DNA of 49,119 nt. Origin: Omnitrophica bacterium GWA2_41_15. Its GTDB lineage: Bacteria > Omnitrophota > Gorgyraeia > Ghiorseimicrobiales > Ghiorseimicrobiaceae. Below the pieces are notes generated by a model that worked only from the letters and a program-made list of their open reading frames with translations, made no database searches and was not told where the DNA came from. Made by a program: the position numbers and the translations under genes. Of this stretch, positions 1 to 49,119 are shown piece by piece (position 1 is the first letter of the stretch; each line of letters begins with the position of its first letter). Location of the stretch: assembly GCA_919902105.1 (NCBI GenBank), contig CAKKQO010000028.1, forward strand, positions 1-49,119. The letters run 5' to 3'.

Positions 1-61
1 GGCCGACCGAAAAAATATCACTAAGATTTTTTCATGTCTGTCGGGGTATCCAATTTTTGGA
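1..61. other. Window edge, short non-coding stretch
   Basis: The first 61 bases hold no gene start or end that I can recognise apart from the stop of the next gene. A small inverted repeat (ATCCAA..TTGGAT, about 51-62) lies just past that stop and could be a weak transcript end. It has no clear run of T on the minus strand. Confidence 0.3.
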
Positions 62-751
62 TTAACCATTCTTTACCGCGAACAATTGGTCAAAAATGGC
101 ATTATAGGCGTCTTTGGTGGAGGCGCAGGCGTTTTGGAAGAATTGGACAAAGGAAAATTCAGGAATGACCTTATCAAGTGCCGCAGCAAGAATAATTAGG
201 TTAAAAAGGTAAATTAAGATAATGGCAAAGAAATAACCTGCCTTTAAAAAATCCGACTGCTTGGAGCGCAGGGCATCGGCAGTATAGACAAAATGCAAAA
301 TAATGCTAAAGCCGGTGAAAAATAAAAGTGTATCGCGGTAAGGGGAAATGTCTTTAAAGAAACTAACTGCTGCGCTAAAAACCAAAATCAAAATGGTATA
401 AATCGGCAGGACATACGGGGCGAATTTCACTAAAGGCGCAAAAAAATGAAAAATAATCTCGATAATTTTCTGGCCTTTTTTATAGAGGCCTGATAATTTT
501 AAAATAACTAAATCTACCAGAAAAAATGCCGCCACCCCTGCCCAAAATAGATCGGTAATTTTTTCATCAAGGAGAGATAAGGTATTAAGAAATCCATAGG
601 AAATACCTATTGCTACCGGAAGGATAGAGAGAAAGATCGCTAATTTTAAGATAGAAACAAGTTTATTGGATTTCGCCGCGGCAAGTGCCCCGCTGCCACC
701 TCCGCCGCCCTTAGGTATAAACTTTTCCGCGTCGCTATTGTTCTTGGCCAT
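62..751 (-). CDS. Polytopic membrane protein of unknown function
   Basis: A 229-residue protein that I do not recognise. Residues 1-30 are hydrophilic and include a glycine run (GGGGGSG, about 16-22). They are followed by roughly five or six hydrophobic segments near 33-57, 66-86, 96-128, 140-157 and 168-192. The C-terminal 35 residues are soluble. No catalytic motif is visible. The start lies 10 bases after the serS stop, so it is probably co-transcribed as the last gene of a serS unit. No good Shine-Dalgarno sequence is visible. An energy-coupling or stress membrane protein is possible, but nothing in the sequence decides it. Confidence 0.7.
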   Translation of the reverse strand: MAKNNSDAEKFIPKGGGGGSGALAAAKSNKLVSILKLAIFLSILPVAIGISYGFLNTLSLLDEKITDLFWAGVAAFFLVDLVILKLSGLYKKGQKIIEIIFHFFAPLVKFAPYVLPIYTILILVFSAAVSFFKDISPYRDTLLFFTGFSIILHFVYTADALRSKQSDFLKAGYFFAIILIYLFNLIILAAALDKVIPEFSFVQFFQNACASTKDAYNAIFDQLFAVKNG

Positions 752-761
752 AGTAAATAGA

Positions 762-2048
762 TTATTTTTTAGGGGTAAGTACTTTCAACCCACACATATA
801 CGGCGCTAAAACTTCCGGAAGATCAATGCTTCCATCCGCACGCTGGTAATTTTCCAAAATTGCGGCATAGGTGCGCGCCAAGGCAACGCCTGAGCCGTTT
901 AAGGTATGGACGAATTCTGTTCTGCGTCCTGTGTCCTGTGTTTTGCGCCGGTACTTTATATTCGCACGGCGTGCCTGAAAATCCTCAAAATTAGAACAGC
1001 TGGAAACCTCAAGCCACTTATCTACGCCCGGAGCATATGCCTCCAAATCGTAGCATTTGGCGGCGGAAAAACTGATGTCGCCGCTGGCAAGCATTACCAC
1101 CCGATAGGGAATACGCAGTAATTGCAAAACCTTTTCGGCATTATCGACCAACTTTTCCAATTCGTCATAGGAAGTTTCCGGGCGCACAAATTTTACTAAC
1201 TCTACTTTATCAAACTGATGCACGCGCATGAGGCCGCGGGTTTCTTTGCCGTAAGAGCCGGCCTCGCGCCTAAAACAGGCTGTATAGGCGGCAAAATAAA
1301 CCGGTAATTGCCCCTCATCCAAAATATCACCGCGAAATATATTGGTAACCGGCACCTCTGCCGTAGGGATAAGGAATAAATCATCATCTTTTAGCCGGTA
1401 CATATCCTCTTCTAGCTTGGGGAGTTGTCCGGTCCCGGTCATTGAGGCGCGGTTGACTAAAAACGGCGGGAAAATCTCGGTATAGCCGTGTTCTTTGGTA
1501 TGCAGGTCAAGCATAAAGTTATAAAGCGCGCGCTCCAAGCGCGCACCATCCCCTTTAAACAAAATAAAGTTTGAGCCGGTAATTTTAGAAGCGCGGGAAA
1601 AATCAATTAAGTCTAAATGCTCGCATAATTCAATATGGCTAAGCGGCTTAAAATCAAAGGCGCGCGGCTTACCCCAACTGCGTACAATCTTATTGGCAGC
1701 GGCTGTTCCGCGGGGGATGCTTTCATGCGGGATGTTTGGGACAGTCAAAATGATTTGGGAGATTTTTTCTTCTAATTCGCCGGCTTCTTCTTCTAATTTA
1801 TCGATTTGGGCGGCAGTTCCTTTCATCGCCGCAATTTCCGCTTTGGGGTCTTTTTTCTCCTTTAAGGCTTTAGTTATCCGTTGATTAGCGGCGTTTTTCT
1901 CTGCCCTTAATGCGTCTAATTTTGTGGTAATTTCGCGCCGCTTCCGGTCGCCTGCCACTAAATCGCTTAAATCTAAATTTAATCCGCGGTCCTTGAGCGC
2001 TGACTTTAGCTTATCGGTATTTTCACGGATAAATTTTATGTCTAACAT
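762..2048 (-). CDS. serS: Serine--tRNA ligase
   Basis: Charges tRNA-Ser with serine in the cytoplasm. The 428-residue length is normal for bacterial SerRS. An N-terminal long antiparallel coiled-coil arm (about 25-100, rich in K/E) is followed by the class II core. Motif 2 is seen as TACFRREAGS with GLMRVHQF, and motif 3 as GSGVALARTYAAILENYQ near the C-terminus. TAEVPVTN, typical of the serine-binding region, is also present. A GGAG sits about 11 bases before the ATG. A TATAAT lies about 40 bases upstream, so this is probably the first gene of its unit. Confidence 0.97.
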   Translation of the reverse strand: MLDIKFIRENTDKLKSALKDRGLNLDLSDLVAGDRKRREITTKLDALRAEKNAANQRITKALKEKKDPKAEIAAMKGTAAQIDKLEEEAGELEEKISQIILTVPNIPHESIPRGTAAANKIVRSWGKPRAFDFKPLSHIELCEHLDLIDFSRASKITGSNFILFKGDGARLERALYNFMLDLHTKEHGYTEIFPPFLVNRASMTGTGQLPKLEEDMYRLKDDDLFLIPTAEVPVTNIFRGDILDEGQLPVYFAAYTACFRREAGSYGKETRGLMRVHQFDKVELVKFVRPETSYDELEKLVDNAEKVLQLLRIPYRVVMLASGDISFSAAKCYDLEAYAPGVDKWLEVSSCSNFEDFQARRANIKYRRKTQDTGRRTEFVHTLNGSGVALARTYAAILENYQRADGSIDLPEVLAPYMCGLKVLTPKK

Positions 2049-2087
2049 ATAATTTATCTACTCCTTTAACGCCTGTTTCATTATTAT

Positions 2088-2093
2088 ATTATA
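2088..2093 (-). promoter_or_regulatory. Probable -10 box upstream of serS
   Basis: A perfect TATAAT on the minus strand about 40 bases before the serS ATG, in an AT-rich gap of 98 bases after rtcB. The -35 region at 17-18 bases spacing (TGGGAA-like) is poor, so this is a tentative call. A second TATAAT-like hexamer overlaps it directly downstream. Confidence 0.35.
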
Positions 2094-2146
2094 CCTATTT
2101 TTTACTTAATTCCCAGTCTTTTGTCGTGTTTTTTACTTTTTTTCCC

Positions 2147-3607
2147 TTAACCTTTAATCACTCCTACCGGTCGCATCCGGGCAACTCTTTTGGATATACC
2201 GGCGTTATGCACTACATCTACAACCTCGTTTACGTCTTTATAGGCTTGGGGCGCTTCTTCGACAATAGTGCCGCGGCCGGAGGCTTTAACCGTAATGCCT
2301 TTTGCTTCTAATTCTTTTAATAATGTATTAAGATTTATGGAACGCGTAGCTTCAGTGCGGGATTTCAGGCGGCCTGCGCCATGACAGGTTGAGCCGAATG
2401 TTTCCTCTTCGGCTTTCTTTGTTCCTACCAAGAGATAAGAATTCCTGCCCATATCGCCGGGGATAATTACCGGTTGTCCTGTTTTTTTGTACTTTTGAGG
2501 TAAGGCAGGATGGTTTGGCCCGAATGCGCGGGTTGCGCCTTTACGATGCACACATAAATTCTTCTCTTTTCCCCCGATATTATATTTCTCGAGTTTTGCG
2601 ATATTATGCGCGACATCATAAATTAATTCCATTCCCATCTTCTGCCAAGAGCAAACAAATATCTTCTCAAAAACTTTGCGTGTCAGATGCATCAGGCACT
2701 GACGGTTAGCCCAGGCATAATTTGCCGCGCACCTCATCGCGCCTAAATAGGCCTTACCCTCGGGGGAATTTACCGGGGCAGAGGCAAGCTGCCTGTCCGG
2801 GACATTGATATTATATTTCTTTAAGCAATGCACCATGCTTCTGGTATAATCATCGCAAATTTGATAGCCAAAGCCGCGCGAACCTGAGTGTATCATTACC
2901 ATAACTTGCCCTAAGTCAAGGCCAAAGGCGTCAGAAAGCTCTTGGTCGTAAAGCTGGTCAATTACCTGCACTTCTAAAAAATGATTTCCTGAGCCAAGTG
3001 TGCCTGACTGTGCCTTGCCCCGCTCATATGCCCTCTCGGAAACTCCGTCCGGGTCTGCCCCTGCAATTGCGCCATATTCCTCCGTGCATTCTAAATCTTC
3101 TCTTACGCCATAACCCTTTTCTACCGCCCATTTAGCACCCTTAACCAAGATCTCCTTTTCTTCTTGCTGAGAAACCCGGATATCGCCTTTTGAGCCTACG
3201 CCGCTGGGGATATCGGAAAATAAAGCATAGACCAGATCTTTTATTTTTCCTTTAATATCCTCATATTGTAAGTTGGTTTTAAGCATCCTCACGCCGCAAT
3301 TTATGTCATACCCAACGCCCGCAGGAGAAATTACGCCGCCTTGCTCAATATCCGTCGCTGCCACCCCGCCTATACTAAAACCGTATCCCCAATGGATATC
3401 CGGCATGGCTAAAGAAACATTTACAATCCCCGGCAAAAATGCCACATTGGCTACCTGTTCCAGCGCCTTATCATGGCGGATATCCTTTAATAATTTCTCA
3501 TCGGCATAGATAATCCCCGGAACACGCATGCCCGGCTTATATGTTTTAGGCAGCCGCCATCTATAATCATCTATTTTTTCTAAAATACCCTGCGCGACTT
3601 CAGGCAT
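2147..3607 (-). CDS. rtcB: RNA-splicing ligase RtcB
   Basis: GTP- and Mn-dependent ligase that joins RNA 2',3'-cyclic phosphate or 3'-phosphate ends to 5'-hydroxyl ends in RNA repair or tRNA maturation. The 486 residues carry the family hallmarks in order: GVGYDINCGVRML with the metal-binding Cys, GSGNHFLEVQ, MIHSGSRGFGYQ, DVAHNIAK, the guanylylated-His region CVHRKGATRAFGPNHP, and MGRNSYLLVG with STCHGAGR. The end VVHNAGISKRVARMRPVGVIKG is typical. No intein is visible. It starts 4 bases after the DUF4139 gene, whose other neighbour encodes archease, the RtcB activator. All three probably form one operon. Confidence 0.97.
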   Translation of the reverse strand: MPEVAQGILEKIDDYRWRLPKTYKPGMRVPGIIYADEKLLKDIRHDKALEQVANVAFLPGIVNVSLAMPDIHWGYGFSIGGVAATDIEQGGVISPAGVGYDINCGVRMLKTNLQYEDIKGKIKDLVYALFSDIPSGVGSKGDIRVSQQEEKEILVKGAKWAVEKGYGVREDLECTEEYGAIAGADPDGVSERAYERGKAQSGTLGSGNHFLEVQVIDQLYDQELSDAFGLDLGQVMVMIHSGSRGFGYQICDDYTRSMVHCLKKYNINVPDRQLASAPVNSPEGKAYLGAMRCAANYAWANRQCLMHLTRKVFEKIFVCSWQKMGMELIYDVAHNIAKLEKYNIGGKEKNLCVHRKGATRAFGPNHPALPQKYKKTGQPVIIPGDMGRNSYLLVGTKKAEEETFGSTCHGAGRLKSRTEATRSINLNTLLKELEAKGITVKASGRGTIVEEAPQAYKDVNEVVDVVHNAGISKRVARMRPVGVIKG

Positions 3608-3611
3608 TTTA

Positions 3612-5024
3612 TCACCACCAATATTTTACGGTATAGCTAATTTTTGTTTCGCTGTCCTTAGGCACCAGCGCTTTAAATTCTATAGTCTGGGCGTCTTTTT
3701 TGGTGTAATCCTGCGAATTAAAGATTATTTTCCAGTTAGAATACCGCCACATATGCTCTACCACATTTACCTCAATATCGCTTTCTTTATGGTTGCGAAG
3801 AGAGATTTCATAACTGTCCTCAACCCAGCGCTCGCCTTGGCGATGGCTGGTTCTTTTACGCTCCCCAACTACATCAAAGGCATCGCCGATCTCCAGGCGG
3901 ATTTTTTCGTCTTTAGGCGTATGGTCAATTTTGTCTTCGCCGATAAACTGCAAACTTGCGTCGGTATCTGCCTTATAAACCTTAATCCTTCCTTTAGGCA
4001 AAGGCATTCCTAAGTTATTTTCTTTGCTATTTTTTAATTCTATTTTAACCTTTACCTTTTGTTCCTTTGTTGTCTGATTGTCCTCGTTATAATACCAATT
4101 CCAACCAAAATAATCTACCGGGTCATAAATAAACAGTTTATTTATCGGCACATTAGCGGCAGAAAGCAGAGATATCTGCTTGGTCTGGTTATCCTTAACC
4201 GTAGTTCTCCTTTGTAAACTATACATATGGTATTCAAAAAAGGCCTTTTCTTCAAATTGCGGCGCCTTTTCTCTTTTTACCTCATCAAGCATATATCCTC
4301 CGCTAGCCGACATAGGTACTTGTTCTTGCGCGCGATGCACATCCCCAGCGATTAATTTTAAGCCAGCATCTTTATAAGAAACACCGCTCTTATTATCAAT
4401 AGTTACCCATCCGGATAAATCTATATTTTTGTCGTTCTTATCGATTACTACTACATAATCCGCATTCCAGTTAATACCTCCGGTCAAATAAGAAACTTCC
4501 GTTAAATGGCTGCCTGCCTTGCCATTATCAATCTGCCACATCAGTGTCGGCTTGGTAATTAAACCTTCCGGCAATTCCGGAAAGGATATATCGCGGATAT
4601 TGTCGGCGCGCGTCACCATGCTTAAATTGTTATCATCGGATATAACAATGTTAGCCCCATCGTAACTCATTAATATCCCTTCATATGGTTTATCATCCTT
4701 AGTAACAATCTTTATTTTTTTATCTATGTATTTTCTTAGGAGCTTATCGGCGCTTACTAAGTCATACTCATAATTCTGTTCCTGGATAGAGCAGCCCAAA
4801 GGGTCTATCAATGATTTAAAATGCACTGAAGTCGGCTCAATTAAAGCGGCCACATCGGAAAAACGGATATTATTAATGCCTTTTTTAAGCTCTAAGCTAC
4901 GCCGGTCTTTGACTAAGCCGAAATTCTGGTTATAAATAGTTAGCTCTATGCCCTCTTTTTCCGCGGCAGAAACAAAAGAAGCGATCAGCATAAAAACTAT
5001 TGTTAAAAACATTTTTTTCATCAT
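3612..5024 (-). CDS. Exported DUF4139 domain protein
   Basis: A 470-residue protein with an N-terminal signal peptide (MKKMFLTIVFMLIASFVSAA, start probably at the second Met) and no further membrane segment. The body matches the DUF4139 type: ELTIYNQNFGLVKDRR near the N-terminus, SYLTGGINWNADYVVVID in the middle (about 180), and a beta-rich C-terminal part ending near VKYWW with RKRTSHRQGERWVEDSYEI. The molecular function is unknown; it is likely periplasmic. It sits between rtcB and archease with gaps of 4 and 11 bases, an unexpected insertion between two genes that act together on RNA in the cytoplasm. Confidence 0.85.
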   Translation of the reverse strand: MMKKMFLTIVFMLIASFVSAAEKEGIELTIYNQNFGLVKDRRSLELKKGINNIRFSDVAALIEPTSVHFKSLIDPLGCSIQEQNYEYDLVSADKLLRKYIDKKIKIVTKDDKPYEGILMSYDGANIVISDDNNLSMVTRADNIRDISFPELPEGLITKPTLMWQIDNGKAGSHLTEVSYLTGGINWNADYVVVIDKNDKNIDLSGWVTIDNKSGVSYKDAGLKLIAGDVHRAQEQVPMSASGGYMLDEVKREKAPQFEEKAFFEYHMYSLQRRTTVKDNQTKQISLLSAANVPINKLFIYDPVDYFGWNWYYNEDNQTTKEQKVKVKIELKNSKENNLGMPLPKGRIKVYKADTDASLQFIGEDKIDHTPKDEKIRLEIGDAFDVVGERKRTSHRQGERWVEDSYEISLRNHKESDIEVNVVEHMWRYSNWKIIFNSQDYTKKDAQTIEFKALVPKDSETKISYTVKYWW

Positions 5025-5035
5025 TCACCTCCGCG

Positions 5036-5455
5036 CTAGACGTCAAATATTACTTGAACTTGCCATTCGGAATCAATTTTTTCGATTTTTAATTCGTGGT
5101 AGGTTGCCGCTTTAATTTCGGTATTTACTTTATAATCTGCGATATTTTCGCCGATTGCCGTTGCTTCTAAGGCAGTTTCGCTAAGTTTATTTATTTTAAA
5201 ATCAGTAAATATCAGTTCTTTGGCGCTGGATAAAGAAAGGAGTTCGTTGAGCCAATTTATAAATAATTCTTCTAAGTTCTCTGCTTTTTGTTTGATGATT
5301 ATTTTTTCGAATTTCGAATTTCGAATTTCGAATTTCCTTTCGGCAGCAATCTCAAACATCGCCATTGCGGCATTTTTAAACAATTCATTTAAGCCTTTGG
5401 CCTTTAGTCTGATGCCAATATCTGCGGTATGCTCGAGGAATTCGTAGTTTTTCAC
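5036..5455 (-). CDS. Archease, RtcB activator
   Basis: Small protein that speeds guanylylation and multiple turnover of RtcB. The 139 residues show the archease pattern: YEFLEHTADIGI at the start with the metal-site Asp, LEELFINWLNELLSL in the middle, and ATYHELKIEK with a terminal VIFDV whose Asp is a metal ligand in the family. Residues about 40-50 (RKFEIRNSKFE) are encoded by a heptanucleotide tandem repeat at 5305-5336, which looks inserted into a surface loop without breaking the frame. The downstream rtcB gene confirms the assignment. Confidence 0.93.
   Translation of the reverse strand: MKNYEFLEHTADIGIRLKAKGLNELFKNAAMAMFEIAAERKFEIRNSKFEKIIIKQKAENLEELFINWLNELLSLSSAKELIFTDFKINKLSETALEATAIGENIADYKVNTEIKAATYHELKIEKIDSEWQVQVIFDV
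5305..5336. repeat. Heptanucleotide tandem repeat inside archease
   Basis: Four perfect units of TTTCGAA plus TTTC, with C at 5308, 5315, 5322, 5329 and 5336 (period 7). Because 7 is not a multiple of 3, each unit is read in a different frame. It encodes the KFEIRNSKFE stretch of archease. Confidence 0.95.
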
Positions 5456-5488
5456 TAAATGAATACTTAACCCTCGCCTAATCGCTCA

Positions 5489-5578
5489 AAAATTTCTTGC
5501 GAAATTTTCTTCGCAGGCTTCGGGATAAATTTGCGCATATAACTTACGTCGCCCTTTTGGGCTCCGTAAGTTATGCGC
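5489..5578. repeat. Structured intergenic element, copy a
   Basis: Between archease and tRNA-Lys. Two hairpins are seen. One is AAAATTTC-ttgc-GAAATTTT (5489-5508). The other is a long imperfect hairpin (5533-5578) with outer arms GCGCATATAACTTACG / CCGTAAGTTATGCGC and an inner GCCC-tttt-GGGC stem. Read on the minus strand it has the layout TGAGCGCATAACTTACGG - loop - ACGTAAGTTATATGCGC - AAATTTATCCCG. The same layout is found near 12.1, 44.3 and 46.9 kb. Confidence 0.85.
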
Positions 5579-5585
5579 TCATTTA

Positions 5586-5658
5586 TGGGCCATGCAGGAC
5601 TCGAACCTGCCACCTTGACATTAAGAGTGTCCTGCTCTACCAGATGAGCTAATGGCCC
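5586..5658 (-). tRNA. tRNA-Lys (anticodon CUU)
   Basis: A 73-base cloverleaf. The acceptor GGGCCAT pairs with ATGGCCC, the discriminator is A, the D arm is GCTC..GAGC, the anticodon loop is CTCTTAA with anticodon CTT, and the T arm is GCAGG TTCGAGT CCTGC. The first anticodon-stem pair is a G-A mismatch. CCA is not encoded. Confidence 0.95.
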
Positions 5659-5744
5659 TGATTAAAATGAGGACGGGAATAATTATACCACAAATTTTTA
5701 TTTTTAAAACCCTTTAAGTTATTTGGCATACCCAGCTTTATTGT

Positions 5745-6020
5745 TTATCTTTCTCTTGTTTGTAGAATATAAACTAAAATACCGCCGGCTAACGAAATAA
5801 TCACTATAAAGGGTGCCAATCTTTGCCAATCGCGGGTAAGACTCGGGTCACGATAACATGTCTCTATTAATATCCCGCGGCCTTGGATTTTCTTCGTCCC
5901 AAACGGTATAACTCGCATTATTACCTTTTTATCGCGAATCAACGCCTTGGGTGGGAATATTAAGCTAAGCGCAATTATTACGGCTGAAACACTAATCACT
6001 ATCCATTGTTTTTTATTCAT
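5745..6020 (-). CDS. Small two-helix membrane protein
   Basis: 91 residues that I do not recognise. Two hydrophobic segments (about 6-24 and 69-87) flank a basic, probably periplasmic stretch with one Cys (ILIETCYRDPSLTRDW). Both termini are probably cytoplasmic. An AGGAGAT-like Shine-Dalgarno sequence (minus strand of 6023-6029) precedes the ATG. It stands alone between tRNA-Lys and a structured repeat. No function can be assigned. Confidence 0.65.
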   Translation of the reverse strand: MNKKQWIVISVSAVIIALSLIFPPKALIRDKKVIMRVIPFGTKKIQGRGILIETCYRDPSLTRDWQRLAPFIVIISLAGGILVYILQTRER

Positions 6021-6030
6021 TCTATCTCCT

Positions 6031-6111
6031 TAATCCCGCAAATAGCGGGATTAACTCCGCAGCCTACGTAGTAAATTTCGTAAGAAATTTACAAGTGTTT
6101 AGGCAAGGAGT
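6031..6111. repeat. Nested multi-hairpin element, copy f
   Basis: A perfect hairpin TAATCCCGC-aaata-GCGGGATTA (6031-6053). It is followed by an outer ACTCC...GGAGT stem (6054-6058 with 6107-6111) and an AGCCT/AGGC stem. These enclose a perfect GTAAATTTC-gtaa-GAAATTTAC hairpin (6071-6092). It resembles the inner hairpin of the element at 27.2 kb (GTAGATTTC-gaa-GAAATCTAC). Confidence 0.8.
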
Positions 6112-6158
6112 CAAGTTACTATTTCTGTACTAAAGTTTAAGCTCAAAGCAAAGTATCT

Positions 6159-6821
6159 TTACTCTTGTTTTTGAGTGAATTGGCAATAAAGGCAATCCGG
6201 CGAATGTTGCGGTATAGCCCCATCGATGGTTTTTCTGGCATTAATAATTGCCGTCTCAACCCAAGAAGTATCCCCTTCATACGATTCGATATATAAATCA
6301 AAAGAAAGTTTCCCTTCGGCAAAGCCGTTATTTTTATTTACCTTAGCAAAAAGAAAATATCCTGTCTTTGAAACCTTGTATTTATTTTGCAGCAAAAGCC
6401 ACTGATAAATCTCCAACTGGCGCTTGTAACTGTCATAAATTTTATACTCATTAGCGCCTGTAGCCTTATAATCCACCACGAGCAATTCATTTTTGGGGTT
6501 AACCCAAATATCGTCCACCGCCCCGAAAACAAGAAAATCCGTCGGCTTATGCTCAAATTGTATGCCGGTAAAATTGTTCCTCCAGGCATTAATCTGCTCG
6601 CATTTATAGGGGATAGCTTCGATATTATATTTTTTGATAAGGTAATGGGCAGTGCCTTTTTCGCGGTGGGCGTCGAATTCTTGCTTGAGCAGAACATCGA
6701 CAGCGGAATTAATCGTATAAGGAGCCGGCGGCGGGCGCTTAATGCCCTTCTTCATATCCAGCCAAAAACATCTCGGGCATCCGAAGAATAATTCCAGCTT
6801 TGAACGGGAGAGTTTAGTCAT
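6159..6821 (-). CDS. Cas4/RecB-like PD-(D/E)XK nuclease with four cysteines
   Basis: A 220-residue protein of the PD-(D/E)XK superfamily. Visible nuclease motifs are GAVDDIWV (Asp103/Asp104), LLVVDYKA (Asp117, Lys119) and the QxxxY helix QLEIYQ (Gln135, Tyr139). Cys15 and Cys18 (GCPRCFW) at the N-terminus and Cys210 and Cys213 (PDCLYC) at the C-terminus could hold an iron-sulfur cluster as in Cas4 and AddB, although Cas4 splits its cysteines 1+3 and here they are 2+2. No cas gene, CRISPR array or helicase is near, so a DNA-repair or unknown role is as likely as any link to CRISPR. Confidence 0.75.
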   Translation of the reverse strand: MTKLSRSKLELFFGCPRCFWLDMKKGIKRPPPAPYTINSAVDVLLKQEFDAHREKGTAHYLIKKYNIEAIPYKCEQINAWRNNFTGIQFEHKPTDFLVFGAVDDIWVNPKNELLVVDYKATGANEYKIYDSYKRQLEIYQWLLLQNKYKVSKTGYFLFAKVNKNNGFAEGKLSFDLYIESYEGDTSWVETAIINARKTIDGAIPQHSPDCLYCQFTQKQE

Positions 6822-6843
6822 ATTTTAGATTATAGAAATGAAA

Positions 6844-6916
6844 CGCGCTCGGGGAGAGTCGAACTCCCAACGCCTAGCTCCGAAGGCTAGCGCTCTATCC
6901 ATTGAGCTACGAGCGC
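6844..6916 (-). tRNA. tRNA-Arg (anticodon UCG)
   Basis: A 73-base cloverleaf. The acceptor GCGCTCG pairs with CGAGCGC, the discriminator is G, the D arm is GCTC..GAGC, the anticodon stem-loop is CTAGC CTTCGGA GCTAG with anticodon TCG, and the T arm is GGGAG TTCGACT CTCCC. CCA is not encoded. It lies 3 bases after the mtnA stop and 22 bases before the nuclease start. Confidence 0.96.
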
Positions 6917-6919
6917 AAG

Positions 6920-7960
6920 TTAGCCACATAATGCATTTTTAATATTTTTCTGATACGCTGGCTTAATAATGCCTTTTTCCGTAACAATCGCTGTAAGCAA
7001 ACTATGCGGCGTAACATCAAAAGCAGGATTATAAATTTTAACCCCTAATGGCGCAATGCGTTTTCCAAAAACTGAAGTAACCTCGTCCGGATTACGTTGT
7101 TCAATAGGAATTTCTTTACCTGACTTAATCTTAAAGTCAAATGTAGACTTGGGCGCCACCACGTAAAAAGGGATTTTATGATAATTGGCTAAGACCGCTA
7201 AATTATAGGTCCCGATTTTATTAGCAGTATCGCCATTTGCGGCTATTCTATCCGCACCCACAAACACTTTATCCACGAGTTTACGCTCCATTAAACTTGC
7301 CGCCATATTATCGCAGATTAAGGTTACATCAACTTTTTCCCGCATTAGTTCCCAAGCGGTAAGCCGTGCCCCTTGTAAAAGCGGACGCGTCTCGCAGGCA
7401 TAAACCATAAATTTTTTGCCTTCATTTTTTGCCTGATAGAATACGCCTAAGGCAGTGCCGAAGCCGCTCGTTGCAAGCGCGCCGGCATTGCAAATGGTTA
7501 AAACCCGGTCATTATTTTTAATCAACCTTGCGCCGTACTTAGCCATCCTGCGGCAAATCTGCCTATCCTCATCCCAAATCTTTATTGCCTGTTTAAGCAA
7601 AATCTTTTTTATCTCGCCTACCGGCTTTGCGCGGTTTTTAAAGGCTGTATTCTTCATCCACTCTAATGCCCAAAAAAGATTAATTGCGGTAGGGCGTGAT
7701 GAACCCAGATATTTGATTACTTCCAATAACTCTTTTGCAAATTGTTTAAAATTCTTCGCCTTAGATTTTTGTATTCCTAAGACGACGCCAAAGGCGCCAG
7801 CCACGCCAATAGCAGGGGCGCCTCTAACCTGCAGTGTCTTTATTGCCTGCCACAGCCTCATAATATCTGCAGTATAAATATACTTAAGTTTTAACGGCAG
7901 AAGCGTCTGGTCAATCAGTTTTACCTTAGCCTTTTCCCATTTTATGGTTTCAATAGCCAT
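6920..7960 (-). CDS. mtnA: S-methyl-5-thioribose-1-phosphate isomerase
   Basis: Converts 5-methylthioribose-1-phosphate to methylthioribulose-1-phosphate in methionine salvage; related enzymes act on other aldose-1-phosphates. The 346 residues contain RGAPAIGVAGAFG (46-58), TICNAGALAT with the catalytic Cys157, CETRPLLQGARLTAWEL (189-205) and VFVGADRIAANGDTANKIGTYNLA with the catalytic Asp237. The length is standard. No other methionine-salvage gene is nearby. Relatives with other substrates (ribose-1,5-bisphosphate isomerase) are shorter and less similar in these motifs. Confidence 0.93.
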   Translation of the reverse strand: MAIETIKWEKAKVKLIDQTLLPLKLKYIYTADIMRLWQAIKTLQVRGAPAIGVAGAFGVVLGIQKSKAKNFKQFAKELLEVIKYLGSSRPTAINLFWALEWMKNTAFKNRAKPVGEIKKILLKQAIKIWDEDRQICRRMAKYGARLIKNNDRVLTICNAGALATSGFGTALGVFYQAKNEGKKFMVYACETRPLLQGARLTAWELMREKVDVTLICDNMAASLMERKLVDKVFVGADRIAANGDTANKIGTYNLAVLANYHKIPFYVVAPKSTFDFKIKSGKEIPIEQRNPDEVTSVFGKRIAPLGVKIYNPAFDVTPHSLLTAIVTEKGIIKPAYQKNIKNALCG

Positions 7961-7964
7961 ATTC

Positions 7965-9104
7965 TTATCCCCTTAATCCCAAGAGCCTTGCCAGCAAACT
8001 TTTCTTGATAGAAATTGCCTTCTCCGGGCAGACCTCCAAACAGCAAAAACAACGGATACAATTACGATAATCTATTTTTTTCTTTCTCTCTATATCAATC
8101 ACCTTCGTCGGACAGGCCTCTTGGCATTTTTTGCATTGCACGCAGAGCTTTTCATTGATTTTAGGGCGATAATCTAAAAATTTCTTAAACAAATTAAAAA
8201 CAAAAAGGGGGAGTTTTCGGGCAATCGATGGCTGGGGCAGTTTAAAATCAGGGATGATAATATCTGCCAACTTCTCACCTACTATTTCAATAGAACCCAA
8301 ATCCGCATTGCCTATGCCGCGCCTAATCGCCTCTTTGTTTGTCGGGATATCCTCAGGCTTTAACTTCGTTATTAGTGCTAAGATACTATCTATGCTTACA
8401 GCGTCAGCGCTAGCCAAGATTAAGCCCGTATGCCTTAGGTCCCCCTTTGTGCCCGGGCCATCACCCTCTATCACATCAATTGCATCTACGATATTTAGAG
8501 CGGGGCGCGCAATTTGATAAATATCCACTAATTTAGCGGCAAATTCCTCAGGCTTAAAATACTTTTTATGCAGTTCGCTTTTGTATAAACCGGGGATTAA
8601 ACCAAAAAGGTTTTTGACTGCGGCAGTTAAGGTCATAAAACCGTGGGTCTTAAATTTAGGTATATTTACAACAAAATCAACTTCATCTAAGATACTGGCT
8701 AAAGGCAAGCCGTTTTTTAATGCCTTCTGCTTAAACTCTACAAGCTCTATATTTTCTTCTCTGGCTAGTTGAGCCATGCCTGTGCGTTGATATACCTCTT
8801 TTATGTCTTCAACCTTTGCGAATGTACTGGGAGAGTCTCCGAGATAGACTTTTGCGCCGACTTCTTTTAACATACCTATCACCGCCCGGATTATTTCCGG
8901 ATGCGTAGTAATGCCGCGTTGCGGTTCAATGGCAATAAGCAGGTTGGGCTTTAATAAAACGCGCGCGCCCGACTTAATAAAATTAGATATGCCGCCAAGA
9001 AAACCAAGCGCTTTCCTTAAAGACGACTCCACCTCTTCTCTTTTATAGCTTTCGCACTTTACCACAGAAACTTTTGACTGCATATAAAAATTATCCTTAT
9101 TCAC
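7965..9104 (-). CDS. DUF362 protein with 2x[4Fe-4S] ferredoxin domain
   Basis: 379 residues. An N-terminal DUF362 domain (about 10-290) shows the family pattern GARVLLKPNLL, TTHPEIIRAV, GDSPSTFAKVEDI, NIPKFKTHGFMTLTAAVKNLFGLIPG and NIVDAIDVIEGDGPGTKG. A C-terminal double cluster follows: CVQCKKCQEACP and CIRCFCCLEVCP (about 322-366). The reaction is unknown; it is a cytoplasmic iron-sulfur protein. Met8 with AAGGA about ten bases upstream is an alternative start. The gene overlaps the M48 protease gene by 8 bases, so the two are translationally coupled. Confidence 0.85.
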   Translation of the reverse strand: MNKDNFYMQSKVSVVKCESYKREEVESSLRKALGFLGGISNFIKSGARVLLKPNLLIAIEPQRGITTHPEIIRAVIGMLKEVGAKVYLGDSPSTFAKVEDIKEVYQRTGMAQLAREENIELVEFKQKALKNGLPLASILDEVDFVVNIPKFKTHGFMTLTAAVKNLFGLIPGLYKSELHKKYFKPEEFAAKLVDIYQIARPALNIVDAIDVIEGDGPGTKGDLRHTGLILASADAVSIDSILALITKLKPEDIPTNKEAIRRGIGNADLGSIEIVGEKLADIIIPDFKLPQPSIARKLPLFVFNLFKKFLDYRPKINEKLCVQCKKCQEACPTKVIDIERKKKIDYRNCIRCFCCLEVCPEKAISIKKSLLARLLGLRG

Positions 9105-9891
9105 TTTCGCGATTAATGTAATCGGTAAAGCTTATATTTTCTCCTAATTCTTGCTTGACCACGCTGATTCTATCCGCAATGTAAGGATGGGTGCGGCCGT
9201 AGGATAACGGCGCAAGCGGCTCTTTACGCTTTGCTTCTTTTAATTTAGCCAGAAAACTAATCATAGCATGCGGGTCAAAACCAGCTCTCTCTACATAGCG
9301 TACGCCTACCTTATCCGCTAAAAGCTCATCCTCGCGGGAATACCCCAGCATAACTTCGCTAAACGCCAAATCTGCCCCGTAAACCGCACCCGCAGATCCT
9401 GTAGTCTGGGCAGTAATTATTCTGGCTAACATATACCCCATGGAGGCCTGTAATTTTTTGATGCTGTGGCGGGCAACGATGTGGGCGACTTCATGGGCAA
9501 TAACACCAGCAAGTTCGTCAACGCTTGCGATATCTATAAGGCCTTTATAGATATAGACAAAACCTCCGGGAAGAGAAACCGCATTAACCTCTTTTCCCTC
9601 CAAAGCCTTAAAATAATAAACCAGTTCCTTGCGGTCGCATCCTTGAGCGATTTTCTGCCCGATCCTGTCTACTTTCTCCTGCACTGCAGGATCTTCCACT
9701 AATTTATATTTTGCCTCTACCTGCTTTGCAATTGAGCGGCCCAGGTTAATTTCCTTATCCGTAGAATAAAACAGGGTTTCTTCGCGGCCGGTTGCCAGAT
9801 TGTATTCTGAAGTGCAACCGCATAAAAAAGTAGCGAGTAGAAAGTAGCAAGTAGAGAGAAAAATGATAAAAGCTAAATGTCTATATTGCAT
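9097..9891 (-). CDS. M48-family metalloprotease lipoprotein
   Basis: 264 residues. The N-terminal signal has a lipobox LCGC (lipidated Cys26), so the protease is anchored in a membrane and faces the periplasm. The zinc site is HEVAHIVARH (His133, Glu134, His137), with the third ligand Glu in SREDELLADKVGVRYVERAGFDP. This suggests BepA/LoiP-like quality control of outer-membrane proteins. There is no TPR domain. The signal-peptide residues STCYFLLATF are encoded by four degenerate heptanucleotide repeats (9829-9856). It overlaps maf by 19 bases and the DUF362 gene by 8. Confidence 0.9.
   Translation of the reverse strand: MQYRHLAFIIFLSTCYFLLATFLCGCTSEYNLATGREETLFYSTDKEINLGRSIAKQVEAKYKLVEDPAVQEKVDRIGQKIAQGCDRKELVYYFKALEGKEVNAVSLPGGFVYIYKGLIDIASVDELAGVIAHEVAHIVARHSIKKLQASMGYMLARIITAQTTGSAGAVYGADLAFSEVMLGYSREDELLADKVGVRYVERAGFDPHAMISFLAKLKEAKRKEPLAPLSYGRTHPYIADRISVVKQELGENISFTDYINRESE
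9829..9856. repeat. Heptanucleotide repeat inside the M48 signal peptide
   Basis: Four tandem units AGTAGCG, AGTAGAA, AGTAGCA and AGTAGAG (period 7, first four bases invariant with variable ends). They lie in the coding region of the M48 lipoprotein just upstream of the lipobox. Confidence 0.9.
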
Positions 9892-10454
9892 TTTTTAAGA
9901 AGTTTGTACAATTTTGCTAAAGGAAGCCCTACTACATTATAAAAACAGCCGTCTATTCGCTCAATAAACAAGCTTCCCTTCCCCTGTATATCAAACCCGC
10001 CGGCAAAATTAATATGCTGATTAGCAGCGCTAGAGAGATATTTTTTAATTTGCCTGTCAGAAAGCTTAACCATCCAAACCTTGGTTACTTCAGAATCGGC
10101 ATATATCTTATTATTATTGATATCAGCTACAGCGAGCCCGCTATAGACATATGAAGGCCTAAGGGATAATTCTTTAATAAAGCGGAATGCCTCTTTTTTA
10201 TCCCGGGGCTTGCCGAATACTTTTTTTTCTTGCCATACTACCGTATCAGCGGCAATAATCACACCGGTTTTAAATAAAGGCAAGACCGCACGAACCTTTG
10301 CTAACGCATTACGAATTACTATTTCTTTAGCGCCTTGCCTGCGAGGGCATTTTAACTCCTCAATATTAGATGCCTTTACCTTAAATTTAAAGCCGCACCT
10401 TCTTAATAACTCTGCGCGGGCTTTGGAGTTAGAGGCTAAAATTATCGGTCGCAT
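9873..10454 (-). CDS. maf: Maf-family nucleotide pyrophosphatase
   Basis: Hydrolyses non-canonical or methylated nucleoside triphosphates (dTTP/UTP, or 7-methyl-GTP subtype) in the cytoplasm. Of 193 residues, the N-terminal ILASNSKARAELLRRCGFKF is the substrate and metal site, ALAKVRA gives the conserved Lys, and VIIAADTVV holds the catalytic Asp. KPRDKKEAFRFIKELS and FAGGFDIQGKGSLFIERIDGCFYNVVGLPL complete the pattern. FAGGFDIQG is typical of the dTTP/UTP subtype. It precedes and overlaps the M48 gene. Confidence 0.92.
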   Translation of the reverse strand: MRPIILASNSKARAELLRRCGFKFKVKASNIEELKCPRRQGAKEIVIRNALAKVRAVLPLFKTGVIIAADTVVWQEKKVFGKPRDKKEAFRFIKELSLRPSYVYSGLAVADINNNKIYADSEVTKVWMVKLSDRQIKKYLSSAANQHINFAGGFDIQGKGSLFIERIDGCFYNVVGLPLAKLYKLLKKCNIDI

Positions 10455-10478
10455 AGAAATAGCATCAAAGTGTTATAG

Positions 10479-10563
10479 CCTGCTTCGCAGGATAGAGTCA
10501 TAGTATCAAAGTTAAGATCTCTTACTTTGACACTATGATACTCTGACTCTTTGACTCTTTCTT
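10479..10563. repeat. Octamer-word inverted array between maf and pyrE
   Basis: A 107-base gap with a small hairpin CCTGC-ttc-GCAGG (10479-10491). Left words ATAGAGTC / ATAGTATC / AAAGTTAA are followed by tandem right words ACTTTGAC, ACTATGAT, ACTCTGAC, TCTTTGAC and TCTTTCTT (10524-10563), which are approximately the reverse complement of the left set. The gap can therefore fold into one long imperfect hairpin. The array runs into the pyrE stop codon. The same words recur at 15.4 kb. Confidence 0.85.
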
Positions 10564-11134
10564 AAATCTTGCTAATTTTAAAGTCTGAGGCTTTAAAAAT
10601 TGAGGTAAGCGGGCAGCTTACCCGGGCGAGGTTTTCAATAGCACCTTCTTCCCGATCAATAATGGCCACGGCGCCTTCAACAATCACGCCCGACTGGCGC
10701 AAAATAGATATGCAGTCAAGAAGTGAACCCCCTGAGGTCACTACATCATCCACAATGATAACCTTATCGCCTTTTTTAAGCGCCGGCCCTTCTATTCTTT
10801 TTTGAGTGCCGTGTTCTTTGGGTATCTTCCTGACAATAAAAGTATTTAAGGGTTTTTTATCTAGAAAAGACAGTGCTGCGATTGCCCCTAAAAGAGGATC
10901 TGCTCCCAAGGTAGGGCCTCCGATAGCAGAAATATTTTTATCCTTGACTAAATCTAATATTAGCGCAGCCGTTAAGTATGCCCCCTCAGCGCTTAAAGTC
11001 ACAACGCGGGCATCGATATAATAACTGCCGATTTTTCCGCTCGATAAAACTATGTTTCCTTCTCTATAGGCACGTTCCTTTAGAAGCGCAAATAATCTTT
11101 GCTTTAACTCTTGGGTATCTTGTCGGTTTGGCAT
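10562..11134 (-). CDS. pyrE: Orotate phosphoribosyltransferase
   Basis: Makes orotidine-5'-phosphate from orotate and PRPP in pyrimidine synthesis. The 190 residues carry the PRPP-binding motif VIIVDDVVTSGGSLLDCI (about 126-143), and FIVRKIPKEHGTQKRIEG is the flexible catalytic loop typical of OPRT. FLLSSGKIGSYYIDAR-like sequence (VLSSGKIGSYYIDARVV) starts the fold. No Shine-Dalgarno sequence precedes the ATG. A promoter is placed so that transcription should begin on the A of ATG, which implies a leaderless mRNA. It is divergent from comF. Confidence 0.93.
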   Translation of the reverse strand: MPNRQDTQELKQRLFALLKERAYREGNIVLSSGKIGSYYIDARVVTLSAEGAYLTAALILDLVKDKNISAIGGPTLGADPLLGAIAALSFLDKKPLNTFIVRKIPKEHGTQKRIEGPALKKGDKVIIVDDVVTSGGSLLDCISILRQSGVIVEGAVAIIDREEGAIENLARVSCPLTSIFKASDFKISKI

Positions 11135-11140
11135 AAATAT

Positions 11141-11169
11141 ATTTTACTATCGAAAGTGATGTATGTCAA
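11141..11169 (-). promoter_or_regulatory. pyrE promoter, predicted leaderless
   Basis: On the minus strand a perfect -35 TTGACA (11169-11164), a 17-base spacer and the -10 TAAAAT (11146-11141). The usual start site seven bases past the -10 end is 11134, the A of the pyrE ATG. Confidence 0.75.
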
Positions 11170-11177
11170 CGTTGACA
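11164..11177. promoter_or_regulatory. Palindrome joining two divergent -35 boxes
   Basis: The perfect 14-bp palindrome TGTCAACGTTGACA holds one TTGACA for each strand, back to back with two bases between. RNA polymerase cannot occupy both sides at once. The site could also be an operator for a dimeric regulator. Confidence 0.75.
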
Positions 11178-11200
11178 ATAGATACTTAGTATTGTATTAT
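11172..11200 (+). promoter_or_regulatory. comF promoter, predicted leaderless
   Basis: A perfect -35 TTGACA (11172-11177), a 17-base spacer and the -10 TATTAT (11195-11200). The predicted start near 11207 lies two bases before the comF ATG at 11209, and no Shine-Dalgarno sequence is present. Confidence 0.75.
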
Positions 11201-11208
11201 AATTGCTT

Positions 11209-11910
11209 ATGGCGGGGGGTATTTTATATAATCTTATCAACATTATCTATCCTGCGCAGTGTTTAGTCTGTAAAAATCCGGTTGCGCCGCAAGTTATCGT
11301 CTGCCAGGACTGCCTTAAACAAATAGAGAAAAACTTGCCTCCATTTTGTCCGCGCTGCGGCAGGAATTTTAAAAACAACAAATGCTTGCATTGCGGCAGT
11401 CTTAATTTTTATTTTAACCGCGCATGGAGCGCCTGTAGTTATACGCGTACAAGCAGAGAATTAATTCATCTATTTAAATATCAAGGCAAGGTTAAGATTA
11501 AGAAAATATTGACAGAAATTTTAGTAAATTTTATCAGGAATTTTCATCTGCCTATGAATAAGATAGAAGTAATTACGCCTATACCGCTCTATCGCACACG
11601 CTTAAGAGAAAGAGAATTTAACCAGGCCGAACTTCTTTCTGCATCAGTCGCCAAAGAATTTAAAATCAGGCATTCTAGCCAAAATTTAATTCGCCGCTTG
11701 AATAACACAGCCCAGGCAAAATTAAATGCGGATTTACGCTTTAAAAATATACAGGGGGCATTTGTGATAAAAAATAGAGATGAATTTCATCAGAAGAATG
11801 TTTTACTTATTGATGATGTTTTGACTACCGGCGCAACCTGCTCTGAAGCGGCAGGGGTATTGAAAGAAGCCGGCGCAAAAGATGTTTTCGTATTAACCTT
11901 TGCTAGTTGA
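11209..11910 (+). CDS. comF: ComF-family phosphoribosyltransferase-like protein
   Basis: About 233 residues. An N-terminal zinc-finger region with four CxxC pairs (CLVC, CQDC, CPRC, CLHC, residues about 17-63) is followed by a phosphoribosyltransferase-type domain. This includes ITPIPLYRTRLREREFNQAELLS and the PRPP loop VLLIDDVLTTGATCSEAAGVLKEAG. ComF proteins act in DNA uptake in transformable bacteria; in others the role is unclear. I chose the ATG at 11209 rather than the TTG at 11203, because the TTG would lie upstream of the predicted transcription start. It is divergent from pyrE. Confidence 0.9.
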   Translation: MAGGILYNLINIIYPAQCLVCKNPVAPQVIVCQDCLKQIEKNLPPFCPRCGRNFKNNKCLHCGSLNFYFNRAWSACSYTRTSRELIHLFKYQGKVKIKKILTEILVNFIRNFHLPMNKIEVITPIPLYRTRLREREFNQAELLSASVAKEFKIRHSSQNLIRRLNNTAQAKLNADLRFKNIQGAFVIKNRDEFHQKNVLLIDDVLTTGATCSEAAGVLKEAGAKDVFVLTFAS

Positions 11911-11930
11911 GTGAGTGATAAACCAACTTC

Positions 11931-12105
11931 ATCCCGTTTCGCCCCTAGAAATTGCGAAGCAATTTCAGGGACTAAGTCCTCGCAATTCTTCGAATTGCAG
12001 AGGGCAAGATATATCAAAATTCTATGCTATAATTTTGATACGCTCAATGGGATAAATTCAGCCAAATAACTTAGCTCCGCTTTTAGGCTCGCTAAGTTAA
12101 GGCTT
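11931..12105. repeat. Structured intergenic element, copy g
   Basis: Fills the 200-base gap between comF and the first lpt permease. Five hairpins occur in a row. They are CCCTAGAAATTGC-gaa-GCAATTTCAGGG (11943-11970), GGACT-a-AGTCC, GCAATTC-ttc-GAATTGC (11982-11998), TATCAAAATT-9-AATTTTGATA (12012-12040), and AACTTAGC...GCTAAGTT (about 12067-12099). An ATCCC...GGGAT pair surrounds the first four. On the minus strand the last hairpin is followed by AATTTATCCC, as in copy a. No promoter with a good -35 is visible; one TATAAT lies inside a hairpin arm. Confidence 0.85.
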
Positions 12106-12110
12106 CATTT

Positions 12111-13205
12111 ATGAAAATCTTACGTAAATACATATTAACCGAATTTATAATGCCTTTTATACTCTCCATATCAGTATTAATCTTTATATTCTCTCTTATC
12201 TTTTTAACCCAATATACTAGCTTGATAGTTAACAAAGGCGTTGAGATTTCCGTAGTGGTTAAATTATTTTTCTTCTCTCTTTTTTACCCATTCAGCTATA
12301 TTCTTCCCTTGGCAATATTCACCAGTGTCCTCTGGTCATTAGGCAGAATCTCTTCGGACAACGAAATAACTGCCATAAAAGCGGCAGGCACAAATATAAT
12401 CCATCTGATTATACCGCTTATTACAGTAGGCCTAATCTTTAGCCTATTTATGGTGCTCTTTAACAGCAATCTTATGCCTAGCGCAAACTTCGAAAGAAGA
12501 AAAGCGCTGATGGATATAGGTATAAATAACCCTACGGCAACACTCGAGGCGGGAACATTCATTGACTCTTTCCAAAAATATATCCTCTTTATTTACAAAA
12601 TAGAAGGCAATAAACTCACTAATATCCGCATATATGAACCTCAAGGCCCGGGAAAACCTGCCCGTACAACAATTGCTAAAAAGGGAGAATTTATTTCTCT
12701 GCCCGATAAGGGAATAATTAAGCTAAAACTCATAGACGGCTCCTCCGATGAGCCCAATCCGAACAATCCGAGTATGTTCTATAAATTAAACTTTAAGACT
12801 AATTTCATTAATTTAAATATTGCTAAGGCGCAAGGAAGCCAAGTAAATAAAAAACCTAAAGATATGACTTTAGATGAGCTCAAAGAAGAAATTAAGCGGG
12901 TTAATCATAGCGGAATTGACCCAACCCCTTTAATTACGGAAATACATAAAAAAGTATCTCTTGCCTTTGCCTGTCTTATCATGGTATTAATCGGATGCCC
13001 CTTAAGCATCATTACCAAACAAAGGTTAAAATCGGTGAATTTTGGTTTAGCCCTAGTTATCTTCGGAATATATTATCTATTAATGCTGGGTGCAAACGCT
13101 TTAAGCCTGGAAGGCCTTATTCCTGCGCACTTAGCTATGTGGCTTCCCAATATCATCTTTGGAATGATAGGATTAATCTTTACCCTTTCGATATGCGTAT
13201 TTTAG
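12111..13205 (+). CDS. lptF: LptF/LptG-family LPS export permease (first)
   Basis: 364 residues with the LptF/G plan: MKILRKYILTEFIMPFILS at the start, membrane helices near 12-34, 52-72, 96-118, then a periplasmic beta-jellyroll (about 125-275), then three helices (about 280-300, 306-326, 336-360). Together with an LptB ATPase (not in this window) it would extract LPS from the inner membrane. The start ATG abuts a structured repeat and has no Shine-Dalgarno sequence. Its stop overlaps the next permease gene by 13 bases, so the pair is co-translated. Which of the two is LptF or LptG is assigned by order only. Confidence 0.88.
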   Translation: MKILRKYILTEFIMPFILSISVLIFIFSLIFLTQYTSLIVNKGVEISVVVKLFFFSLFYPFSYILPLAIFTSVLWSLGRISSDNEITAIKAAGTNIIHLIIPLITVGLIFSLFMVLFNSNLMPSANFERRKALMDIGINNPTATLEAGTFIDSFQKYILFIYKIEGNKLTNIRIYEPQGPGKPARTTIAKKGEFISLPDKGIIKLKLIDGSSDEPNPNNPSMFYKLNFKTNFINLNIAKAQGSQVNKKPKDMTLDELKEEIKRVNHSGIDPTPLITEIHKKVSLAFACLIMVLIGCPLSIITKQRLKSVNFGLALVIFGIYYLLMLGANALSLEGLIPAHLAMWLPNIIFGMIGLIFTLSICVF

Positions 13206-14284
13206 ACAGATACGTCACCAAATCAATGCTCTCTGCCTTCATTGGCTGTATGTTTGTATTTATGTTCCTCTATATCATCGTCGATTTATTTTCGCACTTG
13301 GATGATATATTAAAAGAAGGGGTAGCTATTGCAGCATTATTAAATTACTATTTATCTTTTTTGCCTCTTATGTTTATACAGATCTCACCTATGGCATGTC
13401 TTTTAAGCCTGCTTTACTCCATCGGCAATTTATCTAAGACTAATGAGATTATTGCTATGCGCTCAAGCGGATTAAGCATTTGGAGGATTTCTTTGCCTGC
13501 TCTCATATTCGGCCTATTAATCAGCGGCTTCGTTTTTATGCTTAATGAACGGTCTCTGCCTAAAGCCCAAGGCATTAATTATCAATTAAAGGCTGAATTA
13601 TTTGAGCAGAATGCTTCTAAAGAAAAAAATGTGATATACAATCTTGCGATCTACGGACAAGATAATAAGCAATTCTTCATAGATATATATCATCCCAAAG
13701 AAGAGATAATGGAAAATGTCGTAATACTAGAACACGACGAAAATCAAAATGTCGTCTCAAAAATTACGGCTAAAAAAGCATATTTCAGGGAAAACCGCTG
13801 GCTGTTCAGGGATTGTCTTATTTCTTATTTTAATGAAAAGGGAGAACTTTTAGGGGAGCCTTTTTATTTCAAAAATAAGGTTATCTACCTTAAAGATAGA
13901 CCTAATGATTTCTTAAGCCAGCGACAAAAAACAATGTTTATGAATATACCCCAGCTTAATGATTACATAAAAAGACTATCTAACAGCGGGGCGAGCGCTG
14001 TATTAAGAAAACTAAAAGTAAATTTATACAATAAATTTACTATGCCTTTTACCAGCCTTGTGATAATTCTGGTAGGCATTCCTTTTGCTCTGGGCAGAAG
14101 TAAAAAGGGACAAGCAATTGCTTCTTTAGGATTATGTATCGGGATTAGTTTTCTTTATTACGTGTTTAATCAAACGTCTATTGCGTTCGGGGAACTAGGA
14201 GTGATACCACCTTTTGTCTCTGCTATTTTAAGCCATGCCTTCTTTATCGCTTCCAGCATTCTGGCAATCAGAAGACTGCCTTAA
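13193..14284 (+). CDS. lptG: LptF/LptG-family LPS export permease (second)
   Basis: 363 residues from ATG 13193 (MRILDRYVTKSMLSAFIG). The open frame extends far upstream, but that part only shadows the previous gene. Helices lie near 13-35, 52-75, 97-118, then a periplasmic domain, then three C-terminal helices (MPFTSLVIILVGIPFALG, LGLCIGISFLYYVFN, FVSAILSHAFFIASSILAIR). It is the likely partner of the preceding permease in the LptBFG transporter. The stop codon overlaps the convergent alr stop (14281-14284). Confidence 0.88.
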   Translation: MRILDRYVTKSMLSAFIGCMFVFMFLYIIVDLFSHLDDILKEGVAIAALLNYYLSFLPLMFIQISPMACLLSLLYSIGNLSKTNEIIAMRSSGLSIWRISLPALIFGLLISGFVFMLNERSLPKAQGINYQLKAELFEQNASKEKNVIYNLAIYGQDNKQFFIDIYHPKEEIMENVVILEHDENQNVVSKITAKKAYFRENRWLFRDCLISYFNEKGELLGEPFYFKNKVIYLKDRPNDFLSQRQKTMFMNIPQLNDYIKRLSNSGASAVLRKLKVNLYNKFTMPFTSLVIILVGIPFALGRSKKGQAIASLGLCIGISFLYYVFNQTSIAFGELGVIPPFVSAILSHAFFIASSILAIRRLP

Positions 14285-15402
14285 TTATCCAAGTAAACCC
14301 TCGGCACTCTGCTGCCGATACCGCAGACTATCTCATAACAGATAGTATTGGCTAAAACCGCTAAATCTCCCGCTGTAATAATATTATTGCCGGCCTTGCC
14401 GATTAAAGTGACTACATCTTTAACCTTAACATTATTTATATGCCCTACATCAATCATTATTTGGTCCATACACACCCTGCCGACTACTCTTGCTTTCATC
14501 CCCCTAACCAACACTTCGGCTTTATTGGATAAAGCGCGGGGATAGCCATCTCCATAGCCAATAGGCAAAGTGGCAATAACTGTATTCTTCTTAGTGATAT
14601 AAGCTCGGCCGTAACTTATACTTCTGCCGCCAGGCGTATTTTTGAGAAAAACAATTTTAGTTTTTAGGCTGAGGACGGGCTTTAGCTCTATTAATGTATT
14701 GTCTTTTGGGTAAAGGCCATAGATTATAATTCCGGGCCTAACCAGATTAAAATGGCTGTCTCTAAAATCTAACAGGCCTAAACTGTTTGCCGCATGCTTT
14801 AAAGGTATCTGGATACCGCTTGCCTCCAGTTTGTGCAACAAAGCCGTAAAAGTATTTATCTGTCCTTCGCTAAATTTGCTATCTGTATCTGCTGAGGACA
14901 GGTGAGTAAATACCCCCTCTATATTAAGGAATTTCATTTTTCTTAACTGATTGATAAAAGAAAAGGCATCTGTATGCCAGACACCTAATCTTCCCATTCC
15001 GGTATCTACTTTTATATGCACCTTTACTTTCTTTTTCTTTTTAGAAGCGGCCAAATTTAACGCATAGGCTAGCTCTTTACTAAAAATTGTCTGGCTTAAA
15101 TTATATTTGATAACTATCTCAGCATCTTGGGAAAATATCCCTCCCAGAATAAGGATATCGCATTTTATTCCTGCCTTGCGTAAAATTATTGCCTCATCAA
15201 GCGCTGCTACCCCTAAGTAATTTATGCCCAAGGAGACGAGTTTCTTAGATACGGGGATTATACCGTGGCCGTAAGCATCGGCTTTAACTATAGCCAGTAT
15301 CTGCGTTTGAGGCGAGATAAATCTGCGGATGGAATTTATATTATAGGCAATATTATTTAGATTAATCTCTGCCCAAGTAGGACGGTAAAATTCTTTATTC
15401 AT
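14281..15402 (-). CDS. alr: Alanine racemase
   Basis: PLP enzyme making D-alanine for peptidoglycan. The 373 residues contain RPTWAEINLNNIAYNI, the PLP lysine motif AIVKADAYGHG (Lys39), HIKVDTGMGRLGV, PGIIIYGLYP, and the second catalytic Tyr in SISYGRAYIT (about 265). VCMDQIMIDVG completes the pattern. The ending CYEIVCGIGSRVPRVY is typical. It is convergent with lptG with shared stop bases. An octamer-word array fills the 104 bases between its start and the tsaB stop upstream. Confidence 0.96.
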   Translation of the reverse strand: MNKEFYRPTWAEINLNNIAYNINSIRRFISPQTQILAIVKADAYGHGIIPVSKKLVSLGINYLGVAALDEAIILRKAGIKCDILILGGIFSQDAEIVIKYNLSQTIFSKELAYALNLAASKKKKKVKVHIKVDTGMGRLGVWHTDAFSFINQLRKMKFLNIEGVFTHLSSADTDSKFSEGQINTFTALLHKLEASGIQIPLKHAANSLGLLDFRDSHFNLVRPGIIIYGLYPKDNTLIELKPVLSLKTKIVFLKNTPGGRSISYGRAYITKKNTVIATLPIGYGDGYPRALSNKAEVLVRGMKARVVGRVCMDQIMIDVGHINNVKVKDVVTLIGKAGNNIITAGDLAVLANTICYEIVCGIGSRVPRVYLDN

Positions 15403-15441
15403 ATTTTAGAAATCAAAGAGTCATCATTCGCTTCGCTCATT

Positions 15442-15510
15442 AGAGTCAAAGCGTCACAGTTAAAGCTTTTACTCTGACTCTTTGAATCTTTGACACTATG
15501 ACTCTATTAA
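15442..15510. repeat. Octamer-word inverted array between tsaB and alr
   Basis: Left words AGAGTCAA, AGCGTCAC and AGTTAAAG (15442-15465). Right words ACTCTGAC, TCTTTGAA, TCTTTGAC, ACTATGAC and TCTATTAA (15471-15510). The two halves are roughly inverse. The words match those at 10.5 kb. The right half overlaps the tsaB stop. Confidence 0.85.
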
Positions 15511-16184
15511 GTTTTACGACTAATCTGGCATTCTTTAGGATAAAGATAAAGCGGAACTAATTTCTCCACTTTATCTCTCCCCTGCCTTTTAAATTTTTCC
15601 AGAGCCAAAATACACAAATTTTTTGCATCCGGATACCAAAATTTTTCCGGCAAAACACAATAAATATTTTTTTCCCCTGATAATTCATTAGCATAAACGC
15701 CTACTGCATCTCCTAAAATAAACGTTTTTTTCTTTATATCCTTAAGCCAATGCTTAAAATTAAGCAAAAGAGAAGGCATTGTCCTTTTAAATTTAGCATT
15801 TTTATACTCATAGGATGCGGCGTAAATGTTCTCTCGCCGGGCATCTGATATTACCGAAATATTTCCTTCTTTTATTACGTTTCGGGCAATAATATCTAAG
15901 GTTGGTATGCCAAGCACCTTCTTTTTTAAAACTAAAATAAGGCCCTTGACCATAGAGAGAGAAATTCTTAAGCCGGTAAAGGACCCCGGCCCTAACCCCA
16001 CAGCAAATAAATCTATATCCTCTTTTCTTATCTTATATTCTTTTAGCAAGTTATCTAAGATGCTCAAGAGAAGAACCGAATGTTTAATACCTATATCTTT
16101 TTTATAATTAAAGATAATCCTATCCCTATCGCTTAAAGCAAGGGATAACATTTTTGTGGATGTATCTATACCTAATATCAGCAT
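15507..16184 (-). CDS. tsaB: tRNA t6A37 synthesis protein TsaB
   Basis: Partner of TsaD and TsaE in threonylcarbamoyladenosine formation at position 37 of tRNAs reading ANN codons. The 225 residues begin LILGIDTSTKMLSLALSD (ASKHA fold phosphate loop 1), followed by KHSVLLLSILDNLL and DLFAVGLGPGSFTGLRISLSMVKGLIL (about 62-88), the family signature. The C-terminal half is more variable, as is usual. It lies 8 bases after tsaE. Confidence 0.93.
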   Translation of the reverse strand: MLILGIDTSTKMLSLALSDRDRIIFNYKKDIGIKHSVLLLSILDNLLKEYKIRKEDIDLFAVGLGPGSFTGLRISLSMVKGLILVLKKKVLGIPTLDIIARNVIKEGNISVISDARRENIYAASYEYKNAKFKRTMPSLLLNFKHWLKDIKKKTFILGDAVGVYANELSGEKNIYCVLPEKFWYPDAKNLCILALEKFKRQGRDKVEKLVPLYLYPKECQISRKT

Positions 16185-16192
16185 AACTTAAA

Positions 16193-16636
16193 TTAATCTT
16201 TTTTAGTAATTTTTATTAAGCGCTTGTTTTTATCAATTATAGAAATCTCTATACGTAAGTATTTTTGCGGCAAGCTTGGCTCAATTCTATCGGCCCATTC
16301 AATTACGCTTATGCCGCTGCCAAAAAGATATTCGTCAAAACCAAGACGCTGGCTATCGGTTTTTCCAAGCCGATAAAGGTCAAAATGATAAAGCGGTATT
16401 TTAGCCTTATATTCTCTAAGTAAAACAAAGGTGGGGCTTACTACACGATTTGCTTTTACGCCTAAGGCCTCGGCTATGCCTTTAACTAATACGGTCTTGC
16501 CTGAGCCTAATTCTCCGAACAGCGCAACTATATTCGCAGCTTTTAGTTTCTTGGCTATTTTTCTGCCTATTTCTTTAGTTTCATCTACGCTCTTAGAAAT
16601 CATCCGCATTGAACGAAAGGAATTAGATAATTTCAC
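16193..16636 (-). CDS. tsaE: tRNA t6A37 synthesis ATPase TsaE
   Basis: P-loop ATPase of the TsaBDE complex. The 147 residues carry Walker A GELGSGKTVLVKGIAEALG (about 41-59), VVSPTFVLLREY, HFDLYRLG, FDEYLFGSGISVIEWADRI, and a C-terminal strand with LRIEI. The longest reading starts at GTG 16636, inside the end of the radical SAM gene. An internal Met (MRMISKS, 16609) is the more family-like start, though neither has a strong ribosome site. tsaB follows. Confidence 0.93.
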   Translation of the reverse strand: MKLSNSFRSMRMISKSVDETKEIGRKIAKKLKAANIVALFGELGSGKTVLVKGIAEALGVKANRVVSPTFVLLREYKAKIPLYHFDLYRLGKTDSQRLGFDEYLFGSGISVIEWADRIEPSLPQKYLRIEISIIDKNKRLIKITKKD

Positions 16637-17342
16637 ATTTTTGCCCCAGCAACTCTTTTATTTTTTTAAGGTTCTTCTGCGACGGTGCCAAAATTCCCGG
16701 CTCGGAGGTATGCCTCGTAGGAGTATTAAGGTGAATTTTATCGGGATTTATTTTCGAGATTATTTCTTTAAAACGAGCAAAAAAATCTATATTATCATTT
16801 ATGCCGGAAATTACCATTATCTCTAAAAAAATCCGCCCCTTAAATTCCTTCCTTAGTTCAATAAGCCCATTGATAATATTTTCAATCTTAATCTTGACAG
16901 AGGGCCGGTCTATCATTTCAAATGTCTCTTCGTCTGGCGCGTCTAAAGAAGGCAAAATCACATCTACGCCTAATATCTCCTGCCTTATAGCTTTATTTTT
17001 TAATAATGAAGCATTAGTTATTAAGGCAACGGGGATAGGAGTAATTTCTCTTATCCCTAGAATTAATTTGGAAATCCCCGAATTAAGCAGAGGCTCTCCT
17101 GAGCCGGAAAGCGATATATAATCAATATGGCAAGTTTTAAAATCAAAATTCAAAATAAATTCCTTTAGTTCTCTCAATATATCTTTTATCTTTATATATT
17201 CTTTTCTCTGGGATGTCTTAACCGTGGTGGGGCCTAATTGGCAGTATAGGCAATCAAGATTGCACACTTTATAAGGCGTCAGCGATACGCCTAAAGAAAA
17301 CCCAAGCCTGCGTGATTGCAGAGGCCCGTAGATATATTTCAT
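16623..17342 (-). CDS. Radical SAM protein (COG0731-like)
   Basis: 239 residues. The cluster motif CNLDCLYCQLG (Cys27, Cys31, Cys34) sits in the N-terminal YGPLQSRRLGFSLGVSLTP context typical of small stand-alone radical SAM proteins. The SAM-binding region is SLSGSGEPLLNSGISKLI, and DVILPSLDAPDEETFEMIDRP continues the TIM barrel. The substrate is unknown; relatives are distantly similar to wybutosine-synthesis TYW1. It ends over the start of tsaE and lies 9 bases after lpxI. Confidence 0.85.
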   Translation of the reverse strand: MKYIYGPLQSRRLGFSLGVSLTPYKVCNLDCLYCQLGPTTVKTSQRKEYIKIKDILRELKEFILNFDFKTCHIDYISLSGSGEPLLNSGISKLILGIREITPIPVALITNASLLKNKAIRQEILGVDVILPSLDAPDEETFEMIDRPSVKIKIENIINGLIELRKEFKGRIFLEIMVISGINDNIDFFARFKEIISKINPDKIHLNTPTRHTSEPGILAPSQKNLKKIKELLGQKCEII

Positions 17343-17351
17343 TTTATTACC

Positions 17352-18155
17352 TCAAACTGCTGCGATAGCTATGCCTTTCTTATCTGCAATCCTCACTGAC
17401 TCTTCCTTATCTAAAAAAACTGTTTTCCCTGCCTCTATAGCCAAGCAGCTTATGCCCGCTTTAATTAAGCTCCGAATCGTCTTAAGGCCTACTACCGGCA
17501 CATCAAAACGCATATCCTGCTGGGGCTTGCTTACCTTAACTGCGCAAGCCCCTCCTTTACCGATTAAGCCCCCTCTTAAAAGAGTGACGTCAGTTCCTTC
17601 AAGAGCTTCCACCGCTAAAACCGCTTTTTGTTTAATTACAACGGTCTGTCCGATATCTAAGCCGGCTATTTTTTTTGCCAGATCTAAACCAAAATACACA
17701 TCCTGCCATTCTTGTTCGCTGGGCGCTCGCCTTGTGAGCACGGACTTCTGCGGCAGATACTCAGAAAGAAAAGTCAGGGAACTGATTAATTCTATGCCCC
17801 TCTCTTTTAACTTTTCAGCAATTGCCGAAAAAATAGTATCCGCTTTTTTATCTCTTATCTTTCCCAATAGCTCTTCTAAGGCCGGGCCAAATTCATTATT
17901 CTTATTAAATAAACGCCGGGGGTTAATTTGCCCGGCCATTACCACCTTATCTATTTTCTCATCATTAAAAACAGTAAATATTCTATCGAATTCAGAAATA
18001 TTAAGCCAGGTTATTTTTCTTACCATACGCCCTAACTGGTATGAGGTATCGCCTTTAACGGCGATAGCTATAACCTCTACCCCCTCTTTTTTTGCCTGGC
18101 GCGCAAATAAAATAGGAAATCTGCCTGAACCCGCAATAAGACCGATTTTAATCAT
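17352..18155 (-). CDS. lpxI: UDP-2,3-diacylglucosamine diphosphatase LpxI
   Basis: Makes lipid X from UDP-2,3-diacylglucosamine; LpxI replaces LpxH in many lineages. The 267 residues show IGLIAGSGRFPILFARQAKKEG at the start, KVVMAGQINPRRLF (about 75-88), and the C-terminal catalytic half with IGQTVVIKQKAVLAVEALEGTD, GGACAVKVSKPQQDMRFDVPVVGLKTI and LAIEAGKTVFLD. The genes lpxA, lpxC-fabZ and lpxD directly upstream support the call. Confidence 0.95.
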   Translation of the reverse strand: MIKIGLIAGSGRFPILFARQAKKEGVEVIAIAVKGDTSYQLGRMVRKITWLNISEFDRIFTVFNDEKIDKVVMAGQINPRRLFNKNNEFGPALEELLGKIRDKKADTIFSAIAEKLKERGIELISSLTFLSEYLPQKSVLTRRAPSEQEWQDVYFGLDLAKKIAGLDIGQTVVIKQKAVLAVEALEGTDVTLLRGGLIGKGGACAVKVSKPQQDMRFDVPVVGLKTIRSLIKAGISCLAIEAGKTVFLDKEESVRIADKKGIAIAAV

Positions 18156-18166
18156 TATTTAGCCTG

Positions 18167-18943
18167 CTATTTATTTTTAGTGACGCCTCTCTGGGAGTTA
18201 GCGATAAACTCTATTAAATGGGTGAGATATTTTGATTCTGGGATTTCCTTTTTTATCTTCTTTATTGCAGTTGAGGTCGTAAGATGGGAGAAAAAGAGGA
18301 CCTTAAAAGCTCTTCTTAGCTCTAGAATAACTTTACTATTTAAACCCGCCCTTTTTAAACCTATCAAATTTAAACCATATACTCTGGCCGGATGTCCGTC
18401 ACAGGTAGAATAAGGCGGGATATCCTGCACCACCTTAGAGCATCCCCCTATAATAGAAAGTGTGCCCACGCGGCTAAATTGATGTATAGCCGCTAGCCCA
18501 CCGATTATTACCTTATCTTCAATGATTACATGGCCTGCTAACGTACCGCAGTTAGCAATAATACATTCATTACCAACGTTGCAGTCATGGGCAATATGCG
18601 CATAAGCCATAATCAGGTTGCCGGAACCAACAATGGTTTTACCTCCGTCACCCGTGGCTAAATTGATAGTGGTATATTCACGGATAACATTATCATTGCC
18701 GATAACCAAAGAACTTTTTTCGCCTTTAAATTTTAAATCCTGAGGGATACTGCCGATAACTGCGCCGGTAAAAATCTTGCATCTCTCCCCTATAGTAGCA
18801 TTGCCGCAAATTTGGCAGTTTGCGCCAATCTCGGTATCCTTGCCGATATTGACATTATCGCCGATATTGCTATACGGCCCTACTTTAACCGATTTATGAA
18901 GCTTGGCTTTTTTGGAAATTATCGCGGTAGGATGTGTCTGCAT
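18167..18943 (-). CDS. lpxA: UDP-N-acetylglucosamine O-acyltransferase LpxA
   Basis: First step of lipid A synthesis, moving a 3-hydroxyacyl chain from ACP to UDP-GlcNAc. The 258 residues form a left-handed beta helix of hexapeptide repeats from HPTAIISKKAKLHKSV to about residue 185. The catalytic His lies in MAYAHIAHDCNVG (about 120-132), and HQFSRVGTLSIIGG sits in the acyl-ruler region. An alpha-helical C-terminal domain follows. It lies 9 bases after lpxC-fabZ and 11 before lpxI. Confidence 0.96.
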   Translation of the reverse strand: MQTHPTAIISKKAKLHKSVKVGPYSNIGDNVNIGKDTEIGANCQICGNATIGERCKIFTGAVIGSIPQDLKFKGEKSSLVIGNDNVIREYTTINLATGDGGKTIVGSGNLIMAYAHIAHDCNVGNECIIANCGTLAGHVIIEDKVIIGGLAAIHQFSRVGTLSIIGGCSKVVQDIPPYSTCDGHPARVYGLNLIGLKRAGLNSKVILELRRAFKVLFFSHLTTSTAIKKIKKEIPESKYLTHLIEFIANSQRGVTKNK

Positions 18944-18952
18944 ATAGGCGGA

Positions 18953-20275
18953 TTAATCTACCAAGGCAAACATTAATTCTGCCTCGGCCACTACCTTACC
19001 ATCTACATAAGCTTTTGCCCTAATCTGGCCGGTCCTAGATTTTATCTTAACTGCCTCTGCCTCTAAAACTAACCTGTCACCCGGTAATACCGTTTTTCTG
19101 AATCTCACATTATCAGCGGCAAGAAAATAGGCAAGTTTGCCTTTATTTTCTTGGGAGGCAAGCATCATCACTCCGCCAATTTGCGCCATTGCCTCAACAA
19201 TCAAGACCCCGGGCATAACCGGCCTGCCGGGAAAATGCCCGTTAAAGAAATTATCGTTCATCGTCACATTCTTTATGCCCGTAACACTTTTACCCGGGAC
19301 TAAAGAAACTACTCTATCCACAAATAAAAATGGATACCTATGCGGCAGAATCCGCATTACTGCTTCCGCATCTAAGGTCTGGCCATCTATATACTTAAAA
19401 TCACTAACAGCCTTTATCGCTGCGGTATCATATCTTTCTTTCTGATGGGCTATTTTTTTAAGTAATTTTATATTTAAAGGATGGCCGCTTTTTAAGGCAA
19501 TTACATGGCCTTTAATAGGCATACCCAGTAAATACAGATCGCCGATTAAATCCAATACTTTATGCCTGACAAATTCATCATCAAAACGCAGGCGGTTTTT
19601 AATTATTTCTTTTTTACCTACCACCAAGGTATTCTCGTAATTTGCACCCCGGCCTAGGCCCTGGGCCCTCAAGCCCTCTGATTCATCCTCTAAGCAGAAT
19701 GTCCGGGCTGAGGCAATATCTGCCTTAAATATATCATAATTGACTATTGAATCAAAATATTGATCGCCTAATAAACAATGATTATAGCTTAAAGTGTAAG
19801 ATATGCGGAAATCTTGCGCCGGAACAATCACTAAAGTGGCCCCCTCTTCTTCCGACCAGATAGGTTCTTTTATCAGGAAATATTTACGCGTTGCATTCTG
19901 CTCTTCTATGCCGGCATGGGTGAGAATATCCAAAAAGGTTGCGCCGCTTCCGTCAAGCCCCGGGACCTCATTATTGTCTATCTCTACAATAATATTATCG
20001 ATAGAGCGGCCGGAAAATACGGCCATAAGGTGTTCTATGGTGTGCACTTCGCAGTCGCCAACAAATATAGAGGTACGCCGCGGACTTCTGTTGAAATCCA
20101 AGAGGTTAACAATTTCTGCCTTTATTATCGGCTTATTAGGTAAATCTACCCTGATAAAATTTATTCCCGAATTTATCGCTGCGGGCTTAAACTTTATATT
20201 AACTTTATTACCAGTATGCAGGCCTACGCCTTTTATGCTAACTTCTTTTTTTATCGTTTGTTGATTCTCTGACAT
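18953..20275 (-). CDS. lpxC-fabZ: Bifunctional LpxC deacetylase - FabZ dehydratase
   Basis: 440 residues fusing two enzymes. LpxC (1 to about 285) is the zinc deacetylase that commits to lipid A. It has [12 protein letters not shown] (His82), [11 protein letters not shown], and [17 protein letters not shown] with zinc ligands His238 and Asp242. FabZ (about 300-440) is the 3-hydroxyacyl-ACP dehydratase, with [14 protein letters not shown] and the catalytic pair His337 ([12 protein letters not shown]) and Glu351 (EAMAQ). The fusion is known from Bacteroidetes and several PVC-like lineages. It balances lipid A and fatty-acid flux. The start overlaps lpxD by 38 bases. Confidence 0.97.
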
Positions 20276-21311
20276 TTAGGCATTCCTCTAATTTAGCAAT
20301 TTTTTGCCTTAGTTCACTGATGGTCTTATATAGATGCGGCAGATTCTGCACGCAGGCATTTACGCGCTTGGCCATCTCATGAGGCTTGGCTGGATAACCT
20401 GAAACCTTTGTATTCGCAGGCACCGATTTCGTCACCCCTGCCTGAGCCGCAACTACTGCGCCGTCGCCGATACTAATATGGCCGACAATACCCGCTTGAC
20501 CCGCCAAAATAACGCCATTTCCTATCACAGTACTGCCGGAAACTCCTGCCTGTGCGACAATAATAGAATTTTCACCGACTACTACATTATGGGCAATTTG
20601 CACTAAATTATCTATCTTGGTACCCTTACCGATGACGGTTTTGTCAAAACGCGCCCTGTCAATTGTAACGTTAGCTCCAATCTCTACTTCGTCCTCAATT
20701 ACCACGGTGCCTATCTGAGGAATCTTCTCATGCATACCTTTAACCGTTGCAAAACCGAAGCCGTCCGAACCAATAACGGTACCGCTATGAATTATTACAC
20801 GCCTGCCGAGGCTTGTCCGCTCTCTAATAGATACATTTGGATAAATCAGGGTATTTTCCCCGATTATGGAGTGATGCCCGATATAGCAGCCAGCATATAT
20901 AATTGTCTTATCCCCTATTTCAACGTTATCCTCTATTACTACGTAAGGGCCGACTGCCACGTCTTTGCCTAATTTTACATTTTTACCGAGAATAACCGTT
21001 GAATGTATACCTGAGGGATGCACCATATGATTAGGCGATAATAAAGATACCATCTTAGCGAAGGCTAAAGACGGATTTTCGGTTTTGATAATCGGCTTGG
21101 AAGACGAATCTATATCGCGGGAGGTAATGATAGCCGAGGCGCGCGTATGCTCAATCAAAGGCAGATACTTAGGATTAGCCACGAAAGTTAAATCGCCGGC
21201 TTGCGCTTCCTTTATACCGCAGACGCCCGTTATGACAATATCTCCGTTACCGACAACTTCGCCTGCAATAATCTTAGCTATCTCAGCTAATGTTTTTCTG
21301 AATTGACTCAT
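20238..21311 (-). CDS. lpxD: UDP-3-O-acylglucosamine N-acyltransferase LpxD
   Basis: Third enzyme of lipid A synthesis, adding the second acyl chain. The 357 residues have an N-terminal uridine-binding domain (1 to about 100, [23 protein letters not shown]), then a hexapeptide-repeat beta helix (about 105-310) with [21 protein letters not shown] and the catalytic His in [18 protein letters not shown]-terminal helix (about 320-350) follows. The 38-base overlap with lpxC-fabZ implies translational coupling. Confidence 0.96.
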
Positions 21312-21331
21312 ATTTTTAATACTTGCTATAC

Positions 21332-21853
21332 TTATTTTGTTGCCGGTGACTGATGATTCTTATTTACTATTTCTACCACTTTATCCGTTAAATCACCGTC
21401 TTTTGCCTGATAAACTAAAACTTTATCGTTAAATACTATGGTATAACCTTGCGCTTCTGCATATTGGCGTACAGCTTTTTCAATATCTTTCAATATTTCC
21501 TTCAGGATATCGTCTCTTTCTTTTCTTAAGCCTTCAATTTTTTTACCCTCATATTCTTGAAAAACCTTCATTTTTTCTTCTAATTCGGTTTTCTTGGCGG
21601 CTTTCTGTTTTTCATCCAACAAACCTAATTTATCCTGCAGGGCTTTTATTTCATTAACTTTTACTACACGCTCATTTTCAAAATCTTTCTGTTTTTTTTC
21701 TAAAATCTTATCCTGGTCCTTAGTTTTGTTATATTCGTCAAAAATTCTGCCTAAGTTTACATATCCTATTTTATCCGCGGCGTAACCTTTAGGTATAAAC
21801 AAAATTGCCCCCAAAACTAAAACTGAAATAAATACCCCTAATGTTCTTTTCAT
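21332..21853 (-). CDS. skp: OmpH/Skp-family periplasmic chaperone
   Basis: 173 residues with a signal peptide ([26 protein letters not shown]). The mature part begins [21 protein letters not shown], followed by a long charged coiled coil (about 50-130) and a C-terminal strand ([28 protein letters not shown]). It would carry unfolded outer-membrane proteins to BamA, whose gene is directly upstream. Heptamer repeats (CCTATGA) occupy the 40-base gap between the two. Confidence 0.92.
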
Positions 21854-21870
21854 CTTCTCTCTCCTTTTAA

Positions 21871-21890
21871 CCTATGACCTATGACCTATA
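21871..21890. repeat. Short heptamer run between bamA and skp
   Basis: CCTATGA CCTATGA CCTATA, period 7, just upstream of the skp ribosome-binding site (AGGAGAGAGAAG on the minus strand). Confidence 0.8.
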
Positions 21891-21893
21891 TTA

Positions 21894-24386
21894 CTAAAAC
21901 CCCCGGCTGATACTGAAATGAAATTTTCCAGTTTTCGCGTCTTCTCCGGGCTCATCATTCAGAGGGAAACCGTAATCTAACTTCACCGGCCCAATAGGTG
22001 TTTTGATTCTTATCCCCAACCCCGTGCCTGCTTTAAAACCTCCCCCTCCCAAATCGCCGGCTTGCGCCCAAACATTGCCTACATCATAAAAAACCGCGCC
22101 CTTAATAAAATCAAGGAGCGGATAAGTATATTCTAAATTACCCAAGACCATTGCTTCCCCGCCCAATGGGTCATCTGTAACTGTATCGATAGGGCCGATT
22201 TTCCTTTCGTTATAACCCCTGACAGAATTTGCGCCGCCCAAATAGAACCTTTCATATATCGGGACACTGCTTGAGCCGCCAAATTCATCAACAACGCCTG
22301 AACGTAATCTAAATTCTAATACAGAATATCTAGCGTCTTCGCCTCTCTTCGGCCTGCCGACCTTAAAAATAGGCAAATCATATATACCATAGCCCGAAAG
22401 CCGGTAAAAATCTTTGTCCCCGGCAAAAGGACCGCCTGCCACTTCAGCCGAACCGCTTAAAACCGCGCCTTTAGTAGGATTAAAAATATTATCACGGCTA
22501 TCCCGGGTCAAACTCATCCCCAAACTGCTGATTAAATTTGACCCTTCTTCCTGTTTTAAATCATTCGTAGCATCTGAGGCTATATCGCCTATCCCTACGT
22601 TCTCAATTCTATAAATTAAACCCGCCCTGAGGAATTCGTTCAACTCTTTCGACAGCCTTAAATCACCACCGGCCCTATTTTCATCGTAGCCGTAACCTGC
22701 GCTGCTTGCCCGTTTATGCCCGGTAGAATAGGCATCAAACCCAAAAGATAAAGGATAATCAAAGATCCACGGTTCGGTAAAACTCAATTCAAAATTGCTA
22801 CTCAGAGAACCTAATTGTGCTTTCACCCTTAAATCCTGGCCTGCGCCGGTAAAAGTATTGAAATTTTTAAAATCGAAATTCTTCTGGGCAATCTCTACGA
22901 AGCCGATAAACTGGTCTACTGAACTATATCCGCCGCCAAAACTAAATTCGCCGGTCTTAGCCTCTTTTACCTCTACGACCAAATCTTTCTTACTGGGTTC
23001 GGCGCTATCAAACATATCGAAGTTGACTTCCTCAAAAAAACCTAAGTTATTAAGCCGTTCCCTGCTCCTTTTCAATTTCTTGCCGTCAAACTGCTCTCCC
23101 GGATTAATCCGTAATTCACGACGGATTACTTTATCCTTTGTTTTAATATTACCGCGGATATTAATACGGTTAACAAAGGCCAATTCGTTCTCCTCGACGT
23201 TATAAGTTATATCCACCTTGCCTGTATCAGGATTTAAAGAAGTGCCCAAATCAATTCTGGCGAATATATATCCTTTTTCGAAATAATGCGACTGGATACC
23301 TACGGCATTATCCCGGGCGCCTTCCTCGGTATAGATATCGCCGATTAAAAGTTTATTTTCTTTTTCCAACTCTTTAGTCTCCGCAATTTTGTTACCTTTA
23401 ATTTGAATGCTGCCTACCCTATATTGCTGCCCCTCATCTATGGTAATAGTGATATAAATGTTACCCAGTTCTAGATCACGCTCTACATTCTTATCTATCT
23501 TGGCGTCTACAAAACCATTGCCTTTATAAAAAGACTGAATCCTCTCTAAATCTTCTTCTAAGACATCTTCCTTTAAGAGGCCCGCGTTTAAGAAACCTTT
23601 TTTCTTAATCTTCATTAATTTTAATATTCTTTTTTCACGGAAACTTCTTAATCCTAAAAAGGTAATTTTTCGCACCTTAAGCCTTTTTCCTTCGTTAGCC
23701 ACGAATTCTACCTCTGCTTTTTCCTCCGCAGTATCTAATTTAACCTTATTTTCTACAGATGCGTTAGCAAACCCTTTCTTTTCATATAAGGCCTTGAGCT
23801 CTTCAATATCCTGATTTAACTTAAGCTCATCTAAATATTGGCCTTGCTTGGTAGAGATTACGCTGCGTACTTTCTCAAGGTTTACCGATCTAAAACCTTT
23901 AAAATTTATTTTTTCTATCAGAGGTTTTTCTTTAAGATTAAAAATAACTTTTACTCCGCCGGAAAAATCCTCCAAATCCACCTTAATATCGCTGAAATAG
24001 CCGGTAGAATAAAGCCGCTTTATATCGTCTCTAACGATATTCGCCGAGTAATCTTGGCTGACGCGCAACTTTATTTTAGAAATGATAACGCTTACGGCAA
24101 TCGTCTTATTCCCCTTAATATCTAAAGCCGTAACCTTTTTCCCTTCTTCTTGGCCCTGAGATTCTCCCTGCGCTATAGCCTGAGGATGTGATTCCTGTTT
24201 ATTAAGCTCCTCGCTAAGCGCAGACTCGCGGGAAGCCGAAACAGTATCTTCTTTTTCTTGGCCCTGCGCAAAGAGAGGCTCAATAAGAAAAAGGCTAAAA
24301 ATAAACCCTAAAAGTAAATATTTTAACCAAAAATTGAATACTATTTTTTTATAACTATAATCCATATTGTCCAAAATTTTATCCAT
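21894..24386 (-). CDS. bamA: Outer-membrane assembly factor BamA
   Basis: 830 residues. An N-terminal hydrophobic signal (about 17-41, ending FAQGQ) is followed by a Q/E-rich linker. Five POTRA domains follow (about 85-445), recognisable by repeats such as IKGNKTIAVSVIISKI, INFKGFRSVNLEKVR, ITFLGLRSFREKRILKLM, IQIKGNKIAETKELEKEN and INIRGNIKTKDKVIRREL. A 16-strand barrel completes the protein, with RFYLGGANSVRGYNERKIGP (the conserved loop-6 RGY/F motif) and the terminal FHFSISRGF ending in Phe. It folds beta-barrels into the outer membrane. skp and the lpx genes are downstream. Confidence 0.97.
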   Translation of the reverse strand: MDKILDNMDYSYKKIVFNFWLKYLLLGFIFSLFLIEPLFAQGQEKEDTVSASRESALSEELNKQESHPQAIAQGESQGQEEGKKVTALDIKGNKTIAVSVIISKIKLRVSQDYSANIVRDDIKRLYSTGYFSDIKVDLEDFSGGVKVIFNLKEKPLIEKINFKGFRSVNLEKVRSVISTKQGQYLDELKLNQDIEELKALYEKKGFANASVENKVKLDTAEEKAEVEFVANEGKRLKVRKITFLGLRSFREKRILKLMKIKKKGFLNAGLLKEDVLEEDLERIQSFYKGNGFVDAKIDKNVERDLELGNIYITITIDEGQQYRVGSIQIKGNKIAETKELEKENKLLIGDIYTEEGARDNAVGIQSHYFEKGYIFARIDLGTSLNPDTGKVDITYNVEENELAFVNRINIRGNIKTKDKVIRRELRINPGEQFDGKKLKRSRERLNNLGFFEEVNFDMFDSAEPSKKDLVVEVKEAKTGEFSFGGGYSSVDQFIGFVEIAQKNFDFKNFNTFTGAGQDLRVKAQLGSLSSNFELSFTEPWIFDYPLSFGFDAYSTGHKRASSAGYGYDENRAGGDLRLSKELNEFLRAGLIYRIENVGIGDIASDATNDLKQEEGSNLISSLGMSLTRDSRDNIFNPTKGAVLSGSAEVAGGPFAGDKDFYRLSGYGIYDLPIFKVGRPKRGEDARYSVLEFRLRSGVVDEFGGSSSVPIYERFYLGGANSVRGYNERKIGPIDTVTDDPLGGEAMVLGNLEYTYPLLDFIKGAVFYDVGNVWAQAGDLGGGGFKAGTGLGIRIKTPIGPVKLDYGFPLNDEPGEDAKTGKFHFSISRGF

Positions 24387-24432
24387 AATCTCTTTATTAT
24401 AAATAAATATCTCTCATTAGTCAAATAAGAAA

Positions 24433-25800
24433 TTATTCAAAGGCGCGCGCGGGATCCTCAAATCTGGTATATTCTTTCAAGAATGTTAAGTTAACAGAGC
24501 CAACTGGCCCGTTTCTTTGTTTAGCAATGATTACATCGGCTGATCCTTTATTAGATTCTGTAGGGCTATAGTATTCTTCGCGAAATAGAAAAACTACCAG
24601 ATCCGCATCCTGTTCAATTGCGCCGGATTCACGCAAATCAGAAAGCTGCGGCCTATGATCCTGGCGCGATTCTACTGCCCGCGAAAGCTGGCTTATCGCA
24701 ATAATACTGACATTTAATTCGCGGGCAAGGGCCTTAAGCGAACGGGATATATCGGATATCTCCTGCTGTCTTGAATCCTGGTTTCTGCCTGTGCCGCGCA
24801 TTAACTGCAGATAATCTACTATTATCATCTGGATATTATGCTGGGATTTAAGCCTTCGCGCTTTAGCGCGCAATTCCAAAGCTGAAATTGCAGGTGTATC
24901 ATCAATGAAAATCGCTGACTCAGAAAGTTTTCCTGCTGCGGCGGTAATCTTCGGCCAATCTGAAGCAGATAAAAAACCGGTTCTCACGCTATGAGCGTCT
25001 ACTCTGGCGTGTAAACAAAGAAGCCGCTGGGTTAATTGTTCTTTAGACATTTCTAAGCTAAAAAAGGCAATGGGTATCTTCTCTACCACCCCGATATGGT
25101 TGGCAACGCATAGACAAAAAGCGCTCTTGCCCATCGAGGGGCGGCCGGCAATAATAATGAGATCTGAGGGTTGAAAACCCGCAGTCTTTCTGTCAAAATC
25201 AATAAATCCGGAGGCAAGGCCCGTAACCTGCGACTTATTCTGATAAAGCTTATCTATTCTTTCTACGGCTTCACTGATAAGGTCCCTCATCGCGATAACA
25301 TTACTTTCTATTCTTTTATCCGTAATTTCAAAGATCGCCTTCTCTGCCTTATCTAAAAGCTCCTCTACATTACTGCCTGTCTCGTAACTTTCACTAATAA
25401 TCTGGGTGGACCTATTTATTAAGTTTCTCAGCAGGCTTTTTTCTTTGACAATGCGGGCATAATTACGTACATTGGCCGCGGTTGGGACGGCATTAACCAA
25501 AGCCGTCAAGTAACTTACTCCGCCAATGCCATCAAGGGCATTTATTTTTTTTAGCTGATCGGTTATAGTGATTAAATCGATGGGCTTGCTATCATGAAAA
25601 AGATTAATGATGCAGGAAAAAATTTTACGGTGGGCATCTTTATAAAACTGGCTTTCATCTAAGATCTCTAAAACTTCGTTGACGGCTTCCGCTTCTAAAA
25701 GTATAGACCCTAATACTGCCATCTCTGCATCCAGATTCTGCGGCGGAAGTTTATCTAAGATTACCTCATTATTAACACTAGCCATATTTGTTGACAACAC
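24433..25800 (-). CDS. dnaB: Replicative DNA helicase
   Basis: Hexameric fork helicase. The 455 residues have an N-terminal primase-binding domain (LPPQNLDAEMAVLGSILLE) and a RecA-like core with Walker A IIIAGRPSMGKSAFCL. MIIVDYLQLMRG is Walker B, followed by EISDISRSLKALARELNVSIIAISQLSRAVESR, DLRESGAIEQDADLVVFLFREEYY and IIAKQRNGPVGSVNLTF. It starts at GTG 25800 or at the in-frame ATG 25785. No intein is present. The r-protein genes rplI, rpsR, ssb and rpsF precede it, a common bacterial cluster. Confidence 0.97.
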   Translation of the reverse strand: MLSTNMASVNNEVILDKLPPQNLDAEMAVLGSILLEAEAVNEVLEILDESQFYKDAHRKIFSCIINLFHDSKPIDLITITDQLKKINALDGIGGVSYLTALVNAVPTAANVRNYARIVKEKSLLRNLINRSTQIISESYETGSNVEELLDKAEKAIFEITDKRIESNVIAMRDLISEAVERIDKLYQNKSQVTGLASGFIDFDRKTAGFQPSDLIIIAGRPSMGKSAFCLCVANHIGVVEKIPIAFFSLEMSKEQLTQRLLCLHARVDAHSVRTGFLSASDWPKITAAAGKLSESAIFIDDTPAISALELRAKARRLKSQHNIQMIIVDYLQLMRGTGRNQDSRQQEISDISRSLKALARELNVSIIAISQLSRAVESRQDHRPQLSDLRESGAIEQDADLVVFLFREEYYSPTESNKGSADVIIAKQRNGPVGSVNLTFLKEYTRFEDPARAFE

Positions 25801-25867
25801 AAGTTATGGAACCCAATGGGTAACATAACTTACTCATTCCCTTAAAGTGGATTCGTAAGTTATGTGC
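25801..25867. repeat. Structured intergenic element, copy b (partial)
   Basis: Perfect arms AAGTTATG / CATAACTT (25801-25808, 25824-25831) enclose an ACCC..GGGT inner stem. A third copy of the arm (GTAAGTTATGTG, about 25856-25867) points the same way as the first. It lies between rplI and dnaB. Confidence 0.75.
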
Positions 25868-26314
25868 TCACTTATTTTTTACTACCCAAACTTTCAACTT
25901 CGCTTTAACTTCCGGAGAGAGCCTTACTTCTATGCTATATATACCTAAGTCCTTAATTGGCTCATCCAATATAATTTGTTTCTTGTCTAAAAAAATACCC
26001 TCTGTTTCAAGACTATCGGCAATTTGCACTGCGGTGATGCTGCCGTATAATTTATCATCGTCATGAGTATCTACAGAAACAGTGCAGGAAATACCCGACA
26101 ATTTATCAGCAAGTTCCTGCGTTTTATTTTTTTCTTCGTTGAGGCGCTCTGCCTCAAATTTTAATCTTTTCTCGACAGCCGCTAAATTATCAGGAGTTGC
26201 CTTAAGCGCAAGCCCCCTCGGTAGTAAGAAATTACGGCCATAGCCGTCCTTAACCTCAACTGCCTGCCCTTTTTTACCTATACCTTTAACATCTTCCTGC
26301 AATATGATTTTCAC
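25868..26314 (-). CDS. rplI: 50S ribosomal protein L9
   Basis: 148 residues, standard length. The N-terminal domain is MKIILQEDVKGIGKKGQAVEVKDGYGRNFLLPRGLA, which is diagnostic. A central helix with EKRLKFEAERLNEEK and a C-terminal domain (YGSITAVQIADSLETEG, VRLSPEVKAKLKVWVV) follow. It binds 23S rRNA near the L1 stalk base. Flanked by rpsR and dnaB. Confidence 0.98.
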   Translation of the reverse strand: MKIILQEDVKGIGKKGQAVEVKDGYGRNFLLPRGLALKATPDNLAAVEKRLKFEAERLNEEKNKTQELADKLSGISCTVSVDTHDDDKLYGSITAVQIADSLETEGIFLDKKQIILDEPIKDLGIYSIEVRLSPEVKAKLKVWVVKNK

Positions 26315-26382
26315 TTCTTTGACATCCTTAGTTGGTATGAGGGTAAGTTAAGCCTTGCCCCCGCCGAAGGCGAAATGGCTCT

Positions 26383-26679
26383 TCACTTAGTATAAGGCAT
26401 TAATGCTAAGAATCTTGCCCTTTTTATCAAAGCAGCTATTTTTCTTTGGTGTTTTGCGCAATTGCCGCTATAGCGCCTGGATAAAATTTTACCTCGTTCG
26501 CTGACAAATTTCTCAAACCGTTTTATCTCCTTATAATCAAAATTTATTCCGCCTTCTTTACAATAACGGCAAAATCTTTTTCTAACAACACCTAATTGCT
26601 CTTTGGCTTTCCTATTTCTCGCTGTTTTTCTATATTCGGATTCTCTTCTCAAAGCTAAACCCCCCTTTTTACCCCTCAC
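26383..26679 (-). CDS. rpsR: 30S ribosomal protein S18
   Basis: 98 residues. The core [30 protein letters not shown] and [30 protein letters not shown] is diagnostic. Cys37, Cys40, Cys72 and His75 suggest the zinc-binding form. Its open frame starts inside the ssb 3' end (11-base overlap), and the basic N-terminal 30 residues are longer than usual. A later start after the G-rich run near 26655 is possible. Confidence 0.96.
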
Positions 26680-27130
26680 TTTCAGGCAAAGTGCCTGCGC
26701 TGCTATTCTCAGCTAAATTTTCTTCCGGTTCTCTTATATCCTCTGACCCTGCACCATATGGTGCAGGGCTAATGCCATTTTCCGTCTTATCTTGTTGTCT
26801 TAAGTTACTTAAGAACTGTACCCGCTCTGCTCTTATTTCAATAACATTGCGTTTTGAGCCATCTTGTGCCTCCCAAGAACGAGATTGCAGCCTTCCCTCA
26901 ATAAATACCGGGCTCCCTTTTCTTAAATATTGATTACAGGCTTCAGCCTGCTTATCCCAAACTACTACCGTAATAAAACACGCTTCATCCTTTTGCTCGC
27001 CATTTTTATCGCGGAAACGCCTGTTTGTAGCAACTCTTAAATTAACCACGGCCATGCCCGAAGGGGTATAGCGTAATTCAGGATCCTTGGTCAAGTTACC
27101 TATGATAAATACTTTATTTAAGTTCGCCAT
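26669..27130 (-). CDS. ssb: Single-stranded DNA-binding protein
   Basis: About 153 residues. The start is taken at the second ATG (27130), eight bases after GAGGAG. The OB fold is clear: [72 protein letters not shown]. The tail (about 115-153) is short and acidic but ends LPESEG instead of the usual DDDIPF-like tip that recruits partner proteins. Part of that tail (SPAPYGAG) is encoded by a perfect 22-bp palindrome at 26747-26768. It overlaps rpsR and follows rpsF. Confidence 0.95.
26747..26768. repeat. Perfect 22-bp palindrome inside ssb
   Basis: An 11-base arm CCCTGCACCAT is followed directly by its reverse complement (centre CATATG at 26757/26758). It is read in frame in the ssb tail and gives PAPYGAG. 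It looks like an inserted small palindromic element. Confidence 0.9.
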
Positions 27131-27147
27131 ATCCATCTCCTCAATGA

Positions 27148-27282
27148 CGACATAACTTATGGAGCAAAGCGCTCATAAGTTATATGTCGGAATTGATCCC
27201 GAAAGATACAAGTAGATTTCGAAGAAATCTACGCAGTGTTTATCTATCGGGACAATAACCCTGCCGCCCCGCAAGATGCGGG
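27148..27282. repeat. Structured intergenic element, copy c
   Basis: Fills the 164-base gap between rpsF and ssb. Module 1 hairpin: CGACATAACTTATG..CATAAGTTATATGTCG with inner GAGC/GCTC (27148-27189). Then GGAATTGATCCCGA. Then an outer TCCCGAaAGATA...TATCTaTCGGGA stem (27198-27252) enclosing GTAGATTTC-gaa-GAAATCTAC (27212-27232). Then CCCGC-aagat-GCGGG (27268-27282). Confidence 0.85.
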
Positions 27283-27300
27283 TCAAAAGGCGAGGGCTAT

Positions 27301-27594
27301 TTAATTATTCTCTAAATTAAAAATTAGCAGCCTCAGTATATCTTCATTTAAATGATAAGCCTGCTTTAGCGTCTCTATCGCCTTAGGCTGGATAGCAAAA
27401 TTAACCCGGTAATAAATACCTTCTTTGTATTTTTTAATAGGAAAACAAAATCTTCTCTTGGGCGACCAAACCTCGCTAACGCTTACTGTGCCTTGATTTT
27501 TAACGATCGGCTCAGCAATATGCTTTGCTACCGAAGCTATCCCCTCTTCTTTTAAATCCGGTTTTAAAATAAACATTGCTTCATAATTTCTCAT
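27301..27594 (-). CDS. rpsF: 30S ribosomal protein S6
   Basis: 97 residues, normal length. RNYEAMFILKPDLKEEGIASVAKHIAEPIVKNQG and the characteristic WSPKRRFCFPIKKYKEGIYYRVNF (about 43-67) identify it. It pairs with S18 in the 30S platform; rpsR lies two genes downstream. Confidence 0.97.
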   Translation of the reverse strand: MRNYEAMFILKPDLKEEGIASVAKHIAEPIVKNQGTVSVSEVWSPKRRFCFPIKKYKEGIYYRVNFAIQPKAIETLKQAYHLNEDILRLLIFNLENN

Positions 27595-27650
27595 TTAGTG
27601 CTCCTTCACAGTTAGTGAACACCCGCGCAATACCGTTTGGCGCGGGGTGT

Positions 27651-28217
27651 CTAATTAAACCTATTCATCGCTTGATTAACGCCCTCTAACGCCCAAGTTT
27701 TTACACAACCTACCGCACTACTAACTAAACTGCTCAGCCGTGTTTTTTCGCCTTTATTAAATTCTGAAAGTACGTATTCGCTTAAATCAATGTTCCCTTT
27801 TAATGAATCCCCTTTTATGCCTAAACGCAGGCGGCAAAACTCATTAGTCCCCAACTCTTCAATTATATTTGCTAAACCTTTATGCCCGCTGCTTGAGCCC
27901 TTTGGCCTGATTCTCATTACGCCCAAATCGAGGCTCGCTTCATCACAAACTACAAGCAAATCCGAGATAACTATATTTTTTTTCTTTATTAGAGCCTTCA
28001 CCGCCCTGCCCGATAAATTCATAAAAGTTATCGGCAGTGCTAATATTACTTTTTTATCTTCAATCTTTGCTTCAGCCAGCAAACTTTCCAAAGCCAATTT
28101 TTTCTTAAAAGAACAGTTTAATTCATTAGATAATCTTTCCACTACTTTGTACCCTAAATTATGCCGGCTGTTTTTGTATTTACGGCCGGGGTTGCCTAAA
28201 CCCACAATTAACTTCAC
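27651..28217 (-). CDS. pth: Peptidyl-tRNA hydrolase
   Basis: Frees tRNAs from peptidyl-tRNA that drops off ribosomes. The 188 residues show KLIVGLGNPGRKYKNSRHNLGYKVVERL with the catalytic His20, PITFMNLSGRAV, DLLVVCDEASLDLGVMRIRPKGSSSGHKGLANIIEELGTNEFCRLRLGI. In the motif usually read as DDLDLPxG the first Asp pair is CDEASL, a mild variation. The start codon is GTG, inside a 21-base leader identical to that of porG. It follows rplY by 33 bases. Confidence 0.96.
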   Translation of the reverse strand: MKLIVGLGNPGRKYKNSRHNLGYKVVERLSNELNCSFKKKLALESLLAEAKIEDKKVILALPITFMNLSGRAVKALIKKKNIVISDLLVVCDEASLDLGVMRIRPKGSSSGHKGLANIIEELGTNEFCRLRLGIKGDSLKGNIDLSEYVLSEFNKGEKTRLSSLVSSAVGCVKTWALEGVNQAMNRFN

Positions 28218-28233
28218 CCCGCTCTTCCTTTCT
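28213..28233 (-). repeat. Start cassette shared with porG
   Basis: 21 bases on the minus strand (GGAAGAGCGGGGTGAA at the 3' end) span the Shine-Dalgarno sequence and GTG start of pth. They are identical to 41719-41739 in front of porG. Confidence 0.8.
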
Positions 28234-28250
28234 TCATAACCTCGCTCATA

Positions 28251-28979
28251 TTAAGTTCTCTCTTCCTTGCCTGAAGGGGCTTGCGCTTTAGTCTTAGCTT
28301 CTTTTGCCTCTTTGCCCTCAACAACCTCTTCCTTCTTTTTTTCCTTAATAACCTCCGGTTCTGTCGCTATCTCCGCACCTAAAGCTGCTTCAGCAGACGC
28401 TACCTCTTCTTTTGAAGGTGCAGCCACTGATAAAACTATCGCATCTAAATCATGCTTAACTTTAATCTTATCAGAAAATTTTATATCCTTTACGTGGATA
28501 GCATCGCCTATTTTAAGATTACTCACATCTATCTCTATAGACTTAGGCACATCCTTAGGCAAACATTCCAGTTCCAACTCCCATAAAATATGCTCTAAAA
28601 TGCCGCCATCAAGCTTAATACCTATTGCTTCGCCTTTTGCCTCAACAGGAACCTTAACCGTTATAGCCTCTGTGAGAGATATGCGGTTAAAATCAATATG
28701 AAGCATCTCCTCGCTTACAGGGTCATACTGTATATCTTTAATCATTACGGTATTACCTTTTGAAGGCTTTTCATCACCGGTTATCTTTAAATCTATAATT
28801 ACATTTTCGCCTTTATGCGCATGAATAAATTTCAGCCACTCAGACCGCAAAATTTTGAGCGCTTGAGATTTTTTCCCGCCGTAAACTATGCAAGGGATAA
28901 ATCCCGCCTTTCTTAAAGCTTTTGACTTTCCTGTGCCTATATCTTCTCTTATATCCACATTTAAAACGACTTCTTTCAT
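28251..28979 (-). CDS. rplY: 50S ribosomal protein L25/general stress protein Ctc
   Basis: 242 residues, the long Ctc form. The N-terminal L25 domain (1 to about 95) begins VVLNVDIREDIGTGKSKALRKAGFIPCIVYG. The TL5-type C-terminal domain (about 100-190) has VKVPVEAKGEAIGIKLDGGILEHILWELELECLPKDVPKSIEIDVSNLKIGDAIHV. A K/E/A-rich tail (about 205-242) follows. It binds 5S rRNA. The prs-rplY-pth order is common in bacteria. Confidence 0.96.
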   Translation of the reverse strand: MKEVVLNVDIREDIGTGKSKALRKAGFIPCIVYGGKKSQALKILRSEWLKFIHAHKGENVIIDLKITGDEKPSKGNTVMIKDIQYDPVSEEMLHIDFNRISLTEAITVKVPVEAKGEAIGIKLDGGILEHILWELELECLPKDVPKSIEIDVSNLKIGDAIHVKDIKFSDKIKVKHDLDAIVLSVAAPSKEEVASAEAALGAEIATEPEVIKEKKKEEVVEGKEAKEAKTKAQAPSGKEERT

Positions 28980-28994
28980 TTTAACCTCACCATT

Positions 28995-29984
28995 TTAAAC
29001 AACTATATCAAACAAAGAACTTACCGACTCCTCTTTATGAATCCTCTTTATTGCATCGGCTAATAACGGAGCAACCGAAAGCACCGCTATCTTAGACCCA
29101 TCCTTTAAAGGTATAGGATGGTCTATCCTTGCAGGATTAGAGGCTTTTTTAGAATTCTTAAAAGGAATTGTATCTGTAATTAATAATTTTTTTATTTGGG
29201 ACTTTTGAATATTCTCGATTGCCGAGCCCGATAATACTCCATGGCTAATCGCGGCATAGATGTTTTTGGCGCCGGCCTTTTTAATTGCGGAGGCCGCTTC
29301 AATCAGAGAGCCGCCCGTTGCCACCAAATCATCCACAATCAACGCATCCCTGCCATCTACCTCGCCAAGAATATGCATTACCTCAGACTTTTCCGGAGAA
29401 ATACGGCGTTTATCTACTATGGATAGGCCTGCAGAGAGCCTCTTGGCATAGGCCCTGGCCATCTTAATCCCTCCGACATCCGGTGAAACTACTACCAAAT
29501 TATCCAGCCTTAACTTCGAAATATAGTCTACAAAAACATTAATCGCAAACAAATGGTCAAGGGGTATATCGAAGAAGCCTTGAATTTGTCCCGCATGTAA
29601 ATCCATAGTCAAAACCCTGTTTGCGCCGGCAATAGTCAATAAATTTGCTACTAATTTAGCTGTGATAGGAACACGCGGCTGGTCCTTTCTATCCTGACGG
29701 GCATAGCCGTAATAAGGTATAACCGCGGTAATCCGGTAAGCTGAAGCCCTTTTTAGGGCATCGAGAAGAATAAGCAACTCCATTAAATTCTCATTAACCG
29801 GTGGGCATGTCGGCTGTATCACAAATACATCTTTGCCGCGTACATTATCATTAACCTTAAGCCTAATTTCACCCTCGCTAAACCTGTTTACTAAAACATC
29901 TCCAAGTTTTACTTTTAGAACGCTGCAAATATCTTCGGCAAGCTTCGGATTGGCGCTCCCGCTGACAATCATTAATTTGTCCAT
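28995..29984 (-). CDS. prs: Ribose-phosphate pyrophosphokinase
   Basis: Makes PRPP from ribose-5-phosphate and ATP. The 329 residues show MIVSGSANPKLAEDICSVL, FSEGEIRLKVNDNVRGKDVFVIQPTCPPVNENLMELLILLDA, TAVIPYYGYARQDRKDQPRVPITAKLVANLL, DLHAGQIQGFFDIPLDHL, VVSPDVGGIKMARAYAKRL and the PRPP loop ALIVDDLVATGGSLIEAA. A GAGGAAAAAA ribosome site precedes the ATG. The repeat at 29999-30129 separates it from glmU. Confidence 0.98.
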   Translation of the reverse strand: MDKLMIVSGSANPKLAEDICSVLKVKLGDVLVNRFSEGEIRLKVNDNVRGKDVFVIQPTCPPVNENLMELLILLDALKRASAYRITAVIPYYGYARQDRKDQPRVPITAKLVANLLTIAGANRVLTMDLHAGQIQGFFDIPLDHLFAINVFVDYISKLRLDNLVVVSPDVGGIKMARAYAKRLSAGLSIVDKRRISPEKSEVMHILGEVDGRDALIVDDLVATGGSLIEAASAIKKAGAKNIYAAISHGVLSGSAIENIQKSQIKKLLITDTIPFKNSKKASNPARIDHPIPLKDGSKIAVLSVAPLLADAIKRIHKEESVSSLFDIVV

Positions 29985-29998
29985 TTTTTTCCTCGTTG

Positions 29999-30129
29999 GT
30001 TCACCCCGTTAGAGATAGGTCACCGCAGGTGACCGTCTAATAATCGCAAATCTACTGATAAAGTTTATGCTTCTGTAATAAACATTACTTGGAATTATGT
30101 GTTGAAAATTTATCTCTAACGGGGTAAAC
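29999..30129. mobile_element. 131-bp inverted-repeat element at the glmU end
   Basis: 19-bp ends GTT(C/T)ACCCCGTTAGAGATA (29999-30017) and its reverse complement (30111-30129) differ at one base. Inside the left end is a GGTCACC-gca-GGTGACC hairpin (30018-30034). There is no gene inside. The right end lies within the glmU reading frame and supplies its last codons. It is MITE-like or a repeat unit; no target duplication could be proven. Confidence 0.7.
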
Positions 30130-31383
30130 TTTAGCCGGAACCCCTAAAACTATTTTTCCTGCCGGCACATTCTTATGTTTAGGAACCACGCATCCTGCGC
30201 CAGTGATAGACGCCCGTCCCACCCTTACAGGAGCAACCAATACAGTATCTGAACCGATAAATGCCCCATCATCTATATAAGTTTTGTTTTTATTTTTGCC
30301 GTCAAAGTTAGCGGTAACAGTACCCGCGCCTATATTAACACTATTTCCGATTTCGGCATCTCCTAAATAGGAAAAATGCTTGATGCGGCTGTTGCGCCCG
30401 ACGCAAGTACGGTTCAATTCGCCAAAACTCCCTATAACTACATTGTCCTTAATCACGCTTTCGCCCCGAATATGCGAAAACGGCCCAATAACACAATTTT
30501 TGCCTATTCTTACATTGCTGTCAATATAGACAAAAGGATTAATCACTGTATCGCGGCCGATTTTTACGCCGTGATTAATAAAAGTTGTCTCGGGGCTTTT
30601 AATTGTTACCCCTTGAGCAAGAAATTTATTAATTAGCCGCTTCGTTAGAATCTTTTCTATCTCTACCAGCTCAAGCCGGCAATTTATACCTAAGACTTCC
30701 GTTCTATCCTCTGCCCGCACCGAAGAAATTCTCTCACCGCGCTCTCTTAATAACCTTATTGCCTCGGTTAAATAATATTCGCGTTTTTTATTGTCGGGCT
30801 TTATATTATTTATCACGCTAAATAACTTTTCTTTTTTAAAAATACAGCTTCCGGCATTAACCTCTTTTATATCTTTCTCATCCTTTCTTAAATCTTTATC
30901 TTCGCGGATTTCTGATATTCTTCCCTTACTATCGCGGATAATCCGGCCGTAGCCTTGGGAGCCCTCTAGATCCGCGGTAAGCAAAACACAAGAGACGCCT
31001 GCCTTATTGTATTCGTTAAGTATCTTTCTCGCCGCGCCTAAACTTAACAGCGGCTGGTCTGCGTAAAGAACCAATAAATCTTTTTCACTTTTTCTTATCT
31101 TAGCTTTAGCGCTTAATACAGCATCAGCTGTCCCCAAGAGCTTTTTTTGCAGCGCAATCTCAATATCCCTGCCTTTATAATTCTCTCTAACATATCCTAG
31201 AACTTTCTCTTTGCAACATCCGACCACCAGAATAATATGTTTTATTTTTAATTTCAGGCACAAATCTATCGCGTATGAAATCACCGGCTTGCCGCATATT
31301 TTATGCAGAACCTTAGGCGTATCCGATTTCATCCGCGTGCTTTTTCCCGCCGCCAGTATTACCGCTGTTAGACCGTTATGCAT
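30085..31383 (-). CDS. glmU: Bifunctional GlmU uridyltransferase/acetyltransferase
   Basis: Makes UDP-GlcNAc for peptidoglycan and lipid A. The 432 residues have an N-terminal pyrophosphorylase domain (1 to about 230) with VILAAGKSTRMKSD and PKVLHKICGKPVI, YADQPLLS, GYGRIIRD and EVNAGSCIFKKE. A left-handed beta-helix acetyltransferase domain (about 250-420) has NPFVYIDSNVRIGKNCVIGPFSHIRG, KHFSYLGDAEIGNSVNIGAGTVTANFDGKNKNKT and AFIGSDTVLVAPVRVG. The last about 15 residues (VYPVRDKFSTHNSK) are encoded by the repeat at 29999-30129, so the natural tail has been replaced. Confidence 0.96.
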   Translation of the reverse strand: MHNGLTAVILAAGKSTRMKSDTPKVLHKICGKPVISYAIDLCLKLKIKHIILVVGCCKEKVLGYVRENYKGRDIEIALQKKLLGTADAVLSAKAKIRKSEKDLLVLYADQPLLSLGAARKILNEYNKAGVSCVLLTADLEGSQGYGRIIRDSKGRISEIREDKDLRKDEKDIKEVNAGSCIFKKEKLFSVINNIKPDNKKREYYLTEAIRLLRERGERISSVRAEDRTEVLGINCRLELVEIEKILTKRLINKFLAQGVTIKSPETTFINHGVKIGRDTVINPFVYIDSNVRIGKNCVIGPFSHIRGESVIKDNVVIGSFGELNRTCVGRNSRIKHFSYLGDAEIGNSVNIGAGTVTANFDGKNKNKTYIDDGAFIGSDTVLVAPVRVGRASITGAGCVVPKHKNVPAGKIVLGVPAKVYPVRDKFSTHNSK

Positions 31384-31407
31384 ATGCGTAAAATATCATA
31401 ACCTACT

Positions 31408-31490
31408 TTGAACAATAGAACAATTGAACATTAGACCGCAATTGAGCATTGGCTCTATTGTTCTATTTTCTATTGCTCAATTGCTCTGCC
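31408..31490. repeat. Octamer-word inverted array between tRNA-Gln and glmU
   Basis: Left words TTGAACAA, TAGAACAA, TTGAACAT and TAGACCGC (31408-31439). Right words CTCTATTG, TTCTATTT, TCTATTGC and TCAATTGC (31453-31484), roughly their inverse. A short AATTGAGCATTGG linker lies between. The word differs from the other arrays but the period (7-8) and mirror layout are the same. Confidence 0.85.
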
Positions 31491-31512
31491 AATTTCGAGT
31501 CCAGGCCGAAAT

Positions 31513-31586
31513 TGGCTGGGACGCATGGATTCGAACCATGATACCAAGACCCAAATTCTCGTGTCCTACCATTGGACGACATCCCA
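31513..31586 (-). tRNA. tRNA-Gln (anticodon UUG), CCA encoded
   Basis: A cloverleaf of 71 bases plus encoded CCA (31513-31515). Acceptor TGGGATG/CGTCCCA, D arm GTCC..GGAC, anticodon loop ATTTGGG with anticodon TTG, T arm CATGG TTCGAAT CCATG, discriminator G. It is the only one of the three tRNAs here with a templated CCA. Confidence 0.96.
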
Positions 31587-31602
31587 AACTAAATCTATAT
31601 TT

Positions 31603-32010
31603 TTAGCCTAAATTATGCAAGTTTGGATTTCCGCCTGAGCCTGCTTTCTCTTTTTGGTATGCATCCAAGATTCTTTTTTGAAGCTGCTCCCGGAAACTCT
31701 GGGTAATGGGATGGGCAATATCTTTATGTTCTGCCTGCCTATTCTCTTCTGAAGATACGGGCTGAGCATTCATCGGAATCTGTCCGCCGCATTGATTGCA
31801 GAATTTACTGCGCAGTTCATTCTTAAAATTACACTTAGGACAAGACTGCTTGACTCTGCGCGAAGGCATGGCGATAAATAAACCGCTGGAACCCTCAATC
31901 ACCTTAATATTTCTCACCACAAAGGCATTGTCAAAAGTAACCGTGACATACGCCTTTAATTTTTTATCCGCGTCATCTTTTAAGAAAACCCTTACCTCAG
32001 TTATATCCAT
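31603..32010 (-). CDS. spoVG: SpoVG-like protein with an inserted zinc ribbon
   Basis: 135 residues. Residues 1-52 match SpoVG (DITEVRVFL, KAYVTVTFDNAFVVRNIKVIEGSSGLFIAMPSRRV). The SpoVG fold resumes at 96 with KDIAHPITQSFREQLQKRILDAYQKEK. Between the two halves sits an extra segment of about 40 residues with a four-cysteine ribbon: Cys57-Cys60 (CPKC) and Cys71-Cys74 (CNQC). Ordinary SpoVG is about 85-95 residues and lacks it. SpoVG proteins bind nucleic acid and regulate genes. The insert replaces the variable loop, so the fold can stay intact. It is alone between tRNA-Gln and a hairpin-rich gap. Confidence 0.88.
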   Translation of the reverse strand: MDITEVRVFLKDDADKKLKAYVTVTFDNAFVVRNIKVIEGSSGLFIAMPSRRVKQSCPKCNFKNELRSKFCNQCGGQIPMNAQPVSSEENRQAEHKDIAHPITQSFREQLQKRILDAYQKEKAGSGGNPNLHNLG

Positions 32011-32020
32011 AGCTGCCTCC

Positions 32021-32172
32021 TTAAATTTCTCCGAATTTTCTTCGGAGAAATTTAACCCCGAAGTTTAATCGAAAATTATGGGACAGAATTTTCGATTGTT
32101 TAAACAAGGGGCATTGCTTAACTTATAAGTCCCTTCCTCAAAAGGTATCAGGAAGGACTATCCTTGTAGGAT
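32021..32172. repeat. Hairpin cluster between ispE and spoVG
   Basis: The 193-base gap carries a perfect 15-bp stem TTAAATTTCTCCGAA-ttttc-mirror (32021-32055). A CCCC..GTTTA outer stem encloses a perfect AATCGAAAATT hairpin (32067-32097, closing GGGG near 32107-32110). Then come AGTCCcTTCCT..AGGAAGGACT (32128-32159) and ATCCT-tgt-AGGAT (32160-32172). No gene and no convincing promoter are seen. Confidence 0.8.
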
Positions 32173-32203
32173 AACTCGCCTAATAACAACACAGCTTATG
32201 CCT

Positions 32204-33067
32204 TCAACAACTCCTGACCACAAATACCCTTAAATCCTTAAGTCGGCGCAAACTGCCTGCTATTCTTTCTGCTGTCTCTTTATTTAAGGCAATTCCGAAC
32301 ACGGCTGAGCCGCTTCCAGACATACCAGAGGCGATACCAAGTTGTCTAAACATAGCTAAAACCTTAGCCACACGCCTATATTTTTTTATAGTCGCTGCTT
32401 CAAGGCCGTTATAAATTAAAGAGCCCAGCGTATAAATATCGCCTTTGCTTAAAGCGTAAGTCAATATTTTAATATTAAATTTTGGTTTTGTCAACCTTAA
32501 ATCTTCGCTGCAACCTTCATAAATCTCTTTAGTAGATACCCTTATGTCCGGGACCGCCAAGATATGCCAGAATACCCTCTTTATCAATAAAGGCTTAATG
32601 ATATCGCCCCTTTGCCTGCCAAAAGCAAATGGCTTTTCATAGATAAAAAAGGGTATATCCGCGCCTAATTTACGGGCATATTTTAGGAGCTTTTTCTTGC
32701 CTAACTCAAGGTTCCACAAGCGGTTTAATCCCAAAAGCACAGATGCCGCGTTACTAGAGCCCCCGCCCAGCCCTGCTGATAGAGGGATAGATTTATCTAT
32801 CTTAATCCGGACACCAGAATCAATACCAAGGCTTTTCTTTAGAAGAGAGGCGGCGCGATAGGCAAGATTATTTTTATCGGCAGGCACTTCGGGGTTATTG
32901 CAAAATATTTCTATTTTGTTTTCGGCAATAGCCTCAAGGGTTATCTTATCAGAGAGGCTTACCCTCTCAAATAGCGTCCTTATGTTATGATAACCGTCGG
33001 GCCTTTTATTGATTATCTCCAGATATAAATTAATTTTGGCGGGCGATTTGACGATTATTTTCTTCAT
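32204..33067 (-). CDS. ispE: 4-diphosphocytidyl-2-C-methyl-D-erythritol kinase
   Basis: GHMP kinase of the non-mevalonate isoprenoid pathway. The 287 residues show VKSPAKINLYLEIINKRPDGYHNIRTLFE with the conserved Lys/Asn, the ATP-binding loop IPLSAGLGGGSSNAASVLLGLNRLW (about 92-116), LGADIPFFIYEKPFAFGRG-like (GADIPFFI) and ASGMSGSGSAVFGI near the C-terminus. It follows tktC by 9 bases. Confidence 0.96.
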   Translation of the reverse strand: MKKIIVKSPAKINLYLEIINKRPDGYHNIRTLFERVSLSDKITLEAIAENKIEIFCNNPEVPADKNNLAYRAASLLKKSLGIDSGVRIKIDKSIPLSAGLGGGSSNAASVLLGLNRLWNLELGKKKLLKYARKLGADIPFFIYEKPFAFGRQRGDIIKPLLIKRVFWHILAVPDIRVSTKEIYEGCSEDLRLTKPKFNIKILTYALSKGDIYTLGSLIYNGLEAATIKKYRRVAKVLAMFRQLGIASGMSGSGSAVFGIALNKETAERIAGSLRRLKDLRVFVVRSC

Positions 33068-33076
33068 CGGATCAGG

Positions 33077-34003
33077 CTAAGCAAGGGCTCTCTTTACAGC
33101 AGAGATAATATCCGCTTCTGACAAATTATATTCCTTGAGTAATTCCTGGGGTTCGCCTGACTGGCCGAATTTATCCTTTATGCCCAGCCGAATAACCCGC
33201 CTAGGGCAATTCTCTGAAACCACCTCGTCAACCGCAGAGGCAAGGCCTCCGATTACAGAATGTTCCTCAAGCGTAACAATTGCCTTAGTTTCTTTTGCTG
33301 CGCAAATTATTGCTTCTTTATCTATGGGTTTTACGGTATGCATATTTAAAAGGCGGCAGGATACCCTTTCTAATTCTTTAGATTTTATGGCCTGGCAGGC
33401 TGTATTTACCATAAGACCGCAAGCAATAATAGTTACATCGCTTCCGTCGCATAGCTTATCCGCCTTTCCTAAGGTAAATTCGCCTTTATTTTCTAATGTC
33501 GGCACTTTATCCCGGCCTAAGCGGATATAAAACGGCCCCTGATGTTTAACACTTGCGAGCACCGCGTCATAAGTCTCTGGCCCGTCACAAGGAACAACCA
33601 CGGTCATATTCGGCAAAACCCGCATCAAAGCAATATCTTCTAATGCCTGATGCGTTGCCCCGTCAGGGCCGACCGTAACACCGCTGTGTGTAGCCACAAT
33701 CTTTACGTTAAATTGCGGATAAACCACCGAAGTCCTTACCTGATCCCAAGCACGGCCGGTGGCAAAAACCGCAAAAGTAGAAACAAAAACTGTTTTTTTA
33801 CAGCTGGCCAGGCCTGCGGCGGCAGCCATCATATTCTGCTCCGCTACCCCAAAATTAAAAAATCTCTCCGGATAGCTCTTAGCAAACATTTTTGTGCGCG
33901 TGGAACTGGATAAATCCGCATCTAAAACTACAATATCGGGATTCGTTTTACCCAATTCAACTAAAGCTTTGCCATATACGTCACGCTGGTATAATAGTTC
34001 CAT
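33077..34003 (-). CDS. Transketolase, C-terminal subunit
   Basis: About 308 residues from ATG 34003 (MELLYQRDVYGKALVELGK); an ATG three codons earlier exists but overlaps a heptamer repeat. It corresponds to the pyrimidine-binding plus C-terminal domains of transketolase: DIVVLDADLSSSTRT, RFFNFGVAEQNMMAAAAGLASCKKTVFVSTFAVFATGRAWDQVR, and HSGVTVGPDGATHQALEDIALMR. The catalytic Glu is in GVAEQN. It works with the N-terminal subunit encoded upstream to move two-carbon units in the pentose-phosphate pathway. The split form is typical of archaea and many anaerobes. Confidence 0.93.
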   Translation of the reverse strand: MELLYQRDVYGKALVELGKTNPDIVVLDADLSSSTRTKMFAKSYPERFFNFGVAEQNMMAAAAGLASCKKTVFVSTFAVFATGRAWDQVRTSVVYPQFNVKIVATHSGVTVGPDGATHQALEDIALMRVLPNMTVVVPCDGPETYDAVLASVKHQGPFYIRLGRDKVPTLENKGEFTLGKADKLCDGSDVTIIACGLMVNTACQAIKSKELERVSCRLLNMHTVKPIDKEAIICAAKETKAIVTLEEHSVIGGLASAVDEVVSENCPRRVIRLGIKDKFGQSGEPQELLKEYNLSEADIISAVKRALA

Positions 34004-34004
34004 T

Positions 34005-34085
34005 TTTAGCATTTAGCGGATAGCGTTTAGCGGATAGTTAAAATCTTTTGTTTTGATGTTCCTATACACTCTACGCTATACGCTA
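34005..34085. repeat. Heptamer-word inverted array between the transketolase halves
   Basis: Left heptamers TTTAGCA, TTTAGCG, GATAGCG, TTTAGCG and GATAGTT (34005-34039). Right heptamers CTATACA, CTCTACG and CTATACG then CTAATC (34062-34088). These are inverse words (TAGCG against CGCTA), separated by an AT-rich loop. The array spans the end of tktN and the start of tktC. Confidence 0.85.
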
Positions 34086-34907
34086 ATCTTTTAATTCTCT
34101 TAAGGCTATTTCTGTTTCTTCTTTTGTCGGAGCCCTACCATGGAAATCTACTATATTTTCCATAAAAGAAACGCCTTTGCCTTTTATAGTCTTAGCGATA
34201 ATAATTGCCGGTTTATGCTTAATCGTCTTTGCTTCATCATAGGCGGCGAGAATTTCTTGCATATTATGACCGTCGATATCAATAGTATGCCAGCCAAAAG
34301 CGCGCCATTTATCGACTAAAGGCTCTAAGCTCATTACTTCTTTTATGCGGCCGTCAATCTGAAAACCATTATAATCGAGAATTGCACAAAGATTATCGCA
34401 GGCGTAATGGGCAGATGCCATTGCCGCCTCCCAGATGTTGCCTTCCTGTATCTCTCCGTCGCCTAAAAGGCAATAAACGCGGTAATCTTTCTTATCTATT
34501 TTTGCGGCTAAGCTCATCCCCAAAGCTACAGATAAACCTTGGCCTAATGACCCCGAAGGCACTTCTACGCCCGGAGTACGCCTATCCGGATGGCCTTGAA
34601 AACAACTGCCTAATTTTCTCAAACTTTTTAATCCGTCTATGGGAAAATAACCGGCCTCTGCTAAAACCGCATACCAAAGCGGGCAACAATGCCCCTTAGA
34701 CATATGAAACCTGTCGCGGTCGGGCCAGTCCGGCCTTTTCGGGTCAAACCTTAGGCTAGTAAAAAAAAGCGCGGTTACCAAATCCGCCGCGGACAAACTT
34801 CCGCCGGGATGGCCGCTTCCCGCACAAGAAATCATCTGCACTATCCTATAACGAATCCGTTTGGCAATATGTTCTAATTCTTTAATTTGTTTTTCGCTGT
34901 AAGGCAT
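34083..34907 (-). CDS. Transketolase, N-terminal subunit
   Basis: 274 residues equal to the thiamine-diphosphate domain of transketolase: RIRYRIVQMISCAGSGHPGGSLSAADLVTALFF, RDRFHMSKGHCCPLWYAVLAEAGYF, GHPDRRTPGVEVPSGSLGQGLSVALGMSLAAKI, and the ThDP motif YCLLGDGEIQEGNIWEAAMASAHYACDNLCAILDYNGFQIDG. KTIKGKGVSFMEN follows. It is paired with the C-terminal subunit directly downstream. Its start overlaps the TPR lipoprotein gene by 26 bases. Confidence 0.94.
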   Translation of the reverse strand: MPYSEKQIKELEHIAKRIRYRIVQMISCAGSGHPGGSLSAADLVTALFFTSLRFDPKRPDWPDRDRFHMSKGHCCPLWYAVLAEAGYFPIDGLKSLRKLGSCFQGHPDRRTPGVEVPSGSLGQGLSVALGMSLAAKIDKKDYRVYCLLGDGEIQEGNIWEAAMASAHYACDNLCAILDYNGFQIDGRIKEVMSLEPLVDKWRAFGWHTIDIDGHNMQEILAAYDEAKTIKHKPAIIIAKTIKGKGVSFMENIVDFHGRAPTKEETEIALRELKD

Positions 34908-35865
34908 TTAATTTTTCTTTAATCTTTTCCTGATTGGGCTCTATAACCAAAGCCTTCTGCCATTTTTCCTCAGCCTTATCATATTGGCCCTTGGCGAAAT
35001 AAGCATCTCCCAAATGTTCATAAATCACAGGGTCCTCTGAAATCATTGCTGCTTTTTCAAGTTGTGTAATTGCCTCATCAAATAATTTCTTCTTAAAATA
35101 TACCCACCCTAAACTATCAATGTATGCGGCATTATCCTCATCTTTGTTTAAAGCCTCTTTAATTAAAGCTAATGCCTCGTCTAATCTTTCGTCCTTTTCA
35201 GCATATAAATACCCTAGAGAATTCTTTGCCTGCGGATAATCCGGTTTAAGCTCTAAGGCTTTCTTGATGTTGATAATGCCGGCATCAATATCGCCTGCCT
35301 CACTCAATAATTCTCCCAAAAATAGATAAGCCTCTGCTTTATCAGGCGCTACTTTTATTAAATGCCTATATTGCGCTATCGCCTGCTCAATCTTCTTCTC
35401 TTGATAATAAACTTGAGCCAGAGACATAATTACTTCTATATTATCAGGCTCAATCTCTGATTGTTTTTTTAAAATGTACTCGTAATGCTCTGCTGCTTCA
35501 TTATTTTTCTTGAGGGATGAATAGACTAAGGCAAGAAGAAATCTAGCCTCTAAATTATCCGGATCTAAATTGATAGCTGACTTTAGCTCCGAGAGAGCTG
35601 AATCTATCTGATTTAACTTTAAATACTCTGTACCTAAATTTAAATGGACCTTTGCAGAGTCGGGGTCTAATTTGCTTACGAGTTTATACTGTTCTATAGC
35701 TTGCTTTATGTTGTTTGAGCCATCAGAGATTGCGCCTGAAAGATAATGCAGATAGGCCTGCTTGTCCTTTTCCCTTGAGGAAATAGCAAAGCAGCTCGAT
35801 AAAAAGACAATTCCTAATCCTACAAGGATTATTGCCTTAGATATTTTTATGTTTTGCAAAGACAT
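34882..35865 (-). CDS. TPR-repeat lipoprotein
   Basis: 327 residues. The signal has a lipobox LSSC (Cys25), so the protein is membrane anchored on the periplasmic side. About eight tetratricopeptide repeats follow from residue 40 to 320, with the usual A/L/G/Y/A/P pattern (for example ALSELKSAINLDPDNLEARFLLALVYSSLKKNNEAAEHYEYIL). It is a protein-protein scaffold of unknown partner. It overlaps the transketolase N-subunit gene, which suggests one transcript rather than shared function. Confidence 0.9.
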   Translation of the reverse strand: MSLQNIKISKAIILVGLGIVFLSSCFAISSREKDKQAYLHYLSGAISDGSNNIKQAIEQYKLVSKLDPDSAKVHLNLGTEYLKLNQIDSALSELKSAINLDPDNLEARFLLALVYSSLKKNNEAAEHYEYILKKQSEIEPDNIEVIMSLAQVYYQEKKIEQAIAQYRHLIKVAPDKAEAYLFLGELLSEAGDIDAGIINIKKALELKPDYPQAKNSLGYLYAEKDERLDEALALIKEALNKDEDNAAYIDSLGWVYFKKKLFDEAITQLEKAAMISEDPVIYEHLGDAYFAKGQYDKAEEKWQKALVIEPNQEKIKEKLNALQRKTN

Positions 35866-35896
35866 TCGAATTCCGCCTGCTTAAAAACCCCTTACT

Positions 35897-36004
35897 TTAT
35901 TTTGATCCCCAGGCTCTCTTCTTCAAATGTCTCAAGCGCTTACGCATCTTTTTTCTTTTATGCGTCTTTATTTTACGCAGTTTGCGTTTTCTGCCGCAAG
36001 GCAT
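35897..36004 (-). CDS. 35-residue COX24/AURKAIP1-like basic protein
   Basis: A very short, highly basic frame (MPCGRKRKLRKIKTHKRKK start; 20 of 35 residues are K or R). It ends RHLKKRAWGSK and is preceded by GAGGAAATG, with two adjacent ATGs (36007 and 36004). The K-x-x-x-HKRKKMRKRLRHLKKR core is the pattern of the small COX24/AURKAIP1 (mS38-like) ribosomal protein family found in several bacterial phyla. It is probably a tiny ribosome-associated protein. It lies between hisG and the TPR gene. Confidence 0.75.
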   Translation of the reverse strand: MPCGRKRKLRKIKTHKRKKMRKRLRHLKKRAWGSK

Positions 36005-36031
36005 CATTTCCTCGCTTTCGCTCGTCGCTCT

Positions 36032-36104
36032 AGTTAAATGGTAATTAGTGATTGGTTAAATTGCCAATCCTATTTAACCATTTAACCTTTTAACTAGTTA
36101 ACCA
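36032..36104. repeat. Octamer-word inverted array before the hisG stop
   Basis: Right words TTTAACCA, TTTAACCT, TTTAACTA and GTTAACCA (36073-36104, strict period 8) lie directly against the hisG stop codon. Left inverse words AGTTAAATG, GTAATTAG and GGTTAAAT (36032-36061) face them. Same mirror layout as the other arrays with its own word. Confidence 0.85.
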
Positions 36105-36980
36105 TTAGTAAATTAACTTATTCAACGGATACTCAATAATACCTTCAGCGCCTGCAGACTTAAGACGAGGCAGGAGAGAACGCACTATCTTTTCTTCTAC
36201 TATTGTCTCAACCGCATACCAATCTCCGCGGCTTAAAGAAGAAATAGTGGGATTCTTTAAAGCGGGAAGGAGCGAAATAACCCTTTTTATGTCACGCCTC
36301 GCCACATTCATCTTAAGGCCTACCCTACCCTCAGCTGTAATCGCACCTAATAATAATAAAACTATCTGGGATATTTTGTCCTTCTTCCATTTATTTTGAT
36401 AGGCAGTTTTATTAACGATAAACTGGGTAGTAGAAAAACATACGGTATCAACAATCCTTAAATTATTTGCCTTAAGGCTTGAGCCTGTTTCAGTGAGTTC
36501 AACAATTGCATCCACTAAACCTACTTTTAGCTTTACTTCGGTTGCACCCCAGCTAAATTCGACTTGCGCATTAACTTTATGTTTCCTTAAATAATCCTTA
36601 GTTACGCCTACTAATTCCGTAGCTACCCTCTTGCCTTTTAGGCCGCTTACCTTCCTGATGCGTGAGTCTTCCGGCACAGCCAAAACCCAGCGCACCGGAT
36701 TTGTCGTCTGCTTTGCATAAGCAAGGTCTAAAATTCTTAAGACTTTGGATTTATTTTCCAGAATCCAGTCATTGCCCGTGATACCGCAGTCTAGAACACC
36801 CTCTTCTACATAACGCGAAATTTCCTGCGCCCGGATTAAAAAAGGCTCAATCTCTGCGTCGTCTATAGACGGAGTATACGAGCGCTCACCTATCCTTATC
36901 TCAAAGCCTGCCTTCTTAAAAACATTGATAGTTGCCTGCTCAAGGCTTCCCTTGGGTATGCCTAATTTAAGTTTTGACAT
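36105..36980 (-). CDS. hisG: ATP phosphoribosyltransferase, long form
   Basis: First enzyme of histidine synthesis. The 291 residues start [25 protein letters not shown], with [27 protein letters not shown] and a PRPP-binding region [21 protein letters not shown] (about 158-178). A C-terminal regulatory ACT-like domain (about 215-291) is present, so it is the long, histidine-inhibited type that needs no HisZ. No other his gene is in the window. It has its own promoter (37039-37067). Confidence 0.95.
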
Positions 36981-37038
36981 ATTGACAGCCCTTTTCTATA
37001 AAATAGATGAAATTACCTCTTACCGCACGTGGATAAAT

Positions 37039-37067
37039 ATTATACAGTCTTGATATTCTTTTGTAAA
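37039..37067 (-). promoter_or_regulatory. hisG promoter
   Basis: Minus strand: -35 TTTACA (37067-37062), 17-base spacer, perfect -10 TATAAT (37044-37039). The predicted start is near 37032, leaving a leader of about 50 bases to the hisG ATG. Confidence 0.8.
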
Positions 37068-37100
37068 GGAAAAAAATCTAATCGCTTGCTTGAAAATATA

Positions 37101-37129
37101 TTGACGAGGTGGAACTTTTTATGTATGAT
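37101..37129 (+). promoter_or_regulatory. Promoter of the SurA/PpiD-like gene
   Basis: -35 TTGACG (37101-37106), 17-base spacer, -10 TATGAT (37124-37129). The start near 37136 gives a leader of about 35 bases with an AAAGAAAGG ribosome site before the ATG. Confidence 0.8.
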
Positions 37130-37140
37130 TGTTAACAATC
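37127..37140. promoter_or_regulatory. 14-bp palindrome on the -10/start site
   Basis: The perfect palindrome GATTGTTAACAATC overlaps the last half of the -10 box and the predicted +1. A repressor bound here would block transcription, so it is a candidate operator. Confidence 0.55.
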
Positions 37141-37170
37141 TAAGGCATTTAAAAGAAAGGTGAAATAGCT

Positions 37171-38163
37171 ATGCTAAAACAACTGCGTAACAAAAAAACC
37201 GCAAAAAGAATATTGTGGACATTGGCAATTATCATTATCCCTCCTTTTGTCTTCTGGGGCGCAGGAGGCCTTCTTAAGGAAAAGAAGGAAATTAACTATG
37301 CCGGAAAAATCTTCGGCAGAAAAATAGGTTTTGCCGAATATCGAAATTCATATTTAGCAGTAAGAAATCAATGGGTATTACGCTATGGAGAAGAAAATTT
37401 CGAAAAGTTAGAAAAGTATTTAGGCCTATCCCAACAGGCTTGGGAGAGGCTCATCTTGCTTTACGAAACCGATAAAAGAAGATTGAAAATTAAAGATAGT
37501 GAAGTTATCAGCACAATAGAAAAAATGCCCATTTTCCAAAAGAATAATTTATTTGATCAAAAAGTTTACGACTATATTCTTAGATATATATTAAGAACTC
37601 CGGCTAGGCTTTTTGAAGAAAATATTCGCGATGGGCTAAAAATATCTAAACTCTACGAAGAAGTCACTGCGGAAATAAACGTAAGCGATCAAGAATTAGA
37701 AACAGAATACAAAAAAGAAAATGAACAGGTAAAAGTAGAGTATGCACTGGTTTCTTCGGCTAAGGAGAAGGCATACGAAATACTCGCGCAGATAAAAGCT
37801 AGCCGCGCTAAAAGTCCCAAAGAAAGTTTCGCTGGTTTAGCGAAAAGCATGGGCCTCGAGATAAAACAGACCCCTCTCTTTAAAAGAAATGACCCTATTG
37901 AAGGGATAGGAAAAGCTGACGAATTCGCAAACGCCGCCTTTGGATTCTTAGAGAATAATATTAGCGAGGTTATAGAAGCTAATAAAAACTTCTATATTAT
38001 ATTAGGAGTTAAGCAATTCGTAGGGATTGATAAAGAGAAGTTTGCAAAAGAACGCCAAGATTTTAAGGACACACTTTTGACGCGCAAAAAAGAAGAAACG
38101 TTTATGAAATTTATGCAGGAATTACAAACCAAAGCAAAAATTACGAGCTACATCAATAATTAG
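37171..38163 (+). CDS. SurA/PpiD-like membrane-anchored chaperone
   Basis: 330 residues. A short cytoplasmic tail and one membrane helix (about 14-33, RILWTLAIIIIPPFVFWGAGG) are followed by a periplasmic part. This has a SurA-N-type helical segment (GRKIGFAEYRNSYLAVRNQWVLRYGEE and on to about 165) and a parvulin-like region (about 185-285) that is poorly conserved. The residues usually needed for prolyl isomerase activity are not obvious. The likely role is folding of exported proteins. The TAG stop is the first three bases of a GGGACACATCC repeat unit. It is divergent from hisG. Confidence 0.85.
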   Translation: MLKQLRNKKTAKRILWTLAIIIIPPFVFWGAGGLLKEKKEINYAGKIFGRKIGFAEYRNSYLAVRNQWVLRYGEENFEKLEKYLGLSQQAWERLILLYETDKRRLKIKDSEVISTIEKMPIFQKNNLFDQKVYDYILRYILRTPARLFEENIRDGLKISKLYEEVTAEINVSDQELETEYKKENEQVKVEYALVSSAKEKAYEILAQIKASRAKSPKESFAGLAKSMGLEIKQTPLFKRNDPIEGIGKADEFANAAFGFLENNISEVIEANKNFYIILGVKQFVGIDKEKFAKERQDFKDTLLTRKKEETFMKFMQELQTKAKITSYINN

Positions 38164-38231
38164 GGACACATCCTATTTAATAATTAGGGACACATCCTAT
38201 TTTTTTAAAAAAATAGGATGTGTCCCTAATT
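38156..38231. repeat. GGGACACATCC repeat with a perfect 50-bp palindrome
   Basis: A first copy of TAATTAGGGACACATCCTAT at 38157-38176. A second copy and its exact inverted copy form a perfect palindrome of 2 x 25 bases (38182-38206 and 38207-38231; arms AATTAGGGACACATCC...; centre seven T then seven A). It lies between convergent genes. A related unit (TAGGGACACATCCCATTTT) ends the window. It resembles REP-type units mobilised by RAYT transposases, though no such gene is present here. Confidence 0.9.
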
Positions 38232-38235
38232 ATAA

Positions 38236-38418
38236 TTACTCTACCTTTATGGATGCAACCGGGCATTGCTCGGCTACTTCTTTTAAATCGCACGATGTGC
38301 AACTATCGGCCTTAACATAGGCTATGCCGTCATCTTTCACCACGAATACATCCGGGCAGTTCTGCTCACACAAACCGCAGCCTACGCAAGTTGTTTTATC
38401 TACTGTTACTTTCGACAT
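38236..38418 (-). CDS. Ferredoxin, single [4Fe-4S] type
   Basis: 60 residues. CVGCGLCEQNCP (Cys12, Cys15, Cys18, Cys22) and a distal CTSC..EQCP (Cys40, Cys43, Cys52) fit a mono-cluster ferredoxin in which Cys12, 15, 18 and 52 hold the [4Fe-4S] cluster. It is the likely electron acceptor of the 2-oxoacid oxidoreductase encoded upstream on the same transcript. Its start overlaps the receiver gene by 23 bases. Confidence 0.9.
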   Translation of the reverse strand: MSKVTVDKTTCVGCGLCEQNCPDVFVVKDDGIAYVKADSCTSCDLKEVAEQCPVASIKVE

Positions 38419-38806
38419 TTTGATTTACCTCCCGTACACCTAACAATTTTTTAATTTTATCTACCAATACTTCCTGACCAAGTGTCTTGGGTATATATGC
38501 ATCTGCGCCGCATTCATCGGCTAACTCTTTATCTATCAGTTGGGTCCGCGCAGAATAGATAATAATAGGTATATTTTTATATTTATCGTCGAATTTAAGC
38601 ATACGGCAGACTTTATGTCCATTTAATTTGGGAAGCATAAGGTCTAAGACAATAAGGGCGGGATTATATCTTTGGGCAAGAGATAATCCCTCCTGGCCAT
38701 CATAACCTATCATTACCTCATAACCTAAATTCGTAAGCCGCATTTTTAGAAGGCTGGCCATATCCTTTTCATCTTCCACAACAAGAATATTCTTTTTATC
38801 TGTCAT
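38396..38806 (-). CDS. Stand-alone response-regulator receiver
   Basis: 136 residues, only a CheY-like receiver: NILVVEDEKDMASLLKMRL (acidic pocket Glu11, Asp12), phospho-acceptor Asp in ALIVLDLMLPKLNG (about Asp55), PIIIYSAR, and Lys in YIPKTLG (about 106). There is no DNA-binding or output domain; after about residue 120 the sequence is a short tail. It lies between porB (6 bases) and ferredoxin (overlap), so it is made together with the oxidoreductase. No kinase gene is adjacent. Confidence 0.92.
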   Translation of the reverse strand: MTDKKNILVVEDEKDMASLLKMRLTNLGYEVMIGYDGQEGLSLAQRYNPALIVLDLMLPKLNGHKVCRMLKFDDKYKNIPIIIYSARTQLIDKELADECGADAYIPKTLGQEVLVDKIKKLLGVREVNQNVESNSR

Positions 38807-38812
38807 TTTAGG

Positions 38813-39703
38813 TTATGCCTTTGTTTCCATTAAGCTGTATTTTTCTATATTACGATCGGCTATTTGCTGAATTAATTTCACCGCTTCCGGAGAATTTAAA
38901 ATATGTTTAAATCTTCCTTGAGGATTTAAGTATTCTTCTACCGGTTTAACCTTGAGAAGATTTCTTACCTGGGTTAATTTTCCCTCTTCATATTCTATAA
39001 GAGGATACAGCCCGGTTTCTACGGCTAATTTAGCAATATCAAAAGTCAAACCCGGCAGATGCCGCCAGCCCAAAGGACAAGGTACGTGTATCTGGATATA
39101 TTTAGTGCCTTTTATAGAGAGCGCTTTTTTGACTTTTCTCTGCACATCCTGCGGGTATCCCACTGAAGCAGTAGCCACATAAGGGATACCGTGGGCTACG
39201 GCAATCTCCGGCATAGGTTTTTTAGGGCGAAGATTTCCTAAAGATTGTTTCCCTGACGGGCTAGTAGAGGTATTCGCCTCAAAAGGCGTAAGCCCGCTGC
39301 GCTGACAGCCCGTATTCATATAGGCTTCATTATCGTAACAGACATAGAGAATATCATGGCCCCTTTCCCACATCCCGGAAAGCGCCTGTAAACCGATGTC
39401 GGCAGTGCCGCCGTCGCCTGCCTGGGCGATCACATTCACTTTATCTTTTATCCCTAAATATTTCAATGCCGACTCAATACCAGAGGCGACTGCCGCGGCA
39501 TTTTCAAACAAGGAATGTATCCAGGGAACTCCCCAGGAGGTTTCAGGGTATTTGCTGGAAAAAACCTCCAAACATCCGGTATTATTGGCAATAATCGTGT
39601 TTGGGCCGGCAGTATCTACAACTAAACGCGCGGCAATTGCCTGTCCGCAACCGGCGCAAGCCGTATGACCCGGTTTAAACAATGTTTTAATGGCATCTGC
39701 CAT
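38813..39703 (-). CDS. porB: 2-oxoacid:ferredoxin oxidoreductase, beta subunit
   Basis: Thiamine-diphosphate subunit of the pyruvate (or 2-oxoisovalerate) ferredoxin oxidoreductase. The 296 residues show HTACAGCGQAIAARLVVD with cluster cysteines, NNTGCLEVFSS, and the ThDP motif AQAGDGGTADIGLQALSGMWERGHDILYVCYDNEAYMNTG. QRSGLTPFEANTSTSPSGK and HVPCPLGWRHLP follow. Next in the operon after porA (4 bases). The subunit set GDAB fits pyruvate oxidoreductase best; related 2-oxoacid enzymes cannot be excluded. Confidence 0.94.
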   Translation of the reverse strand: MADAIKTLFKPGHTACAGCGQAIAARLVVDTAGPNTIIANNTGCLEVFSSKYPETSWGVPWIHSLFENAAAVASGIESALKYLGIKDKVNVIAQAGDGGTADIGLQALSGMWERGHDILYVCYDNEAYMNTGCQRSGLTPFEANTSTSPSGKQSLGNLRPKKPMPEIAVAHGIPYVATASVGYPQDVQRKVKKALSIKGTKYIQIHVPCPLGWRHLPGLTFDIAKLAVETGLYPLIEYEEGKLTQVRNLLKVKPVEEYLNPQGRFKHILNSPEAVKLIQQIADRNIEKYSLMETKA

Positions 39704-39707
39704 AACT

Positions 39708-40868
39708 TTATCCTTGTTTAAGGCCTATAAACCTGCAGGCCTTTTCTTCTTTAGATAATAAATCAAAAATTTCTTTTATCGAATCTTTAGTCACATCTCT
39801 TCCGCCTAAACCGATGACAAAACCGCTGATTTTATTTGTGCGTTTTGCACTACAGCTAAATGAAGATTTTAAATCCGCATACAACGGCCCGCTCAGCCCT
39901 AGGGAGACTGCCTTTTCTACTACTGCAATTTCAGGGACATTTTTTAGAGCCTGATAGATTGCGCTAGCCGGAAACGGACGGTATGTAATGAGCTTTAAAA
40001 CTCCGGCTTTTTTGCCTTCTCTCCTTAATTCATCAACGGCTTCCTTAATTGTCCCCACTAGCGAACCTAAAGAAACAATTACCTGCTCGGCATCCTCTAT
40101 TCTGTAACCTTCAAACAAACCGCCGGAATCCCTGCCAAATACCTTGCTAAATTCTCCGGCGACCCTGGGAATAACTTTTAAAGCATTGTCATTGGCAACC
40201 TGCATGGCGAACCTCGCTTCCATATAATAATCCGGATCGGCGAATGCCCCTAAAGTCTTTGGGTTATTTATATCCAGCTTATTAATAAGGTTAAACGGCG
40301 GTAAAAATTTATCCACCAGTGTTTGCTCCGGAATATCCACCACTTCTGCGCCGTGAGTCAAGATAAAGCCATCCATACAAACCATTACCGGCAAAAGTAC
40401 ATCTTTATCCTCGGCAATTTTATATGCCTGAAGATGTAAATCCACTACTTCCTGATTATTTTCCGCAAAAAGTTGAATCCATCCTGAGTCGCGGGCAGTC
40501 ATACTATCCTGCTGGTCATTCCAGATATTTAGGGGTGCGCTGACTGAACGGTTTGCGCAGGTCATCACCAAAGGCAGGCGCATTCCGGCAATATTAAACA
40601 ACACCTCAAGCATCAATAAAAATCCCTGAGAACTGGTGGCAGTAAAAGAACGCACCCCGCATGCCGTAGAACCCAAGACAAGCGAAGCCGCCGAGTGCTC
40701 GCTCTCTACATTCACAAATTCTGCCTTTAACTCTGCGTCAGCAACCAGCTGGGCAAGCTCTTCTACAATATGTGTCTGGGGCGTAATCGGATAAGCCGAA
40801 ATTACCCCTGGCTTACATAACTTTACTGCCAACGCCACTGCCTTAGAACCCTCTATAAACTGCCTCAT
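39708..40868 (-). CDS. porA: 2-oxoacid:ferredoxin oxidoreductase, alpha subunit
   Basis: 386 residues. FIEGSKAVALAVKLCKPGVISAYPITPQTHIVEELA, EFVNVESEHSAASLVLGSTACGVRSFTATSSQGFLLMLEVLFNIAGMRLPLVMTCANRSVSAPLNIWNDQQDSM are diagnostic of PorA. The CoA-binding C-terminal half has RPFPASAIYQALKNVPEIAVVEKAVSLG. The start overlaps porD by 4 bases. Confidence 0.95.
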   Translation of the reverse strand: MRQFIEGSKAVALAVKLCKPGVISAYPITPQTHIVEELAQLVADAELKAEFVNVESEHSAASLVLGSTACGVRSFTATSSQGFLLMLEVLFNIAGMRLPLVMTCANRSVSAPLNIWNDQQDSMTARDSGWIQLFAENNQEVVDLHLQAYKIAEDKDVLLPVMVCMDGFILTHGAEVVDIPEQTLVDKFLPPFNLINKLDINNPKTLGAFADPDYYMEARFAMQVANDNALKVIPRVAGEFSKVFGRDSGGLFEGYRIEDAEQVIVSLGSLVGTIKEAVDELRREGKKAGVLKLITYRPFPASAIYQALKNVPEIAVVEKAVSLGLSGPLYADLKSSFSCSAKRTNKISGFVIGLGGRDVTKDSIKEIFDLLSKEEKACRFIGLKQG

Positions 40869-41131
40869 TCCTTCACCATCTCAATATCTTTTTTCGGGCA
40901 GATTGCCGCGCAGTTTCCGCATCCCTTACAATAGGCAAAATCGCAATTATAGGTATTCTTTGCCTCACCGCTGACACACCCTTCAGGACAGATCAAAATA
41001 CACATTTTACAGGCAATACAATTTTTCTGTAAAAATTTTGGCTTTACTTCCGTGCGCCAAGTTCCGGTTTTATTTGCAAGGCTTGAACCGGGCTTGGCTA
41101 TTCCTATACTATGTTCAACTGGCTTTGCCAT
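40865..41131 (-). CDS. porD: 2-oxoacid:ferredoxin oxidoreductase, delta subunit
   Basis: 88 residues with two [4Fe-4S] sites: CIACKMCILICPEGC (about 38-52) and CDFAYCKGCGNCAAICP (about 64-80). It passes electrons from the ThDP site to external ferredoxin. It lies between porG (1 base) and porA (4-base overlap). Confidence 0.94.
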   Translation of the reverse strand: MAKPVEHSIGIAKPGSSLANKTGTWRTEVKPKFLQKNCIACKMCILICPEGCVSGEAKNTYNCDFAYCKGCGNCAAICPKKDIEMVKE

Positions 41132-41132
41132 A

Positions 41133-41723
41133 TTATTTTTCGGATTTTGCCAGCCCGACTTCGTTCTGGCGGGGATTCTGGATTCTGGATTTTATAAATT
41201 CGTATCCTTGTTTAGCTGCTTCAATATTCAAATCTGCCATATTTGCGCTAAACCTATCCCTGATTGACCGATTTAATGAGTCCAGGCTGATTTCTCCGCT
41301 CGCCGCAGAAAATGCCCCCAATAAAACAGTGTTACCTAATGCCCGGCCGATTGTTTTCATTGCGATATCGTTAGCAGGAAGAAGATAAGCTTTCTGACCG
41401 CCTTTTGGCTTGGGGATTTCAAGGCCCTCTTTGGTATTAATCACGGCAACGCCGTTATCTTGAAAGCCAAGATAACAATTAAAGCCGCGCAGAAGAGTGG
41501 GGTCAACTACAATTAAATAATCCGGGTTTTTTACTTGGCTTCTTAACCTGATCGGACGCTCATCAACCCTGACAAAGGCATTCATTGGAGCACCCATTCT
41601 AGCGGCGCCAAAATGCGGAAAGGCATAGGCGTATTTTCCTTCCTGAAAATAAGCCTGGCCCAAGATTTCTGCTGTAGTTATTGCGCCTTGCCCTGCTCTT
41701 GCATGTATGCGTATTTCTTTCAC
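41133..41723 (-). CDS. porG: 2-oxoacid:ferredoxin oxidoreductase, gamma subunit
   Basis: 196 residues: EIRIHARAGQGAITTAEILGQAYFQEGKYAYAFPHFGAARMGAPMNAFVRV, VVDPTLL and NTVLLGAFSAASGE are typical of the gamma subunit. The start is GTG in a leader identical to that of pth. The last about 18 residues (SRIQNPRQNEVGLAKSEK) are encoded by a GGATTCT heptamer run and a following repeat, so the tail is not the family's own. First gene of the por operon. Confidence 0.93.
   Translation of the reverse strand: MKEIRIHARAGQGAITTAEILGQAYFQEGKYAYAFPHFGAARMGAPMNAFVRVDERPIRLRSQVKNPDYLIVVDPTLLRGFNCYLGFQDNGVAVINTKEGLEIPKPKGGQKAYLLPANDIAMKTIGRALGNTVLLGAFSAASGEISLDSLNRSIRDRFSANMADLNIEAAKQGYEFIKSRIQNPRQNEVGLAKSEK
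41173..41193. repeat. Heptamer run at the porG 3' end
   Basis: GGATTCT GGATTCT GGATTTT (period 7), next to a GCC..GGCGGGG palindrome-like stretch (about 41147-41174). Both are read in the C-terminal codons of porG. Confidence 0.8.
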
Positions 41724-41775
41724 CCCGCTCTTCCTTTCTGCTACTTACCCCACCCGTTAGGAAGGGCGGGGTTCA
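41719..41775 (-). repeat. porG leader repeat (shared start cassette and hairpin)
   Basis: Minus strand: a hairpin ACCCCGCCC-ttcctaac-GGGTGGGGT is followed by AGAAAGGAAGAGCGGGGTGA, which holds the ribosome site and GTG start of porG. The 21 bases 41719-41739 recur exactly at pth. Both hairpin and cassette recur in diverged form before the lipoprotein gene at 47.6 kb. Confidence 0.75.
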
Positions 41776-41807
41776 TCTTTAACCTTTTCTTAACACAAGA
41801 AAATGAA

Positions 41808-41835
41808 ATTATAACACAATTATTCAGCTAAGCAA
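41808..41835 (-). promoter_or_regulatory. Probable por operon promoter
   Basis: Minus strand: perfect -10 TATAAT (41813-41808), 16-base spacer, weak -35 TTGCTT (41835-41830). The predicted start near 41801 gives a leader of about 78 bases containing the hairpin at 41740-41775. Confidence 0.5.
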
Positions 41836-41842
41836 ACATTTT

Positions 41843-42352
41843 TTATTCACAGGAGAAAAGTTCCTCATAATTATGCGGCCAAAAATGGTTCTGGAATGTA
41901 ATCTGGCCATTTTTATTGACCACCACAAATGTGGGTATGCCCATAACCACATATGACTGAGATACCTTCTGGCTGGCATCCAAAAGCACGGGAAAATCTA
42001 TGGGTATATTTTTCATAAAGCGCCTGATGCGTTTTTCTGTTTCTCCTGCGTCAATAGATAAAAAATTTATGCCCTTTTTCTTCAATAACACATAAATCCT
42101 ATTCAATCCCGGAATTTCCTCCCGGCAGCGCGGGCACCAGCTCGCCCAAAAAAATAAAATTACCCCCTGATCCTTAAAATCTGAAAGTTTTATTTCCTTG
42201 CCCTCTATGTCCTTAAGGCTGAATTGGGGGGCATTGCCAAACAAAGCAGGACAGGCGTTTTTCTCCCCATTCTCTTTCTCTTTTGTATCGGCATAAACCA
42301 TGCAAGAAAAAATAAGAAATACCGCCGCTGTCAAATATAATATTTTTTTCAT
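41843..42352 (-). CDS. TlpA-like thiol-disulfide protein
   Basis: 169 residues. A signal sequence (MKKILYLTAAVFLIFSCMVYA) is followed by a thioredoxin fold of the TlpA/ResA type: APQFSLKDIEGKEIKLSDFKDQGVILFFWASWCPRCREEIPGLNRIY with active-site CPRC, and VMGIPTFVVVNKNGQI with the cis-Pro. A single Cys (FSC) in the signal could alternatively be a lipobox. It works in the periplasm as a reductase. Its start overlaps ccdA by 4 bases, which would supply electrons. Confidence 0.9.
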   Translation of the reverse strand: MKKILYLTAAVFLIFSCMVYADTKEKENGEKNACPALFGNAPQFSLKDIEGKEIKLSDFKDQGVILFFWASWCPRCREEIPGLNRIYVLLKKKGINFLSIDAGETEKRIRRFMKNIPIDFPVLLDASQKVSQSYVVMGIPTFVVVNKNGQITFQNHFWPHNYEELFSCE

Positions 42353-43044
42353 AAGCCTCCCGCTTTTACAAAAAAATACTCTGCCGCAATAACCAATACC
42401 GCCCCGCAGGCTTTCTTGATGCGCTCAAGCCAGGCGCCTGATTTGGGAAGAGCCGTAAGTAAAGCCGTAAATGTGCCCAGCAGGATAAGTAATGCGCCCA
42501 TACCATAGGCAAAGATAAAAAGAAGCAGCATACCGTAGAAAATATTCTCTTTCGTTGCCACATAGACTAAAAGTCCGCCTAATACCGGCGCAGTACACGG
42601 CCCGACCACTAAAGCAGAAACTAAACCTAATAAGAATGCTGAAATCACTCCGCCGCTCTTTACGCCTGGCCGCAAGAATAATTTTAGTAAGGGTAAATTA
42701 AAAACTCCTAACATTGAAAGTCCTAATATAAGAAATACATTCGCCGTGGTAAAATAAACGATTGGCGTGCTGGTTAAGCTTCCGAAAACTTTTCCGGAGA
42801 TACTGGCAATTGCGCCCAAGAGAGAATAAACTACGGCTATACCGGCGACATAACTTAAAGACAGCAAAAGGCCGCGCAGTCTGGAACCAGAACTTTTTGC
42901 GCCGATAAAACCGATGGTTATAGGTATCAAAGGATAAACGCAAGGCGTAAAACTTACCAATACCCCGCCGATAAAAACGATTATAAAAACAAACGGTGAG
43001 TTGAAGTTCAAGTTTTGCCCCCAAGAAGCTAAAATATTATCCAT
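42349..43044 (-). CDS. CcdA/DsbD-type membrane electron transporter
   Basis: 231 residues, about six membrane helices. FTPCVYPLIPITIGFIGA and LVVGPCTAPVLGGLLVY carry the two redox cysteines of the DsbD beta domain, which carries electrons from cytoplasmic thioredoxin across the membrane. The start ATG overlaps the cutA stop by 1 base. It is paired with the TlpA-like protein downstream, a normal ccdA-tlpA module. Confidence 0.92.
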   Translation of the reverse strand: MDNILASWGQNLNFNSPFVFIIVFIGGVLVSFTPCVYPLIPITIGFIGAKSSGSRLRGLLLSLSYVAGIAVVYSLLGAIASISGKVFGSLTSTPIVYFTTANVFLILGLSMLGVFNLPLLKLFLRPGVKSGGVISAFLLGLVSALVVGPCTAPVLGGLLVYVATKENIFYGMLLLFIFAYGMGALLILLGTFTALLTALPKSGAWLERIKKACGAVLVIAAEYFFVKAGGL

Positions 43045-43373
43045 TATGGTTTTCCCTTTGCTGAAGACGTAGACTGCCTAACCCAATCTAAATAATCCTT
43101 GCTCCCCATAATTATAGGTAAAGCGATTATTTCCGGCAGGTCATAGCTGTGAAGAGAGCGGACCGCTCTTTCTAACTTCTTAAAGAGGCTTTTTCTGGTC
43201 TTGACTATCAACAGAACCTCTTCTGCCTTATCTAACTTATCTCGCCACCTAAAAAAAGAATTTATGCCGCTAAGCACATTTGCGCAGGCGGCCAATTTCT
43301 GCCTAACTAAATGCTCGGCAATTTTATCTGCCTCTATTTCATCTTTTGCCGTAACCAAAACTACTATTTCCAT
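43044..43373 (-). CDS. cutA: CutA1 divalent-ion tolerance protein
   Basis: 109 residues from ATG 43373, five bases after AGGTGA. MEIVVLVTAKDEIEADKIAEHLVRQKLAACANVLSGINSFFRWRDKLDKAEEVLLIVKTR and HSYDLPEIIALPI are diagnostic of the trimeric CutA1 fold. The role (metal tolerance or signalling) is uncertain in general. First gene of the cutA-ccdA-tlpA unit. Confidence 0.94.
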   Translation of the reverse strand: MEIVVLVTAKDEIEADKIAEHLVRQKLAACANVLSGINSFFRWRDKLDKAEEVLLIVKTRKSLFKKLERAVRSLHSYDLPEIIALPIIMGSKDYLDWVRQSTSSAKGKP

Positions 43374-43403
43374 ATTATCACCTGAAACCATAATTTAATA
43401 TAC

Positions 43404-43616
43404 CTAAACCTTAAATGCAATATTAGAGGCATCAATTGCCGCCTGTTCCATAGAGCTAAATGCCTTAATTAATTCTGCGTTTATTTGTTTTAACTTATCA
43501 GCCGATAAAGTTTCCAGCGGCTCAGTCTCCAACATATCCTTCATTGCGCCGCAAGTTATGGTGATTTTATTTAAAAGATTATTTAAGTCGTGCACCTGTT
43601 GCCTGCCAATTGCCAT
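43404..43616 (-). CDS. 70-residue stand-alone H-box/dimerisation-like protein
   Basis: 70 residues from ATG 43616, six bases after a strong GAGGAGG. The open frame upstream has no ribosome site and lies in a repeat. The sequence MAIGRQQVHDLNNLLNKITITCGAMKDMLE resembles the H-box of histidine kinases (HDLNNLLNKI, His9), followed by a second amphipathic helix (LSADKLKQINAELIKAFSSMEQAAIDASNIAF). No ATPase domain is present. It could be a lone phosphotransfer or dimerisation helical hairpin, or an unrelated small helical protein. The lone receiver at 38.4 kb is a conceivable partner. Confidence 0.7.
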   Translation of the reverse strand: MAIGRQQVHDLNNLLNKITITCGAMKDMLETEPLETLSADKLKQINAELIKAFSSMEQAAIDASNIAFKV

Positions 43617-43633
43617 AACAACCTCCTCAATGA

Positions 43634-43745
43634 CCCCTGCCGCTTTGATTCGCTTTGTCCCTAGAAATCGCACAGCGATTTCAGGGATTCAATCCCCGAA
43701 ATGTTTCACATTTCAGGGGACGAATGCAAAACGAATCAGCAGGGG
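43634..43745. repeat. Multi-branched hairpin element, copy h
   Basis: Outer stem CCCCTGC (43634-43640) with GCAGGGG (43739-43745), and GATTCG (43647-43652) with CGAATC (43732-43737). These enclose two near-perfect hairpins. One is CCCTAGAAATCGC-aca-GCGATTTCAGGG (43659-43686). The other is CCCCGAAATGT-ttc-ACATTTCAGGGG (43694-43719). The first matches hairpins at 11.9 and 47.0 kb. Confidence 0.9.
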
Positions 43746-43808
43746 GGAATTCTTCGACTTCGCTTTAGGCTGGTGAACAACGTTGAACGATTGACCACTT
43801 TATTTTCT

Positions 43809-44282
43809 TTATTTAAGACGTTTTACCAACTGCCCAAAACGCTGGCCGAACCTGACACATTCTTTATTGGCACGCTCATCAACAGAGCCTACGGCCACTG
43901 GGCCGTAATGGTCCCCCTTAGGATCACCCTGAATGATAAAACCGTGAATTAAAAGCGCATTTAATATATTTAAAATTGTCGTCTCATTTCCTCCGGCAAC
44001 ATTAGCGCTTGAGGAAAACGCCCCGCCGACTTTCCCCTCTAATTTTCCGTGGAATCTTACGCTTTCATCAAGAAGTTTTTTAATCTCCCAGCTCATCGTA
44101 CCGTAATAAGTGGGTGAGCCGATAACTATACCGTCATATTTTAATAAATCATCCACTTTTACTTCCGATACTTTCCTGATTTCTGCCTCAATGCCTTCCT
44201 TAGAAATACTTTCGGAAATTATCTTAGACATCTTCTCAGTAGTGCCTGAACGTGAATAATAAATTACTAATACTTTAGCCAT
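43809..44282 (-). CDS. Flavodoxin-fold FMN protein (WrbA/flavodoxin-like)
   Basis: 157 residues from ATG 44282, eight bases after TGAGGAG; the ATG five codons upstream overlaps that ribosome site and is rejected. The FMN phosphate loop is YYSRSGTTEKMSKII (about 6-20). GIVIGSPTYYGTMSWEIKKLLD and GKVGGAFSSSANVAGGNETTILNILNALLIHGFIIQG are typical of flavodoxin-like NAD(P)H:quinone oxidoreductases. It is soluble and probably a low-potential electron carrier or quinone reductase. Confidence 0.9.
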   Translation of the reverse strand: MAKVLVIYYSRSGTTEKMSKIISESISKEGIEAEIRKVSEVKVDDLLKYDGIVIGSPTYYGTMSWEIKKLLDESVRFHGKLEGKVGGAFSSSANVAGGNETTILNILNALLIHGFIIQGDPKGDHYGPVAVGSVDERANKECVRFGQRFGQLVKRLK

Positions 44283-44301
44283 AATAACACTCCTCAAATG
44301 A

Positions 44302-44408
44302 GCACATAAGTTACGGAATGCTAATGACGTAACTTATAAGTGCGAATTGATCCCGCCGAATGCCGTAAAATTTTCTAGCGATAATTTTACGGCATCAGAT
44401 GAGGCGGG
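44302..44408. repeat. Structured intergenic element, copy d
   Basis: Module 1 hairpin GCACATAAGTTACG..CGTAACTTATAAGTGC (44302-44343). Then GAATTGATCCCGCC. Then an outer CCCGCC/GGCGGG stem (44352-44357, 44403-44408) enclosing a perfect 12-bp hairpin TGCCGTAAAATT / AATTTTACGGCA (44361-44394). It fills the gap between pgeF and flavodoxin and ends at the pgeF stop. Confidence 0.9.
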
Positions 44409-44410
44409 GC

Positions 44411-45124
44411 TCATTTTAATACCATCACCGACATTTGCCTTCCGGCCACATCTCTCTCTTTACGGTAAGAAAAATATCGCGCGTTAGAACAAACAGTACA
44501 GATAGCGCTATCCTCAATCTGGCTTTTTTTAACCCCCAATCCTAAAAGCTGATTTTGATTCACCAATGCTAAATCTAAATATCGTTTATTATTACGGATG
44601 GTTACTCCTTGCGCAAAATACGCGGCTACATCAGGCCCGATTTCATAACAACAGGCGCGTATCGCCGGGCCAAAGGCGCAAAATAAATCTTTTGGCTCTG
44701 TGCCGAACCTCTTTCGCATTAACATCAGTGTTTTCTGCAAAATTTTATCTTTCGCCCCGCGCCATCCGGCATGCACTAAACCGCTAGCGTTATTTATAGA
44801 ATCATAAATAAAAACAGAGGGGCAGTCTGCGGTAAATACTGCAAGCGCTAAATGTTCTGCTTTCGTAATTAAGGCATCAGTATCGCGAATTACCCTACCC
44901 GCATCTTTTTTGCATACCTCAACTACATTTGCGCTATGGACTTGTCTTGCGCAGACAAAATTGTCATAATCTACATCGAGAAACCGAAGAAACTCTTTAC
45001 GGTTTTTTTTATACTCCGGGCAATCAAAACCTAAATCCAAACCCCTGTTGCTAAAACTTGCCGCAACCGGATAGCCGGAAAATATTTTAAAAGAACTTAC
45101 CTTCTCTGCAACGCTATGCGTCAT
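44411..45124 (-). CDS. pgeF: Purine nucleoside phosphorylase/laccase-domain protein (PgeF/YfiH)
   Basis: 237 residues. The DUF152 pattern is clear: RQVHSANVVEVCK, DALITKAEHLALAVFTADCPSVFIYD, ASGLVHAGWRGAKDKILQKTL with the zinc-site His, and FGPAIRACCYEIGPDVAAYF with the family Cys. Such proteins act on purine nucleosides or on peptidoglycan-type errors (PgeF). The start ATG lies inside the last codons of the broken yggU gene, so the two were once translationally coupled. Confidence 0.93.
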   Translation of the reverse strand: MTHSVAEKVSSFKIFSGYPVAASFSNRGLDLGFDCPEYKKNRKEFLRFLDVDYDNFVCARQVHSANVVEVCKKDAGRVIRDTDALITKAEHLALAVFTADCPSVFIYDSINNASGLVHAGWRGAKDKILQKTLMLMRKRFGTEPKDLFCAFGPAIRACCYEIGPDVAAYFAQGVTIRNNKRYLDLALVNQNQLLGLGVKKSQIEDSAICTVCSNARYFSYRKERDVAGRQMSVMVLK

Positions 45125-45610
45125 AAATTTCGACTACTTTATTACGCCCCTTTAACCCTTTTACGATACTAACTTGTGATTTCTTTACTTTAAAGTAATC
45201 TGCCAATACCTCTATTAATGCCTTATTCGCCTTACCTTCAACAGCCGGGGCATTACTGAGCCTTCACAAAATAATGGATATATTGGAAGGCGTAGATTTG
45301 AGCCTGATGCAAGGCGCGACGACGAAGATGTAGTCTTTGCACTACTTCGAGGAGGAGCAACGAAGCAGCAGGCCAAAGATGCGCCTTCCCCGAAGGGGCT
45401 GGCCGCTTTTGGGCTGCGACTGCGTCGCTCGTCGCTTACGTGCCGCATCGGGCACGCTACGCTCCTCGTCTCCTTGTCTCGCTCCAAAATCGCCTCAGCC
45501 AATGTATCCATTATTTTGCGAAGGCTCAGTAGATAAACTTTAAAACCGTTTTCTCTGCCAAAAACTTCGTTTTTGCGGGCATTCGTCACAACCCGTACAC
45601 TCACTGTCAT
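45114..45610 (-). pseudogene. yggU: DUF167/YggU-family gene split by a MITE
   Basis: The N-terminal 27 codons (MTVSVRVVTNARKNEVFG..FKVYL, 45610-45530) and the C-terminal 46 codons (NAPAVEGKANKALIEVLADY...VVEIYDA, 45254-45114) are the two halves of one DUF167 protein (normal motif KVxLxAPAVEGKANKAL). A 278-base inverted-repeat element lies exactly between them. The halves are in different frames. The 131-residue frame reading from the start into the element is therefore not a real protein. The end of yggU overlaps the pgeF start by 11 bases, and its start overlaps the TM2-like gene by 4. Confidence 0.9.
45254..45531. mobile_element. MITE-like element inside yggU
   Basis: 33-bp terminal inverted repeats (45254-45286 and 45499-45531; outer bases TACTGAGCCTTC(A/G)CAAAATA) match at 31 of 33 positions and continue as a weaker inverted match for about 50 more bases. 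The interior is much richer in G+C than the surroundings and has no transposase. TA at both borders fits a Tc1/mariner-IS630-type MITE with TA duplication, but the rejoined host gene is then one base out of frame, so the exact border is uncertain. Confidence 0.85.
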
Positions 45611-45909
45611 TTTTCCTTGGCAGTGTTATAGGCATCAAAAACACTGTTAACCCCTAAAATAGCAATTAAAAGAATGCCCCCTAACAACAAAATCAACCCG
45701 GCTATAAGCTCGCCTCTAAAAAATATATTTCCGAAAAGATAATAACCAATCAATATAGCCCCCAACAACACCATAAACAACCCCAGAGACGAAAAGAGCA
45801 TCATAAACAAGCCTTTTTTAATCTGCCCGTTATAAATCTGGCCTAACCCTGAAAAGAAAAAAGAAAATACTGCGGCAACACCGGGATTTTTCCTGTCTTG
45901 TAAATCCAT
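45607..45909 (-). CDS. TM2-like small membrane protein
   Basis: 100 residues. The N-terminal RKNPGVAAVFSFFFSGLGQIYNGQIKKGLFMML (about 6-38) has the GLGQIYNGQ turn of TM2-domain and related proteins. Three hydrophobic segments (about 10-25, 33-57, 65-90) are present. Function unknown. The stop overlaps the yggU start (ATGA), and it follows rmuC by 17 bases. Confidence 0.8.
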   Translation of the reverse strand: MDLQDRKNPGVAAVFSFFFSGLGQIYNGQIKKGLFMMLFSSLGLFMVLLGAILIGYYLFGNIFFRGELIAGLILLLGGILLIAILGVNSVFDAYNTAKEK

Positions 45910-45926
45910 ATCAGGCCTCCATTACG

Positions 45927-46892
45927 TTAGACGCTTTTTTCTACCTGCGTAGTGCTGATTAATTTATCTGAAAATTTACCCAAACGCACTTGCGCTTCAT
46001 CATATATTTTTTTGGCATTAGAGAGGTGCACCCCCACTAAATCAAAGTTTTCTTTAAACCTGTCTATATCGACATGCAGGCGGGAAAGATTAGCCATTAC
46101 CTCTTTAGCATTTTTCTCTATCTGCATTCCTTTTAAGCCTAAACAAATCACCTGTAAATAGGCATAAAAAGTATTAGGGGAAACAGGTATCACTTTTTTA
46201 GAAACACTATAAGGCATTATTTCTGTTTCTTTAATTATGGTTTCATAATAAACATTTTCTGCGGGTATATACATCAGGGCAAAATCATAAGTCTTCTCAT
46301 CGGGCAGGATATATTTAGAAGCTATTTCATCAATACGGTTTTTTACGTCGCGGACAAATGACTTACGAGAAAGTGCTTTCTCCGTATCCGTCGCTACCTC
46401 GAGCATGCGCTTAAAATTTTCCAGAGGAAATTTAGCATCTACCGGGACAATATTTTCACCCAGCATTACCACCGCATCTACTATTTCACCGTTTCTAAAT
46501 TTATGCTGCAGATGAAAATAATCGCGCGGCAAAACCTGCGCGAGCAAATTTTCCAGCATCGTCTCAGCAAATTCACCGCGGAATTTTGGCGCGCGCAATA
46601 ACTGCTGTAAACTAGAAATATCTTTGCCTACGCCGAAAATCATCGCTGATGCCTGATTTAACTCTCCAAGGCTGGTATGCACCTTTGTTATTACATTAGT
46701 AACATTATCAATGCGCTCGCCTACAGTTTTATGCGTATCTAAAATTGCTTGAATATTATCTTTAAGCTGTGTGTTAAACTGTTGGCTCAGTAAAGATACT
46801 TCTCGGCTTAGGCTGCGAGAAAAACTATTGAGCATTACAATCAAAACCATAAAAACCATGAGTAGGGCCGCTACAATTACCCAAATCAGCAT
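45927..46892 (-). CDS. rmuC: RmuC-family DNA recombination protein
   Basis: 321 residues. An N-terminal membrane helix (1-22), a coiled coil (about 25-100) and the RmuC domain are seen: GRFRGEFAETMLENLLAQVLPRDYFHLQHKFRNGEIVDAVVMLGENIVPVDAKFPLENFKRML (about 100-165), SKYILPDEKTYDFALMYIPAENVYYETI and VIPVSPNTFYAYLQVICLGLKGMQIEKNAKEV. It belongs to the restriction-endonuclease-like fold and limits inversion at short inverted repeats in E. coli, which is notable in a genome full of inverted repeats. Confidence 0.93.
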   Translation of the reverse strand: MLIWVIVAALLMVFMVLIVMLNSFSRSLSREVSLLSQQFNTQLKDNIQAILDTHKTVGERIDNVTNVITKVHTSLGELNQASAMIFGVGKDISSLQQLLRAPKFRGEFAETMLENLLAQVLPRDYFHLQHKFRNGEIVDAVVMLGENIVPVDAKFPLENFKRMLEVATDTEKALSRKSFVRDVKNRIDEIASKYILPDEKTYDFALMYIPAENVYYETIIKETEIMPYSVSKKVIPVSPNTFYAYLQVICLGLKGMQIEKNAKEVMANLSRLHVDIDRFKENFDLVGVHLSNAKKIYDEAQVRLGKFSDKLISTTQVEKSV

Positions 46893-46900
46893 TTTAATGA

Positions 46901-47090
46901 GCGCATAATTTACGGAACTTGAAAAGTGACGTAAGTTATAGGCGCGAATTAATCCCGCCGAATGCTCAAAAAATATCGAGGATATTTTTTGAGCAGGTTA
47001 CCCTCTGGAATTTTACAGAGTAAAATTCCGAGGACTTAGTCCCTGAAATTGCTCCGCATTCAGCGGGCAATTTCTAGGGGTGAGGCGGGA
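46901..47090. repeat. Structured intergenic element, copy e (largest)
   Basis: Module 1 hairpin GCGCATAATTTACG..CGTAAGTTATAGGCGC (46901-46945). Then GAATTAATCCCGCC. Then an outer TCCCGCC/GGCGGGA stem (46953-46959, 47084-47090) enclosing three hairpins. They are a perfect 14-bp GCTCAAAAAATATC hairpin (46964-46994), a perfect 9-bp GGAATTTTA hairpin (47007-47029), and CCCTGAAATTGC..GCAATTTCTAGGG (47041-47079). The right end codes for the last residues of the next lipoprotein. Confidence 0.9.
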
Positions 47091-47572
47091 AAGGTTTCTT
47101 CCTCCAACTCTTGTTTTATAAAATTCTCCAGCTTATCCTCTTGAGATTTGCGTTCTTTTGCATCCCTTATCCTTCTTTCCAGTTCTTTCGCATCGACTTT
47201 TTTTCTATATTCAGGATTATGTTCATAGCGATAATCTGAAGCTAGTATGAAAGGAAGCTTAAATACCCCGCCTATCATACCTGCCAAAGCCGCAGGATAA
47301 GTTACAAATGCACTGAGCTGGCTATAGATTATGTCCATTTTTTTATAATAATACTCAACCTTAGTTCTTCTTGACTTAAATCTTTCTTCGGCTAATTCTA
47401 AATCTTGCGGCGCTTTATTATCTTTACCTATGGTGTATTCGGGTATAACCGTGCCATTGCGTAAAACAACATAGCCCTCCCCGTAAGGATTTACTCCGGT
47501 AGTATATTTATAACTGGCGCAGCCGGAAAAAACAAATGCAAGCGATAACATTGTTGCTAAAAAAAAATTCAT
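47060..47572 (-). CDS. Lipoprotein of unknown function
   Basis: 170 residues from ATG 47572 (MNFFLATMLSLAFVFSGCASYKY) with ribosome site GGGGTGA; the longer frame lacks a signal. The lipobox FSGC gives lipidated Cys18. The mature part has NPYGEGYVVLRNGTVIPEYTIGK, a charged helix and a hydrophobic patch (QLSAFVTYPAALAGMIGGVFKLPFI, about 102-126) that may dip into the membrane. A K/E-rich C-terminus follows. The last about 12 residues (ETFPASPLEIAR) are encoded by the repeat at 46901-47090. No family recognised. Confidence 0.75.
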   Translation of the reverse strand: MNFFLATMLSLAFVFSGCASYKYTTGVNPYGEGYVVLRNGTVIPEYTIGKDNKAPQDLELAEERFKSRRTKVEYYYKKMDIIYSQLSAFVTYPAALAGMIGGVFKLPFILASDYRYEHNPEYRKKVDAKELERRIRDAKERKSQEDKLENFIKQELEEETFPASPLEIAR

Positions 47573-47631
47573 TTCTTCACCCCACTTTTCCTTCCATAGT
47601 TCCATCCCCAGCCCTTTAGGAAAGGCGGGGC

Positions 47632-48090
47632 TCACAAAACCTTATAAACGTTGTCGTTTATTCTAACGCGCGAATTAACCTTCAGGCCTATTTCATCGTT
47701 GGGTTTTGCCTTATTTATCGGCGAATGCTCTATCTGCATCGAATCTACGGCTTGCGTAAAATCAGAGCTATGGCCTTTAATATGGATTTTATCACCCGCG
47801 TTTAATTCTCCTTTTGAAATCTTGACTACTGCCGCCTGCACTTTTGGAAAATAATGCGTCACATTACCGATAAACTCTTCATTAGCGATAGTTGCAATTT
47901 TTGGCAAAGCCGATTTATTAATCCTCACTGTTTTTTTAACCTTTGCCTTGCTGGGAGCCTTTTTCTTGACGCCTGCTTTAGTAACTTTTTTCTTCAGTGG
48001 TTTTCTGCTTATAGCTTTTTTAATTATCTTTTTTTTAGCTCTGGGTTTTCTCTTTCCCCCTTTCTTCTTTGCAAAGTTTAAAACTGCCAT
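47632..48090 (-). CDS. EF-Tu domain-2-like protein with a lysine-rich N-terminus
   Basis: 152 residues from ATG 48090, just after AAAGGAGGG. Residues 1 to about 62 are very basic, with histone-H1-like KKK/PKK/AK repeats. Residues about 70-152 form a translation-factor beta-barrel: IANEEFIGNVTHYFPKVQAAVVKISKGELNAGDKIHIKGHSSDFTQAVDSMQIEHSPINKAKPNDEIGLKVNSRVRINDNVYKV. This matches domain 2 of EF-Tu/IF2-type GTPases without the GTPase domain. Short stand-alone versions exist as 'translation elongation factor-like' proteins; the basic tail could bind RNA or DNA. It follows the macro-Nudix gene by 22 bases. Confidence 0.82.
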   Translation of the reverse strand: MAVLNFAKKKGGKRKPRAKKKIIKKAISRKPLKKKVTKAGVKKKAPSKAKVKKTVRINKSALPKIATIANEEFIGNVTHYFPKVQAAVVKISKGELNAGDKIHIKGHSSDFTQAVDSMQIEHSPINKAKPNDEIGLKVNSRVRINDNVYKVL

Positions 48091-48112
48091 ACGTCCCTCC
48101 TTTCCTACTGAA

Positions 48113-49069
48113 CTACACACAAGTAAAATACTCTTTTAAAATTTCCTTATGGTCAAAGGCAAAGTTTATATTATCCAAATCTTTCGCGCTGATTATTTTT
48201 ATGTTTTGCGCGTCAGATGCGGCACACGGCTTTCCTTTAGCTTTCGCGGTAAACACCGTTGTCACGGTATGAAAGCGGGGATCGCGGCCATATTTCGAAT
48301 AAGTATGAAATTGTTTTAAATCAAAAATATCTAAGGAAGTTTCTTCTTTTGCCTCGCGCACAGCAGTATCCTCTAAACTCTCTCCGTAATCAACGAACCC
48401 TCCGGGTAATGCCCAGCCAAAAGGCGGATTACTGCGTTCAATTATCACAACCGATAGCTCTCTATTTTTCGCATCTGTTATCTCAATTATTATATCCACG
48501 GTTACAAAGGGGCCTTCTTCTAATTTTTTGCTGATATAATCAATATAACTAAAAACAGTTTTTTCAAAAATATTTTTGGCTTTATCATCATAGAGAACAA
48601 AAATTATCTCTTTAATTTTCAGGCTTTTATTCTCCCGTATTAGGCGGAATACTTCCTGTGACATAATCTTAGCACAGGCAGCGTAATCAAATCCGCCCGT
48701 ACCACAGCCTAATGCGCAAAAGGCAATGGACCTTATACCTTTTCCATCGGCTAACCTTAAAGCGCTGCTGGCGGCATTTCTTATCTTTGTTTCATCAGTG
48801 AGTAAAATTCCTGCCGGCCGGCAGGCAGGCATATCCATTGTTGCCGAATGTATCACATATTTTGCGTAAAGTTTACCGCCAGAGGTTATTACTGATTCGC
48901 CTATCTCTATCGGGCCTAATTTCACGGCTTCATTCTCAATACATTGTCCGCCTTTTCTTTTAATGGCGCCGGCTACCCCTGCGTCCATAACTAACTCGTT
49001 ATTTGCGGCATTGACAATCGCCTCAACTTTCAAATCCGTGATATCGCCTTTTATAACCTTAATTTCCAT
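48113..49069 (-). CDS. Macrodomain - Nudix hydrolase fusion
   Basis: 318 residues from the Met of MEIKVIKGDITDLKVEAIVNAANN (an earlier Met at 49105 or 49084 is possible; AAGGGA abuts the chosen ATG). The N-terminal macrodomain (1 to about 175) has VNAANNELVMDAGVAGAIKRKGG and ALGCGTGGFDYAACAKIM for ADP-ribose or O-acetyl-ADP-ribose. The C-terminal Nudix domain (about 180-318) has the box GGFVDYGESLEDTAVREAKEETSLDI, with Ser in place of the last Gly. The pair fits ADP-ribose turnover in one chain. A palindrome-encoded MPACRPAG insert lies in the macrodomain. Confidence 0.9.
   Translation of the reverse strand: MEIKVIKGDITDLKVEAIVNAANNELVMDAGVAGAIKRKGGQCIENEAVKLGPIEIGESVITSGGKLYAKYVIHSATMDMPACRPAGILLTDETKIRNAASSALRLADGKGIRSIAFCALGCGTGGFDYAACAKIMSQEVFRLIRENKSLKIKEIIFVLYDDKAKNIFEKTVFSYIDYISKKLEEGPFVTVDIIIEITDAKNRELSVVIIERSNPPFGWALPGGFVDYGESLEDTAVREAKEETSLDIFDLKQFHTYSKYGRDPRFHTVTTVFTAKAKGKPCAASDAQNIKIISAKDLDNINFAFDHKEILKEYFTCV
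48810..48825. repeat. Perfect 16-bp G+C palindrome inside the macrodomain
   Basis: CCTGCCGGCCGGCAGG, followed by a further CAGG. Read on the minus strand it encodes PACRPAG between SATMDM and ILLTDE, where macrodomains normally have a short loop. It looks like a small palindromic insertion kept in frame. Confidence 0.85.
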
Positions 49070-49095
49070 TCCCTTGATTAACATAATTAGAATAA

Positions 49096-49119
49096 ATAGG
49101 GACACATCCCATTTTAATT
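49096..49119. repeat. GGGACACATCC repeat unit at the window end
   Basis: ATAGGGACACATCCCATTTT followed by AATT, the same unit as at 38.2 kb with one changed base. It continues past the window, so its full form and any associated gene cannot be seen. Confidence 0.8.

Follow-up and report, generated by a model that had tools for sequence, protein, structure and literature searches.

The stretch of DNA analysed here (the window; 49,119 nucleotides) is contig C28 of an Omnitrophota MAG, Omnitrophica bacterium GWA2_41_15 (G000). Near its end the minus strand carries yggU, a gene that starts at 45610, stops at 45114 and is split by a palindromic element. The features of the locus are:

44411-45124, minus strand: pgeF-like gene (PF02578, Cu-oxidase_4; ORF list and Pfam), downstream of yggU and overlapping its end.
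45114-45253, minus strand: C-terminal part of yggU (APAVEGKANKAL...VVEIYDA; DUF167, E = 4e-17).
45254-45531, no strand assigned: mobile palindromic element of 278 bp, TA included at both ends (inverted-repeat search and copies).
45254-45286, plus strand: left terminal inverted repeat, beginning TA-CTGAGCCTTC, 33 nt long; complementarity with the right arm 94%.
45285-45389, plus strand: local hairpin with core A at its apex and an inner stem of 45285-45300 / 45374-45389 (inverted repeat I2).
45310-45362, plus strand: core hairpin A (CAAGGCGCGACGACGA-stem/loop-GAGGAGGAGCAACG), with the left TA 56 nt away (74.6 bits with covariance model R1, E = 7e-19).
45423-45476, minus strand: core hairpin B, the same structure on the opposite strand, with the right TA 55 nt away (45.1 bits with covariance model R1, E = 4e-10).
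45499-45531, minus strand: right terminal inverted repeat (inverted-repeat search).
45532-45610, minus strand: N-terminal part of yggU (MTVSVRVVTNARKNEVFGRENGFKVYL; ORF list and comparison with G001).
45607-45909, minus strand: small membrane-protein ORF (ORF list), upstream of yggU and overlapping its start.

The initial annotation had described an insertion into a DUF167 gene overlapped by both of its neighbours, and the locus shows exactly this. The two halves of yggU flank the element, and in G001, a genome of the same genus, the gene runs uninterrupted between the same neighbours. In the profile search the C-terminal part alone matched DUF167 profile positions 34-75. The insertion had also been called recent, which is plausible: the C-terminal part is still recognisable as DUF167, the N-terminal part can be aligned to the gene of G001, and another copy of the element is 96% identical. 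Loss of translational coupling to pgeF, which the initial annotation had also proposed, may have followed from the insertion. A second yggU was looked for in G000 and none was found. One copy of the element has landed in yggU of G000 and has very probably inactivated the gene. A 131-aa ORF (45215-45610, minus strand) that begins at the yggU start and reads across the element is likely to be annotated as a spurious “hypothetical protein”. The upstream ORF (45607-45909, minus strand) contains a GLGQIYNG motif that recalls TM2 domains; it has no Pfam match at 1e-3.

An uninterrupted yggU is available in G001, but the exact TA duplication cannot be read cleanly from it. The empty locus reads TATCTGAATGCC and the window reads TATC[TA...TA]ATGCC; at this sole alignable empty site the window flanks lack one base for a clean TA duplication, so that some small change, during the insertion or later, has to be assumed. 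For five other copies compared with G001 the intergenic DNA was too diverged for a reading of the junction. TA is present on both sides of the elements and shows a YTAR preference, with a pyrimidine before the left TA in 66 of 70 cases (p = 2e-15) and a purine after the right TA in 64 of 71 (p = 1e-12). An ORF-spanning test of the insertion context was discarded as unreliable, since long chance ORFs occur in GC-rich genomes.

The 33-nt arms of the element are complementary at 31 of 33 positions (94%) and lie 212 nt apart. Folding of the full 278 bp gives -145 kcal/mol (z = -10.9 versus dinucleotide shuffles), and the two strands give z values of about -10.9 and -10.6. The ORF list holds no transposase ORF inside it, as had been noted before. 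The element is short, has no internal transposase and ends in terminal inverted repeats, the features by which MITEs are defined; it is MITE-like by anatomy, and a derivation from IS630 is not assigned. The earlier view of the GC-rich interior as empty was mistaken. On each of its two strands lies one copy of a structured 53-nt core that is conserved across phyla. Short elements of the family (most of them 162-178 bp) carry a single core at the apex, and long ones (most of them 258-296 bp) carry two cores, one per strand.

Mobility had been proposed by the initial annotation and is borne out by multiple, dispersed copies. At unrelated sites G000 holds five full and two diverged copies (about seven full or near-full) together with four contig-end pieces, and these form two sub-families with different ends (CTGAGCC... 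and TTGACCT...). G000 is a fragmented MAG of 83 contigs with several copies at contig ends, as one might expect if the yggU locus were an assembly or binning artefact. The family, however, recurs at unrelated sites of many separate assemblies, where it keeps a target preference and a fixed architecture, and we regard an artefact as extremely improbable. In G001 there are three identical copies (L137, L139 and L140) of a 43-bp internally shortened form, TACTGAGCCTCC...GGAGGCTCAGTA, explainable by a deletion between the subterminal GGAGGCTTAG and the terminal GGAGGCTCAG. One of these 43-bp elements sits in the intergenic region orthologous to that of the G000 copy L002.

Several copies show further rearrangements. 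In L003, L004 and L005 the stem-loop sequences (GTAGT/ACTAC and GTGCC/GGCAC) are swapped between the cores relative to L001, as if by an interior inversion or a stem exchange. The G001 copies L072 and L127 contain, in opposite orientations, an unrelated repeat of roughly 40 bp (GCAGTGGTTTGGCTTTCAATATAGCCAAA...), which may be another small mobile repeat. In L113 and L124 of G056 the double-core centre is expanded by copies of a unit of about 45 bp (GGGTCCAGCCC...TTTGAGGA).

A pattern comprising only the 5' flank of the core and the start of its stem was searched against 84,980 GTDB species (one genome each) and gave 91 matches, all in MAGs and under nine phylum-level labels; by our own estimate well under one match was expected by chance. 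By record title the matches comprise 33 Omnitrophota, 22 Eisenbacteria, 20 Elusimicrobia, 6 Planctomycetota, 4 Gemmatimonadota, 2 Krumholzibacteria, 2 Myxococcales, 1 Bdellovibrio and 1 Fibrobacter. The search pattern did not include the core 3' flank, and yet this flank shows 97% identity between phyla. The corresponding identity is 43% for the first 20 nt of the outer arm, 33% for the next 11 nt and 38% for the inner stem. A literature search on the core sequence returned no relevant paper, and none of the open papers searched shows this sequence; that all pattern-matched genomes are MAGs may explain why no earlier description was found.

Within the core, a stem-loop is closed by Watson-Crick pairs that alternate with tandem G.A mismatches, and the sequence of the stem varies freely while its pairing is kept. 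In an alignment of 20 equal-length cores 30 cells had changed on both sides of a pair. Among 100 distinct cores there were 179 double-sided changes versus 53 expected by shuffling, a value reached by none of 500 shuffles, and slid controls on the same alignment gave 5-21. The 20-core alignment is the cleaner test of covariation, because the 100-core alignment was fitted to the covariance model and the smaller one was not. The Watson-Crick pairs inside the G.A stack swap their orientation or type (CG63/GC33/AU2, GC83/AU13 and CG85/GC11), and the G.A positions stay non-Watson-Crick across the 100 cores.

In another scenario the core would function as an RNA instead of in mobility. The elements would then encode a transcribed structured RNA under selection (for mRNA stability, termination or as an RNase target) and would spread as useful or tolerated sequences. 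The very stable fold on both strands and the G-U pairs tolerated in the core stem fit such a role, and ERIC and Correia elements have been reported to act on mRNA (PMC10969869). The placement of the cores argues otherwise: in double-core elements both strands carry a core equidistant from the ends, which suits a symmetric DNA end function. Also, Rfam 15 gave no family match at gathering score, its sub-threshold plant miRNA match on L040 being regarded as a hairpin artefact. In our view the RNA scenario is unlikely.

The distance between core and end is about 55 nt in most elements, regardless of the arm sequence: in double-core elements the TA-to-core distance is 55 nt in 23 of 29 left arms and 20 of 29 right arms, and in 21 of 26 short single-core elements it is 55-56 nt. 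This ruler was not built in by our procedure, because the pairing search that defined the ends permitted arms much shorter or longer. The arm sequence itself differs greatly from phylum to phylum and sometimes between copies in a single genome, whereas the core is retained. The two arms of one copy nevertheless change together. In three sets they differ from each other at 1.4-3.5 positions, versus 5.5-8.4 between copies, and none of 2000 permutations was as extreme in any of the three; the signal is weaker in the small G000 set of 5 copies (97 of 2000). Template switching perfects quasi-palindromes, and the co-variation of the arms could stem from such repair instead of selection. For the core, selection is the better argued explanation, because the G.A mismatches persist and template switching alone would tend to remove them.

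The elements are patchily distributed. The core was found in 48 of 384 sampled Omnitrophota genomes, often in many copies, and was lacking in 336; element-free relatives such as G002 and G003 occur near carriers. This pattern is in keeping with a mobile element, not with a host gene. Viral contigs searched with the core pattern gave no match, and plasmid and phage collections queried with two elements gave no convincing match (one weak 35-bp plasmid match, from Deinococcus). The elements L054 (Fibrobacter MAG) and L058 (Gemmatimonas MAG) have identical arms, with L015 and L091 from Krumholzibacteria being close; recent transfer or binning contamination would account for the identity.

Which enzyme moves the elements? 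The initial annotation had pointed to an IS630/mariner-type source with the same ends, which our searches do not support: DDE_3 genes are missing from all 6 Omnitrophota carriers tested, G000 among them, and three terminal-inverted-repeat patterns, searched in three genome groups, returned element-length pairs and unpaired ends, with no IS-length pair. Missing transposases are weak to moderate evidence, because MAGs lose multi-copy IS elements. DDE_3 genes do occur in 7 of 16 further carriers. The sole IS630-like element with clear long terminal inverted repeats, in an Elusimicrobia carrier, has ends (TAGTATACGCGGCG...) unlike those of our elements, and the DDE_3 loci of the other carriers showed no ends matching the element. 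On these searches IS630 was set aside as the driver.

An ordinary IS630/Tc1-mariner-derived MITE would require that its transposase was missed or lost and acts via the terminal inverted repeats, with the core a mere passenger, e.g. a host-factor or transcription-related site. IS630 has a CTAG target preference, which the YTAR-flanked TA resembles, and the presence of DDE_3 in some carriers also agrees with this origin. Besides the missing genes and the differing ends, however, the inverted repeats diverge between phyla and within one genome while the core is constant, and a passenger core leaves the 55-nt ruler unexplained. We therefore take this derivation to be a serious but improbable alternative.

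Two other transposase types were considered. REPIN-like movement by a Y1/RAYT transposase would have a precedent in other hairpin-based non-autonomous elements (PMC3116915). Y1_Tnp is found in 11 of 20 element-bearing versus 17 of 20 element-free genomes and is lacking in the carriers G019, G050 and G164, among others, and TA-flanked inverted ends are not a known REPIN feature, which makes this origin very unlikely. For DDE_Tnp_1, and with it an IS4/IS5-derived MITE, 4 of 20 carriers versus 3 of 20 non-carriers show no association. Inspection by eye of the ORFs between closely spaced elements in L014 and L244 revealed no transposase-like gene.

A core conserved in about nine phyla between ends that differ suggests that an enzyme reading DNA shape moves the element. 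Core shape, the 55-nt distance and the YTAR context are conserved and the ends are largely free in sequence but stay paired, and the simplest reading is that the enzyme recognises the folded core. Such an enzyme, supplied in trans, would bind the core as a folded single strand or cruciform and would cut at a TA about 55 nt away, so that an element would be identified by its folded shape and spacing more than by the sequence of its ends. The pairing of the arms would be either selected or maintained by template switching. That the elements form a family of short, non-autonomous, MITE-like palindromes at YTAR sites, moved in trans by a putative core-reading factor, is a reading we find credible and evenly poised between right and wrong. 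The further step, to a cross-phylum class of mobile DNA in which an undescribed enzyme reads a G.A-stacked hairpin 55 nt from the cut and leaves the ends free as long as they pair, is tentative and rather doubtful. In any case the core-hairpin family combines strong structural covariation with a length ruler, and if the core is read by a protein, a new transposition or DNA-structure-recognition enzyme would come with a ready substrate.

Parallels to several known systems can be drawn. In integrons the folded strand of attC is recognised by structure, and its paired arms are of free sequence. The elements described here share the paired free-sequence arms and, putatively, the structure-based recognition, but differ in TA/YTAR insertion, dispersed copies and the lack of a cassette array. 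With the IS630/Tc1-mariner family they have in common the TA flanks and a YTAR/CTAG-like target; they differ in having no shared ends and in that DDE_3 is missing from several carriers. Like REPINs of the REP-RAYT system (PMC3116915) our elements are non-autonomous hairpin-forming repeats, presumably moved in trans, and unlike them they show TA-flanked inverted ends and no association with a Y1 transposase. Correia and ERIC elements are MITEs with TA target sites (reviewed in PMC10969869), and the resemblance extends to short length without a transposase, terminal inverted repeats, multiple copies, stable stem-loops and the occasional interruption of a gene. In contrast to these MITEs, no source IS was found here, and the conserved part is an interior core, shared across phyla and set at a constant distance from the ends. 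Where a MITE usually retains its ends and loses its middle, this core-hairpin family shows the reverse in about nine phyla.
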